The notes beneath the pieces were generated by a model, which saw nothing but the letters and a program-made list of their open reading frames with translations, had not been told where the DNA came from and did no database searches. A stretch of 64,000 nt of DNA, taken from positions 1 to 64,000 of the forward strand of contig JAMAHW010000045.1 of the NCBI GenBank assembly GCA_023627715.1. Direction: 5' to 3'. Positions within the stretch are counted from its first letter, which is position 1. Each line of letters opens with the position of its first letter. The DNA comes from Periconia sp. R9002 (lineage: Eukaryota; Ascomycota; Dothideomycetes; Pleosporales; Periconiaceae). Positions 1 to 64,000 of the stretch are shown piece by piece. The position numbers and the translations under genes are program-made.

Positions 1-75
<75 letters not shown>

Positions 76-77
76 AA
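1..77. repeat. (AAAG)n microsatellite
   Basis: A near-perfect tetranucleotide AGAA/AAAG tract opens the window and is cut by its left edge. It lies just beyond the 3' end of the minus-strand gene that ends at 151. Confidence 0.95.
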
Positions 78-150
78 CAAACAAAGAACTATTCCCCTGA
101 TTTCGCCTCAATGTAAGTATCAATCCTTCAACATCACCAGTGCACTTACT

Positions 151-2223
151 CTACACCTCTTCCTCCCCCTCCCCCTCCCACCCATCCCTCCCAAACTCCC
201 CACTACTCCCCTTCCTCCTCCCCTCCGTCCCCGTTCTAACATACCCGCTAACCACACTCGGATCCCTCGGCCCCAACACCTTAATACTCCTCTTCAACCT
301 TTCATGTCGCTGCCGCGCATGATGCAAGCGGCGCGCGTCCCGCGCTTTAGCTACGAAACCTGGGAGGGGGGTTGTGTGCCAGGACGACGAGGAGGAAGGT
401 GGAGAGGGAAAAGGCGGAGGTGGTGGAGGAGGAATTGGGGGAGATGGGATAGGTGGTGGTGGTGGTGGTGGTGCGGGGGGGATGGCGTAGGGGGCTGAGA
501 TTGCGAGGGCGGGCGCGAGCGCGGCGGGGTTGGAGTAGGTGGAGCTTGTTGGTGAGTGTCGGGATGTGTTGGTGGTGGTGAGTGGGGAGTGGGAGTGGGA
601 GTGGGAGTGTCGGTGGCTCCCGATGAAGGAGGAACGGTTGGGGTTTGGGTGGAGTTTGGGAGAGGAGTAGCTTGTTCGGTGGGAATGTGGGTAGGGATTG
701 TTGCTGGGTGAGTCGTATGAGTGGTGTTGGATGGAGGAGGGGGGATGGTCGGGTGTTGTGGGGGGTGTCTGACGGACTATGGCGAGACCCCCGGGAAGGC
801 GGAGGAGTGGTGTTGTTGTTGTCTTCGACGGAGATGGATGGGGGGAAGAGGGTTTGGTTGATGGGGGTGCGGACTTTGCGGTGTTGGATTGAAACTTTTT
901 GCTGAATTTGAAGGGTTTGTTGGAGGGGAGGAACATGGATAGTCGTAGGTCGTGTTTGGGTGATTTGGAGGTTGGGGGTTTGGGGGGTTGCTTCGTCCAT
1001 GGTGCTGCTTGGTGGTGGTTCTTGGATGGTTCGATGGTGGATGAACGGCGCACTGCACCGACCCTGAGACGTCGCGGCACCCATGCAGGGATGATTTTGT
1101 GCTTGTGTTGCTTGGGGTCGGTGGTAGGTAGGTGGTTGTGTATATTTTCTCGGGATTGAGCTCGAGGAGAGAGAGTTTGTGGAGAAGGGGCACCTGATGT
1201 CGATTTCCTCCACGACAGCGGCTGAGGAACCAGTGTGTGGTCTTTGGGTGGGACTTCGGGCTTCTGCTCCGGCCCATCGGCGGCGTGGTCCTTGACCTCT
1301 AGTTCACGGTATTGGCCGACTAGTAGATCGTGGTAGTCTTGTGAGAAACTCAGCATCCGCGTTTGGTCATCCATTTCAACATCTTCCCACCCGTCGTCAG
1401 TTAATGGGTTTCCTTGGTTCACAGGCTTGAGTCTTTTGCCACGTCCATGCGGGTCATCCACTCGTTCGGGGTCTGCCGATTTAGAGGGCTCGTATCTTGA
1501 AGACGAAGTGTGTGGCACGGGGGTCTGCTGTATAGGAGAGTCTATCCCCAGGGACGCGAATGCTTTCTCTTTTGTAGAAGCATTGGAAATGGTCGAAGTG
1601 TGAGCGGAGCTTGGGGACGAGGCTGTGCGAAATCGCAGATTTGTCTCTTGAAAATCTTTACGAGTGCCTGGACCAGGGGAGCTGTGAGAACTCTGCTGGA
1701 CTTTGGACGGCACGAGTGGACTTTCTGTTGTCCTTCCGTTCAACGTCCACACTGGAGGAGCGGGTAAAGGCGATTTTGGGGGGCTGCTGGGGGCAGCTAG
1801 ATCATGGCTGCCTTTGCGCTCATAGATTGGCCTTAGTCGAGACTTGGGGGAAATCAGAGGAGCAGCAACTGGGTACGTTTGCATCTGGAGAGCCATGTCG
1901 GATAGATCTGGGGAAGCCTCCGGGAGAAGTGGCGAGTATTCTCGTTTCACTGGGACTGCTGAAGCATGGTCTATATCGTACCAATCCTGGGGAGTGCTCC
2001 AAGATCCTGAGCTGGAGCTTTTCGTCGGCGAAGGAGGTCGTGGTCTGGACGGAGACGACGGTTGTGTTGTTTTTCCTGGAGGAGTAGAAAGTGGCGAATC
2101 TTGATCCTGAGAAGTTGGAAGCGGCGGTACCGTTCTGATGAAAGATTTAAAAGAACGTACAGGCCCTTTCATCCCCTCGAATGATGAGGATGAAAGGTTC
2201 TCTTGCCCCAATGTAGACCGCAT
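151..2223 (-). CDS. Proline/serine-rich protein of unknown function
   Basis: A single open frame encodes 690 residues, and I do not recognise the function. The protein is mostly low complexity: Ser/Pro/Thr-rich through residues 1-550, then poly-proline runs broken by Ile, Ser and Phe around residues 590-635. The C-terminal part is more ordered: a basic segment with the words KARDARRLHHARQ and KVLGPRDPSVVSGYV, then a Gly/Glu-rich tail. The basic segment resembles the conserved C-terminus of several fungal hypothetical proteins, as recalled and not searched. No signal peptide or membrane segment is visible. Poly-proline tracts of this kind can bind profilin or SH3 domains, so a cytoskeletal or scaffold role is possible but unproven. 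The start is the first ATG of the frame; a CAG directly before it could be a splice acceptor, so a further upstream exon or a leader intron is possible. Confidence 0.7.
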   Translation of the reverse strand: MRSTLGQENLSSSSFEGMKGPVRSFKSFIRTVPPLPTSQDQDSPLSTPPGKTTQPSSPSRPRPPSPTKSSSSGSWSTPQDWYDIDHASAVPVKREYSPLLPEASPDLSDMALQMQTYPVAAPLISPKSRLRPIYERKGSHDLAAPSSPPKSPLPAPPVWTLNGRTTESPLVPSKVQQSSHSSPGPGTRKDFQETNLRFRTASSPSSAHTSTISNASTKEKAFASLGIDSPIQQTPVPHTSSSRYEPSKSADPERVDDPHGRGKRLKPVNQGNPLTDDGWEDVEMDDQTRMLSFSQDYHDLLVGQYRELEVKDHAADGPEQKPEVPPKDHTLVPQPLSWRKSTSGAPSPQTLSPRAQSRENIHNHLPTTDPKQHKHKIIPAWVPRRLRVGAVRRSSTIEPSKNHHQAAPWTKQPPKPPTSKSPKHDLRLSMFLPSNKPFKFSKKFQSNTAKSAPPSTKPSSPHPSPSKTTTTPLLRLPGGLAIVRQTPPTTPDHPPSSIQHHSYDSPSNNPYPHSHRTSYSSPKLHPNPNRSSFIGSHRHSHSHSHSPLTTTNTSRHSPTSSTYSNPAALAPALAISAPYAIPPAPPPPPPPIPSPPIPPPPPPPFPSPPSSSSSWHTTPLPGFVAKARDARRLHHARQRHERLKRSIKVLGPRDPSVVSGYVRTGTEGRRKGSSGEFGRDGWEGEGEEEV

Positions 2224-2647
2224 CTGGTCGTTACAGCCAATTCATGCCTTGGTGTTCGCGAACAGCAGGAAGAATAGCAAGCGTCCAGCCTACCTCGCGG
2301 TATATTTTCCTTCTAGAAGGCCCGTAGAACAAAGAGAAGGGAAGTAGCACGTGCGCGTGGTCGTAAGCGGCGATGCGGCGACATTCCAGTGGTGAGACAA
2401 AGACATGGTGTTGCTGTGTATTTTCTTTGAGGAATGTAAACCTACGCATGCAGCGTCAACTATCCGCGCGTTTCGCATCTGTTGCAAAGGGATCACTAAC
2501 CGATTGATTTCCACTTGATCTATAGCGAAAGTACAGGGAGATGGATTTCCAAATAACTCTACAATCCTCTCCATGCACTCTTGCATGACGCATCAATTGC
2601 ACTCTATTGAAATTCAGGTGAGGAAGCAAGAGCGCTGCACATATCAA

Positions 2648-5050
2648 TCACAGTGACTAGATGGAGATACATCTTTGTAACATGTTTCCGTACGACAACT
2701 TATAAATGAAATAAGAATTTTTTAACCAGTAAACTGACGCTCTCCCCAAACCTAATCAGAGCGTATGTCTGCAACTAGTCTCAGTGTTCGGCTCCAAAAA
2801 TAAACAATTTCCAATTCCGGTGATCAAAATCTTGCTGTCACACACATGACCTTGAAAAGCTTTTTGGTCTGAAATAATCCTGTGATCCTGTGATCCTGTC
2901 TTGTAACTCTTTGTTTGCCATTCCTTCTCATTCTATTTTTCAACTCCATAGACCACATAAACAGCAGTGACAAACTTGAATGTCCAAACATGCGGGTCAT
3001 TGTTTCATATATATCTTGTATTTTTGTGATTTACTTTAGAACAAATGGTGCGGATGACTAGGGTGTCGTCCATTAACCTCCGTTTCAAGGTATTTGGAAG
3101 GCAAACCGTTCATGCGCATCCTTATTGGGGACACTAGTAATGAGGAGAAAACGAAAGAGGAGAAGTGATTAAATGAGCGATCAAGCATTACTATAGAAGA
3201 TTAAATATGGATACATATAGATACAAGGAGCTACGTGACTTTTGCTCACGGGTATGACATTCTTTCAAAAACCCTAAGCCTCAGCTTAAGTGGAGTGAGA
3301 TAATGCGGTGAACTGTACGCATTGTTAAACGTAACGAGAGAGTTGTAAGATCCAGGAGGCTGGACGCCCACTCGCTATCTACTTGTATTTACTGCTACAC
3401 ATGCATCTTCGTGGCTACTTCCGGATATCGTATGGTTCCTTCTAGCAGTCACACGCAGATGCCACTGAAGTAAATTATTATGCCTAGGTTCACATACCGT
3501 ATGCTATCACCTAGCCTTAACATAGCTCCACCATCCTCTGCCAATGTTCTCCATCTAATATTTACTCTAATCAAAAATCTGCCACTGGTCATTTTTCTTA
3601 AGTGCCTAAAAAAATATTTGACGAGCAGTTAAACTTGACCTAGTGACTTGGGAAATTGTTATAAAATCAAGTGAATGAATTTCTTCGCCTTCTTGCATTT
3701 TGTTTCTCACTTCTCTGTGTTTGCTCTATGCCTTCTGTTGATGAATCTGTGTATACGCCTTTAGCCAGGGAGGGGTTTTTTGTATTACAAAATGTGTCGT
3801 AATAGCGCTAGCAATGTAAATGCCTGTTGCAACAATTTACTGTTTACATTAATAAGCTTAAATGTTTACAGGTCATTGCACGAACAATAGAGTATAAGGG
3901 TGGAGACAAAGGAAGTATGGGGAGGACGTGAAGTCTCAGCTGTTCGACTATATCTAGGCTGTGTCTTTTAAATTTTTTCTAAGCCATCGTGAATAACACT
4001 ACTAACCTTTTTTTTTACTGAAAAGTAGGCTAATGGTAGAGCCGAATGCGACTCGTTTGCCAAAAAATCTCGTTCTAGATCTCCAGTGGCGTCGATAACG
4101 TACTATCGACTCAGCGCTGTGGCAGCTACATGAAAATAAGGGCCTATTTTTTTTGTGTATCTTTGGGTATTTGATTGAACCAGTTTGAACTTATTCTAAA
4201 GGACAAGCGCATTGTGCAGTATATAAAATACTCGGATCTAAGTAAGTTGTGAGATGTAAGATTTGAAATTTGTATGATGGCACAGCGGGTCGGGCCTCTA
4301 GTGTACCACGAAAAAATGTCAACAAATAGAGCAAAATCTGATTGTTCGGTTATTGGACTATCATTTAAAGACGCTAGACAGCCCGCGTCGTCGTTGCTCG
4401 ATCCTCCATGATTTATTGCATGGCTAGTTTTTCTATCAGCTCATAATGTTGTATATGACTCAAGAAGCGAAATGTATAAAAGGTTTGCTTGTTCTGCTGA
4501 TTGTGCCCAAACCATTGAGTACCTCCGCGGCTGAGTCTTCCGCGGGCGGGTTGCAAATTTACCAGAACCATAACAGTATAGCAAAAGCCACGACAATCAA
4601 TCATGAAGCATTTTGGCGTTGCTGTAAGTCATGCTAGGCCAGAATTGTGTGTAGAAGTCAAGCTGACTGGGTTAGCCTTAACCCAGAGGTAGTCACTATT
4701 CTGAACCGACGATTGTCAAAACTTCAAGTTGGCTCTAGAACAAGGCTCAACGGCTCAGGCGACGGCTATAGGAATGATAACACCTGTCGAAGCTGAGGTT
4801 TAATTTGTTAAGGAAGTATTGGAGGCTCCCTGAGACATAATCCTGTTTTCGCGGCCGACCACTTTAGTTGATTTCGCAATAAATTCAAGTTTCCCACCGC
4901 ACAACTACCTTCAATACCTTGCAATCACTACAAATTCCGCTGGTTTAACATCCGCCCCGGGCTAGTTGAAACATTCTGAAGTTGCCAAAGCAACAAAAAA
5001 AAAACACTTTCAGAGAGCGACAATCAACGCCACCTCAAACAACGATCGCC
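2648..5050. other. AT-rich gene-poor interval
   Basis: No convincing coding frame is visible on either strand over 2.4 kb. Stops are dense, the composition is more AT-rich than the flanking genes, and I see no transposon protein. It may be decayed repeat DNA, but no specific repeat family can be named. Confidence 0.5.
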
Positions 5051-5332
5051 ATGTCTCCGTCCACGCCGTCAAAAATTTATCAAGTCCTCGACATCCTCCT
5101 AAAGCTTACGGCAACCGGTGCTCTCATTGGCATTCTTGTAGTGACAGCCTTGAATACTGCTAAGCTCGACACCTATGTCAGCAACATAGAGACTCAAATC
5201 GCCGACATTGAGGGCCATATGAAGAATCTTGCGGGATCCTTCTACTTAGGGGAGTTGACGGTGAAATTTCCGAGAGGATACACATTTGCTGGGTCCACGT
5301 GGAATAATCCTGTCTACATAAAGAACGCATGA
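5051..5332 (+). CDS. Possible small single-pass membrane protein
   Basis: An ATG in good context (GCCATGTC) opens a 93-residue frame. Residues 12-36 form a hydrophobic segment (LDILLKLTATGALIGILVV) suited to one membrane pass. A polar, partly helical stretch follows (YVSNIETQIADIEGHMKNL), then a C-terminal part with several aromatic residues (FYLGELTVKFPRGYTF). I do not recognise a family. It stands alone in AT-rich DNA, and the frame is not clearly supported by codon pattern. It may be a fragment of a longer spliced gene or a relic. A longer in-frame shadow begins upstream, but this ATG has the better context. Confidence 0.4.
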   Translation: MSPSTPSKIYQVLDILLKLTATGALIGILVVTALNTAKLDTYVSNIETQIADIEGHMKNLAGSFYLGELTVKFPRGYTFAGSTWNNPVYIKNA

Positions 5333-7102
5333 GATGTATGGTTCATACATCAACGGTGAAAGGTTCGTTCCCATTTACAAAGGTTTGCAGCTAGGAGGAC
5401 TAATGTTTATAGAATGGAAAACAAGGTCATCTTCATACATTTGGTATCATTGGGGAAAGAACGCTATCACAGCCAAGCACGGAAATTAAACCCCCCCTAT
5501 TTTGCCTCGCCTCAGTATTACAACTACATATGTAGTCCGACACACGACTAGTAGACTCTGGGGCTCGTGATGTGAAGTGAGCCATAGATCAGAGTATACG
5601 GCTCTTTAGCTTATAGCCAGAACAAATGTCATCACATCTTTTACATATTCTCAAACGGGTTTTCGATACGAAGGGAGATCAATTGATCTTAGTGCACTGA
5701 GCGATTGCAGTGGTTCTCCGGTGAATCCGATTTTCTCGACAGCAGCGTTGGATAGGGCAGGAGCATAATTCGCGCAAAGAGAGTGTGAGTCTAGATATCT
5801 AATCCACGTGCTTGATTACCTTATCCATCGCAATTAAGAAGTTACATCTCCCATAGCACCACGACCGCTAGCATCTTCAACAGCCAGGGGACTCTACAAA
5901 CAATAGATATATCGGTAGACAACCTGTGACTTCTTATTGGTGTCGATATTGCGAGCAATCATATCATTGATTGCCATGCAATGATTTATAATAACTTTGA
6001 TATCAATTAGGTAGTCCAGTACGAAAGCCTCACCGTCGTCTTCCCTACCTCTCTTTCCCGTTCCCAGCTGCAAGTTTGTAACGGTCTGTTAACAAGGTGT
6101 CGCACAGGACTGTCATACCCTATCACTCCCATAAAGCATACCCCCCTGATAGGATGGCACCAGCCCTACCAGCTCCTACAACACCCACAATCCCTCCGCT
6201 GCACCGTCGCTACTAGGTATACGGCGGAGCGCAAAACTCCGCCCCGACCCGCGCTAAACCTTACTCAAATCCGCCATACCACTCAGTCGGTGCAACATTC
6301 CGCCGCTTGCGCACACGTTACCCTCTTCAGCTTCCACATCAACATCACTAAACTGGCTCGGTCAGTCGGAACAACAACAAGAAAAAGTACCAAAAGGACG
6401 GATGGGTGGGTCTCTGAGACTTTATCTTTGAGATGGATGGATTGTAGCACCGTGTTCCCGTCGGTGCTTTACGTGTGCTTATGTAAGTGAAGTGATACAA
6501 ACATTGATGACCGGCGGATTTTTCTTTTGTTGCTGCTGCGCGGATGAGGACGCTGATTCATGTTGCTCGTGCATCGAGTGTGCCAGAGAGTTGAGATGGA
6601 AAATTTTGGTGATGCAGTTGCCGTACTCGATACCTCCATACATAACAAACCTAATATTATGCGACGCGGGCGCAAAAAAAAAGGGCGTATTCACTAACGT
6701 TATCAACAATCAATCACTCTTCCCGCTATCCACGTGCACGGTTTTTCCTGTATCCAGATACCTATCAAGCGTAAGCGCATTCGGAGCAACTGTTGCAGCC
6801 GCGCGCGCGATCACTAACCCACCAACGCAGCCCTACCCAGGAAAAAAATTGTGGCACCCCTGGACTCCCCCTCGTGTATCGATGCCACGTTGAGCATTGG
6901 TCCGTGGACTAATCTGATCCAAGACTCGTATTGCGGTTGGGACTGGCACCGTGGCTTGCTGCCTACCTGTGGGTCGGGTCAATTGTAGGTAGGTAGACGA
7001 GTAACGTTATATTTATCGTAGGTAGCGTGATGCGATCCGACCGTATGCGAGCGGAGTCAGGGATGATTACGATTTTTTTTTCTTTGAGGGGAGCTGGGGT
7101 GG

Positions 7103-7137
<35 letters not shown>

Positions 7138-7407
7138 CATGGTGGTTTTGTGTTAACGTGCGCCGCTAACTCGATACTTGATGTATATATACCTATCCTG
7201 TGCGTTTGGAAGATGGATTGCCTGAGCTGGTCATCGAACGTTATCGGCTTATTTCCATACTTATCTGAATACGGAGTACACAGACTCGATATAAGAATCA
7301 GACTACGTCTCGCTTGATTCTCTGACGTGGGTCTTTGTTACTTTCCATCAATTGAGGAGACGAAACTCGCGACCATACCAACAACATCGAACATCAATAC
7401 AAACACC
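5333..7407. other. Intergenic, promoter of the MFS gene
   Basis: Only short, unconvincing frames are seen. The last few hundred bases before 7408 are presumably the promoter and leader of the transporter. They contain a trinucleotide repeat at 7105-7137. Confidence 0.5.
7105..7137. repeat. (GAT)n microsatellite
   Basis: About eleven uninterrupted GAT/ATG repeats lie in the intergenic DNA 270 bases upstream of the MFS start. Confidence 0.95.
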
Positions 7408-9303
7408 ATGGCCGAACCGACCGACCCGACAGCGACGACGCTACCTTTCCAAGAATCATCATCGTCAAGCGTGACGTCGCAAAAAGAGAGGGAAAAGGAA
7501 GAAACAGCAAACGAACCAGCACCCTTCAAGCCTTCAAGAGCCTTCGTCCTCTCCTTCGTCAGTCTATCAATCATCGTGCTGATGTCTGCGTTGGATGCGA
7601 CTTCGCTATCCGTAGCGCTACCCGTACGTCCTCATCCATTCACCCACCCCTCCATCAATTCTCACTGACCTTGCCAAAAACAGGTAATGGCCAAAGCTCT
7701 CGGCGGCAGCGCAATCGAAGCCTTCTGGAGTGGGACTTCGTTCCTCCTAACCTCAACAGTCTTCCAACCCGTGCTGGGTTCCTTCTCGCACATTTTCGGG
7801 CGCAAGCCGCTCATCTTCGTGAGTCTGGCCTTCTTCCTCGCCGGCACTATCGCCGCGGGGCTAGCTAACAACTTCACGGTTGTGCTGGTCGGGAGGAGCA
7901 TTCAGGGCGTGGGCGGTGGTGGCATCATCGCGCTGACGGAGATTGTGGTTACGGATATGGTGCCGTTGAGGGAGAGGGGGAAGTGGTTCAGTATCTTCAG
8001 TGCTATGTGGAGTGTTGGGACCGTGGTTGGGCCGTTGCTTGGTATGTTTTCATTCTCGTTTTTTGGATCTTGGGGGGTTTGAGGTGGGAATTGTACGTGA
8101 AGAGTGAAGTGCTGACTTGAGGTAATTTTATAGGTGGCGGATTCAGTGAGAACGTGTCCTGGCGATGGATCTTCTGGATCAACCTGCCCTTCCTCGGCAT
8201 CGGCGGAGTCATGACCGCCATCTTCCTCCACCTCAACTACCAGACAAGCTCGTTCCTTGCTAAACTCCGCCGCGTGGATTGGGTGGGCATGACGCTGTTC
8301 CTCGCCTCAACCACAGGTTTCTTGATCCCGATCACGTGGGGCGGTGTCCAATACCCATGGGATAGCTGGAGGACGCTGGTTCCCCTAATTGTCTGCGGTG
8401 TAGGCATGATCGTGTTTGTCCTTCACCAGGAGTATATCGCTCCCGAGCCTTTGATCCGTACGAGCGTTTTCAAGAGCCGGACGGCCGCGATTACGTACTT
8501 TGTCACGGTCGTTCACGGTATCATTCTGTGGTCGATCTTGTACTACCTACCGCTGTACTTTGAGGCTGTCAAGGGTTTGTCGCCCATCATGGCTGGTGTT
8601 GCGCTCTTTCCCTGGACGTTTACAGTTGCTCCAGCTGCTGGTGTAAGTACATCCACCCCTGAATCTGTAAAACGAAGCATACTCACGCGCAAACCAGATC
8701 GCTGGAGTGTTTATCGCAAAGACCGGCAACTACCGCTGGGCGGTCTGGGTGGGATGGTTCTTCACAACATTCGGCACCGGTCTCCTCATCTACCTCAAAG
8801 CCGACACCACGACCGTCGCCTGGATCTTCCTCAACCTTGTCGGGGGCGTGGGAACAGGAATGTTGTTCCCGGCCATGGGCATCGCCGTGCAGGCTTCGGC
8901 CTCGCCTCAAGACCAAGCCTATGCCAGCAACATCTTCTCCTTCCTACGCGCCTTTGGGCAAACGGTGGGCGTTGCGATTGGCGGCGTTACTTTCCAGAAT
9001 CAAATGAAGAAGAAGATGTTGACGTATCCGCTGCTCGCGGACATGGCAAGTGAGTACTCCAAGGACGCTGCGGGTCTAGTGCAGATTATCAAGGCGATGC
9101 CTGAAGGGGACAGGAAGTTGCAGCTGCGCGAGAGCTACACGGATGCCTTGAAGTACATTTGGATTGTCATGACTGTGTTTGCCGGCGTCGCGTTCATTGC
9201 AAGCGCGTTCACCAAGCACTACTCTCTTGACACAGCTTTGGCGACGGAACAAGGGTTTGTGGACAAGAAGCGGGTGAAGGACGTGGAGAGTGAAGCACAG
9301 TGA
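7408..9303 (+). CDS. MFS drug efflux transporter, DHA2 (14-helix) type
   Basis: Four exons (7408-7623, 7684-8041, 8134-8642, 8698-9303) give 562 residues. A polar N-terminal tail of about 45 residues precedes the first helix (SFVSLSIIVLMSALDATSL). Motif A appears as GSFSHIFGRKP near residues 104-114. The antiporter motif C region reads GPLLGGGFSENVSWRW near 187-202, followed by IFWINLPF, which is typical of the 14-helix drug:H+ antiporters. Known members export toxic compounds, azoles or the fungus's own metabolites across the plasma membrane; the substrate cannot be told here. Introns are 60, 92 and 55 bases with GTACGT, GTATGT and GTAAGT donors. No biosynthetic genes adjoin it, so a general stress or detoxification role is more likely than a cluster pump. 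Confidence 0.92.
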
Positions 9304-10561
9304 TAGCTCTCAGACTGCGCGCTGAGCATCGCAATGTGTATGAATATTTGGGCATAGGCGTACTGATTAGACTGTTTAGATTACTGATGATTTTATGGGA
9401 CATGATGGCTTCAACTCGACTCTAGCTCGATAGTAATGTGTAGAATGTCTAATAATAACGATCTGTAACAATAATACTGATCCAATTCCAAATTTAGAAT
9501 GACAGTTCCAGAATATGCCTTTGAAGAAAGATGTACCCTCACTTGTGGATCAAGGAAAGAGGCAAATCGTGGGCGAGCAGGGCATTGGTTTGGATTAAAT
9601 GGTGGAAGGCGGGTCTGCCGTCTCATCAGGCTGGGGGTAACAATGGACGACAATGGATGTCAACATGTGAAACAAGTTGGCAGGTGGTATGTGCAAGGGC
9701 TACGAAAGTGGTGTGTTGTTGCGACAGGCACCCTTGCCGTGTGGCGATGAGGTGTTCGCATGCAACAGGCTCCAGAAGGGAAGATGGTTGACGTTAACGG
9801 ATGCGTGTTAAGGAAATGACGCAAAGCCAATGTCAAAAGAAATGTAATCTTCGCAGCGCTTCTCTTTGCTTTTGCAAGTTTTTCAACAGCCCGAGACCGG
9901 TGGCAAGCATGATGTGTGGCATGCCATTTCGAGATGGTGTTTGAGTGACGTGCATGAGCGCCACGGTTTGTCAAGCAAGCCGTCTTTTGGGCCAGCCCAA
10001 ACAATTACGGTCTCGCAAATGCAATCAGTGGATGTGGATGGCAGGTTGGAAAGGGTGATTGCTGTTAACTAGTTGGTAGGCCACGACGAGAGGACTTTGG
10101 GATGGCGAAGGATGAACGGAGTGGTAGTGTCAGTCTAGAGACAGGCCAACCATGGGATGATTGCCTCGTGGTAGCACGTAGGAATTTGGTGGTTGCTGGA
10201 GGGGTAGCTTTTGGCTAGTATTGCTGATCATTACATATATGTATCATTGAGCGCTATACCAGTTAACAATGGCGATGGAGAAGAAGAGACAAAGAGATTG
10301 GCATTGCTGGACAAAGCACCGATGGATCATGAATGGGAGGCAATCAGGTGCGAGGCGACGTGATTGTGGTAATTGATGATTGTGTCTGTCGCGTTCGCGG
10401 TTGGGCCGATGCGGGAAGGACAAGCTTTCTTAGCGGCACGCTAGTGCTTCGTCGCTGCAGGTTACCGCATTCCTCATTGGCTGCCCGGGCGACGTGAGAT
10501 TGACGGACATGGCCAGGTACATGTACACTGTACAGAAATGATCAGGAGAGACCTCTTCTTC

Positions 10562-10592
<31 letters not shown>

Positions 10593-11224
10593 CATTGCCG
10601 TCGACGCAGTGCAGCACGGTACGGTACGGTACCCTCATTCTTCCCACGATCCCGCCTCGTTGCCAACCAGCCTTTTTGTTGCTTACCTAGTAGCTAGCAG
10701 CCGGCGCGTCCCCTCATTAAACGGCCGCCAGTGGAGAGTCACTAGTACACGACACGGTCCAGCAGCGCAGAGCCACACACACCACTCCACAAGCCGGCCG
10801 CCAGTGCGTCAAACTCTCGCAATCACCTTCTCGCGCTCCTCCTCCTCCTCCACTGCCTCATCCGCTCACTCATCACGTTCTTTTTTTCCTTGCCCTTCTC
10901 TGTGTGTGCATTTCCTTCTCACCCTCAGTCACTCCTTCGTTTCAGCGTCCACAGTCAGCACCCATACGCATCCAGGCACCGCCAAGCTAGGATCCGGCTG
11001 CTCCTGCTCCTGACGCCACGCCAATCGGGATCCGTTGTACGCACCTTCCCTGCTTCTTGCCTGCCACCCACACCCCAATCTCCATTGGCTGCGGCCATGT
11101 GCTTGTGTACCCGATAATCTATCCCCCTTCGCCTCTCCTCCTTGGTCACCGACACGCTTCACGACGACAACGACGACAACACCCATAATTCCATCCCCCG
11201 ACCTTGCTGTCGCCGCCCGCCGCC
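9304..11224. other. Intergenic, likely RAX2 promoter and leader
   Basis: No gene is supported over 1.9 kb. The last 700 bases become C/T-rich, as expected of a long fungal 5' leader. A CAG repeat lies at 10567-10593, and its leucine-rich translation on the other strand is not a gene. Confidence 0.55.
10567..10593. repeat. (CAG)n microsatellite
   Basis: About nine perfect CAG repeats lie in the region upstream of RAX2. Confidence 0.95.
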
Positions 11225-14200
11225 ATGAGGAATCCCTCTTCCTCGATGTTGGCGTCGCGCGCCGGCAAGCTCGCCCTCTCGCTCCTTCTGACCTCGTACA
11301 TAATACCCGGCTCCAACGCCTTCACCCTCACCCCCGTACCCCTTCCTCAGCTCGATCTATCACGACTCGGCCGCGTCGCTTTCGCCGGTGATTTCGATTC
11401 AATTTCGCTCTTCCAATTCGCCGAACAAAACGAGACGTCCGATCCCGCCAGCGCCATCTACCAGCGACTTCCCGGCGGCACGTTTGCTCCCCTCAAAAAC
11501 CCCGACACCAAGCAGGCCCTCAATACCGACGGCGACGTCAAGGCCATTTGCGCTTTCCGCCGCAACAACAATCTCCAAGGCTATGTAGTAGGCGGCAACT
11601 TTACGAGCGTTGACGGCGTCAAAACCCCCGGAGGCATTGCTTTGCTCGATCCCAACACAGCAAAACCTACTGCTTTGCAAGGTCTGACGGGCTCTGTCAA
11701 TGCCTTGTACTGCGATTCGGGCCGTGGCCAGGTCTATGTTGGAGGCGAATTTACCGGTGGAAACTCCAAGAATGCCATCATCTGGACGGAGGACTGGACC
11801 AACATGCCCTTTGAAGGTTTCAACGGGCCCGTCAATTCCATTGTCCCATCTCCCAACGGAAAGATCATCTTCGGCGGCGAATTCGATGGTCTTGGCAACG
11901 GAACATCTGGTGGTGCTGCCCAAAACAACACGCAATCGCTGCCTGTTGGATCCGCGAACATTACGGCGCAGACGAGCTCTGGACAACCCGGCTTCACTGA
12001 CCCTAAAACTATTGCCTGCAAATCGAATCCGGAAGCCGAAGGCGCCGACTCTACCTGGCTGCTTGCCGATTCTAGCCCAGGCTTCTGGAGGGCTGATTTC
12101 GGGTTTGGTTTCCAGCCTACCAAGCTTCGACTCTACAACACCAAAGTCCAAGGACGTGGAACCAAGACCTGGCGATACACCGCTCTACCCGATGGTGGTA
12201 TCATGAACTTCACCTTCGTCGATCCCACTACGAAACAACAATCCTACTGCGATGCTCGATGCCCGCTTCCAGAAGGCAATACCACGGCCCAGGATTTCTT
12301 TTTCGTCAACCAGGTTGGCATGAATGGATTCAAAATCGATATTTCAGACTGGTACGGCCAAGGCGGTGGTCTTAACGCTATTGAAGTGTACCAAACCCGT
12401 AAGTGATATATTCTGATTTCCTTGTTTTGTTATGGCTCATGATCTCCCCAGAAATATTTTCCTACGCCATCGATGAATTCAACAAACCAAGTTGTGGAGG
12501 TAGGACAAGTGGTGCTTCCGCAACCCGTACTGGCACTTGGAGTTCCTCGCCTTCACACGATAGCAGCTCCATGTATCTTACTGCAACGCTACCGATTGAT
12601 CAAATCGTTCCTGAAAAGCAGTCTGTCACATTTCAACCAGATATTCCCCAGACTGGAAATTATACCATCAAGCTATACACTCCAGGATGTCGGGGTGACA
12701 ACACATGTACCACTCGTGGCCAAGTATTGATCAACATTGAAGTGCCAACTGGTTCGGGCTCTATTTTTCGGGAAAACAAGACCTACTTCCAAACGAATGA
12801 GTTCGACAAGTACGACAGCATCTACGATGGCTTCATTGACACTGGCAACGGCCAAGTTCCAAAAGTCACGCTGTCCCCCCTTCTTCAACCAAACCCGTCG
12901 GGTAGCAGTGACTTGACTGTCGTCGCGCAAAGGGTGAGCTTCGATATCAAGAATGCCACTTCCGGTGATATCAATGGCCTTTTCGAATATGACGCCAACC
13001 AACAAGTTGTCGACACCGATCTTTCCAAATCAGTCATTGTTGCGGCAGGAGCGAGTCTTGTCCCTTCCCAAAGAGCTGTTATCAAGACCCTCATAACCGC
13101 CAACGATAGGCTGTACATTGGTGGCAACTTTACCTCCGGAAAAGGGCTCAATAACATCTTTGCCGTGGGCAAGGACGACAAAAACGCCACAACCCTGGAC
13201 GGAGATGGGCTCAACGGACAAGTCAACATCATCTACAGAATGGACGACAAGGTATATGTGGGCGGAAAATTCACCAATACTCAAAACAATGGGGCCTCTG
13301 GCCTCAATGGCCTAGCGTCCTATGTCAACAATAAATGGGAAGCCCTGGGCGCAGGTGTCAACGGCTTCGCTCTACACATTGTCCCCTTCACCATGAACAT
13401 CACGGGCACCAATGCAGATGAGGTTCTCGGCATCAGTGGCTATTTCGACAGAGTCAATGGGTTTGGCAGCAATGCTGCATTTCCCGTCAACAACTTTGCT
13501 GTTTGGGTGCCCTCGCAGAAGAATTGGTTACCCAATTTGAATCTACAGACACCCCTGATTAGAGGACATGTCACGGCCTTTGCCGATATTCCGAACGCAG
13601 CTGCTCCCATGAATCGAATTTATTCCGGTTCCATTTCCTCCGGGACTCTAGGCGCGAACGGGGCGGCTGCGCTCAATCACGATAACGATGTTCTTTCACT
13701 GAAAGGCCTGGCCACGAACATTCACAAACAGCAACAGACTGTCTCTCGCAAACGCTCTCTATCTGACAAGCACAACATGAACACTACAGGAATAGTCACT
13801 GCTACATTTTACAAGGGAAACAACATGAACAAGACCATCCTCGGTGGCCATTTCGCTACAACAGGATCGAACGGGCAGAACATTACCAACGTTGCCATCA
13901 TCGATGGCAAGGACTTGGACAAGATCAGTGGGTTCGGCCAGGAGGTCGACTTTAACTCTACCATCGCATCTCTGTCAGTATGGGAAAACATTCTCTATGC
14001 TGGCGGAAGATTGACTGGCCGCGTCAACAACAACAAGGTTGCTGGCATTGTGGCTTATGATCTCGGAACCAACAGCTTCGGGAACACACAGCCACCCGCA
14101 CTCTTGGGTACAAATGTAACCGTCAATGCCATCGCACCTAGACCCAACTCCAAAGATATCTATGTTGCTGGACGTTTTGAATCTGCAGGAGGTTTGAGCT

Positions 14201-15027
14201 GCCCCGCCCTCTGTATCTGGAACACCGAACGTAGTCAATGGCTCGCTCCTGGAAGTCCTTTGACCGGTGTTGCCACTTCGATTACCTGGATTGCGGATAC
14301 GAAGGTTCTAGTCACTGGAAATTTGACCGTGGGCGGTAATTCTACAAAGATCTTCACCTATGATTCCAACACGAGCCAGTTTGAACCACTCCCTGGCGCG
14401 GCTGATCTCCCAGGCCCTGTGACCGCATTGACTCTCGCAAACAGGGAAGGAACTCAGTATTGGGCCGCCGGTCAAGCTAGCGATGGGTCAGCTTTCCTTC
14501 AACGATACAAAGACGGCAAATGGCTCCCAGTTAAAGATCAGTTCCAGCCGGGTACAAATATTCGAAGCATTCAACCCTTGGCTACAAAAGACGATCATAG
14601 TAACTCGGACTTGATCGATCGAGGTCAGGTGCTTCTTGTTTTAGGCGAGATACAACTTCGTAACAGCGTATCGGCATCCGGAGCCATTTTCAACGGAAGT
14701 ACCGTGACCCCATTCCTCCTTACTTCTGGCCCAGATGAGACGCGTGGTAGCTTGTCACAAATGTTCGTGGAGAATCCCGATTCCTTCTTCGATCCGCGCG
14801 GCAAAAAGCTTGCCTTGGGCTTCATTGTACTCATCGCTCTTGCCATCGCTTTAGCTCTGACCTTCCTCTTGGTCGTTGCTGGCATTCTCCTCGAATGGTA
14901 CCGCAAGAAGTCCCAGGGCTATTCGCCCGCTCCCACGAGCTACACCGATCGCATAGGAAACGTCGGTCGTGTGCCTCCTGAGCAGTTGTTCGGCACCCTA
15001 TCCGGCCCGCGGGCTCCAGTGATATGA
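11225..15027 (+). CDS. RAX2: RAX2-like cortical polarity marker
   Basis: Two exons (11225-12398 and 12452-15027) give 1249 residues, close to the usual 1200 or so of fungal Rax2. An N-terminal signal peptide spans about residues 14-38 (KLALSLLLTSYIIPGSNAF). A long extracellular part follows with repeated beta-propeller-like words such as YVGGNFTS, YVGGEFTG, IFGGEFDG, YIGGNFTS and YAGGRLTG, and many N-glycosylation sequons. One C-terminal membrane helix (FIVLIALAIALALTFLLVV) and a short cytoplasmic tail (EWYRKKSQGYSPAP) complete the protein. In yeasts Rax2 marks old growth sites and works with Rax1 in bud or hyphal site selection and Cdc42 signalling; here the role is inferred from architecture. 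The intron joins YQT to QIFSYAIDEF in frame. An upstream in-frame TTG was not chosen because the ATG has good context. Confidence 0.93.
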
Positions 15028-16723
15028 GGACTGCATCCGATGGAGTAGCAATTCCATAATGAAACTTGTACAAAACTACCATTGCAACGAATGCAAAAAT
15101 GATACCCATCCGATTGCCGACTCCCCCAACCTGAGCATAGCCAGCCTCATTACCTTTCTTGTTAATCCTTTGGTTCGGAGACCACATAGGATGATTTTGT
15201 AAAGGGGATTTTTTTTTTTCTTGCCAGCGTACTCTGCATATTCGGCGTTTCTCGTTCTTAATACATACTCGATTCCGTAATGTGAGGGCGGAATGTTGGT
15301 GTTTATTTTCTCGAATACTCTCGAGAGGAGGATAAGTCGATTGCTTCAACGCGTCTTCGTCTGAAACCTCCAAACACCTTTAATAGCGAGGCCATTATGT
15401 CCGCGTCTGCACAGAGACACCTGAATATGAAGACATTTGCTCTTTGTATGTGTCTCTTCGAAAGATTTGGACTTGGCAAAAAGAGTTATAACAGAAGGAA
15501 TGCTTTCTTGTCATGTGCTGTCAATTGGCTGTGAGGGGGAAAAAGGAGGATTTTGGCCAGAGGAAAAACGCCTGGTACCCACCGCTGTTGATGGATGGTT
15601 CACTGGATAAACGAGGCTTACCGAACCTTTTGTCTTTCTATCACCCTTTTCTTCTTCTCTACTGTCCTTCCTGTTCCCTTTTTTTCTCTTCTTCCCCGGC
15701 TTTTCTGATACCATTTTGTCTTTTTTTTTTTTTTTACTTTTTTTCTTCTCCATCACCCGTCCGAAAATCAAATCCAAATGTGCTCTCCATTTCTCCTCCT
15801 TCTTTTTTATAACTTGGTGTGCGTGAGTACGTGAGTGAATAGCCAAATGTCTCCTTTGTTTTTCTCCTCTCTCCTCTCCCGGACTCGATCATCCGGAAGG
15901 ATTTTTTGTAATGTGTAAAACTTCTCCCTACCCCCTCGAGCGTATGTATGTATGGTACCGATGCGACGTCTGAAAACGTAGTAGGAACCATAGGAAGAGG
16001 AGGGAAATTCGGGAGTCTCAGATATACGATCACCGCGATCGAAATCAGGAAGCGTGGGGATGCATGAATGGATGGAATAGAAGTCTGTCTTGTTTGTCTG
16101 GGGTATGGGCACGCAACGTCTGGTCGATCGTGTGCGCCAAATAGAGGATCGTTTCGAGTGAGTGAAGTGGTTACTTTGTCGGTCGTATGTACATGTAGCA
16201 GTGGTACCTACACATATCTCGTCTCGTCTTTCTTTTTCTTCTTCTTTTTCCGTGTTATGCTTATTATCTGTGTATTTGCAAATGGGATGGTCAGGTCAGG
16301 TAGCTTAGCTAGTACATAGCTAACCTAAGCAGACTCTCTGATACCTTTACTTTTCTTTCCAACAGTTTTTGTGTGTCGTGTTTTATTATCCCAGTGTGTG
16401 CGTTGCTTGATGCTGTACCAAGGAAGCGAGGGTCCGGGAATTCTTGAAGGAGGAAAAACATGGTATGTCATTGCGGCTCATCTCACTCAACCACTCAATG
16501 TGTAAAAATCGACCGTATTAGATGCTACTTAATCATATGCTTGAAGAGAGGAAAGAAAAGAAAAAACCCAAGGATATATATATATATGTACGTTCCTTTG
16601 CCGAGCCAACTTGATAACACTACCTACCCCAATACAATCCCAAACTCCTTGGTCCACCCAAGAAAACAGTCCTCGTCATTCTTCCAAAACCCACCAATCT
16701 ACCTAATCTTTTCCCTACCAATC
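15028..16723. other. Convergent intergenic region
   Basis: The 3' ends of RAX2 and the LMBR1-type gene face each other here. The sequence holds T-rich and CT-rich runs (around 15720 and 16230) and no supported gene. Confidence 0.55.
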
Positions 16724-18532
16724 TCAATTTGACTCCGAGGTGCCGTAATCGCGACGTCCTCTGCCAGTGATATCCTGCCACGTAGCATTGAACCTGCGCC
16801 CGGTGCTAGCAAGCAGACCCTCCTCCTCTTCCTCCTCGAGGTCACGGTCAATCTGCTCTTGGTCGAGACTAGGAGTCTTGAACAGCGTGGTGATGAACAC
16901 AATGATGTAGATGCCCAGAAACGCGAATTGAGCCCAGAAGAGAACCACTCCGAAGAAGGGGAAGTTGATGGTGATGCGGTTGATGAAGGTGCTTAGGACT
17001 GAAGGCGTGCAGACTTCTTTGGCGGCTGGGTTGGATGAGAGCTCTGTGCAAGGGATGATGCGGGACTTGTCGTTAGAACAATCGGGTTGCTCGCCAGGGT
17101 GGCGGGGAGTGCGGTCGCAGAAGGTTTGTGGGCCGAAGGTCGCGTACTGAGGTGCAACGACCATAGCAACGGAGTAGTTGATGGCGAGGACGATAAGATT
17201 GAGCATCACGGTGGCCATGAGTAGAGCCTGAGGGGAGGTGTGGCCTTTGCGGATCTTGAAGATGGTAAGCCATAGGAAGCGTATACCGACGGTGGCGATG
17301 CCCACGACCGAGGCGCTGAAGAAGAAGAGGACGAGCAGAAGGAAGAGGACATAGTCGATGGGGAAGACCTTGGAGGATTTGACGAAGATCCAGTTGATGG
17401 GCTGAAAGATGTTGATATGGCCTAGGATGTAGCCGCAGTGGGCGCCGCAAATCGAGTTTTTGGCCTTGTCAATGCCAGTGATGAGCATGCTGACGAAGAT
17501 GAGGAGAGCAAGAATCATCAGGATGAGGCCGCCCAGGAGCTTGAGCGGCCTAAAAACAGCTTCGATTTTGATCCATGTCTTGACGAGCCAATGGCGATCT
17601 TCTCCACTGGACTCAGCAGCAAGACGTTCTCTTCGAATGAGCGTCCTTTCTTCGCGGATAAGAGCCTCCAATTCGCGCCTATCGCGTGAATCCAGCCCAC
17701 CATCACGACCTTCATTGCGGCCCTCGAGCTGCCTTTGCCGTTCGCGGTTCGTCTCGAGTTGTGAAGCAGTGTTTGCTGCCAGGGTGGGGGCGGAGATGGC
17801 AGGAGCGGATTTGATCATAGCAACGGGGAGAAGAGCGAGACCGGCACCCGTGTAGAGAACATAGAGGACAGTACCAACTAGCATGAGCAATCCAAGTGCA
17901 AAGGAGAGTGCGCGCTCACCGCCTAGGTAAGATCAGTACTGCAGAGATTGCCTGTAGAACAAGGCGCACTTACGATTCTCAGAAAGCAGATGTTTGAAGA
18001 ATTCCAAGTCGAGTCGATCATCATCCTTAGCTTTCTTTGCGAAGGGGACGAAGAAACCAACGAGGAAAAGCAAGACGATGAACAAGATGAAAGCAATGGT
18101 GTACTTGAACGCGCCCCAAACCCGCTGGCCAAATGTCTGCTCACCGTGCTCGGTAGCATCCTCATCGTATTCCTCATACAGAAAGTAGGTGAAGGGTATC
18201 ACGAGCAGGCAGAGAAGAGCATCCAGAGAGTACAGAGTGTAGTATACAATCTCCAAAGTCTTGACGATATCGCCGACGCGGTCTGGTGTTGCCCAATCCT
18301 TTTTGCGGCCCTGGCTGGAGAGCGAGGTAGAGGAAACGAGAGCGATGTCGACGGGCATGAGAAGCACAGTCGCGAGGAGCACGCTGGTCGTGAATATGCA
18401 TACTGTGGTTATGGAGGCAGCGCGATCTCTGGGTGTCTGGTAGAGAAAGACAAATATGGCGGCGATGGCCAGCAGAAGAACGACGGCGACGGCGTAGGCC
18501 ACCCATATCAAGCTCGTTTGGATGAGCGCCAT
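16724..18532 (-). CDS. LMBR1-family protein, probable lysosomal cobalamin transporter
   Basis: Two exons (18532-17974 and 17922-16724, 51-base intron) give 585 residues, the usual size of the fungal proteins annotated as probable lysosomal cobalamin transporters (LMBD1 type). About nine hydrophobic segments are visible, starting with a helix at residues 8-29 ([21 protein letters not shown]). A charged, Arg/Glu-rich cytoplasmic loop lies near the middle (residues 230-270, with [14 protein letters not shown]). The C-terminus is acidic ([13 protein letters not shown]) and ends in a polar tail. In animals LMBD1 helps move cobalamin out of the lysosome. Most fungi do not use cobalamin, so the substrate here is uncertain and vacuolar membrane location is an inference. 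The splice rebuilds an Arg codon and joins LSENR to [12 protein letters not shown]. Confidence 0.88.
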
Positions 18533-18867
18533 GTTGCTGCTCTCTCTGCGTACAGCAGGTAGTAGGTGTCAAAACAAAGATTGGAAAAGTGTCGCCGTCA
18601 GTGGGGAAGGGAACGAGTAGTAGAAAACAATCGATCGAGGGAGATGACGTTGGTTTGATCGGCAAAGGGTGGTCCTAGCTCCCGCGCCAGAAGCTTGGCG
18701 CCCGAGCTCTTTCAGTGCGGTCTGGATTCCGACGCGACCACTAAAGAAATGTTATGATACCACTCTTTGGTGCCGAAAACCACCATTGATACTCGACATC
18801 CTGTCCCAGAGATGACACGTGAGGGTACTGCAGCTATCATACACCAGACGCCCTGATCCCTCCCGTC
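18533..18867. promoter_or_regulatory. Divergent promoter, LMBR1-type gene / CFT1
   Basis: The 335 bases between two divergent start codons must carry both promoters. No clear TATA box is seen, as expected of housekeeping genes. A CACGTG-like word (ACACGTGA near 18816) is present. Confidence 0.6.
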
Positions 18868-21800
18868 ATGCAGTGCTATACCGAGATCGCGCCGCCTACG
18901 GCAGTGAGCCATGCCATTCACCTTCCCTTCCTCACCCCCAAGGCAACGAACCTCGTCGTCGCAAAGAACTCGCTGCTTCAGATTTTCGAACTCAAATCTG
19001 TCGTCACCGAGATAGCTGCCGAAAGTGATGCAGGATTCGAGAATGCTGGGCCATTGCTGGATACCGAGGCCGTTGATGTGCCTCTGCAGCGCAACGAGTA
19101 CACCACAAAGTTGGTGCTCGTGGGCGAGTTCCCGTTGGCGGGAACCGTGATATCACTTGCGCGTGTAAAAGCGCTCAATACGAAGTCGAAGGGAGAGGCG
19201 TTGCTGGTGGCATTTCGAGATGCAAAGCTGAGCTTGGTGGAATGGGATCCCGAGTCATACAACCTCCATACAATATCAATACACTACTATGAGAACCCAG
19301 ATTTGCCCGGAAATGCCCCTTGGTCTTCTGAACTCAAAGATACATATAATTTCTTGACGGCAGACCCCAGCAGCCGATGCGCCGCTCTCAAGTTTGGCGA
19401 TCACAACCTTGCCATCCTGCCTTTCAGACAGCGCGGTATGGTCGAGGACGAGTATGACTCGGATTTGGATGATCAAGCGGATGCCAGAATGGCCAACACT
19501 GAAGCCGAGAACGTCGAAAATGCGTCTCAAACACCCTACTCTGCATCCTTTGTCCTACCCCTTACCCAGCTCGACCCTGCATTATCACACCCCATACACC
19601 TCGCCTTCCTCCACGAATATCGCGAACCGACGTTTGCTATAATTGCGTCCTCGAGAGCCGTAGCCCCATCTTTGATCGCCGAGCGCAAGGACATCCTCAC
19701 TTATACTGTCTTTACTCTTGATCTGGAACAGAAAGCCTCCACCACTCTGATATCAGTGTCAGGGCTCCCGTACGATATCACAAAAGTCGTACCGTTACCT
19801 CTACCCATTGGTGGAGCGCTTCTAGTGGGTAGCAATGAGATTATACATGTTGATCAAGCTGGAAAAACCAACGGCATAGCGGTCAATGAGTTCGCAAAGA
19901 CGTGCACATCGTTCCCTTTGTCCGACCAAACAGACCTAGGGCTTCATCTGGAAAGCTGCCAAGCCGAGCTTCTGTCCTCGGAAAATGGCGACGTGCTGAT
20001 TGTGTTGAATGATGGAAGGCTTTTCATTTTAACCTTTACTCTGGATGGTCGTACGGTGTCAGGCGTAGCATTGCAACCTGTCGACGCCGCTAGCGGCGGC
20101 CGTCCACTAAGCACAAGTGCATCTTGTTTGACAAACATGGGTCGTGGAAGGCTCTTTTTGGGAAGTGAAGACGGTGAATCAGTCCTCTTGGGTTGGACTA
20201 GTAAATTTGGCCAACTCTACAGGAAGCAATCACGAGCTGATCGGGATGATGAAGATTTCTCGTTCGACGAAGATGAGGATGATGTGGATGACCTCGACGA
20301 TGATCTGTACAACGATACCTCCCCAGCGGTGAAGAAAGTCACCTCTGCTGCGGCCAAGCCCACCACTCCTGGATCATATAGCTTTAGAATCCACGATGTC
20401 CTGCCCAGCATTGCTCCCATACGAGATGTGGTACTACATACCAATGCCGCAGCACAGTATCCTACTACCGGCGAAATCATGGTCTCTAGCGGCCGAGGCG
20501 CCGCGGGAGCAATCACAGCGCTTAACCGCCAGGTGCATCCTATCAACCTCGCTCAGACAGATTTTGCATCCACAAAAGGTCTTTGGGCAGTACACGCTCG
20601 AAAACAAACACCCACAGGAATTACCGCAGATTACGGAAAGGACGTGGAAGGTAACATGTCTGTCGATGCAGAATACGACCAATATTTGGTTGTGTGTAGA
20701 GCCGGTGATGATGGCGAAGATAGTACTGTTGTGTATCAAGTAAGCGGAAATGATCTCGAAGAAACGGACAAGGGAGATTTCGAACGAGAGGACGTGGCCA
20801 CCTTGAATGTGGGAGTTCTAGCACAAGGCACAAAAGTCGTGCAGATACTCGCAACTGAAATCAGAACATACGACCAAGGTGAGTTTAAAAGTGGAAAACG
20901 TTAACATCCAGAAATCTAAAGTTGCATTTAGACCTGAATATGGACCAAATAATATCCATGGATGATGAAGAGGGCGAAGAGGTAAAGATTATCCACGCCA
21001 GCTTTTCAGATCCCTACATGATGGTGCTACGGGAAGATTCCGTTGTCAAGCTCTTCAAAGCAAACGACAGTGGTGAAATCGAGGACGTTGAATCGAGTGG
21101 ATTGTCCTCTACGAAGTGGCTTTCTTCATCTCTGTTCAAATCCTCGACTCTTAGTGAAGTATTTGCTTTCCTTCTGACACCGGAGGGGGGGCTTCACATA
21201 TTTGCCATGTCTGACCTGACAAAACCCGTTTATGTCGCTGAAGGCTTAGGCTTCCTTCCGCCGATATTGACGTCTGATTATTATGCTCGACGAAGTACAG
21301 CCAAAGCAGCGATTACAGAGCTGGTTGCCGCTGATATTGGTGATACAACTTCGAGATCCCCTCACTTGGTGATACGTACTTCAACAGATGATCTTGTCAT
21401 TTACAAAGCTTGCCATTACCCAGGAAAAGCATCCTCGGAATCATGGACTAAGAATCTGCGGTGGATCAAAGTGTCACAGCAACACCTGCCTCGATATACG
21501 GACGAACCAGTCAACGACACGGGTGATGAAAGCACGCTGGTCGTTCTGGACAATGTTTGCGGTTATAGCACTGTTTTTCAACATGGAACCTCTCCGGCGT
21601 TTATTTTAAAAGAAGCGTCCAGCGCCCCGCGCGTCATCCCCCTTTACGGAAAAGCAGTCAAAGGTTTGACACGTTTCCACACTTCCGCATGCCAGAGAGG
21701 GTTCGCATACATTGATGTCGACGTACGTATGATAGTTTTGCGTAGGAAGTCCTCGGGTTTTCTGAAACTGACTCGGGCAGAACACATTCCGCATATCCCA

Positions 21801-23336
21801 ACTGCCTCCTGACACACATTACGGTCATCTCGGCTGGGCAGCTCGTCGGATGCCTATGGACTCTGAAATCTATAATTTCTCCTATCATCCTAGGGGTCTT
21901 TACGTGATGGGCACAGGCCAAGCAGAAGAGTTTTTGCTCCAAGACGATACTTACCACTACGAGTGGAAGCCTGAAGGTATGAATGCGATTGCGTTTACTA
22001 TATACAATTCCGGCTTACACAATATCCAGACATTAGCTTTAAGCCTCATGTTGAGCAGGGAATTCTTAAGGTGATAGATGAGAAGACGTGGTCAGTCATT
22101 GACACCCATATTCTTGATCCGCAAGAAGTCGTTCTTTGTATAAAAACTTTGTTTTTGGAGGTATCAGAAATAACGCACGAACGGAAACAGTTAATTGCAG
22201 TGGGCACATCAATTGTGCGTGGCGAAGATCTCGCCACCAAAGGCTGTATCCGCATATTTGAAGTCATCACTGTCGTTCCAGAGCCGTCACGGCCGGAAAC
22301 AGACCGGAAGCTGAGGCTGATCGTTAAAGAAGAAGTAAAAGGTGCTGTATCTGCAGTGTCAGAGCTTGGCACGCAAGGTTTCATCATCATGGCTCAAGGT
22401 CAAAAGTGCATGGTCCGTGGTCTTAAAGAGGATGGAACTTTACTCCCGGTCGCTTTCATGGACATGCAGTGCTATGTGACGTTTCTGAAGACCCTGCCAC
22501 AGACTGGAATGCTTCTGATGGGAGATGCATTCAAAGGGCTATGGTTCACTGGATATACGGTCCGTTGTACTCGTGCCAAGCGTTCATGCGTGTTTTCAAT
22601 CAACTAACTGCATTGCAGGAAGAACCTTATAAGATGATGCTTTTCGGTCGAAGCAAAAACAACCTCGAAGTTCTAGCCGGCGAATTCCTGCCTTTCGAAA
22701 AGCAGTTGCACATTGTTATCGCCGACGCAGACATGAACATACAAATCCTCCAATACGACCCCGATAGTAAGCATCCCATCAATTGACTTTCCTCGTACGC
22801 GCTGATTGTTTGTTTCAGACCCCAAATCCATGGCCGGCCTCCGTCTTCTTCACCGCTCCACCTTCCACACAGGCCACTTTCCTTCTACCATGACCCTCTT
22901 ACAATCCCACCTCCAAATGCCAGCCACCAACTCCGAATTCCCTAGCGACCCAACGCTCTCACCCGCTGCCGCCACCTCACAGGAATACCATGAACCCCTC
23001 CACCAAATTCTGCACACCTCCCAATCCGGTACTCTCGCCCTCATCACCCCGCTCTCCGAATCCACATACCGCCGACTCACAGGTCTCGCGACGTACCTCT
23101 CGAACACCCTCGAAAGCGCGTGCGGTCTCAATCCGAAAGCGTGGCGCGCGGTTGAGGGCGAGCTTGGAAGTGGCGCCGGAACAAGAGGTGTGCTTGATGG
23201 TGGGCTGTTGATGCGGTGGGGAGAATTGAGCGTGCAAAGGCAACGAGAGGGTTTGGGAAAGGTTGGTGCCGAAGAGTGGGCGTTTTGGGGGGAGAGAGAG
23301 GTTTTGGCAGGGTGGGGCATTTTTGGAAGGAGGTAG
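18868..23336 (+). CDS. CFT1: Cleavage and polyadenylation factor subunit CFT1 (CPSF160)
   Basis: Six exons (18868-20878, 20932-21722, 21781-21976, 22030-22559, 22619-22766, 22819-23336) encode 1397 residues, the normal size of fungal CFT1. The N-terminus ([17 protein letters not shown]) and the segments [45 protein letters not shown] and [18 protein letters not shown] are characteristic. The protein is built of three WD40-like propellers with a CPSF_A region in the C-terminal third. An acidic linker lies near residues 457-488 ([17 protein letters not shown]). CFT1 is the scaffold of the nuclear pre-mRNA 3' end processing complex and helps hold the factors that recognise the poly(A) signal. 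Exon 3 was found by homology alone: its acceptor is at 21780, and it continues [19 protein letters not shown] in frame. The donor of exon 4 is the unusual GTCCGT. Confidence 0.94.
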
Positions 23337-23701
23337 GTTTTTTATGATGATGAGTGTAGGTTAGCTAGGGATGGTGCTGGCGGCAGGAAAGCAGTCTTTA
23401 GTAGGTAGTGATAATCGACTTTATGTTTTTTAATTTCACCGATTTGAGTAAAGAGTTCATGGTTGGGAAATTTGCTACTGGTAGAATCTGTGATTTCAGG
23501 ATGTCGTAGGATGTAGCGTAGGGACTTTGAATATTTGGCGATACAGTGAAGCAATCATGTTGAAAGCATGCGAATTGTTTTTGATAATATATAATTACAT
23601 TCAGGATCTTAAAGTATGACGCCCTTTCCCACAGATTTACAGGAGCAAAGATCAAACAAGTTTTTAACAAAAAACCGCGCAGGAGTGTACAGAGCTCAGA
23701 T
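23337..23701. other. Convergent 3' intergenic region
   Basis: AT-rich DNA lies between the ends of CFT1 and the F-box-like gene. Nothing else is seen. Confidence 0.5.
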
Positions 23702-24559
23702 TCACGGACCAATCTGCTGCTGCCTCGCGCGACGTTCCTTGAAAACTGTCTTGAGCTTCTTGGCATCCATCAAATCCATGATCTTGAGCCATTGCTTCCA
23801 GATCCTGAATTCCCGTGGGGAGAAATATAATTCAGGGCTCTCAAGGAACGCCCAGATTTGCCGATCAGACATGGTGAACTCCACGTGCTCAGTCTTGATG
23901 GTAAGGGTTATGGTGGCGTTTGGTCGGTGACCCACGACGATGCTGCTCATACGCATACCATGCATCTTCAACTTGTCATATTCGCCATCCGGACGCCTCC
24001 CACCTCCCACCCTCAAAAAGATCTTTTTGAGGTTCACGAAGTGCTTCAGGTTCCTATTTAAGGCCCCAGGGAATTCGTCGGCGTAGTCCACCACACCGTT
24101 ATGGACGGTCAGAGAGGTGATCCACTCTGTGCCGTTGAAGAAACGGCAATTGAGTACTCTCGGGGAGCAAAGGGACCACTTGGAATATATGAATGGGAGC
24201 CTTTTCGCCTCGTCATAAACCTGGCGGCAAGTTCGTAGGACTGCCATGCTATTATCAGCTGTGGGTCCCATCTGTCCTTGTGGCGGTGGCGGCCATTCCC
24301 ATACCGGCATCTCGCGCATTTCACCACCATCGACTTGTGCAAATTCATAAGTTTTGTTCCTTGCAAGAACGGGGGCGTGGAACAAGACCATTTTATAAAT
24401 CTTTGTTCGTATTTCAGATGGCAAGCGAAGAAAAGGATGGAACTCAGGATTTGTTGCAATCCTCTGCCGCTGCTTCAGTTGATTCCGTGTGCGCCCTGCA
24501 ACACAGTCTTCAGGAGGGGGTGGGTTCACCCGGCCTTTGCTGCTGCGTTTTGGAGCCAT
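23702..24559 (-). CDS. F-box-like / DUF7730-type fungal protein
   Basis: One exon gives 285 residues. After a basic N-terminus comes an F-box-like helix pair, FHPFLRLPSEIRTKIYKMVL, near residues 41-60. A second signature, VLRTCRQVYDEAKRLPFIYS, lies near 108-127. This pair of words marks a large family of fungus-specific proteins with a truncated F-box or 2EXR-type start, expanded in dothideomycetes. Their biochemical role is unknown; adaptor function in ubiquitin ligases has been suggested for F-box-like members. The C-terminal half is basic with no further recognisable domain and ends in KTVFKERRARQQQIGP. A second gene of the same general kind lies 1.3 kb away on the other strand. Confidence 0.8.
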   Translation of the reverse strand: MAPKRSSKGRVNPPPPEDCVAGRTRNQLKQRQRIATNPEFHPFLRLPSEIRTKIYKMVLFHAPVLARNKTYEFAQVDGGEMREMPVWEWPPPPQGQMGPTADNSMAVLRTCRQVYDEAKRLPFIYSKWSLCSPRVLNCRFFNGTEWITSLTVHNGVVDYADEFPGALNRNLKHFVNLKKIFLRVGGGRRPDGEYDKLKMHGMRMSSIVVGHRPNATITLTIKTEHVEFTMSDRQIWAFLESPELYFSPREFRIWKQWLKIMDLMDAKKLKTVFKERRARQQQIGP

Positions 24560-25908
24560 GATGTTTTCTGCGCCTTCTCTTTGCTTGTTCTCTTGTACGA
24601 ACTTGTTATTTCGAAGTGATATGGATACGTTTGTCGGTGGCTAAACGTTTTTGATGTAAGTAGAAGCTTTGTGGAAGAGCGACGATTGGTATCTACGTAC
24701 TTAATAAGTGAGATATATATGTCAAATCTAAAGGAGTATGTGCCGACACAATGGCGTAGTCATTGTTTATACTGGATGTTACTGCATACGTTATTGTACT
24801 AAAGAAAGCGTTGGGAGAACATCCACCATGTCCACAAATTTTACGTGTATATACAATGAAAGTTGGCACGAAGATAGACGAGTAAATACATCCAGATATG
24901 ACGCGTTAGGTATATCATCAGGTTGAACCCGGGCTGGTTCTGTGTGCTTGATAGCCCTCCACGCATTGTCTCGAACGAGACTCCGCCAGATTGTCATTTT
25001 TGAGCACCCTCCCGAAGAATTCGAGCCAGTTGTGTCTACACATTTCCATTTTTATAGGCACAAGGTTCATATCCAATGTACTAGATACGAACAGCACATC
25101 CATCTCATGGTAAATGTCCGTCAACGAAGTTCGAACCTAGAGAAATGAGTGTGAAAATAGCTTTAGGCAGCACAAAGCTTCCTTGTATTGATTAGGAAAG
25201 TATCCTATTGTGTTTGATCATTTACGCAACTAACAATCCACGAATCAGACACACAAACATTGTTTTTATCGAGCAAATTTGTGGGAGGCAGAAGGCTTGA
25301 CTGATTGTGGAAGACACTAAAACAGATCATTGATGTGAAAAGAATTGAATAATGCGATACATTTACCGCTTATCCTTCAACTCTAAACAATACAAATTAA
25401 AACAACATAGCAGTGCAATGCCTAACAATGATATTTTTGATATATTAATCGTCTAAAGTATATTGTTGGCTCATATGCATTCACTAAATACGGAGATGTG
25501 GTCAGGAGGCAATAATTCAGGGTATACAGAAGTATTAAAAAATTATAGAAAACAGGAGCGCGTTCAAAATTTCAGATTGATACTTTTCCCCTACTTTTTT
25601 CACCTACACTGCGCTGCTTACGCTGCCCTAAGGTGCCCTACGCCGCCCCTGCTTACTTATGCTAAAAATATTCTCTTGCTATTGGCGTAGCTCCTGGTTT
25701 TTTATTTATTAATGGTATGGTACAAAGCGAATTTCGGCCGTGTAGGGCATAATCGATGCAGGCAATTGGAAAGGACACGTGGCGTCGCTCGTGCGAAGAT
25801 AATCTTGTACCTATATTATTGCACATGATCTCCTGCCTTTGCACCCAACCGTACCTCTCACCTTTTTTACTTTCTTTTGATATATTCATCCACCTTTGGC
25901 GATCCGAG
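24560..25908. other. AT-rich intergenic region between two F-box-like genes
   Basis: No gene is supported over 1.35 kb. The sequence is AT-rich with scattered stops. The two neighbouring F-box-like genes are divergent, so both promoters must lie here. Confidence 0.5.
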
Positions 25909-27653
25909 ATGATTCGTTGTAGGGCATGTCTCGAGGAGACTACGTGTGATATTGTGCCCGCTTTCAGTTGTGTACGAGGAAGTTTGGATTATATAAATCT
26001 TAACCAACGCATAGTTGAAAAAACACTTCAGTTTGTTGAGAATGAGCTACATCTGGAAAGATGTCAACTTGTGGAAAGCGCACGTACAGGGGACAAAGGT
26101 TGCATGTTTCATCTATCAGAACTACAAAAAATACGTCTCGACCTACGTACAGTCATTGAACATCTTCTCAGCAAACGCCGGAAAATTTGTCACCGAATAA
26201 ACGATGTACCTAGGAATACTCGAGAAGCCTTCCTTTGCCCGGATTTGATGGTCTTCCACATCGAAACCACCACTGCTACGCTAGATATAGTGGAAGCCAG
26301 TTTAGAAGCCATGGACGAGAGATTATACAAAAAATGTGGTGATTTCACAAATGGCAATGCGAACGATCCTGAACATTCGCTTCCCTCAGTTGTACCTGAA
26401 TTTAGGGAGGTTAGTAAGGTTGTTCATTTGGGCAAGCTACACGTAGCGCTTCAACGGTATGGCATATTTCCTCTATTCCTACATTGGCAAGGTCTAATCA
26501 CTCTTAATATCCAGCTGCACAACTGAAATCATTGAAGCTCGTGCAGCCACCGAATGCTCTAAGTTAACATGTTTGAGCAATATGTTCAAGCTGCCTCGCG
26601 AAGTCAGAGATATGGGTAAGTCACTGCTTTGAACTGTGTATGAATGCGCTAAATCATCTGTATCATAAATAGTCTATCATGAACTGGTTGTTCCAGGCGA
26701 TGCATTTGTAATTGATAGCCAGCGTACCGGTGAAGAGCCTCTTCGCGGTAAGTCTCTGAGGCATTCTTTCTCTTGATAATGTTCTGATTGGCCACTGTTC
26801 ACCGACGAAAAGTTCCATATGATTGGTGTATGAATCCCAAGTTCGTAGGTCATGCCATGGCCTTGGAGTTAGCAGAGTTCTACTACACCCACAATAGCTT
26901 CCATATGTGGAACCCAGAGTTGTTTCCCGGCATATTTCCCATAATACTTCCTAGGGACCCGTTGGGTACCAAAGTGCAGTCATTCAAATTGATTCGCCGC
27001 CTTGAATTAGTCTGGGATGTCGGTTGTGGTAGGCCGAAATCATTCAAAGAGATGTATGATATTCTGGATCATCTCACATTGATATCACGCAAGGACCTAT
27101 TGTGTTTTGGTCTTACGGTCCGCGGTTTTTATGACGTATTTTGGAGTGCACCTCAAACACTCAATACTTTGGAAATGTTGCGGAAGCCTGTGTACGACCT
27201 CAAACATGGAGGGAGTGCCATACGAGTTGAACAAATACTTGAGAGTCCTCAAAACAGCAAAAAGAGAGAACTAATCAACTGGTCGAAGGCCAGTACTTCT
27301 GCTGATTTAGGTAACAGCGGATTTTTCCAATTATCTGCAGAAGACTGGGAGAAGGCAAGCATTTACCCCCCTTGCCGCCCCCCTCCAGCCTTCTTCTCTT
27401 GCTATACGCTGTAGCTAATAGACGCCCCCAGGAAAAAGTAGCGACCGGCCTATGGGATCCTACGGTCAATTTCGTCGACGATTCTATTGACGCAGCTCAG
27501 GTACATTTACTTTTAAAAAAGAGATGGGGTATTATGAATCCTATGCAAGGTATACATGACTTGGCCAATAATCGTACCTGCTGGTTGGGGTGGGGGGCAT
27601 CTCCAGAAATTGGTATTTGGGAGGGAGGTTGGGAATGTAATCCTTATAGTTGA
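25909..27653 (+). CDS. F-box-like (2EXR/DUF7730-type) multi-exon protein
   Basis: Five exons (25909-26456, 26515-26615, 26673-26747, 26813-27354, 27432-27653) give 495 residues. The N-terminal 180 residues begin CRACLEETTCDIVP and contain a helical Glu/Leu-rich part; I do not recognise them. The middle carries the F-box-like word FKLPREVRDMVYHELVVPGD, rebuilt across an intron. The words MALELAEFYYTHNSFHMWN and KSFKEMYDILDHLTLISRK follow, as in the fungal families of the neighbour at 23702-24559. Function is unknown. All five exons keep one frame. The last intron appears to use a GC donor (AAG|GCAAGC) with the acceptor at 27431. An alternative start at 25756 would add 51 residues, but its context is weaker (T at -3). 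Confidence 0.7.
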
Positions 27654-28427
27654 CTGTGGTGCTTGAACTAAGCAGTGAACAGCAATGTATCCTCTAGTTA
27701 CTCATCTATAGAAGAATATCCCACCTCCTATTTTCGATTGGAAGTTCGTTTGTGGAGCCAAATAAAGATAATTTTTTCTGCGTTCCTCTCCTGGCAGCCA
27801 TATACATAAGTATACACTACAAATATGCTCAGGAATTCCCCTTCTGTTTTTTGTCACCTATTCTAGGCTCTCCTCACTTGTTGATTACCTGGAACGACAT
27901 TGATACCTAGTTACATAAAGTTATGAACTGCACAGCATTACCACGAAATACATAAACCAACCGAAGTCACACCGCCCCAAAGATAACCGCCCTAGCAGCC
28001 CCATCATCACGATACCAACATCACCACTAATCGTTTGCGGGGTGAAAACGGCGCAAACCACAATTTCCCTCACGCTAAGCACCCAGAACCTCCCACGATG
28101 AGCGGTGAAAAATCCAAAAAGTGATAGACGGAAGGAATCAAGCGAAAAACCAAGGCGGACGTTTCCGTTTGTAGTCCACAAACACCCAATCAATCCTAGG
28201 AAAGAACCGCGTCACAAGGGTCCATTCACCTGGGGTAATCACCAGCTGCGGGCGGTACTTACCTTCTTCCACGTGCGAACGTGACATAGGAAGTAGGTAC
28301 CGTGCCTATTTAAACACTGTTCCCGCCTCAACGGCGTATTCCTTTTACCAACTATCAACTACCAACCACCAACCATCAACCCTCCACACACACAAACTCA
28401 CAAACCACGAAACACACAAACAACACC
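27654..28427. promoter_or_regulatory. Intergenic, promoter of the small Ser/Asn/Tyr-rich gene
   Basis: The distal part has no recognisable element. A TATA-like TATTTAAA lies near 28307, about 120 bases before the start codon. It is followed by a long CA-rich leader (ACCAACCATCAACC and similar words up to 28427). Both are typical of strongly expressed fungal genes. Confidence 0.55.
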
Positions 28428-28743
28428 ATGCCTTCCTCCTCCTCCAACTCCGGATCCTCCGGATCCTCCGGTGGCAGCGGCAACACTGGCTACACAGTCA
28501 CGAGCAGCGGCACCAATAGCCAAGGCAACCACTACTGCCATCGCGACTTTGGCTCGTCCGCCGCCAACTCCAATTCGTACCACTACTCTAACTCGTAAGT
28601 CTCGTAGCTATCCTCGTCTTTTCTACTTGAACGGTTATTGACGGAAATGGCGCAGCAACGGCTCGTACTACTACTCCAACTCCAATGGCTCGACGTACTA
28701 CAACGACGGCCAGGGCGGTTCGACGTATACGCGTGGAAAATAG
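28428..28743 (+). CDS. Small Ser/Gly/Asn/Tyr-rich conserved fungal protein
   Basis: Two exons (28428-28594 and 28656-28743) give 84 residues. A Ser/Gly-rich start is followed by YTVTSSGTNSQGNHYC and then repeats of Tyr and Asn/Ser: YHYSNSNGSYYYSNSNGSTY. The intron interrupts the repeat and rejoins it in frame at NS|NGS, which strongly supports the gene. I recall near-identical short proteins in many Pezizomycotina, all of unknown function. No signal peptide or membrane segment is seen. The low-complexity Tyr/Ser/Asn composition resembles sequences that self-associate. A TATA-like box and a CA-rich leader upstream suggest high or inducible expression. Confidence 0.78.
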
Positions 28744-29428
28744 AGGGGAATGATGGAACTCCATGGAGTCTTGGCCGGATAGGTCTTGATATCATGAAAG
28801 ATTGAGCTGCTGAGATAGCGATATGAGAAATGAAATGGCGATAGAGCATTCTATACGCCGCTGAGAATGGGGTGGAGCTGGTACTCGATGCTAGATAACT
28901 TCACCACACGGAATACATACATACCTACATTTATGACATATGATGGCGATGTGAATGCGGGCCTTCGTGAATTGTGACCTCTAACACCCCGGTATTTATC
29001 ACACAGAAAAGAACGACAATTCGCCCTCATTTAACACATGTATTCGACTCGTCATTACACACCACCACACGTTACCAGGAGACAATATTATACGGGGGAG
29101 GGGTCGGGTAGCTCACACCAGGCAAGCAAAGCGAACATAGCAAGCGAGAGAAGGTAGGTAGGTAGGTAAGCTAGAATTTCGAACCAATCCAATATATGTA
29201 CAGGAGATAGATAAACAAGTTGGAAAAGAAGGGAGAGCACACAAAACGAAGGGACAGAGGGTATTAAAGCTATCAACTATCTTGCCGGTGAGGGAGTTTC
29301 TGATCACTTCCCGTCATCACGGTTCATCGGCGCAACTGCTTGTGCTTTTGTTCTTGTATACATTTTTTTTCGGTTTGGTGATAGACAGTAGCTTCATGGA
29401 AACGTCTTTGATGATAAATTTTGCTCTT
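28744..29428. other. Convergent 3' intergenic region
   Basis: The 3' flanks of the small gene and of the secreted repeat protein meet here. A short (GTAG)n run lies near 29155-29170. Nothing else is supported. Confidence 0.5.
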
Positions 29429-31697
29429 TCAATAGACCCTTCGTCGCCTCTCTGCACCGGTCGCTCTTGCTGCTCTTGCACCCAGATTTACTGTCACTTT
29501 GCTCTCCAAGTTGAACGATGAGATGTCGAATGGCAGCCTGTTTTGTTGGAGCGACGCGGCCGAAGAAGACGGGGCGGCTGCGGAAGCGACCTGCGATTGA
29601 GCCTGCGGGGGCTGCGTGGTGGATGCTGCAGCTGAGCTGGACGCAGAGCTTGCTGCAGAGCTGGCTGACATGGTAACTCCCGGACCAGCTTGAGAAACTG
29701 TCGTGGTGCCCACGAGAGCGCCCGGGGTCAGATTCGCGGAGTTGATGGAAGCAGCCGAGGAGGTAGATGAAACGGGAGGTGGCGCGTTAGGCGGTGGGCT
29801 TCCTCCGGCGCTGATAGTGATGGCTGCAACCGGCGGAGATGCTTGGGTTTGAAGCGTCGATGCGGCGGGAGGAGGAGCCATAGATCCTACGTCACCCAGT
29901 TGGAATGGTTGAGCTTTAGGAACTGCCATGGGAAATGAGCCTGCTGGGCATATGCAGGCACAGTTGCAGGTTCCCTTGCTGGCCGCCTGGGCAGTGCCGT
30001 TCTTGGACCCACTGCCTGCGATGACAGACACAGCGCTGGTCGATTGCGCCGCGCCAGCTTTTGTACTGTTGCTCGCGACGACTGTAACGGCTGCTGCTGC
30101 ACCACCTCCTCGTGCAATCGTGACATTTCCAGCTTTTCCAGTACCTGCCAAAACAATGAAACTGTTCGTGACTTTGCTGGTGGTGGTTGCTCCGACAAGG
30201 CCGGCCTTGGTGAGTGTAGCCGAGTTGACGGCTGCTGTGGTTTTCGCGGATGAAGACGAGTTCGATGCCCCTGATCCTTTACCTCCTCCAGCAACGACCG
30301 TGATAGCAGCAGCGGGGGCGGCTCCAGCCGGTTTAGCTGCGCTAGTAGCATTTCCTGCGCTACCTTTGCCCCCGCTGCCACCTCCTGCAGAAACGGTGAC
30401 ACCACCAGCAGCTTTGCTCGTCGTCGTCGCTCCGATAAGAGCGTCCCTAGTTAATGTCGCGGAGTTGACAGGTGCGGCGGCTTTGGAAGAGCTAGTCGAA
30501 TTCGTAGCTTTTCCTCCAGAACCCGGTTGGGCAGACACAGTGATGGGACCGGCCACAGGCTTAGCTGAGCTCCGCGCGGGAGGTGCCTTTCCGGCAGGAG
30601 ATGAGCTCTTTTCGGCGGGAGGGGCAGGCTTTTCGGCAGGAGCAGACGGTTTTCCAGCGGCAGCGCCGGCAGTACTGGTTGAACCGAGAAGCGACAGAGA
30701 TAGCATAGGGTCCTCGATGATAGTCTATATAAGGTCAGCATGTTAAGACCATTATGAAGCCGAGGTCTTACAGTAGCGTTACTGCTCTGTTCCTTCACTG
30801 CGCTGGTCTCTTGCGCTGCTTTAGCAGTAGTCTGGCTGCCTTTTTCTCCAGCCAGGCCACCTGCAATAGCCCCAGCCCCAGGTTCACCTATTCCAGCACC
30901 AGCACTAGCCCCAACACCCTGGCCTTTTCCTTGGCCTTGACCTTTATTGTTGCCGGTCTGACTTCCTTGAAGGGCCTGGAGAATGGAATCAACGCTTTGA
31001 GCCTGCTGGCCCAGAAGCTGGCTTGCAATATCAGAGCCAGCCCCGGCAGCAGGCTGTCCTTGATTAGAACCTTTTCCAGCGTCCTGTGTTTGACTTCCAG
31101 AGGCAAGATTGTTCAGAAGTTGGTTGGCGTCGATGCCCGCGCTCTGTCCTCGATCTTGCTGCGAGCCCACAATATTGAGAAGATCAGCCGACCCCTGAGA
31201 TTGACCATTTCCCTTTCCTTGACCGGCTCCTTGACCAAGATTGTTGATGAGAGAGTTGGCGTCAATTCCAGCACTTCCTGCTCCTTGTAACGTTTGGCCT
31301 TGTCCGGGAAGAGCATTCACTAGGCTGTTTCCTCCTTGCTGGCCATTGATCAAAGATGCTACGTCAAGGCCTGCGCCAGGCTGGTTCTGACTTTGACCCT
31401 GACCATCGTTGGCGAGTAGCGAGTTGATATCTTGGATTTGCGCATTCCTAGATACGCCTTCGACCGGAACATTGACTCCACCTCTTCTCTCGCGCTCCCG
31501 AGTGACTTCATCCGCGGCTCCATACATCAAATCCTCCACCCTCTTACCAATTATGCTTGGCCCAACATTGTTGTTGTTGAGATCAAGCGCCGGATTGGCA
31601 AATACCTGCGATGAATCAGCATCAGAATCGTAGATACAGACGGATTACGCACATTTGTTGAGAGCAATAGCGCCAAGCCCAGCTCTACTCTTTTCAT
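29429..31697 (-). CDS. Secreted repeat-rich Gln/Gly/Ala/Ser protein
   Basis: Three exons (31697-31653, 31605-30772, 30724-29429) encode 724 residues. The tiny first exon supplies most of a signal peptide (MKRVELGLALLLSTN, then VFANPALDLN from exon 2). The N-terminal third is Gln/Gly-rich with at least four copies of a unit like AGIDANSLINNLGQG. The C-terminal half is Ala/Ser/Gly/Thr-rich. It has three copies of a unit starting NSATLT or NSANLT and continuing LVGATTTSK, each followed by a hydrophobic VTVSAGG-like strand. One Cys cluster, CNCACICPAG, is present. I do not recognise a family. A wall or matrix protein is plausible. No clear GPI signal or C-terminal membrane helix is visible; the end is Arg-rich. 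Confidence 0.72.
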
Positions 31698-32737
31698 GTT
31701 TATGATAAAAAAGACCAAGATGGGACGAAGGTAGGGACGGAAATTATTAGTACTTCAACAGCCCAGCTGGTATTAGATAAAAGAACGGACAAGATGCACA
31801 GACATGCAGACTCATTCAAGAACTGCACAGCAGGTTGAAGATGAGTGAAAGAGGAAAGAGAAGAAGGTGGCGTGGGAATCGAAAACAACGAGCTCGGGAG
31901 CAAAGGGAACGAAAGAAGCCGAACGAGAAGCCAAACGAGTACAAATCATGCGGGAACCTCAGGCACTTAACGCGGAATCGCAGAGGTCCCCACTTATTTC
32001 GTTTCTCACACCGTGATGGGTATGTTATCGCATGCTTGAACGTTGTCTCAAAGTCAAGCGTGATTAGTCTCTGGAGGGGATGCGCAGCCGTGGTGGTCCT
32101 TGTAACGCGCGTGCAAAGCAAAAAGGCATTGTGGAGCGTGTGTGGTCAAGGGGTTCTGCGACGGCGCGCGAGCCTGTAATGGCATCTCCATTGCGGTCGA
32201 GTATCAAAATAGTCTGGCCAGCGCTAGCAAAATGAAGCCTGAGACGCGAGCTGCAGGAGAGCGCACGCCCCTAACACCCCTCGTGTTTCAGAACGACAAA
32301 TATCACCCTGGGGATCTTCGCGCGACCGCTCAAAAGCAAACATGGGCGTGGTCACTCCAACTGCCGAGCTCCTGACAATTACACATCCAACCGCCGACGA
32401 AGTCGATGTCGCTGATGTAGAAGTTCCAGGATGAAGATGCCATGTGGCTGGTGTTGCTGCACAGTAAGCAGTGATCGGCATCGCAAATCTGCATGCTCCC
32501 GATCGAAGGTAATGCCGTCATCGACTCAAAAACATAATCTAGATGGCAGCACATGTTGCTTCTTAACTGCGCGATCTCGTCATTCAAGCCAACAATTCTG
32601 ACCCGAATTCATATGCAGGACGCGGAAGTCGGGGCGCAGCAGAGCCCGAATGCGAAATGCGTTCGTGACAAAGGAAGACATATAATCGCCTAGAGCCTCT
32701 GTCCTCCTCCCTGCCCTCACATTGCAAAACAACCACC
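31698..32737. promoter_or_regulatory. Divergent intergenic region
   Basis: About 1 kb separates the secreted protein gene (-) from the DUF1295 gene (+). A TATA-like ACATATAATC lies near 32678, about 60 bases before the + strand start. No other gene is supported. Confidence 0.5.
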
Positions 32738-33854
32738 ATGGCAGCTGTACATGTTCTGGACGACTATTATCTGGCCATCACGTTTCTCATAACGGTCGCC
32801 TATCAGCTCTTCTTCTTCTCCATTGCCTTCAGTTTCAAGTTCGACAAGCTCACGGACTTTGCGGGCGGGACTAACTTCGCGGTCCTCGCCATTCTCACGC
32901 TCGCTTTCAGCGATAACAGAGGCGATGCGCGCAACATTGTCGTTTCATTGTTCATGATCGCGTGGGCGCTGCGACTTTCTGGCTTTTTGCTGTTCAGGAT
33001 TCTCAAAACTGGCAAAGACGACCGCTTTGATGACAAGCGGGATAAATTCTGGTCGTTCCTGGGCTTCTGGGTATTGTGAGTTAGACCCAGGCTAATTTCG
33101 GTAGACGTCCCGAAAGCTAACCTTAGCCTACAAAGCCAAATGTTCTGGGTATGGACATGCTCGCTGCCGGTTACTATTCTGAACTCGCCCAAAGTTACGC
33201 AGTTTGCGCAGCCCAGATTTAGAACCGGCTGTGATATTGCAGGAATCCTCATGTACTTCGTCGGCCTCATCATGGAGAGTGTCTCGGACGTGCAGAAATA
33301 TCGTTTTCGAAGCGACCATGGAAGCGACGGCGAGGTATGCGACGTAGGCTTCTTCGCGTGGACTCGCCATCCAAACTATTTTGGGGAAATCCTAGTTCAG
33401 TTTTGTGAGTCAACGCCTGCAATCATGGTGTGCTAGCTAGCTGACTCGTCGATCATTAGCCATCTTCACCATTGCTGTTGCACCCGCAGCATACAGATAT
33501 GTGTCTGGAGGTGCCTATAGCGCCTTGTATGCGTCCATTCTCGGGCCTTTGTTCCTCACATCGCTACTCATGTTCCTTTCTGGCCTGCCGCTTCAGGAGC
33601 GTCCTGGGGCAAAGAAGCGGTACGAAAAAGGTATCAAGTGGCCCGAGTATGAGCGGTATCTGCGGAGGACGAGCATCCTAATCCCGTTTCCGCCTCAGCT
33701 GTATGAGAAGCTGCCTGTCATCCTGAAGAGGACTGTGCTTTTGGAATTCCCCATGTATGTGTTCGATCCGGCAAAACACGCGGACCAGAGCAAAATGCGA
33801 ACGGCAGAGGAGGGTAATGTGAGACCGAGCGACGAACAGGGTCTGCGATCGTAG
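32738..33854 (+). CDS. DUF1295 / steroid 5-alpha-reductase-like membrane protein
   Basis: Three exons (32738-33075, 33136-33404, 33460-33854) give 333 residues. Several membrane segments are visible, starting near residue 11 (LAITFLITVAYQLFFFSIAF). The family signature TRHPNYFGEILVQF lies at about residues 189-202; this His-Pro-Asn-Tyr word is shared by DUF1295 proteins and isoprenylcysteine methyltransferase relatives and contacts the cofactor. GFWVFQMFWVWTCSLPV spans the first splice and supports it. The C-terminal part is cytoplasmic and polar. Family members are predicted oxidoreductases acting on lipids or sterols, but the substrate of the fungal ones is not established. The acceptor of intron 1 could alternatively be ten or so bases upstream, in frame, adding four residues. 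Confidence 0.85.
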
Positions 33855-34431
33855 TATTTGACGATTCGATAATGTATCAAATTATTCAATGATGGATTTG
33901 GTCAGGCATAAAACAATCCACGCCGATGTCATGGTCGGCTTAATCATACACAGGGAAGTGACGTTCCTGATAAGGTGGCTCGTGCGTTCACGATGCATTC
34001 CACACCATTCTCCAATCAACGTTCAGAGTTTCCGAGCAGACAAACTACAAGCCTAGTGATTACTTGCATGCGACAAATCTATTGACGAGCTCACCCGCCG
34101 TTAATTGCTTGCTGCTCATTGACCAATCCTTTTGACGCAAGGTGTCGGAAGTCGGCGTGTCAAGGGAATTTTCCGGAGATATGAGACTTAACAGCGTCAA
34201 AAGGCCGCTGGTCAGGTGCTGGAGGAAGGCGCGTACTTGAGGCCATAACCACCCAGAAAACTGTAATTGAATGTCTTGCAGTTTTTGTATCTCCTGAGGA
34301 CACACACCTCACTCACTCACTCACTCACTCACTTAGTTTTACTTGTGAGTTCTCAAACCCCAGCGCCAAGCCGAAACACCAGTTGACAGAAGGCAAGCAT
34401 CAAGCCCTACACCAGATCCCTGGACCCACTC
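33855..34431. promoter_or_regulatory. Promoter of the phosphate carrier
   Basis: Intergenic DNA of about 580 bases, with a (CACT)n run at 34308-34334 about 100 bases before the start codon. Confidence 0.5.
34308..34334. repeat. (CACT)n microsatellite
   Basis: About six tandem CACT repeats lie in the presumed leader or core promoter of the phosphate carrier gene. Confidence 0.9.
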
Positions 34432-35803
34432 ATGATACCTACATTCACGACGTTGGCTGAAGCCCTCAGTGGCCACTCGGCGTTTCCTTCCCTCCTGATC
34501 CGTGATGCTGAATCTACTCCGGCACCGACCTCCAAATGGGCTGCGCGACACGAACTGTATCCTGTGTGGAGCGCCATTGATGATGCGAAGAACAAGGCTA
34601 CTCGATTGAGTGATGCCGCGGTTGCTGAGTTGGAGAAGGCCAGCAGCAAAGCTCAGGCAAAGCCTGGCCAAATCGCCATGTTTTCGCCTCAATACTATGC
34701 CGCTTGCGCCTTCAGTGGTGTACTTGCCTGCGGTCTGACACATACAGCTCTCACCCCTCTCGATCTGGTCAAGTGTCGCAGGCAGGTCGATTCCAAATTG
34801 TATACCGGCAACTTTCAGGCGTGGAACAAGATCTATCGCGCTGAAGGCTTCCGAGGCGTCTTCACTGGCTGGGGACCTACACTTTGGGGCTACTCGGTCC
34901 AGGGCGGGCTCAAATATGGAGGATATGAGTTTTTCAAGAAATTCTATGGCGACCTTGTAGGCGAGGAAAACTTCCACAAGTACAAGACTGTCATATATTT
35001 AGCGGGAAGTGCTTCGGCAGAGATCATTGCAGACGTGGGTCTATGTCCGTTCGAAGCTATAAAAGTTCGAATGCAGACAACAAGTCAGTCCCAAAGTTCC
35101 ATACATTAGCGGAATACTTGCTCACAAACTTTGCCTCTAGTGCCTCCCTTCGCGAAGAGTACCTTTGGCGGTATTAGCACAGTCACTGGTCAAGAAGGCT
35201 TCGGCGGGTAAGCTTAGAAACGTTTTGTCGTACCTGTTTCACTTCGAAACATACTGACTCTTGCAGATTGTACAAAGGCTTGTATCCGCTATGGGGACGA
35301 CAAATCCCGTACACCATGATGAAGGTAAGTGCGACTGAAACGACCAATGCATTTGCTTACCCGATGGCAGTTTGCGTCTTTCGAAACGATTGTCGAGATG
35401 ATGTACAACTATCTGCCGGGCACTAAAAGCGACTACGGCAAAGGCGCACAAACTGCCGTTTCCTTCGCGGGCGGCTACCTCGCCGGTATTCTCTGTGCAG
35501 CTGTGTCCCACCCTGCAGATGTCATGGTTTCGAAGTTGAATGCAAATCGACAACCGGGAGAAGCATTCGGTGCAGCGACTAGCCGGATCTACCAGGAAAT
35601 CGGCTTCCGAGGCCTCTGGAATGGAATGCCGGTTCGCATTGTCATGATCGGGACGTTGACCGGGCTACAGTGGATGATGTACGTGGATTTTCTGGAAAGA
35701 GAGTCTGGATTTTACTGACCGCTACAGTTACGATTACTGCAAGATCATTATGGGCCTACCAACAACTGGTGGAGCGCCACCGCCGCCCCAAGAAGCGAAA
35801 TAG
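34432..35803 (+). CDS. Mitochondrial phosphate carrier
   Basis: Five exons (34432-35083, 35141-35207, 35267-35324, 35371-35678, 35728-35803) encode 386 residues. It belongs to the mitochondrial carrier family and has three repeats. The signature words are [10 protein letters not shown] at residues 109-118, [10 protein letters not shown] at 206-215 and [11 protein letters not shown] in the third repeat. [16 protein letters not shown] and [13 protein letters not shown] are diagnostic of phosphate carriers. It imports phosphate with protons into the matrix for ATP synthesis. An N-terminal extension of about 85 residues precedes the first repeat, as in other filamentous fungi. The last exon supplies the usual tail [20 protein letters not shown]; without that splice the frame would run into unrelated residues and stop. 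Confidence 0.93.
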
Positions 35804-36563
35804 ACGGCACTGTAGATATCTGCCTGGCATCGAGATTTGGCATTTGCATTCATGGAGTCGGTGGTTGACTTGATAGATCGTTTCATTCCTGTTCCGTAGT
35901 ATCACTGTTTCCTAATCAAACTCTGGTTTCGATACAAGGTCGTCGTTCAAAGATTCACCTCCCAAACCATGTTCAACGGAAGTCTGGTGCCCAGATACCT
36001 ATTGATCTCACACCACCTCCAACTTTCCATCAGGGTGAAGATCCCAAGATAGACTAGCGCCAACGGTGGCTTACTCACCGACTGCCCGACGAATCAATCC
36101 ATCGCATCTTATCGGAGCTGAAGAAACCATATGTCTGACACCTTACGCAACAATCCCCACGCGCACGCGCAATGGCACTATTTTCCCAGTTCCCATCGAT
36201 GATGCAAGAATGGGAAGCTTGGTTTAGTGGACCTCTCTCCGAATCCATCCTATCGCTGTCGCGACAATACGGCGCCTGCGAGTTCACCCGCCCATCTGAT
36301 TGCCGGGACGTGAAGACTGCGATGTGTGCCTCCGGTGTAGTCTCGACAGGCGAGGATATACGGGCATCCCGCGCCAATGGTACAGCGTCTGGTTTGCGTC
36401 ATTGGGGGATTGTGGCTGCTTTGTTGGCATGGCATCTAAATAGCAAATATAAGACTGGATCCAATCGCATCGAGTGCCGTCTGCTTCTCTCTCGTCTCCC
36501 AACTGAACTCAGCGATCACTTGTGCGGCTCTCACAAACTCTAAACCAACAGCATCCTAGAACC
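35804..36563. other. Intergenic, promoter of the PAR32-like gene
   Basis: A 123-codon frame here (36172-36543) lacks any recognisable feature and is not accepted. The region most likely holds the upstream 3' end and the downstream promoter. Confidence 0.45.
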
Positions 36564-37195
36564 ATGTCTACACCTATCCACTCTACCGGCCGCGGTGGTG
36601 AGTTCCAGCCTGACACGGAACGCGAATAATACTGATGAGCAACACAGGCGCTGGTAACATCGGTCCCGACACTACCGTGTATGATATGTCCTTCTCGAGC
36701 GAAGCACACAGGCTTCTGACCATGTCACAGCTATAGCGATGGCGGCATTGTTCGCGAGGGTTACGAAGGCCAGGGCGAAGGTGACTACTCCACCGGCGTA
36801 TGCAGACCCTCTGATCCATAGATTCCCCTCCATATCTGATCATGTCACAGCGCGGCGGTGCGGGCAACATTTCCAAATCTCCACTGGTAAAGGCTCAGGA
36901 TGAAGCGCAGCCTCGTCGCTCGCAGGACTACATCCCCGAACAGTCGCTTCGCGCTGAACACCAGGAGAACTTCCATACCGGGGTGGGTCACAACATCTAT
37001 CGCTCGATATCACAATACTGACTCCGGTCGCAGCGTGGCGGAGAAGGAAACGTCCACAAGGAGAAATACGGAGGGCACAGCCACTCGCCTGATCGCAAAG
37101 GGTTCGGCGAGAAGGTCAAGCACGCGCTTCATCTGGACAAGGACAAGGACAAGAAACATGAACCCTCTCCTCTTGCTACCGAGAACAAGGATTAG
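36564..37195 (+). CDS. PAR32/DUF3602-like small protein
   Basis: Five short exons (36564-36597, 36648-36678, 36731-36797, 36851-36982, 37034-37195) give 141 residues. The protein has repeats of the word GRGGAGNI: GRGGAGNIGPD at residue 10, GRGGAGNISKSP near 45 and GRGGEGNVHKEK near 88. This is the hallmark of the DUF3602 family, which includes yeast Par32. Par32 acts below TORC1 and Npr1 and inhibits ammonium permeases, but whether this protein does so is unknown. The C-terminus is very basic (KVKHALHLDKDKDKKHE). Three introns fall right at or inside the repeat word, so the repeats look like exon-bounded modules. No single long frame exists, and only the full five-exon reading restores the repeats. 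Confidence 0.82.
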
Positions 37196-37551
37196 ACAGT
37201 GCGCGTCGATTTAAGATACCCCAAATGCAGGTGGACAGTAATGGAAGATAGAGGATGGTTTGGCGCATGGATGGACATGGGCATACACGGGAGAGATCTT
37301 AGCCATTTCTTAATCGCGTAGCTCGTGAATATAAGCTTTCCAAGATATCAAACTCCGAGTACAGAGCCGTCTGTCATCATCATGCCCATCCTCAATTGCC
37401 TTGCGCTTTGGAGACGGATGATTAGTGCGGGGTTTGAGGGGGGCCAACGTGGGGCAGCTTCCCCATCGCGTCATCCCAACCCCAATCGCAACTTTTTTTT
37501 TTCTCGAGCATACCCAACTTAACCCTTAAACTCTCCCAAAAAGACACAAAC
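37196..37551. promoter_or_regulatory. Intergenic, promoter of methylthioribulose-phosphate dehydratase
   Basis: About 350 bases lie between two co-oriented genes. A T-run precedes the leader near 37493. No distinct binding site is recognised. Confidence 0.45.
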
Positions 37552-38562
37552 ATGGCATCCAACACCTCTGATGCTGATGCACTCGTGCAGTCGTCCGACC
37601 CTCACCACCCGGCGAACCATATCTGCACGCTATGCGCCAGTTTCTACAATCTGGGCTGGGTACGTCTCTCTGTTGACAAACGAAGATGAGATGCACATTT
37701 CGCGCAATTCACGATATGAAGAAATGTAGGAAACACTGACTTGTGTGCAGGTCACAGGCACCGGCGGCGGAACGAGTATCAAGCACGAAGACAAAATTTA
37801 CATTGCTCCAAGCGGAGTTCAAAAGGAGCTCATGAAGCCAACTGACATGTTCGTTATGGACTTTACGACGAAGGAATATCTACGGCGACCCCAGGTTCGT
37901 GCCTCCCATTCAACCTCTCATTTCCCCTGGCTGATGATATCTCCCCCGATTGCTAGGTTCACAAACCATCCGCCTGCACACCTCTCTTCCTCGCAGCCTT
38001 TACGCGCGGCGCCGGCTGCTGTATCCACACGCACTCGCAATGGGCAGTCCTCGTCACGCTACTCGTCGAACGCGATTTCGGTACCGATGCCTGCTTCGAG
38101 ATTGAGTGCATTGAGCAGATTAAGGGCATACCGAAGGGGCGGGGAAAGGTGGGGAATTTGGGATATTTTGATACGTTGAGGATTCCGATTATCGAGAATA
38201 CCGCACAGTACGTTTTTGAAACTCACCTTGCTCAATCTTCTATGTAAATGGAGATACAATGTGGATCTGGTGAATAGACTCCGCTGACACCATCCCACAG
38301 CGAGGAAGATCTGACATCGAGCCTGGAAGAAGCCATGGAAAAGTACCCAGACACATACGCCGTTCTGGTCAGGAGACACGGCATGTAAGTCCTACCTCCC
38401 CCCCCCCGCCCAAACTCCCCCAAACACCTAACGCAAAAAAATAGATACGTATGGGGCGACAACGTCCACAAAGCGAAGACGCAATGCGAGAGCATCGACT
38501 ACATCCTCCAACTCGCCGTCGAGATGAAGAAACTCGGCCTACCCTGGACGAAGCCGAAATAA
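37552..38562 (+). CDS. MDE1: Methylthioribulose-1-phosphate dehydratase
   Basis: Five exons (37552-37659, 37751-37894, 37957-38207, 38301-38384, 38445-38562) encode 234 residues, the usual length. It is a class II aldolase-fold zinc enzyme of the methionine salvage pathway in the cytosol. It dehydrates 5-methylthioribulose 1-phosphate to 2,3-diketo-5-methylthiopentyl 1-phosphate. Visible signatures are the N-terminal [13 protein letters not shown] and the [11 protein letters not shown] loop. The zinc ligands appear as CIHTHSQW (His108, His110) and the later VLVRRHGIYVWG (His194). Acidic residues in [18 protein letters not shown] supply the likely catalytic base. Short GT-AG introns separate complete conserved blocks. 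The symbol follows the yeast name; mtnB is the bacterial equivalent. Confidence 0.95.
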
Positions 38563-39473
38563 ACCCCCCTCACCTTCTTCGTAGATTAAACCAAGCCTAC
38601 CTATTTTCCATTTCCCATCTCATTTCGTACCTCTCACACATACATATATATATACCCCGGGGAAAAAAAATCCTCAGCCCTAAATCCACACCTTGCCCGT
38701 CTAAGATCCAAATAAACACCATCATCAAAACAAGCCTCACAACATCAAACTAGCTTTATGAAGCCTCCCTTAATTTAGCTTTTTGCTGACTGACATGTGG
38801 AGACCATTGCTACATCCCTCTACTAATCCACTTGATCATGTACATAACCAAGCTACCTAGCTACTTAATCAACAAAGCTGACGCCATCCCCCCAGGAAAA
38901 AACCCCAACATCACCAAACAGCGAACGTGCCGATATCACTAAACAGCGGACCAGTACACCCCGATTCCTATCAGCACCAACCCATCATCATCATCCCATG
39001 CAACTTTTACCTATATCCCAATTCTCACCGCCTACCTACTACCACCGCCCTTTCTGAAGTACATCCACACACACTAGCCTCCCTTTAGGTAATACCTAAT
39101 CCGAAAAGGGTAAGAGAAGTTCTCGTTATTTTGTGGGGTAGTAGGGATGAGTGAAGTAGTATTACTCTGCTTGTATGCTTTTGTTGATAATGGGCGGTCG
39201 GTGTGCGAAGTGATTGGCATGTGAGGATGAGGAGTATCTAATGTGGTGCAACGTGGGGCGCTCTCAGCTATGATGAAGGGGGGAGTGAGCAGGACGAGGG
39301 GATGATGGGTGTATATAAATATGATGTCTGTATGCGAGAGCTCGTGGTGAGGAAGGTCAGAGCATTCTCCACGCGGCTGTCGAACAAAAAAAAAGTTGCA
39401 ACCTAAATAAACAAAGTTCGACATCGCAATTCTTGTTCAACACAACAACCACCCTTTCGTTGGCCTCCAGAAA
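38563..39473. other. Intergenic, 3' end and hydrolase promoter
   Basis: AT- and CT-rich DNA has an AATAAA-like signal near 38710. The last 60 bases before 39474 are an A/C-rich leader. No gene is supported. Confidence 0.5.
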
Positions 39474-40885
39474 ATGGCAAACCCCAAACCCTTGAGCGAA
39501 GCCACCAAAGCCGATCTCCGCGGCTACATAGAAACCTACACCGCAGGCGACACGCCCAAACTACCCGGCGTCCTGACCCAAATCATCGACACAAACTCCA
39601 ACGAGCTCTTCTCGTACGCATCCGCAGCCTCGTGCACACAGCAACCCATCTCACCGACCGAGACTCTGATAATTACGCACTCGGTCAGCAAAGTCATTGG
39701 CGCCATTGCGTTCCTGCAGCTCGTTGACCAAGGGTTGGTGAATCTCGATGACGCACGCATCATCGACGAAAAGTTGCCGGAGCTTGCGAGTAAGAAGATT
39801 TTGAAGGGGGTGAAGGAATTGGAGAACGGCGAGAAGGAATGGGTGTTTGAGGATCGAAAGGCGGATATTACCCCACGGATGCTAATGAACCATTCGTGGG
39901 GAGGTGGCCACTCGTATTTCAGCGGCTTGCTTGCTAGTTATCTGAATCGTCCCGAGCGGGGAGTGACGCAGCTGGAATGCAGTGAAGGGAATGACTGGTG
40001 GTCGACGATCCAGGATACGCCGCTGCTGTATCAGCCTGGGACCGAGGCGCGATACTCGCACGGTCCGAACTGGATTGCAGTGCTTCATGAGCGCATTACG
40101 GGGAAGAGCCTCGATAGGTACATGCACGAAAATATGTTCCAGAAGATGGGGTTGCAGAAGATAGGGTTTGAAGGACAATATGGAGGAGAAGTAGCGGCGA
40201 AGAAACCCGGAGACACTAAGGGGAAGCTCTGGCGTCACACAATTCCGCACGAAGGCAAGTTTGTGCTGTTTCCCGGATTCCCGAATACCTGGCTGGATAA
40301 AGTAGAGAGGCCTGATGCGTTCCCCGCTGGGAAGCACCACTGGTTTCCATCGGATACGGGCATTGTAGCCACCGTAGCTGATATTGCGCGGCTCATGTCA
40401 ATCCTCACCTCGCATAATGCTGGCGTAGACCCGGTCACCGGCAATAGAATTCTAAGTGCAGAGGCAGTGAAAGAGATTACCAGCCCGCAGTTGCCTGAGA
40501 GCATCAGGAAGACTGGTAGATATCTCTTCTCGGACAGTCTTCCCCATATGGTCTGCCCGCTGAACTTGGAGGCGGACCACAACGATCCTGGAGGGAGCTT
40601 CGGCCTGTGCGGCAACGTCCAAGCAAAGGACCGGGTGCTGAAGAGTGGGAAAAGCGGTCGAAGTAAAGGGTCTTTCTATTGGTAAGTAGTACACCGTGAT
40701 AGGATATGGTACAGTACTGATCAAACCACAGGTACGGGGTGACGAACGCTGAGTATTGGGTGGATAGCGAGAAGGGACTCATTGTGGTCATGTCGGCAAA
40801 CTGCTGGCCTTGGAACCTTGATAGGTGGTTGGAGTTGGTGAGTGGCGTGGAGGAGAGACTCTATGCTTCCCAAGAGGAGGCTTGA
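39474..40885 (+). CDS. Serine beta-lactamase-like hydrolase (class C / esterase type)
   Basis: Two exons (39474-40681 and 40732-40885) give 453 residues. The SxxK catalytic motif is SVSK at residues 70-73, and the Tyr-Ser motif is YSHGPN with Tyr194, as in class C beta-lactamases and their esterase relatives. The C-terminal part has KGSFYWYGV across the intron, then WVDSEKGLIVVMSANCWPW, in the place of the HxG/KTG block. No signal peptide is seen, so a cytosolic enzyme is likely. Fungal proteins of this fold act on esters, amides or lactones, for example some esterases and polyketide transesterases; the substrate is unknown. No biosynthetic cluster adjoins it. Confidence 0.88.
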
Positions 40886-40965
40886 GCGTATAGTAAAGAT
40901 TTCAGATGAGTAATTTACTCGGATAAATGTTTCCCGACACATCATCATCCTCTTCGCCACCCTCC

Positions 40966-41983
40966 TCATTGCTCGCTCTCTGTCCGTGCTTTCTTGTTCC
41001 GCTTCATCTGCCTCTTGGATATCTTCTCTTCTCCCGACTGACCCGTCGGCGTCCCCTCGGCGCTCTGAGTTGCCTTTCGCTTTTGATCCTTGGGCTGCGC
41101 CTTGTCCTTCTTCTGGTCCTTTTGCTGCTCTTCACCTGGCGGGGGTTTCTCGCCGCCGTAGATGACGTCGACAATACCCTTGAAGCTTTCCCTTTTCAAT
41201 CTTGCATGTTCTACAACGCTTCTAGCCTGTGTAGTTAGAGCTTCTTTCCCTCGTTCCGTGCCGAGGCCCCATACAGAAGCCAAGTTGATGATGTCGCCTG
41301 GTGCTCGTGCTGCGAGGACAGTCTTTGCTTCCGAGCTGATGATCAAACCACGGCCTCTACTCACACGGATAAGTTGTGTAGCATTGCCGATGAGATTCCG
41401 CTTAGCAATGGAATCGCCCAGCACGGCCTGTCCGTAACAAAGTTCGATTTTGATGCCTTTAGAGATGGCGTGACCGAGCATGGGGAATTTGAAGTGCGTG
41501 CCAAACTTTTGGGTCAGATCCAGTGAAATGATGTCGACATCCAGGGAGAAGCATGCTGATTGAAGAGTCTTTTCATCTGTGGGCCTGGCTGCTATCAGGT
41601 CGTAATGTTGCTGGAGTTGGGGGATACGAAAGTTGGAAGCCGAATCGGTCAGGAAGATGTTGCAGCGACGAAGAATGCGCATACGTGGTGGAACCGGGAA
41701 AGGCAGAGTGCTGGGAATGGGAGGTGTCTGGAAAATTCAGAAAAATCCAAGGATGAAGTATTATTTCCTGACTTACCAAATCAGAGGGCAATCGTCCCGT
41801 GTACGTGTGGGTGAGAGCAACCACATCGTATCCTACTGAATCGGGTTAGCATGAGAATACACAGAAGCTGCTGCAAACGACAACGACTGCAAAAGTTGAC
41901 TGCATACATTCATCAAGAAAGGCTATTGTGCGTTGCAGCTCATTCGACTCCTTTGACCAAGGAACGTTCAGATCGTAAAACAT
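40966..41983 (-). CDS. RPP1: Ribonuclease P/MRP protein subunit RPP1 (p30)
   Basis: Three exons (41983-41908, 41835-41777, 41727-40966) give 298 residues. The protein starts MFYDLNVPWSKESNELQ and continues GYDVVALTHTYTG, then RMRILRRCNIFLTD, the typical p30 (PHP/TIM-barrel-like) fold. DVDIISLDLTQKFGTHFKFP and GLIISSEAK follow. The C-terminal 60 residues are a Lys/Gln-rich disordered tail (RQMKRNKKARTESEQ). It is part of nuclear RNase P and RNase MRP, which process tRNA precursors and rRNA. Splice sites were placed to keep the frame: using the nearer TAG acceptor in intron 1 would create a stop, so the CAG at 41836 is used. It is divergent from CK2 alpha. Confidence 0.9.
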
Positions 41984-42476
41984 GGCGAGAGTAGGTGGAG
42001 GTGAGTAATCGATGTGTGCTTGTTGTACAGGTATCTCGGCCGCGATCCAACGTACAAGGGCGGCCGCCGAATTTTACGTCATCACGTGACACTCGCCAAC
42101 CACCGCATCCTTGAACGGATCGCTCAAGACATTGCACACAAACCGTCGAGGTACACAGCCGGTGCAAATCCAAATTCTAAACCACGACCGCCAGACTCGC
42201 ATCCCGCATCCGCCCGTCGCTGTGGAGGTGTAAGGAACTGGGCCTGGCTTTGCGTCTGCCATAACAAGGCAACTGCAGCCCGTTCCTGTTGCTGGCGTGC
42301 TTGTGCTCGTCCTAGCATTCCTTGCCGTTTCCCTCCACCTCCGCCAGACCCCGCTATCAACTAATCACCACTACCAACAACGCCTCATCCCCATCACTCT
42401 TCCTCCTCCACCTGCCGACTTCCTTCGCTGGACCCTCCCCGTCTCCCACGATTCTGCTATTCGCTACCCAATAAAT
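41984..42476. promoter_or_regulatory. Divergent promoter, RPP1 / CK2 alpha
   Basis: About 490 bases lie between the two start codons. A TCACGTGA word near 42081 is a candidate bHLH site. The CK2 side carries a long C-rich leader. No TATA box is clear. Confidence 0.55.
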
Positions 42477-43714
42477 ATGGCGCTCAACAGCGCTGGCGGC
42501 GCCACCAGCGTTGCCCGCGTTTACGCCGACGTCAATGCCAACATGCCCCGCTCGTACTGGGACTACGACAGCGTCAACATCTCCTGGGGCGTGCTGGAGA
42601 ACTACGAGGTGGTGCGCAAGATTGGCCGCGGAAAGTACTCGGAGGTGTTTGAGGGCATCAACGTTGTCAACTACCAAAAATGCGTCATCAAGGTGCTCAA
42701 GCCTGTTAAGAAGAAGAAGATAAAGCGCGAAATCAAGATTTTGCAGAATCTGTCGGGCGGCCCCAACATCGTGTCGCTACTCGATGTCGTGCGCGACAAC
42801 CAGGTTAGTGACGGCTCCGACTGGGTTGGCGATTGGGTACCTTGCTCCTTTGGCTATCCCCCGTCATGCGCGGCCCATGCTGATGTTTGATTGTGCTAGA
42901 GCAAGACGCCCTCACTCATCTTCGAGGCGGTTAACAACACAGACTTTCGCACCCTGTACCCTAAGTTCACCGACTACGACGTTCGCTTCTACATCTCAGA
43001 GCTTCTGAAGGCCCTCGATTTCTGCCATAGCAAGGGCATCATGCACCGCGATGTAAAGCCCCACAACGTCATGATTGATCACGAGAAGCGCAAGGTACGT
43101 TGGAGTCACGATATTGCACACCTGCCCGCCTTCTAACAAGAACAGCTTCGGTTGATTGATTGGGGCCTGGCCGAATTCTACCACGCTGGGACAGAGTATA
43201 ACGTGCGCGTCGCGTCTCGCTATTTCAAAGGCCCCGAGTTGCTCGTCGATTTCCAAGAATATGACTACTCCCTCGACATGTGGTCGCTCGGAGCCATGTT
43301 CGCGTCCATGATCTTCCGGCGCGAACCCTTCTTCCACGGCAACAGCAACTCAGACCAGCTGGTGAAGATTGCCAAGGTGCTCGGGACCGAGGACCTCTTT
43401 GACTATCTCGACAAATACGATATCGAGCTTGATGCTCAGTATGACGACATTCTGTCACGGTATCCCAAGAAGCCGTGGCACTCTTTCATCAACGCTGACA
43501 ACCAGCGTTTTGTGAGCAATGATGCCATTGACTTTTTGGATAAGCTGCTACGCTACGATCACCAGGTGAGGCTTACCCACTTCGCCTGCTCTGCAGCAGA
43601 AACTAATCGACACAGGAACGATTGACGGCCAAGGAGGCTCAGGCACATGCTTACTTTGCACCGGTTCGCCAGGCAGCTGCGCAAAACAATAGTGCCAGCA
43701 CGTCCCATTCATGA
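42477..43714 (+). CDS. Casein kinase II subunit alpha
   Basis: Four exons (42477-42803, 42900-43094, 43146-43565, 43616-43714) encode 346 residues, all in phase 0. Kinase landmarks are the glycine loop [12 protein letters not shown] (residues 49-60), the ATP lysine K72 in CVIKVLKP and the basic cluster KKKKIKRE. The catalytic loop is HRDVKPHN (His158-Asp160), and DWG (179-181) replaces DFG, a hallmark of CK2 alpha. The [17 protein letters not shown] activation segment is also present. CK2 is a constitutive Ser/Thr kinase acting in nucleus and cytosol with beta regulatory subunits. An in-frame upstream stretch from 42297 has no ATG before this one and is leader. Confidence 0.95.
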
Positions 43715-44199
43715 AAGATACCCATTTAGATAGCTAATTAAAGGGCAAGAGGGTATAGGGGCAAGAAGCGAGAGCCGAGAGGCGCGTAAAGGGCTCGCCC
43801 CTCCAAGCGGATGCACTTGGGAGATTGGAAAGAGAGGGAACCAGGCATGGGCATGTCATGACTGGAAGCGCAATGGCGCAGGCATTTATCTCCACGTAAA
43901 GCATGACTCAGGCATCATACATGTAGTCGTCGGGTATCGACGGGCACTCTACTGCAGATGTATATTTTTTCTAGGTGAAGAATACGATTGGCGATGGCAT
44001 TCGACCGAGTTGTCTGCCTTTTGCAGATAGTCAATCCATCATGACTGTTCAATGTGTGACTGTTTGATTGAACTGTGAAGTATACTCAAAGATATTGTGG
44101 TGTAGTGGTGAAGAGTGGATATGACTGGTCAGCTGCCCGTGGCAACAAAAAAGCCCTAGCGCGTTCCGCACCCACTGAGCCTGTCGACTCACTGCATTC
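43715..44199. promoter_or_regulatory. Intergenic, promoter of VAS1
   Basis: About 480 bases, with the CK2 alpha 3' region first and then the VAS1 promoter. No other gene and no distinctive motif are seen. Confidence 0.5.
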
Positions 44200-47100
44200 A
44201 TGAGACCCCGCGTGCCCCTCCCGCGCTCTTATAGAGCTCCTGCACGCTGGGCTTTTTTTCTACATCCTCCTCTTCACCCCACAATCCAATTGCGTCCCCG
44301 TCCCCTCTCCCGCAGACTCCTTTCCACCTCACAGTCAAAAGCGCACACGACGCCCACCATGGCGCTCAACGCCTCGAGCCACAACATCACCGGCGACCGC
44401 ACGACCCCAAACACGGCTGCACCCCCAGCCGTCGGCGAAGACAGTGCCAAAGAGATTCTTGAGCACGCGAACAAGGAAGCTACGGGACAATCGGCGCCTG
44501 GCGTTGACGGCGGCGAGAAGAATGTCGAGAAGAAGGTGAAGACTGAGAAGGAGCTCGAGAAGGAGCGCAAAAAGGCAGAAAAGGACGCAAAGTTCAAGGC
44601 AAAGAAGGCTGCTCAGGCTGCTGCCAAAGGGGGAGCTGAAGCAGGGCCTGCAAAGGAGAAGAAAAAGGCAAAGGCTGAGAAGGAGGTGCTGCCTGAATAC
44701 GTCGAGGAGACTCCCAAGGGCGAAAAGAAAATCCTCAAGAGCCTGGACGATAAGGAGAGGACGGCATACGTTCCCAAGGTCGTCGAGAGCGCATGGTACG
44801 ACTGGTGGGAGAAGGAAGGTTTCTTCAAGCCCGAGTACAACTCCCCAGACTTCGAGAACGGCAAGGTCAGTCCAAAGGGCACCTTTGTCATCCCGATTCC
44901 ACCTCCCAATGTCACCGGTCAGTTGCACTGTGGGCACGCTCTCGCCACAACCCTCCAGGACGTTTTGATCCGATGGTATAGGCAGAGGGGCTACACAACG
45001 CTGTTTCTCCCTGGCTGCGATCATGCCGGCATTGCGACACAGAGTGTTGTTGAAAAGATGTTGGCGCGCCGGGAAAACAAGACACGGTATGATCTCGGGC
45101 GGCCTGCTTTCATCGAGCGGACACATGAGTGGAAAGAGGAATACCACCAGTCCATCACCAGGGTCCTGAAGCGTATGGGCGGCAGTTTTGACTGGACCCG
45201 GGAGGCTTTCACCATGGACCAGAACCTGTCCGCCGCTGTCTCAGAGACTTTTGTCCGACTGCACGAAGACGGTCTCATTTACCGTTCTAATCGCCTCGTT
45301 CACTGGTGCACAAAACTAAATACGGCACTATCGAATTTAGAGGTCGATAATAAGGAGCTGACGGGCAGGACTCTCCTCGACGTTCCCGGGTATGACAGGA
45401 AGGTCGAATTCGGCGTCCTAACCTACTTCAAGTACCCAATTGAGGGAACTGATGAGCACATTGAGATTGCAACTACACGTCCCGAAACCATGCTTGGTGA
45501 TACCGGTATCGCCGTGCACCCTGCCGACGAGCGGTACAAACATCTCATCGGAAAGAAGGCAAAGCACCCCTTTGTTGACCGCAGTTTGATCATTGTCGGC
45601 GACGACGAGCTAGTCGATATGGAATTCGGTACGGGAGCGGTCAAGATCACCCCCGCCCACGACTTCAACGATTTCAGGACTGGCCAGAAGCACAACCTCG
45701 AATTCATAAACATCCTGACCGATGACGGCCTACTCAACGAGAACGCTGGCGAATTCCAGGGCCAGAAGCGCTTCGACGCTAGGTATAGCGTTGTTGCCAA
45801 GCTCAAGGAACTTGGGCTTTATACCAAGACGGAAGATAACCCGATGAAGGTCCCCATCTGCTCTCGGTCCTCGGATGTCATCGAGCCCATCATGAAGCCT
45901 CAGTGGTGGATGAAGATGGAAGGCATGGCCAAGGAAGCTCTCAAAGTCGTCGAGAACGGTGACCTCAAGATTCGCCCAGACAACTCGGAAAAGATCTACA
46001 AGCACTGGATGAACAATATCCAGGATTGGTGTCTGTCGAGACAGCTTTGGTGGGGACACCAAATCCCAGCATACTTTGTTACGCTAGAAGGAGGGTCGGA
46101 AGGGCTCTCTGAAGACGAGTTGTGGGTCACAGGGCGGACAGAGGAGCACGCGAGGGAAAAGGCCGAGAAGAAATTCCCTGGCAAGACCTTCACGCTGAAG
46201 CGAGACGAGGATGTCCTCGATACTTGGTTTTCCTCTGGTCTATGGCCCTTTTCGACGCTGGGCTGGCCCAACGACACCGCCGACCTCCGCAATCTATTCC
46301 CTACCTCTGTTCTTGAGACTGGATGGGATATTCTGTTCTTCTGGGTCGCCAGGATGATCATGTTCTCTGTCTACCTCACTGGCAAAGTTCCCTTCCACGA
46401 GGTCTACTGCCACTCGCTTATTCGCGACAGCGAAGGCCGCAAGATGAGCAAATCGCTCGGCAACGTCATTGATCCCGTCGATATCATGCAGGGTATTACG
46501 TTGAAGGAGCTGAACGACAAGCTCAAGGCGGGCAACCTGGATCCCAAGGAGCTTAAGAAGGCGGAACAGTACCAAAAGACTGCCTTCCCTCAGGGTATTC
46601 CGGAGTGTGGTGCCGATGCGCTGCGCATGGCTTTGGTCGGCTACACAACCGGAGGCGGCGATATCGCATTCGACGTCAACGTCATCCACGGATACAGGCG
46701 TTTCTGCAACAAGATCTATCAAGCTACCAAATTCTCGCTCGGTCGACTTGGCAATTTCACGCCCCGTGCGACCGTCACCAAGTCTGGAAAGGAGACGCTA
46801 CCCGAACGATGGATCCTGCACAAGCTTTCGACGAGTGCGAAGAAGATCAACGAGCACCTGGAGAAGCGTGAGTTTTCACTGTCCACGCAGGTCGCCTACA
46901 AATACTTTTATGGCTTCCTCTGCGATACCTATATCGAGAACTCTAAAGCCATCTTCGACGAAGGTACCGAAGAGGAGAAGGAGAGCGCCAAACAGACTCT
47001 TTACACTGCCATTGAGGGAGGTCTCCTTCTCATCCACCCCTACATGCCCTTCTTGACCGAGGAGCTCTGGCAGCGTTTGCCCAGGAGGGAAAACGACAAG

Positions 47101-47658
47101 ACACCTTCGATCACCGTCGCAGCCTACCCCAAATTCCGCGAAGACTTTGTCGACAACGCGGCCGAGGCAGAATACGAGCTCCTCGTCGGCTGCTCAGAAG
47201 GCCTCCGCTCCCTCACCAGCGAATACGCCATCAAGGAGTCCGGCTCGACCTATATCCAGGCTTCCACCGAAACGGCTCACAAGGTCCTGTCTGCGTCCAC
47301 ATCCCTCCCTTCGCTCCGCTCTTTGGCCGGCAAGAGCGTCTCGTCCATCCAGATCCTGTCTCCCAGCGACCCGGCACCCACCGGCTGCGCCGTCTACACC
47401 GTCGGCACATCCGCTACGGCGTATCTCGACGTCAAGGGCCGCATCGACATCGACAAGGAGATCCGCAAAGCGCAGGATCGCCTCAAGAAGGCCAACGAAA
47501 CGGTCGAGAAGCAGAAGAAGATCATGGACGATGAGTGGGAGGCCAAGGTCAGCGAGGTGGTCAAGGAGCAGGAGAAGGAGAAGCTCAAGGGCGCCCAGCT
47601 CGATGGGGCGAATTGGCAGAAGAGCTTGGAGCAGTTTGAGCGGTTGAAGATTTCGTAG
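44200..47658 (+). CDS. VAS1: Valyl-tRNA synthetase, probably dual-targeted
   Basis: A single exon gives 1152 residues. The class I signatures are [15 protein letters not shown] (the HIGH motif as His243-Cys-Gly-His) and KMSKS at about residue 748. The valine editing domain has [12 protein letters not shown] and the [12 protein letters not shown] block, and [15 protein letters not shown] is typical of ValRS. The C-terminal 80 residues form the basic coiled-coil arm ([15 protein letters not shown]). A Lys/Glu/Ala-rich stretch precedes the core. The first 53 residues, up to the second ATG at 44359, are Arg-rich with no acidic residue, like a mitochondrial presequence. The first ATG has a weak context (T at -3), while the second is strong (CACCATGG). 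In yeast one VAS1 gene makes mitochondrial and cytosolic enzymes from two starts, and the same is inferred here. Confidence 0.95.
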
Positions 47659-48027
47659 TAGCTTTTAAAAAGATGTGGCGGTTTGTAGATCGTTTCTGGC
47701 TTTGTATGTATTAGAATATGGGATTCATTAAAGAATGCTTTTTTCGTATTCTCGCCTTCCTCTCTCTGTCTCTCTCTTGACGCCAACCCCCAGCAAACAC
47801 TCCCCCGCCTATTCATCCATACTCACTTCAGCCACACAAATCCTCCACAATCCTATTATCCTTTGTACACAACTTTTCTTCCCGACACAATAACGACGAT
47901 TCTCATCGTCGTCGTCGTCGTCGTCGTTCATATCCCGAAAATGTAAACATGATGTGGATGTGGATGTTAGGTCCAATGTCTTGTGGAGGTCTTGCTTCTG
48001 CCAAACATGGATGTTAACAGCGGTGTC

Positions 48028-48360
48028 TTTTAGAACACACACCACTCTTCCACCGAACATGTACTCTGTTGATAGCACGTTTTAGAACACGCACACTCTT
48101 CCACCGAACATTGTCTGTTCTGCAGTAGCTTTTAAAACACGCACACACTTCCACCGAACATGATTGTGTGCACGTGTGTGTTTGAGGACAGACACCACGT
48201 GCACTGAACATGACCGCGAATTGCAATGGGTATGAGTTTTAGCACACACCTTTCCACCGACATGACCGTGTTCATGTATGGGTTTTAGAACACACACACA
48301 CACACACCCCTACGTCTACCGAACATGTTGTTTCGGATTTCGTTTTTTAGATCGCACGCT
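48028..48360. repeat. Nested short repeat inside the array
   Basis: A subunit of about 50-60 bases is repeated about six or seven times. On the given strand it reads TTTTAGAACACAC, then a CA-rich part, then CTTCCACCGAACATG. It is the box found once or twice in each larger unit, amplified here at the array's left end. A run of (CA)n lies inside the copy at 48290-48307. Confidence 0.8.
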
Positions 48361-51283
48361 CTCTTCCACCTCACCGTGTAGAGTGAAAAAAAGGAAATGA
48401 TCGAGTGTTGGGAGAGCTTATATACCTGTCTACACACGTGCACGCTATACCCTTTCTACCTAGTTTGCCGGCTTTTCTCACTTAGATTTCACTGTATGGA
48501 GCGGTGGTAGTAGTGGTGGTGATGGGATTTATCGTCGTCGTCGTTGATGTGTGAAAGTTTAGCATAATGTGGAGATGTTGTGGGACCCTTTCTTATGCCA
48601 GCTATAGCGGTGAGGATGGTTGTTTTGGAGCACGCAGTTCCACCAAACATGTACCTTCGTGCCTTGTTTTTTAAAACACGATCTTCCACCAAACATAAAC
48701 TGGGTTGCTCACAGTTTTAGAACACCCCCTTCAAACGCACCCCGTGCAATTGTGTAGAAAAGAGAATGGGAGAATTGGGTTTTGGGTTTTGGGGGTGTTT
48801 ATATACCTTTCTACGTGCACGCTATTGCCTTTTGAACTAGCTGATCTAGACGGTTCTCGGGTTTGAAGGTGTAGATTGGTAGTAGTGGTGACATTCATCG
48901 TCGTTATCACGCTCTGTAACATGTCATGGTAATATAGGCGTAGGCTGGAGTTTTATAGGAATCTTCCTCCGATAAATCATGAATTGTGACTGTTTGCCAT
49001 TTTAGGACATCCCCCTTTCCACCATGGCTCACTGCTGGCTTGAATTTGAACACACCCTTTCCCACGCAGCCCGCGCAATCGTGTGGAGAAGAAAAAGAAA
49101 AAGCGATTAAGTGTTGAGGGGGTTTATATACTTCAATATATGCACGCTATACCTTTTCTAACTAATGCGTAGTATATAGAGCGGGAGTAGTGACGAGATT
49201 CATCGTCGTTGTCACGCTTTTCCAAAAGTCTGATGGTCATGATATAGACGGGAATTAGACACTCACACACCACCAAACATGTATGACACGCACTCACAGT
49301 TTAGAACACCCACTTCCACCCACCATAGGCTATAGGGGACGACTATTTAGGACACCCCCTTCACACGTATCCCGTGCAATTGTAGAGAAAGGAAAGGAAA
49401 ACTGGGGTGCTGGGGGGTTTATATACGTCTCCACATGCGCTATACCCTTTCCAATCACCAGCTAATAAGCACTGTTCTAGGATAAGTATGGAGCATTGGT
49501 GATAAAGATCGTCATCGTTAAGATATAGGCACCCTCTCAACAGTCGGAAAGGTTTGAAAACCAATACCCACAGAATCATGTTTTGAAACACCTCTCCTGC
49601 TACCAACATTTCTGTTTGTCAATCAGTTCTTAACGACACATCTCCCATCTCTATGCGCCACCCGCGCAATCGTGTAGAGAAGAGAAAGAGAGTATTCGAG
49701 CAAAGAAGGCATTTATATACCCGTCTCCTCCTTACACGCCTTACCCTTCCTAGTTATCTTAACCGATGGCCTTCTGTGGTACATGCTAATGAACGTGGTG
49801 ACGATGGTATTTTGCATCATCACTACTATTCTCAAAAACCTAGCTCCCGACAATAGACAGCCCATTTTGAAAAATTCCGACGCGCCAACTACCCATCAAC
49901 ATCCAATCTGACGTGTTTGAAGACACCTCGACACTCCCAACGCGCAATTGTGTAGAGAAAAAGGAAATCAGAGAGTGTTAGAGGCATTTATATATTCATG
50001 CCTTCCATATACACCTTACCCTTTCTAGCAACCCAACTAATCTAATCAGTTAGTACTCTTTCTGATACATGTTAGTAATGAAGCTGATGACGATGGTGCT
50101 TTGCATAATCACCATCGTTGTGTCCTTTAAACTTTGAAAATGTGGCTCTTGAAAACAGCCATCTAGTTTTCAGAACAATCTTTCATGACCAGCATCCCGC
50201 GTTGTTTTTGATGGAGCAACTTTTGTTAAACCCCGCTACCACATACATACTATTTTGTACAGAAGAGAAAGAAAACCATTGAAAGGATTAACGGGATTTA
50301 TATATCTCATTTTATGCCCTAACCCTTTACTTTTTCTAGTCAGTGTTGGATTTACCTAGTCATTTACTGGTAAGTGACAATGGTGACGACAGTGATGGCT
50401 TGCATCATCGCGGCCACTTTTTGAAACTAGTGTGAGAGTATTGTTAAGTCCCAATTTTAAGAAACCCTCTACTTCAAAGCTACCATGTTTTCAATGTATC
50501 TTCAACTTTCTTTAAAAAAAAATTAGTTCGCTTCCATATATCTTGATAAGGAGGAAAGAAAGGAAAAATTTACAGTGTCGGCGATCTTTATATACCCACC
50601 GTCTCGCATACACTTTACCGTTTTCAAGTAGTCTAGATGGTTCCCTATAGTAACAAATAAATAAAATGATATGAAGGTGATGATTCTTATCACCACCACG
50701 CTCTGTGAAACTTTGAAAAAGTAGCTCCCGGAATCTCATAGAATTATGATTTCGAAAAGTAACCCCAACCCCAACCGACCATTATGTGGTGGCATGCGTC
50801 TTTTTCATCAGAAAGCTTCTGATCGTTACTCGCATTTATGTACACGAGAAATAGAAAGAAAGAACAATCGCTTCGATAGGATTTATATCCTCTCCCCATC
50901 CCCTATCTTGCCCAATTCTCGCTAGTGGAATCACATCTCCATTAGTAATGCATATAGCTATACAGAGAATGACAATGATGCACCTGTGGCAATGATGAAT
51001 GATGATATTCATCGTCACCACTATTGCCAATTACCCCAGATGCTAAAATTTTAAAAATTCTCACATGGCTCTCCATGTCTTCTAGCGTTTTCTCGTTACG
51101 GTTCCGCCCACTATATCGAAGGCCCTACTCCGGATTATTAGAAGAAAACAATTATATCGCCTACGTAAAACTTGTGCGGTCGTGTAAAAAAGAGAAAGGA
51201 AACAATTCGGGCATTAACGAGGTTTATATACCCTCGTCTCTATCCTATACCTTACCCTTTCTAGCAATAGATACAATAACAAT

Positions 51284-51305
51284 AACGATGATGAGTATCA
51301 TCGTT
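51284..51305. other. Perfect GAT/ATC palindrome in the array
   Basis: AACGATGAT and ATCATCGTT form a perfect 9-base stem around the loop GAGT. It is the clearest of the inverted repeats that occur about once per array unit. Confidence 0.75.
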
Positions 51306-51375
51306 TATTAGTGCAATTATATATCCCTAGATAGCTGATATAATCATGTAACTAGTGTCGTCGAGTTTGTGGAGT

Positions 51376-51602
51376 GGGTATAAATACGTCCTTCTTTTCG
51401 CTCCGTTCTTGCTTTCTTCTTTTCTTTACTACACAAGCGTACGTAATAGAACATGTACGCTTGTTTAATTCTAGAAACAACAAGAGAATGTCTGTGGTAC
51501 GCGTGTGTTCCTTCCGACGGTCATTCATCTTCCATCGAAGTTTTCGAAAACATGTTGAGGGTTATGATAATGATGATTTTAATCACCATCATTAGTTGCT
51601 AA
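51376..51602 (+). repeat. Probable inverted unit within the array
   Basis: On the plus strand GGGTATAAATAC (51376-51387) is followed by a long CT-rich tract (CTTTCTTCTTTTCTTT) ending in ACTACACAAG. This is the same element order that all other units show on the minus strand. After it come a TTTTCGAAAACATG word and a GAT/ATC inverted repeat near 51565-51595. An ATG at 51453 opens 49 codons to the TAA at 51600 with a hydrophobic end, but coding is not supported by the other units. Confidence 0.5.
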
Positions 51603-54600
51603 AACTATAGCACGGCGTGACTATAGGTTAATGTTAAGAAACGAGACTCCACTTCGAACACATATAGATATGCCTTGGGTCTTTTTATTATTCACCTTCT
51701 GCTTACCCAAATCGCGTGTTCGTAATAAGAGAAGGAGACAACTATGACTTCGGCGAAATTTATATACCCTCATCTATCTACGCTTTACCTTTTCCAGCAC
51801 CAGTACGAATTGTCATCGTCACCATTAACGCTCTTCATAGTCTCCAATAATTACTGCGTGATATATCCATCTGTCGAATTTCACACTTCCTACGCCGCCA
51901 AACACATTATGTAGTACCCGATGGACTTTTAGTAGTTCCTACACATGAGCTATCCACGCAGTTGTGTAGAGAAAAAAAGGAAACCGCTTAGTGTTGAAGA
52001 GAATCTATACCTACTCTTCCCGTTGCATGCTTACCTTTCCTGTCCATAAATTAACACAACGATGGCGATGATTGTCATCACCTATCTCTTCTTAGCCCTG
52101 GAAACAAAGGTACATGGAAAACATGAAAGCGACCTTTGAGCAACCCTTCCCGACTCTACAAAAACCATTTTTTTAGTCTTGTTTGGCTTTTTAAAGAGAG
52201 CCCCCCCACAAATAAGCCACCTTGTGTAGAACAAAAAAAGAAAGAAGCTAGAATTTGAGAAGAGCACTAGTTTATATACCCCTCCATAACCTGCCTCCTA
52301 AGCCTGTCTTAGTAATATACTACAATAATAATGAAGGATAATCGCAGTGTATTGTATTAATAACGGTATCAACACAGTAGAAATCCACAATAACGTCCTC
52401 GGCCAGGACGCTACAACAATGATAAGGATCTCCACTACTATCGTCATTGCTATCCTTCAACTCAAAAATCACAGAATTCATTATTCACCAACTCCGCTCC
52501 ACCAAACATAGGTCTTCTTCATTAAGGTTTTTAAAAGAACTTCCACACAACTCTATACAGAAAAGAATAAGAAGAGAGATTTGAGCAATACGGAACGAAG
52601 TTTATGTACCCCATCTCTACCCTACGCACTTTACCTATTCCCGTTACGTGTTACTTACGACAATAGTGAGAAGCATCGCCATCGCTATCGCAGTCACACT
52701 TTAAACATTTCCAGAACGCAGGAGTCATGATTTTATCCCTTCAAACCTACGCTCCACGACACATGGGTTCGTCTTGGTTTATCTTGTTAGGCCACCTCCG
52801 CTTAGCCATGTGTAAAAAGAAAAGAAGGAGGAACGTCAACGGGATTTATATATACCATTCTCAACAGGGAACTACTATAATCCTATTATTCATACATAGC
52901 GAATGATGCTAATAAGAAGCATCATCGTCATCATCGCAAGACCTAGAACCAAAACTTATGAGTTCATGAAAGTAGGTATTTGAAAAATGGAAATACACTA
53001 GGACCACTTGCCCCCCCCTCCTAAACCCATAGAAGGCAAGAAAAGAAATCCAAGCGTAGCAAGGGGGATTTATGCCCTCTCTTAGTGACCCACCTTGCCC
53101 CTTCTAGTAGTACCAACGATGGCAATGGGCATAATCACCATCATCGCAAACCCTAGAAAATAAAACTTACAAATTCCCATGAATCAAAGCTTCAAAAGTT
53201 GAAAAGAGAGTTCCTCCAACCAACTCCCACATGAATCCTTTGCTCGTAGTTTTAAGAAAATTGTTATTCCCTTGTATACAACCGCGTGTAGAAGAAAAGA
53301 AGAAGGAAAGAAGGTCAAAAGGAGGGATTAAATACTTTCTCTTCTGTACCCATCTTACCCTTTGAGTAACACGCAGCGAGTCAACGACGATGATATGCAT
53401 CGCCACTACCTCTAATCGTAGAGGATTTAAAAATGGTTCTCCCATAAGTCGGTATTTTGACACTCCACCAGCGTCCACCAACTATGTAGTTTATTTGGGT
53501 CATTTTAGCGAAAGCTCCTCCCTCGCGCGTGCGATCATATGTAGAAGAGAAGAGAAACGAAGGTTAAAAGGAAGGTTTATATACCCTCTCTACTGTATCC
53601 ATATCACCCTTTCTACACTTTGTGGACTCACTCGAGGTCTTCCCTAAGTTTCATAGCTAGAAACTTCCTGTGCTCAAAACAACGACGATGATAAAAATCA
53701 TCACTGCGCCTAACCCCTAACAAACAAAAACATCACTTATTGACTGACTGGATTTTGCAAAATTCCGACCAGTCCACCAACCATGCTATCGCGCTTTTCC
53801 ATGTTAGAGCAAGCTTCCCCTTTACCCTCGTGCGATTGCGTGTAGAAGAAAAGAATTTGGAGGGACGACGTGATTTAATAGATAGCCAGCTTACTAACCT
53901 TCCAGACAGTACAAATTTGGTGGTCGTAGTAATGAGGGGCGATGGCGATTGATGGAGCTCATCATCACCGCATGTGTCGATTTTCGAAAACTCCGACCAG
54001 CGTCCAGCAACCATGTGAAGGTGTTTCTGATGTTTTAGTTAAAGCTTCCCCACCTCCACGCAATCGTGTGCAGAAGAAAAGAAGGGGGATGTCGAGGGAA
54101 GATGTGGTTTATATACAGTAGCTTACTAACCTTCCAGCCAGTCCTCAAGGGATGATTCTCATCACGATTAACCTCATTGTCGCCATCACTGTCCCTGCTG
54201 CCTAGAAAACTAGAGCCCATGATTGAACACTCCAGCCAACGTCCACCAAACATCTGCATTCTGATACATTGTTTTAGTGCAAGCTTCTCCACCTCCGCGC
54301 GATCGCGTGCAGAAGAAAAGAAGAAAAAATAGAAAAGACGTAATTTATATAGATAACCAGGTTACTAATGCTCTAGCTATCCAGCCCTCAAATTGACGGT
54401 AATGAGACAGGGCAATCATAGCGATGACAATGGCCACTGCCATAAAGTTCATCATCGTAGTTCCCAATGCCCCCCCTTCTCCAAAAACCAAGCATGATTC
54501 ATGTTGCTAATTGTTTTTTCACAAAACTCCCACCCAGTGTCCACCACCCGGGGCCAGTAAAGAAAACAAGGAGAGAAGGAAATCGAGGGAAGTGGTGGTT

Positions 54601-54710
54601 TATATAGGTAGGTAGGTACGTGGGGAGCTTACTAACCTTCTGGTTAACTAGTGTTTAATGTGGCAATGATGAGGGTGATAGTGATGGTGGTGGGGATTAT
54701 CGTCGTCGTC

Positions 54711-55004
54711 GTTGCTCCATTTCGAAATGTCGAAGTCCAAAACCTAGGAACACATGAAGCTACCGCGCTATCGAGCGCAATTTTGTTTAGCGGTTCATGA
54801 AAAAGGATACCTGGATTTGTAGCGATTCTCTGCAAAAAACTTGTGATGATAATAATTCAAATAGGGGGTTTGCATTATATGTGCTCTTCCGTGATCAGAA
54901 AATCACTCTTCCACCTTGAGAAATACACCTTCACGTTTCTATCTACGTGCAAATCCAACTACAACCCGCCTCGATTCAGCAATACATGCCCACATTACCA
55001 ACCT
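54711..55004. other. Right flank of the array
   Basis: About 290 bases of non-repetitive DNA lie between the last array unit and the 3' end of the permease gene. No gene is seen. Confidence 0.45.
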
Positions 55005-56687
55005 TTAAGTGTTGAACTGCCACCTCGGATGCCGATCCCCCAACTTCAAATCCTCCAAACTATCATGAAAACCACTCGTCTCCGGATTCTCTACCATAAA
55101 CTCCTCCTTCTCCTTATTCTCTTTCGCTAGAATCCACCACAGGGCCGACACAACCACAATGTTCCCGACTAGATATCCCAGCGCGACCGAATGTCCCAGC
55201 ACATACCTCGGTGCCGTTTTAGGGCGATATAGCTGCGTTCCGATGACGGCGCCCAGGTTGCCGATGGAGATTTGCATGGCGTTTGCGGTGGCGCGTTTGG
55301 TTTGGCCGGAGACATTGACGGCGGGCCAGGAGAGAACGAGCGCAACCGACGGGTAGATGCCCATGGCGGCGAAGAAGGTGCCTAGGTAGGATACGCCGGG
55401 TTTCTTGGTGGGGTGTTCGTTGGTGAGGAGGATGATGTAGCCGATGATGGCGAGCGTGGAGGTGATGAGGGTGAAGAGGGCACGGCGTTTGTATTTCTCG
55501 GCGAGGGCGGCCCAGCCTACGGTTAGGATGGTTGCGGCTGCGTAGGGGGGGATGGTGAGGAGCTGGGATTGCGCTGCGGTGTAGCCCATGTCTTTGATGA
55601 TGGTTGGCTGGGGGTTGTTAGTTGTGGTTGGAGAGGGTTGGAGTCGGGGTGACTTACGAGGAACAGGGAGAGCGTGTATAGTGGTAGACTCATGGTGTGA
55701 AAGCACGCGCCGTATAGCCAGACCTTGACATCCTTGAGGCCTTCCAAGACGGCGCCCCATGTGAATTTCTCATTATTGGTGGCGTCGCTGTCGACTCTGA
55801 GGCGCGCTTTGATAAAGGTGCGTTCTTCTTTGGACAGCCAACTCACGTTTTCGGGATAATTTGAGATGAACCAGTACGCAATGGCAGCGATAACAATGGT
55901 AAGAAGACCTTCCTATATTTCGTAAGTATAATTACGGCCCCGAAGATCACTCCACGTACGATAATGAAGATCCAACGCCATCCATTGTAGCCACCCACGC
56001 CGCGCATGTGCCCTATTCCGTACGCTAAAATTCCACCAAAAGCGCCCGCCAGCGAAGCACAGGAGAAGAACAGCGAGATTCGATATTGACGCTCATCTCG
56101 TTTATACCACATAGACAAATAGTACACCACCCCCGGGAAAAGACCGGATTCAGTCATACCCAAGCTAGTACATCAAGTCAGAAACCGCGAAAGGACAGAT
56201 TGGGGGAAATACTAACAAGAATCGCACAACAAAAAAGCCAGCGAGGTTCTGCGTAACACCCATGAGCGTCGCAACAATTCCCCAGGCAATTGTCAAGGTA
56301 GGGAGCCAGAACTTGGGTGTGGTCCGCTTGAGAATGATGTTACATGGCAATTCGAAAAGTACGTAACCGAGAAAGTAGAGAGTGAGACCAGTCAAATACT
56401 GGTTTCCCGTCATGTGTAGGTCCGTTGTAAGCCCCTCAATTCTGGCGTTGGCAACTTGTAGAAATGTTAGCAATGCTTTTGTGGATTCAGAATTTGAGCT
56501 CACCATTGCTGCGATCCAGGAAGGAAAGCAGGTACAAGATGGAGACGGCCGGTAGCAACCTCAGATCAAGCTTCCTGAGAAGCTTCTTCTCGCTTACCGT
56601 CGCAGTCTCCAGGACATCAAGGTCATCGTTGGAAGACGTCGACGCGCCAGGCGGTTCAAGTTCAGTTTTGGTTTTCTCCGAAGCCAT
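55005..56687 (-). CDS. MFS permease of the DAL5/TNA1 (anion:cation symporter) family
   Basis: Five exons (56687-56504, 56454-56217, 56164-55960, 55912-55658, 55607-55005) give 494 residues with about twelve helices. The family words are rebuilt only by splicing: LDRSNVANARIEGL at residues 56-69, FVVRFFLGMTESGLFPG, and GWRWIFIIEGLLTI near 203-216. LSLFLPTIIKDMGY is also present. Known members import allantoate, nicotinate, pantothenate, biotin and related carboxylates with protons at the plasma membrane; the substrate of this one cannot be assigned. The N-terminal 40 residues and the C-terminal tail (SGFHDSLEDLKLGDR) are cytoplasmic. Its 3' end faces the repeat array. Confidence 0.92.
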
Positions 56688-57539
56688 GGTGCTGGGGGCT
56701 ACAAAAGAACGATCAACGGCAAGCTCAAGCAACCAGCAGCACCGGGCTGGTGCGCCTTAAAGAATGTTTGCATGGCTTGAAAGCGGGATGATGCAATATT
56801 GTGGACTTTGCTCGAATTGGGATGCAATGCCTGGGCCAGAGCCATGGCGCGGAGTGCCAGGCCACGCGATTGGATTGATGGGGACGAATTGCTCCGTGGA
56901 GAGCTTATCGTGCCGTGCATGTGGTGCGGTTTCTGCTGCTGTTGCGCTGCGATCGTGTGCGAATCTTGGGGTGAGATGTCGTGATTCTGGATCTGCAGGA
57001 CGGCTAGCCGCATGGGGAACGATACGTGAACGTGGGCATGGACGCAGATGCACAATGTTGCACTCTACATCTAGTTATGTAAGGGTTCAGCGGAACCAAA
57101 CTTTTCTGAGATCGCGCTTGTTTGATGAATTAGCCGATGAACCAATTGTCTGGGAATTGATTAGTAGAGCAAATACTTCAAGAAGTCAGCAAACCGGCGT
57201 TGTTTGAACATCTCTTCACCGGATTCTCAACGCGATGACAAAAGAATAGAGGAGATGGATAAAAGTCAATTCTTTTAAGAAAAGCTTCCTAACTGATAGG
57301 AAAAAGCCGTGCTACTAAAGTATAACCGTTCTCCTACTACGCCGTCCCATTTCCACCTCAGCGTGCAAAAACCACGTGAGAAGACAGGCAATCAGTGCCC
57401 AACAGATTCGATAGAGCCGTCCGAAGATGATAAAAATTTGAGAGGATTCTATATTGCGCGCACAAAGTTAGCTAGCTAAACGCAACTAGACCACAGACGA
57501 CTCAGAACGATTTGACTTACCTGCGATTGAACAAGCAGC
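56688..57539. other. Intergenic, promoter of the permease
   Basis: Several overlapping open frames near 56760-57200 lack codon pattern, domains or splice support and are not accepted. The nearest part should be the permease promoter. At about 57520, on the minus strand, a CAG|GTAAGT word may be a donor inside the 3' untranslated region of the next gene. Confidence 0.45.
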
Positions 57540-58106
57540 TCAAACCTCAGCAGATTCGTCGACCTTTGCAGCCTCATCGGTGGTGTCCTCAGAATCGGCT
57601 TCAGCCTTGACAACAGGTTCTACAGGATATGTCAGTCTGGAAAGGAAAAGCAGGGAAGTGGAAACATACCGGCATCGGCTGCCTTGGGCTTGGGCTTGAC
57701 GGCACGCTTCTTGGTTGGGGAACCGTTCTCACCACCAGCTTCGGTCTTCGCTGCGCGTTTGCGGGGAGTTGCTTTTGCCTTGGTTGGAGTGTCTTCGCCG
57801 TCCTGATCCGTGGACGCCTTCTTGCGGCCACGCTTGGGAGTTGCAGCGGGGGCGCCGTCGGGCTGGTTGGCGAACAACTTGCCCTTGATTTTTGCCCAAG
57901 CGTTCGAAGCCGATCGAGGATTAGACATGCCGGCGAAAGCCGCAAGCTTGTCGTAATCGATCTGTCCGGTGGTTAGCAGAGCAAATTTGGTTGTGGGGAG
58001 AGCGTACCTCGGGAGGAGTCTTCAAGGACTGCATGGCCCACGAAAGCATTTGCATTTCACGCTCGCTAAAAGCGGCGGTCTTGCTCTCAGTACTATCCGC
58101 AGACAT
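57540..58106 (-). CDS. Small basic nuclear-type protein
   Basis: Three exons (58106-58008, 57961-57670, 57619-57540) encode 156 residues. The first 65 residues form the only ordered part: FSEREMQMLSWAMQSLKTPP, then IDYDKLAAFAGMSNPRSASN and AWAKIKGKL. It resembles a short helical, SANT- or winged-helix-like module seen at the start of many small fungal proteins. The rest is Lys/Arg/Pro/Ala-rich (PKRGRKKAS, ATPRKRAAK, KKRAVKPKPK), like histone H1 or HMG tails with nuclear localisation signals. It ends in an acidic tail (EDTTDEAAKVDESAEV). DNA or chromatin binding is inferred from composition only. It is divergent from the capping protein gene. Confidence 0.82.
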
Positions 58107-58995
58107 GGCGTCAAGTATGAATTGAGAACTTGAAGTGTAACGGTGTGAAGTGCAAATGTGCAGGAGAGTATGAGGATGCAGATGCAGGTGGAGGAAGAGA
58201 GAGGATCTATATTGGTGATGCGGATAGACTTATAAGAGCATAAGGAAGCACGCTAGCAGGCGGAAGCGAAGGTGAAGGCGTGTTGGTCTATTGTTTTGGT
58301 GAGTGAAGGGCAGTATACGGGACTTGCCGGGCAGAAACTACACTCACTCACCCGACTTTTTGTACTGTCGCCGGGTTACCGTCCCGCAATTGAGGGTGGC
58401 TAAGTGCAAATCAGGTAACTCGTTTGATTGGCAGCCTACTAAAAAGATTAGATTGCCTGTTGCAAGTAGCCAACAGTGATGCGGTGAGTCTATGTTCACC
58501 GTGCCAGTGCTAAAGCTCTCTGCCTTCCCGCACCTAGACACTAAAGGTTTTCCCTACTACGAATGCTGCAGCATATTACTTTGATTCTATTTTATTTTCA
58601 ATGCCACAAAGACCATCCTGCGTGATTCCGCTCTCGTGATGCCGTTTGATACCACACGAACCGTGCGCCTGCCCTGCGTTTGCCAGCGGGTACCACTGCG
58701 AACGGGCAAGCATGACCTCACAATACAATTTCGAACCAGAGAAAAAAAGCGATACTCCTCAGTTTCCGAAGAACAACATTTCCGACAAGTAAAAAATTCA
58801 ACCTGAAGATTATCACCAACAAGGCCGTTGTGTCGACGTCGAGCATCCTACAAGCTGCTAACCGCAATGGGCGAGCTGCGACCTGACTCGTCAGACAGCA
58901 CGACCATCTTGGAGGGGTATGGAGCTGCCTCACCCGCACTTCCTCCCACCATCCCTGAAACCCACTTTCAACGACAACACTACACCGATTACACA
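58107..58995. promoter_or_regulatory. Divergent promoter region, small basic protein / CAP2
   Basis: About 890 bases between two divergent starts. No gene or distinctive site is recognised. Confidence 0.5.
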
Positions 58996-60074
58996 ATGGC
59001 GGACCCAATCGACAGCGCTCTGTAAGTCTCTCTCCTCTCCATTGATTCCTGAAAGAAACCCCGCCATTGTTTCAATTTTCAAGGCTAACGACTCGGTTCC
59101 CAGAGACCTCCTCCGCCGGCTGAACCCCAAAGACGTCAAGCAGAACGTCGACCACATCATCTCCCTCAATCCCTCGCTAGAAGAAGACCTTCTCGAATCT
59201 GTAGATATCCCACTCTCCGTGAAAAAATGCTCAAAGACGAAGCGCGACTTCCTGTGCTGCGACTACAACCGTGACGGCGACAGCTGGCGGAGTCCGTGGA
59301 GCAACGAGTTCGAGCCGCCCGTGGTTGATGGTGTGACCCCCAGTGATCGTGTCAGGAAGATGGAGCTCAAGGCGAACGAGGCATTTGACGTGTATCGAGA
59401 ATTGTGAGTTTTTGGCGGGAGGGGAAGGAGGGGAGGGTTCAAGAGGGGGATATGCTGACGGTGGTAAACAGGTACTTTGAAGGTGGCATCTCGAGCGTGT
59501 ATCTGTGGGATATGGATGATGGGTTCGCAGGATGCGTATTGCTCAAGAAATGTAGGTCCTCTTACTTCCCTCCCTTGTCCCTGGCAATTCCGTCTCTACG
59601 GTACGCTGACGCCACATACCCCCCACAGCCGTGAACCCATCCTCCCAAAGCTCCGGAAGCTGGGACTCAATCCACGTCTTCGACGCGCAAGATCGCGCCC
59701 GCACGGCGCACTACAAGCTCACGTCGACGGTGATCCTCTCGCTGGGGACCAACTCGGACGGCCTGGGCGCGCTCGACCTGTCGGGCAACATGGTGCGGCA
59801 GGTGGAGCAAGACATGGCCGTCGACGACGACGGCTCGCACGTGGCCAACATCGGCAAGATGGTCGAGGACATGGAGCTCAAGATGCGCAACCTCCTGCAG
59901 GAGGTCTACTTTGGCAAGGCCAAGGACGTCGTCGGCGACCTGAGAAGTATGGAGAAGAGGTCGAAGCGTGGGAGACGGTTTTCGCTGACCGAGTTTCTAG
60001 GTATGCCGCCTCTCAGTCAGACGAATAGGGATCGCGCGACGCATAGGGAGATGATTAATAGCATGGGTCGGTGA
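58996..60074 (+). CDS. CAP2: F-actin-capping protein subunit beta
   Basis: Five exons (58996-59021, 59104-59403, 59472-59551, 59629-59946, 60001-60074) give 265 residues. The signatures are [18 protein letters not shown] near residue 10, [38 protein letters not shown] and [10 protein letters not shown]. With the alpha subunit it forms the heterodimer that caps actin filament barbed ends at cortical patches and hyphal tips. The first exon is only 26 bases (MADPIDSAL). The last intron (59947-60000, GTATGG to CTAG) is 54 bases without a stop in frame. Removal gives [20 protein letters not shown], which fits the family, while retention would add 18 residues. Both products would end at the same stop. 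Confidence 0.92.
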
Positions 60075-60942
60075 GATGTTTACGTGCTGTGTCTGTGTGT
60101 GTGTTTGTTATTTTTCCGGCGAGCGGGTTATGAAAGCAAAAGCCAACAGGAAAATGAGGAACGACTTCCAAAATTCATTGTTGCCTGTCGTGTATGTATA
60201 TATGCTACAGACGAAAACATACAGCTGTGAATTCTCGGAGAAGAAGAAATTCAACTTTGCTATTCAAACAACGTGGAAAGCAATTCCGCGCCCTCGCTCA
60301 ACCAACCAAAGAAAAAAAAAAAATAGAACCATCCAACAGCGAATGCCAAACCCAAGGGGAAACGAACTGACGAGAAAGTAGAGTCGAAGAAGGATCAAAC
60401 GCTAGAGCCCTCCTTCCCAAAGTACCCCAGAAACGCATCCACCAGGCCAAAAGAAGAGACTGGAAGTGTCAAAATGTAGTAAAGGACTGAAGAAAAAGCT
60501 ACCAAACCGACTGTAAACCCCAAGAACACCGTGAAACATCGGCACCGTCAAATGTGTACCCGCAATCCAATCCCGAAATGCAATCGTAGACAAAAAAAAA
60601 GGAAAATGTGAAGATGAGGTGATTGGTGTGAGAAGGGATAGGTAGGGATGGGCAAATTGGTGGTGGGTATCGCGCTGGTAGATGAGTTTCCAAACTATCA
60701 AAAAACACATGTGGCGAAGGTTGTATGTACAAGTTCAGACAGAGCTCAAGGCCTGTTAGTCAAGAGATTCTTAATCGACAGGACATTTTTGCGCAATGCG
60801 CTCTGGATGAAAGGGCTCGGTGGAGGGGACGTCTCGACGGCGGCTGTCGTGGTTTGCTGAGTCGCGGGGGGTGGTGGGATACCTGATTCTATTGAATGTG
60901 TTAGTTGAGGTACATTGCGATGATCCTCTGCGTAAACGAACG
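60075..60942. other. Convergent intergenic region
   Basis: About 870 bases of AT-rich DNA lie between the 3' ends of CAP2 and the BAH-PHD gene. No gene is supported. Confidence 0.5.
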
Positions 60943-62311
60943 TTACGAGTCTTTGGCAAAAGGATTCTGTCCTGGAAGCTCACCATCAGTGTCCTTCACC
61001 AACGCAGGGCTGCTGCTGTCTGCGATGCCGTCGGGTTTCAACTCGTCGTCAGACTCTTCGTCGTCGTCTTTGTTGGGGGGCGTCGTAGGAGTCAATAGGC
61101 TATTGTTGACGGTGATGCCTTTGGTAGAAGCCTCCCCTTCTGTTGCGTCAGCCGGGCGCGAGTTGGCGTCATCCACCGCTGCGCCGCAGAAAAGACAGTG
61201 GACATCCTCGTCTGTGGTGGTGTCTTGAGTCGGTCCTGCGCGTTTGTCGGTAAGGGACATGCGTGTTCGGCCATCGTCGTTGACCACTACATGCGCTTCA
61301 AACGCCGACGGTGGTTTGACCGGAGTCTTTTTGGCCCCCTTTTTGCCCCGCGGCTTATCCCCCGTGTATGCCAGGTTGTGCGACTTGTATGCTTTCTCGA
61401 CCGCGGCCTTCTCAATGCACGAGGCGTGGAGCCACTGCTGGCAGGAAGCGCATTGAATCAGGGGCTCATCGGGGTTCCACGGCGCCTTGTCGATGCAATG
61501 TTTCGGGAGCTCGGAAAGCTGAGGAGGGTTCTTAGTCACGTCGACAGTCTGGCGCCAGAAGAGCGTTTCTGAGTCGAGTATTTCTTCGTGGGCGGGGTCT
61601 TCCCTCCAAAATTTGATTTCTGCAGGTCCATCGACCGTTCGTGCGTGGAGAATAGCCATGTCGTTGCTCGCAATCAGCTCGTTTCTGCCATGGTAGGGCT
61701 GGCGCCCCATCTCCAAATCCTCTGGTCGATACATCCAATATACACGTAAATAAACGTTATTCTAACAGTGTCAGCATTTCACCGTACATAACGCTAGCGA
61801 TTATGTGCATACCGCATTGGCTCCACGTATCTCTAGGACTTTGGCTGCCCACGTCGGTATCGGCGCGTGAGGAGAGTTCTGATTAGGATCCGCAGCGATG
61901 AAGACGGTGTCGCCGACATGGTACGTGTCGTTTTCAACTATGCACAGTCAGTCGCGGTCGGCGATCCCCCAGCGTGGAGTGTAGAGGCCTACCTGTAAAC
62001 TTTGCATACCGCTTGAACTGCGCATCTTCCCAGTGGGTTTTGGGGACGATCTTGTAAAACGTGTCACTCAGGTCAGTAGCATCAAAAGGATTCGCCTGTG
62101 CAATGACGGCATCCATTGGCATGCGACTGTAGTCTTTGGTGGGACTGGGCAAGTTCGGCTTGTGCTTTTTGGACTGCTTCACGGGCTCCAGATGGAACCC
62201 CCCAAAGCCATTGTCTTCACTGATGGTGTCCCAATCAATCTCGCGCTTCCGCTTGGTACCTTTGGAGGTATCAGAAGTGGCGGATGCCACGGAGCTCTTT
62301 TTTTGGGCCAT
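60943..62311 (-). CDS. BAH and PHD-finger chromatin protein
   Basis: Three exons (62311-61993, 61937-61813, 61761-60943) encode 420 residues. The N-terminus is basic and disordered (TKRKREIDWDTI). A BAH domain runs from about residue 107 to 230: VENDTYHVGDTVFIAADP, WAAKVLEIRGAN, VYWMYRPEDLEMGRQPYH, ETLFWRQTVDV. A PHD finger follows: C237, C252-x2-C255, H260 and C263 in QCASCQQWLHASC, then C337-x2-C340 after a basic insert of about 70 residues. The residue expected to be the second zinc ligand is Asp (HCID). Fungal BAH-PHD proteins read histone marks; Neurospora EPR-1, a BAH-PHD reader of H3K27 methylation, is the closest architecture I know, but orthology is unproven. The C-terminus is acidic. 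Confidence 0.85.
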
Positions 62312-64000
62312 GGTGGACTTGCTGCGCGCACGATTTGCAGAGGAGAAAACTCAAGTATGCGAACGGGAGGGAGTCGGCCCGGACTAGGGTTGGGGGCGCG
62401 TAGACAGGACAAAGATCAATACCGCAATGCAGGCTCGACGTAGGAAAACGAGGACATGTAGCAAGAAGCGATTCTGAGGACGCCGGGATGATGAATTGCT
62501 GTTGTTGGTGGAGGGAGCGCGTCATACGCTACCTAGGTAGCGCGTCGACTCAGGTGCTGTGCCGGAGACACGTGACCATGCTGCCACCTGCCTAAAGTTG
62601 CAGCTCCGACCACACATCAACATGAACATACATGTACATACTGCACTTCTCCCTGCTCAATTCCCGTGAATACAGAGGTCGATGGAGCATTTCTACGGTC
62701 ACAATCTTGGAAACAGGCCCGGCAAATCAAGTTGTTCAGGTTGACATACCTACATGTTGGTACTTATGCAACTGCAGTTCAAGTCAAGTTAATGCTGTGA
62801 TCCGAGCTTGGCATCGTGAGACGGGCGCAGTTGGAGCCTGAGGGGACATGGACGGTTAATGACAGCTGCAGGCGTGTCAGGGCCAAGATGCCAATGCAAG
62901 AGCCGCGCGGTGTTGTCGCTGGGAGTTGAGGGATACGAATATCCCCACAAGTTCGTTTTCCTCGTGTAGCAGCAGGTCCAGCATGTTTGATGCATACATC
63001 ACTAGGAGTCTGAGAGCAGCAACGCAATGTGTACAGTAAGCCGGCTAGGGCGGATATTGATGATGGAGGGTTGACTGCAAGCGGAAGTGTAGTCGCTAAA
63101 GGCAATAGGTAATTCGCAGTTGGGGGGTTTTAGTCTACCAAGAAGAGTATGGAGTGAGTAATTGCAATATATCGGAGGTATTGTCCAGTATCCAGCACCG
63201 CCCCCGCAACTCCTGCTCGCCCAACACGGGGCCCAAGGGACGAGGCCGTATGGCATGGCGTGCTCTGGTGGTTAGTGACGCGTGGCTTGGGGACAGCTCG
63301 TGTTGCCAACATGATGCATCATCTCATGGCCTCGTTGCTGTTGTCGTAATTGTCCATCAACTAACGAACGTACTTAGCTGGTGACTTGCACCATTAAATA
63401 AGATAGACCAGCTCCCCGGCCGCGCGGTCCCGTCCTCCCCTGCTGCTACTTCTTGCTGGTACGCTGCACCACTTTTGAACACCCTCCGTGACCACTCACT
63501 TTCCCCAGAGAAGAGCCGGGGTGCCAGGAATTTTCCCGTTCGCCGCTAACCACCTCGATACAAAGGCACGACCAACAGCTTCACCTTCCACCGCTCTGTC
63601 ACTTTGGTTCTACCTCGATAACCTCACATCTACCATCTACCTACCACCTGCTATACCTACCTACCTACCTACCTACCTCCCGCCTCATCACGTCACACTT
63701 CCGCGGCGGCCCTCAGCTGCGTCCATTCGCTTCCCTGCTCCAGATTCCCGAGCCCTAAAGCTTGCCCCTGCCCTTGCATCTGCATCCATCCACCGGCGCA
63801 TCCGTGGCTTGCGTCTCTGCTCATCATTTTCACCCCCGACTCGCAAAAATAACAAAAGAAAAAAAAGACGCGGGCCGCAAGCTGTGACGGAACAAGTTTG
63901 GCAAACTCCCACCGGCGCCAGCCTCCGTGTGGCATCCAAAGTTTAATACGCAGGGAAACTACGTGGACCTGTACCACTCCAACTCCACCAACCGCAATGG
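62312..64000. other. Intergenic region, possible leader of a gene beyond the edge
   Basis: No supported gene in 1.7 kb. From about 63400 the sequence becomes C/T-rich, like a fungal promoter and 5' leader on the + strand. It includes a (CTAC)n run and a possible start codon at 63997, three bases from the edge. An acceptor-like CAG at 63953 suggests an intron may end just before it. The gene itself would lie outside the window. Confidence 0.4.
63656..63678. repeat. (CTAC)n microsatellite
   Basis: About five CTAC repeats lie in the C/T-rich stretch near the right edge. Confidence 0.9.

Follow-up and report, generated by a model that had tools for sequence, protein, structure and literature searches.

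A 64,000-nucleotide stretch of the genome of Periconia sp. R9002, hereafter the window, carries a long series of promoter-like units between a gene for an MFS transporter and a gene for valyl-tRNA synthetase (ValRS). What is such an array, and what would be gained by keeping a promoter so many times over? It might be a tandem family of small transcription units, a satellite in decay, a platform for DNA-binding proteins, or a set of genes for structured RNAs or very short peptides. The layout of the array, its relatives in the genome and the distribution of conservation along the unit bear on these choices as described below.

Layout of the array

The array consists of 22 head-to-tail units on the minus strand, with TATA boxes running from 54606 to 48424, as read directly and by script. 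The sequence-only reading had put the number at 21 or more; the array is real and the count is 22. Neighboring units lie 222-381 bp apart, which agrees with the recurrence of 220-380 bases proposed there except for a single distance of 536 bp, from 51766 to 51230. Inside the 536-bp gap a promoter faces the other way, on the plus strand, complete with TATA (51379), CT tract and CTACAC. The fixed order of elements also recurs (box, TATA, CT tract, CTACAC-like start), two units (53076 and 52606) having a weak TATA, CATAAA. The ATGTTTGGTGG-like box, a further part of the original description, does exist; it is less constant and belongs to an ~50-bp sub-repeat expanded at 48010-48340. The features are, in the direction of the array:

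last frame ends 55005, minus strand: MFS transporter gene, neighbor of the array
47880..54720, minus strand: whole array, 22 units
54680..54707, unstranded: palindrome-like element GACGACGATA..CCACCATCAC, ~98 bp upstream of the first TATA
54551..54640, minus strand: unit 1 core promoter, TTAGTAAG, TATA 54606, CT tract
54296..54385, minus strand: unit 2 core promoter, TTAGTAAC 17 bp before TATA 54351, start TCTGCACGCGATCGCG
54060..54149, minus strand: unit 3 core promoter, TTAGTAAG 14 bp before TATA 54115
53825..53914, minus strand: unit 4 core promoter, TTAGTAAG 17 bp before TATA 53880 (TATTAAA)
53528..53617, minus strand: unit 5 core promoter, TATA 53583
53279..53368, minus strand: unit 6 core promoter, TATA 53334 (TATTTAA)
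53021..53110, minus strand: unit 7 core promoter, weak TATA near 53076 (CATAAA)
52797..52886, minus strand: unit 8 core promoter, TATA 52852; the motif list detects no box
52551..52640, minus strand: unit 9 core promoter, weak TATA near 52606 (CATAAA)
52336..52411, unstranded: dispersed repeat inserted in unit 9, with nine other genomic places among those listed
52223..52312, minus strand: unit 10 core promoter, TATA 52278
51954..52043, minus strand: unit 11 core promoter, TATA near 52009 (TATAGATT)
51711..51800, minus strand: unit 12 core promoter, TATA 51766
51379..51450, plus strand: inverted promoter inside the 536-bp gap, TATAAATAC, CT tract, CTACAC
51175..51264, minus strand: unit 13 core promoter, GGGTAAGG, TATA 51230
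50832..50921, minus strand: unit 14 core promoter, TATA 50887
50539..50628, minus strand: unit 15 core promoter, TATA 50594
50249..50338, minus strand: unit 16 core promoter, TATA 50304
49939..50028, minus strand: unit 17 core promoter, GGGTAAGG, TATA 49994, start CTACACAATTGCGCG
49664..49753, minus strand: unit 18 core promoter, GGGTAAGG, TATA 49719, start CTACACGATTGCGCG
49370..49459, minus strand: unit 19 core promoter, TATA 49425
49075..49164, minus strand: unit 20 core promoter, TATA 49130, start CCACACGATTGCGCG
48750..48839, minus strand: unit 21 core promoter, TATA 48805
48369..48458, minus strand: unit 22 core promoter, GGGTATAG, TATA 48424
48010..48340, minus strand: expanded ~50-bp sub-repeat, CATGTTCGGTGGAAGAGTGTGCGTGTTCTAAAAC-like plus a variable 15-25 nt; about seven copies follow the last promoter
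47885..47930, unstranded: terminal palindrome GACGACGACGATGAGAATCGTCGT
44200-47658, plus strand: ValRS gene, neighbor of the array

By protein similarity, the nearest named match of the flanking ValRS is from Byssothecium circinans (79%). The sub-repeats resemble a CRISPR repeat-spacer arrangement in layout only.

Arrays at other loci

A DNA search of the whole genome found no second copy of the window array; any relatives must therefore be far diverged. Further arrays were located through patterns of promoter anatomy rather than through sequence similarity: i) the pattern TATATAAACCCYYY plus CT tract gave three matches, at C3 and C60 (C denotes a contig); ii) TTAGTAAGN{10,40}TATATAA gave 50 matches (backward control, 9), of which many fall in AT-rich repeats or contig ends but some belong to the C1 and C12 arrays; and iii) the box-free pattern TATAWAN{28,58}TTCTTYACAC gave 66 matches against 6 for the backward control, representing by our own count 53 distinct sites, about 42 of which lie in arrays (C1, C3, C12, C15, C22, C49, C60). 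At C21 and at C91, a single such promoter is succeeded by a run of sub-repeats, over 1.2 kb long, of the kind found behind the last unit of the window.

The window array is one of about ten loci with the same anatomy, on eight contigs of this 43-Mb pleosporalean genome. Beyond the window they lie on C1 (two loci), C3 (two), C12, C15, C22, C49 and C60; with some nine further loci of the same architecture, which a reading of the window could not reveal, the feature is not confined to one place. The units parsed number 112: 22 in the window (C45), 18 at C3a, 2 at C3b, 14 at C60, 6 at C1a, 11 at C1b, 21 at C12, 6 at C15, 7 at C49 and 5 at C22, their TATA positions being script output adjusted by eye. 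These totals are lower bounds because several arrays were read in part and ten further array units, at loci L098 and L099, are excluded from the 112.

The core promoter

A typical unit has a box ~25 bp before TATATAAAC, then a CT tract, a YACAC start and a GTGATGA..TCATCAC palindrome. The box is TTAGTAA or TTAGTCA in many units elsewhere and mostly a GGGTAAG or GGTATAG variant, at a similar distance, in the window. A box variant stands 22-30 bp before TATA in 17 of the 22 window units, by a motif list drawn up after inspection of the units. TTAGTAA lies closer, at 14-17 bp, in the units at 54351, 54115 and 53880; the unit at 52278 has TTACTAA at 37 bp, and that at 52852 has no box. The pyrimidine tract from TATA to start is present in window units as it is at the U1 and U2 genes.

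Of the 112 parsed units, 49 have an AP-1/Yap-type site in the 75 bp ahead of TATA, compared with 3.3 in shuffles, some arrays having been discovered by means of the box itself. The site is positioned 22-28 bp before TATA in 31 of these 49 units and is found in none of 99 transcript segments. In arrays known solely from the box-free pattern (C1a, C3b, C15, C22, C49) 11 of 26 units have the box, nearly all of them from C15 and C1a, and two additional stretches gave 5/5 (C15) and 0/5 (C49). The exact box is found in 0/5 units at C22, 1/7 at C49 and 0/2 at C3b, and the exact site in 6/22 window units, at 14-61 bp. The stringent pattern TTAGTCAN{12,42}TATATAAAC has 10 matches in 43 Mb and 0 for the backward control; the matches include five array units, U2, U1, the sub-repeat loci C21 and C91, and C107, where no gene is recognised.

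Strong promoters of fungal protein genes also take the form of TATA with a CT tract. In 136.7 kb of non-array DNA, a count that excludes loci fetched by box patterns and other snRNA loci, only two TATA+CT promoters were found; both lack the box, and the U2-like locus L036 accounts for one. The TATA+CT script found five in 2.2 kb of array DNA at C15 and five in 1.9 kb at C49.

TTACTAA and TTAGTAA we take to be the sequence of the Yap1/AP-1 response element. The predicted AP-1/Yap-like box could be bound by a bZIP protein, so "snRNA-type" as a name for the core need not mean an snRNA factor. The GGGTAAG variant was considered as a candidate Reb1-type site, a lead on which the literature search returned nothing.

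The snRNA genes of the same genome

An Rfam search identified four U2 loci above the cut-off (L033-L036) and one below it (L037), a U1 match below the cut-off, the 5' end of which reads ATACTTACCT, and a U5 match (L044) above it. TATATAAAC with a CT tract is found at U2 loci L033, L034 and L035 and at U1. TTAGTCA or TTACTAA stands 26 bp before TATATAAACCC at L033 and L035, two of the four U2 loci above the cut-off; TTAGTCA is at 34 bp before TATA at U1, and the box of the sub-threshold, U2-like L037 is at 51 bp. No box is found at U2 L034, U2-like L036 or U5 L044, and the last has neither TATATAAAC nor the CT tract. Since the box is present at some of these loci and missing at others, the core is common to some but not all Pol II snRNA loci. 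The box-TATA core is common to many array units and two of the four U2 loci, with U1 having it at a wider spacing; neither among the array units nor among the snRNA loci is it universal. The box may be tied to a fungal snRNA factor.

The palindrome of the arrays scores 11.8-11.9 at the three U2 loci tested, 14.9 at L037 and a borderline 15.7, with a 17-base gap, at U1. Its sharing as a part of the snRNA promoter is not supported at the three U2 loci, and U1 is borderline.

Conservation along the unit

Mean pairwise identity was determined within arrays, between arrays and with shuffled partners for 70 of the 112 units, those that are long enough and have an anchored palindrome. The values (within/between vs shuffled) are 0.71/0.69 vs 0.54 for TATA, 0.68/0.66 vs 0.65 for the CT tract, which is mostly composition, and 0.60/0.60 vs 0.52 for the palindrome; these are inflated because TATA and CT picked the units and the palindrome picked these 70. 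The box (0.61/0.56 vs 0.54) and the start (0.58/0.58 vs 0.53) played no part in the selection. Two body segments have 0.57/0.55 vs 0.55 and 0.58/0.57 vs 0.56, and the far-upstream segment 0.56/0.55 vs 0.54. Identity above background thus sits mainly in box, TATA, start and palindrome, with the bodies near background. Promoter-like units kept as units, as the sequence-only reading had supposed, are what these values indicate, and its contrast of conservation spread evenly with conservation concentrated in elements falls on the side of the elements.

An evenly decaying satellite is disfavored by this distribution. More generally, the array might be an ordinary decaying tandem satellite whose founder unit carried a promoter by chance, the elements persisting only because some of them are of low complexity or were recently homogenised. 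The head-to-tail arrangement fits such an origin, as do simple GAT and CT tracts among the conserved parts, within-array bodies 0.02 above shuffled, and adjacent window units that are slightly more alike (0.661 at distance 1, compared with 0.62-0.635 for units 10-12 or 18-21 apart). It is nevertheless an unlikely account: in the 70 units, the elements (box, TATA, start, palindrome) exceed the shuffled level, to which body and far-upstream sequence comes close; the identities of TATA, start and palindrome are similar within and between arrays; the box-TATA distance is kept in many units; the same core precedes two U2 loci and U1; and the order of elements is kept at about ten loci.

Repeat-induced point mutation (RIP) as the source of divergence is unsupported for most pieces. 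The composite RIP index is -0.11 in the window array and below 0 in nine of eleven other pieces, positive values coming from one piece of C12 (0.27) and from C22 (0.12), and contig ends rich in AT reach 1.46-1.99.

The palindrome

The GAT/ATC inverted repeat described from the window is real. At a score of 15.4, 66% of 107 scanned units have it compared with 2% of shuffled ones, the consensus half-sites having been defined after reading the units; 7.7% of 300 control segments of the window reach the same score. The palindrome attains this score in 78 of the 83 intervals examined, and there it lies 90 +/- 20 bp before the next TATA and 206 +/- 32 bp behind the preceding one. It is also found 89-141 bp upstream of the first units at C45 (window), C1b, C60 and C3a; the short stretch available upstream of the first unit at C22 has none. 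In the window an additional palindrome stands behind the last unit.

Co-variation of the two arms, suggested as a check in the sequence-only reading, was not found: cognate arms pair no better than swapped ones. When right arms were swapped within one array, pairing was not weakened, cognate pairs being if anything slightly weaker, and in a more poorly anchored test 401 of 2000 permutations were at least as strong as the cognate pairing. A selected RNA hairpin is therefore unsupported, and this candidate was rejected. The lack of covariation, and a location ~90 bp before the next TATA and also before first units, make an upstream or boundary DNA element more likely than an RNA hairpin.

A palindrome that may act as DNA raises the question of whether the whole array is a platform, in which palindrome, bZIP-like box and TATA are protein-binding sites. 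The array would then serve as a factor sink, a boundary, an origin or a chromatin element, with transcription as a by-product. Body sequence that is hardly conserved would be expected of it; the palindrome is conserved as sequence without covariation, precedes the first units and in the window also follows the last, and one window promoter is inverted. Such a platform is unlikely, however, as TATA, CT tract and YACAC start together make up what a functional core promoter needs, their order is kept, and the core is common to U2 and U1 loci.

Unit bodies

The longest ORFs of the units average 22.9 codons, compared with 21.9 in shuffles (93 units), and Pfam has no match for seven ORFs of the window array. 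Lengths equal to the shuffled expectation and the Pfam blank support a non-coding reading; of the two products first proposed, non-coding RNAs or very short peptides, the non-coding character of the units is supported and conserved peptides are not. Tandem genes for very short peptides, with the ATG at the CATGTTTGG box, are accordingly highly improbable. The sub-repeats do begin at ATG and a few short frames exist (e.g. nine codons, by eye), but the frames differ among the units read by eye, and ORF lengths are as in shuffles even though 15 of 93 units reach 40 codons.

TTTCGAA, YTAAAA and CATGKKTG are enriched in the bodies; YTAAAA and CATGKKTG, together with TTTTCGAA, are loosely placed. 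Rfam has no match at the gathering score within the window, the best sub-threshold hit in 47000-55500 having an E of 2.3; outside the window the full-Rfam scan took in L089, L091 and L092. A C/D snoRNA reading of GTGATGA was considered and set aside, with no Rfam match within the window.

The units might instead encode Sm-class or otherwise structured snRNA-like RNAs, with a conserved RNA, an Sm site and a 3' hairpin. The promoter is of snRNA type, and TTTTCGAA ahead of the palindrome resembles the order of Sm site and hairpin. Canonical Sm-type sites (R-A-U4-6-G-R) are not enriched over the parsed units (0 vs 0.9 and 5 vs 5.7), the palindrome shows no covariation and Rfam matches are absent from the window at the gathering score, all of which make RNAs of this class very unlikely.

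A model for the arrays

The window array probably belongs to a family of about ten such arrays, each a tandem series of small, non-coding units served by Pol II from a core promoter of snRNA type. In the model, TATATAAAC would be preceded by the box at ~25 bp and followed by a pyrimidine tract, with the YACAC start ~43 bp after TATA. The palindrome ~90 bp upstream of each TATA would be an upstream or boundary element peculiar to the arrays. From each promoter a short RNA of ~160 nt would reach to the next palindrome, and selection would see either the act of transcription or a varied set of RNAs, not any single RNA sequence. From the sequence we infer the firing of the promoters, the factor that binds the box, the end of the RNA and the target of selection. 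A multi-locus family with saturated unit bodies and retained promoters appears to be the best reading.

The arrays may also, more tentatively, represent fungal RNA genes of a new class, with well over 100 units in some ten arrays. Their promoters would be under selection and their bodies free, or driven, to diversify, the selected function being a large repertoire of distinct short RNAs or repeated short transcription itself. A promoter type common to U2 and U1 loci has been retained many-fold at about ten places in one genome, and the bodies behind it have lost almost all similarity. If transcribed, the arrays would represent a large RNA repertoire or a system in which selection sees transcription initiation; to our knowledge, neither a large RNA repertoire nor selection on transcription initiation itself is known in fungi. 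The arrays also offer a ready test set for how fungal core promoters of this kind, with the box ~26 bp before TATA, are specified.

Comparison with known systems

A literature search, with most subscription journals beyond its reach, found no counterpart of such arrays. Several known systems share parts of the anatomy. The U1 and U2 genes of the same genome have TATATAAAC, a pyrimidine tract leading to the start and, in some, the box. They are single and dispersed, each with a conserved RNA, whereas the array units contain no recognised snRNA; the U5 gene here uses another promoter. Yap1/AP-1 elements have the same sequence as the box of many units, but in the arrays the box is tied to a position ~25 bp before TATA, and most window units have GGGTAAG-like variants. 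In the window, at C21 and at C91, the ~50-bp sub-repeat and its variable spacer resemble a fungal minisatellite, with the difference that these sub-repeats stand behind such a promoter. The layout is also like that of tandem snRNA, SL RNA and 5S rRNA arrays, in which small RNA units are likewise arranged head to tail, each with its own promoter. Known tandem arrays of small-RNA genes are homogenised and yield one conserved product, whereas the units described here have diverged nearly to background outside their promoter elements.

Small nuclear RNA loci

A predicted hairpin lies shortly 3' of the snRNA at two of the U2 loci (L033 and L034) and at the U1 locus (L043), and the 3' side of each of these hairpins carries GAAGAAG or a GAGGAAGA-like sequence; such a sequence was seen by eye at a further U2 locus, L035, as well. 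We take the three predicted hairpins to be reminiscent of RNase III processing hairpins. The U2 snRNA gene L035 (G000:C23:183843-184089) is apparently split by an insert of ~56 bp when compared by eye with the U2 genes L033 and L034. The insert has, also by eye, features of a spliceosomal intron, GTAAGT ... CTAAC ... CAG.

Sequences within the arrays and at contig ends

A copy of a short dispersed repeat is inserted in unit 9 of the window array (window 52336-52411), with 77-84% identity to nine other places in the genome. In the related array on contig C60, two blocks are separated by an open frame (G000:C60:152849-154388, L078; by eye), whose predicted product is membrane-protein-like. Four contig ends (L055, L059, L060 and L071) are very AT-rich and give composite RIP indices of 1.46-1.99, which suggests that RIP is, or formerly was, active in this genome. 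By the same index, a signature like that of the contig ends is absent from most array pieces.

Single promoters outside the arrays

The promoter on contig C107 (G000:C107:104499-104531), box-TATATAAAC-CT, is of the same type as the array units, and no RNA or protein gene was recognised downstream of it. At each of two other loci, L089 (C21) and L091 (C91), a single array-type promoter has a run of sub-repeats, >1.2 kb in length, behind it. Many of these are 52-56 bp long and consist of a semi-constant part and ~20 variable bases, a layout like that of repeat-spacer arrays.
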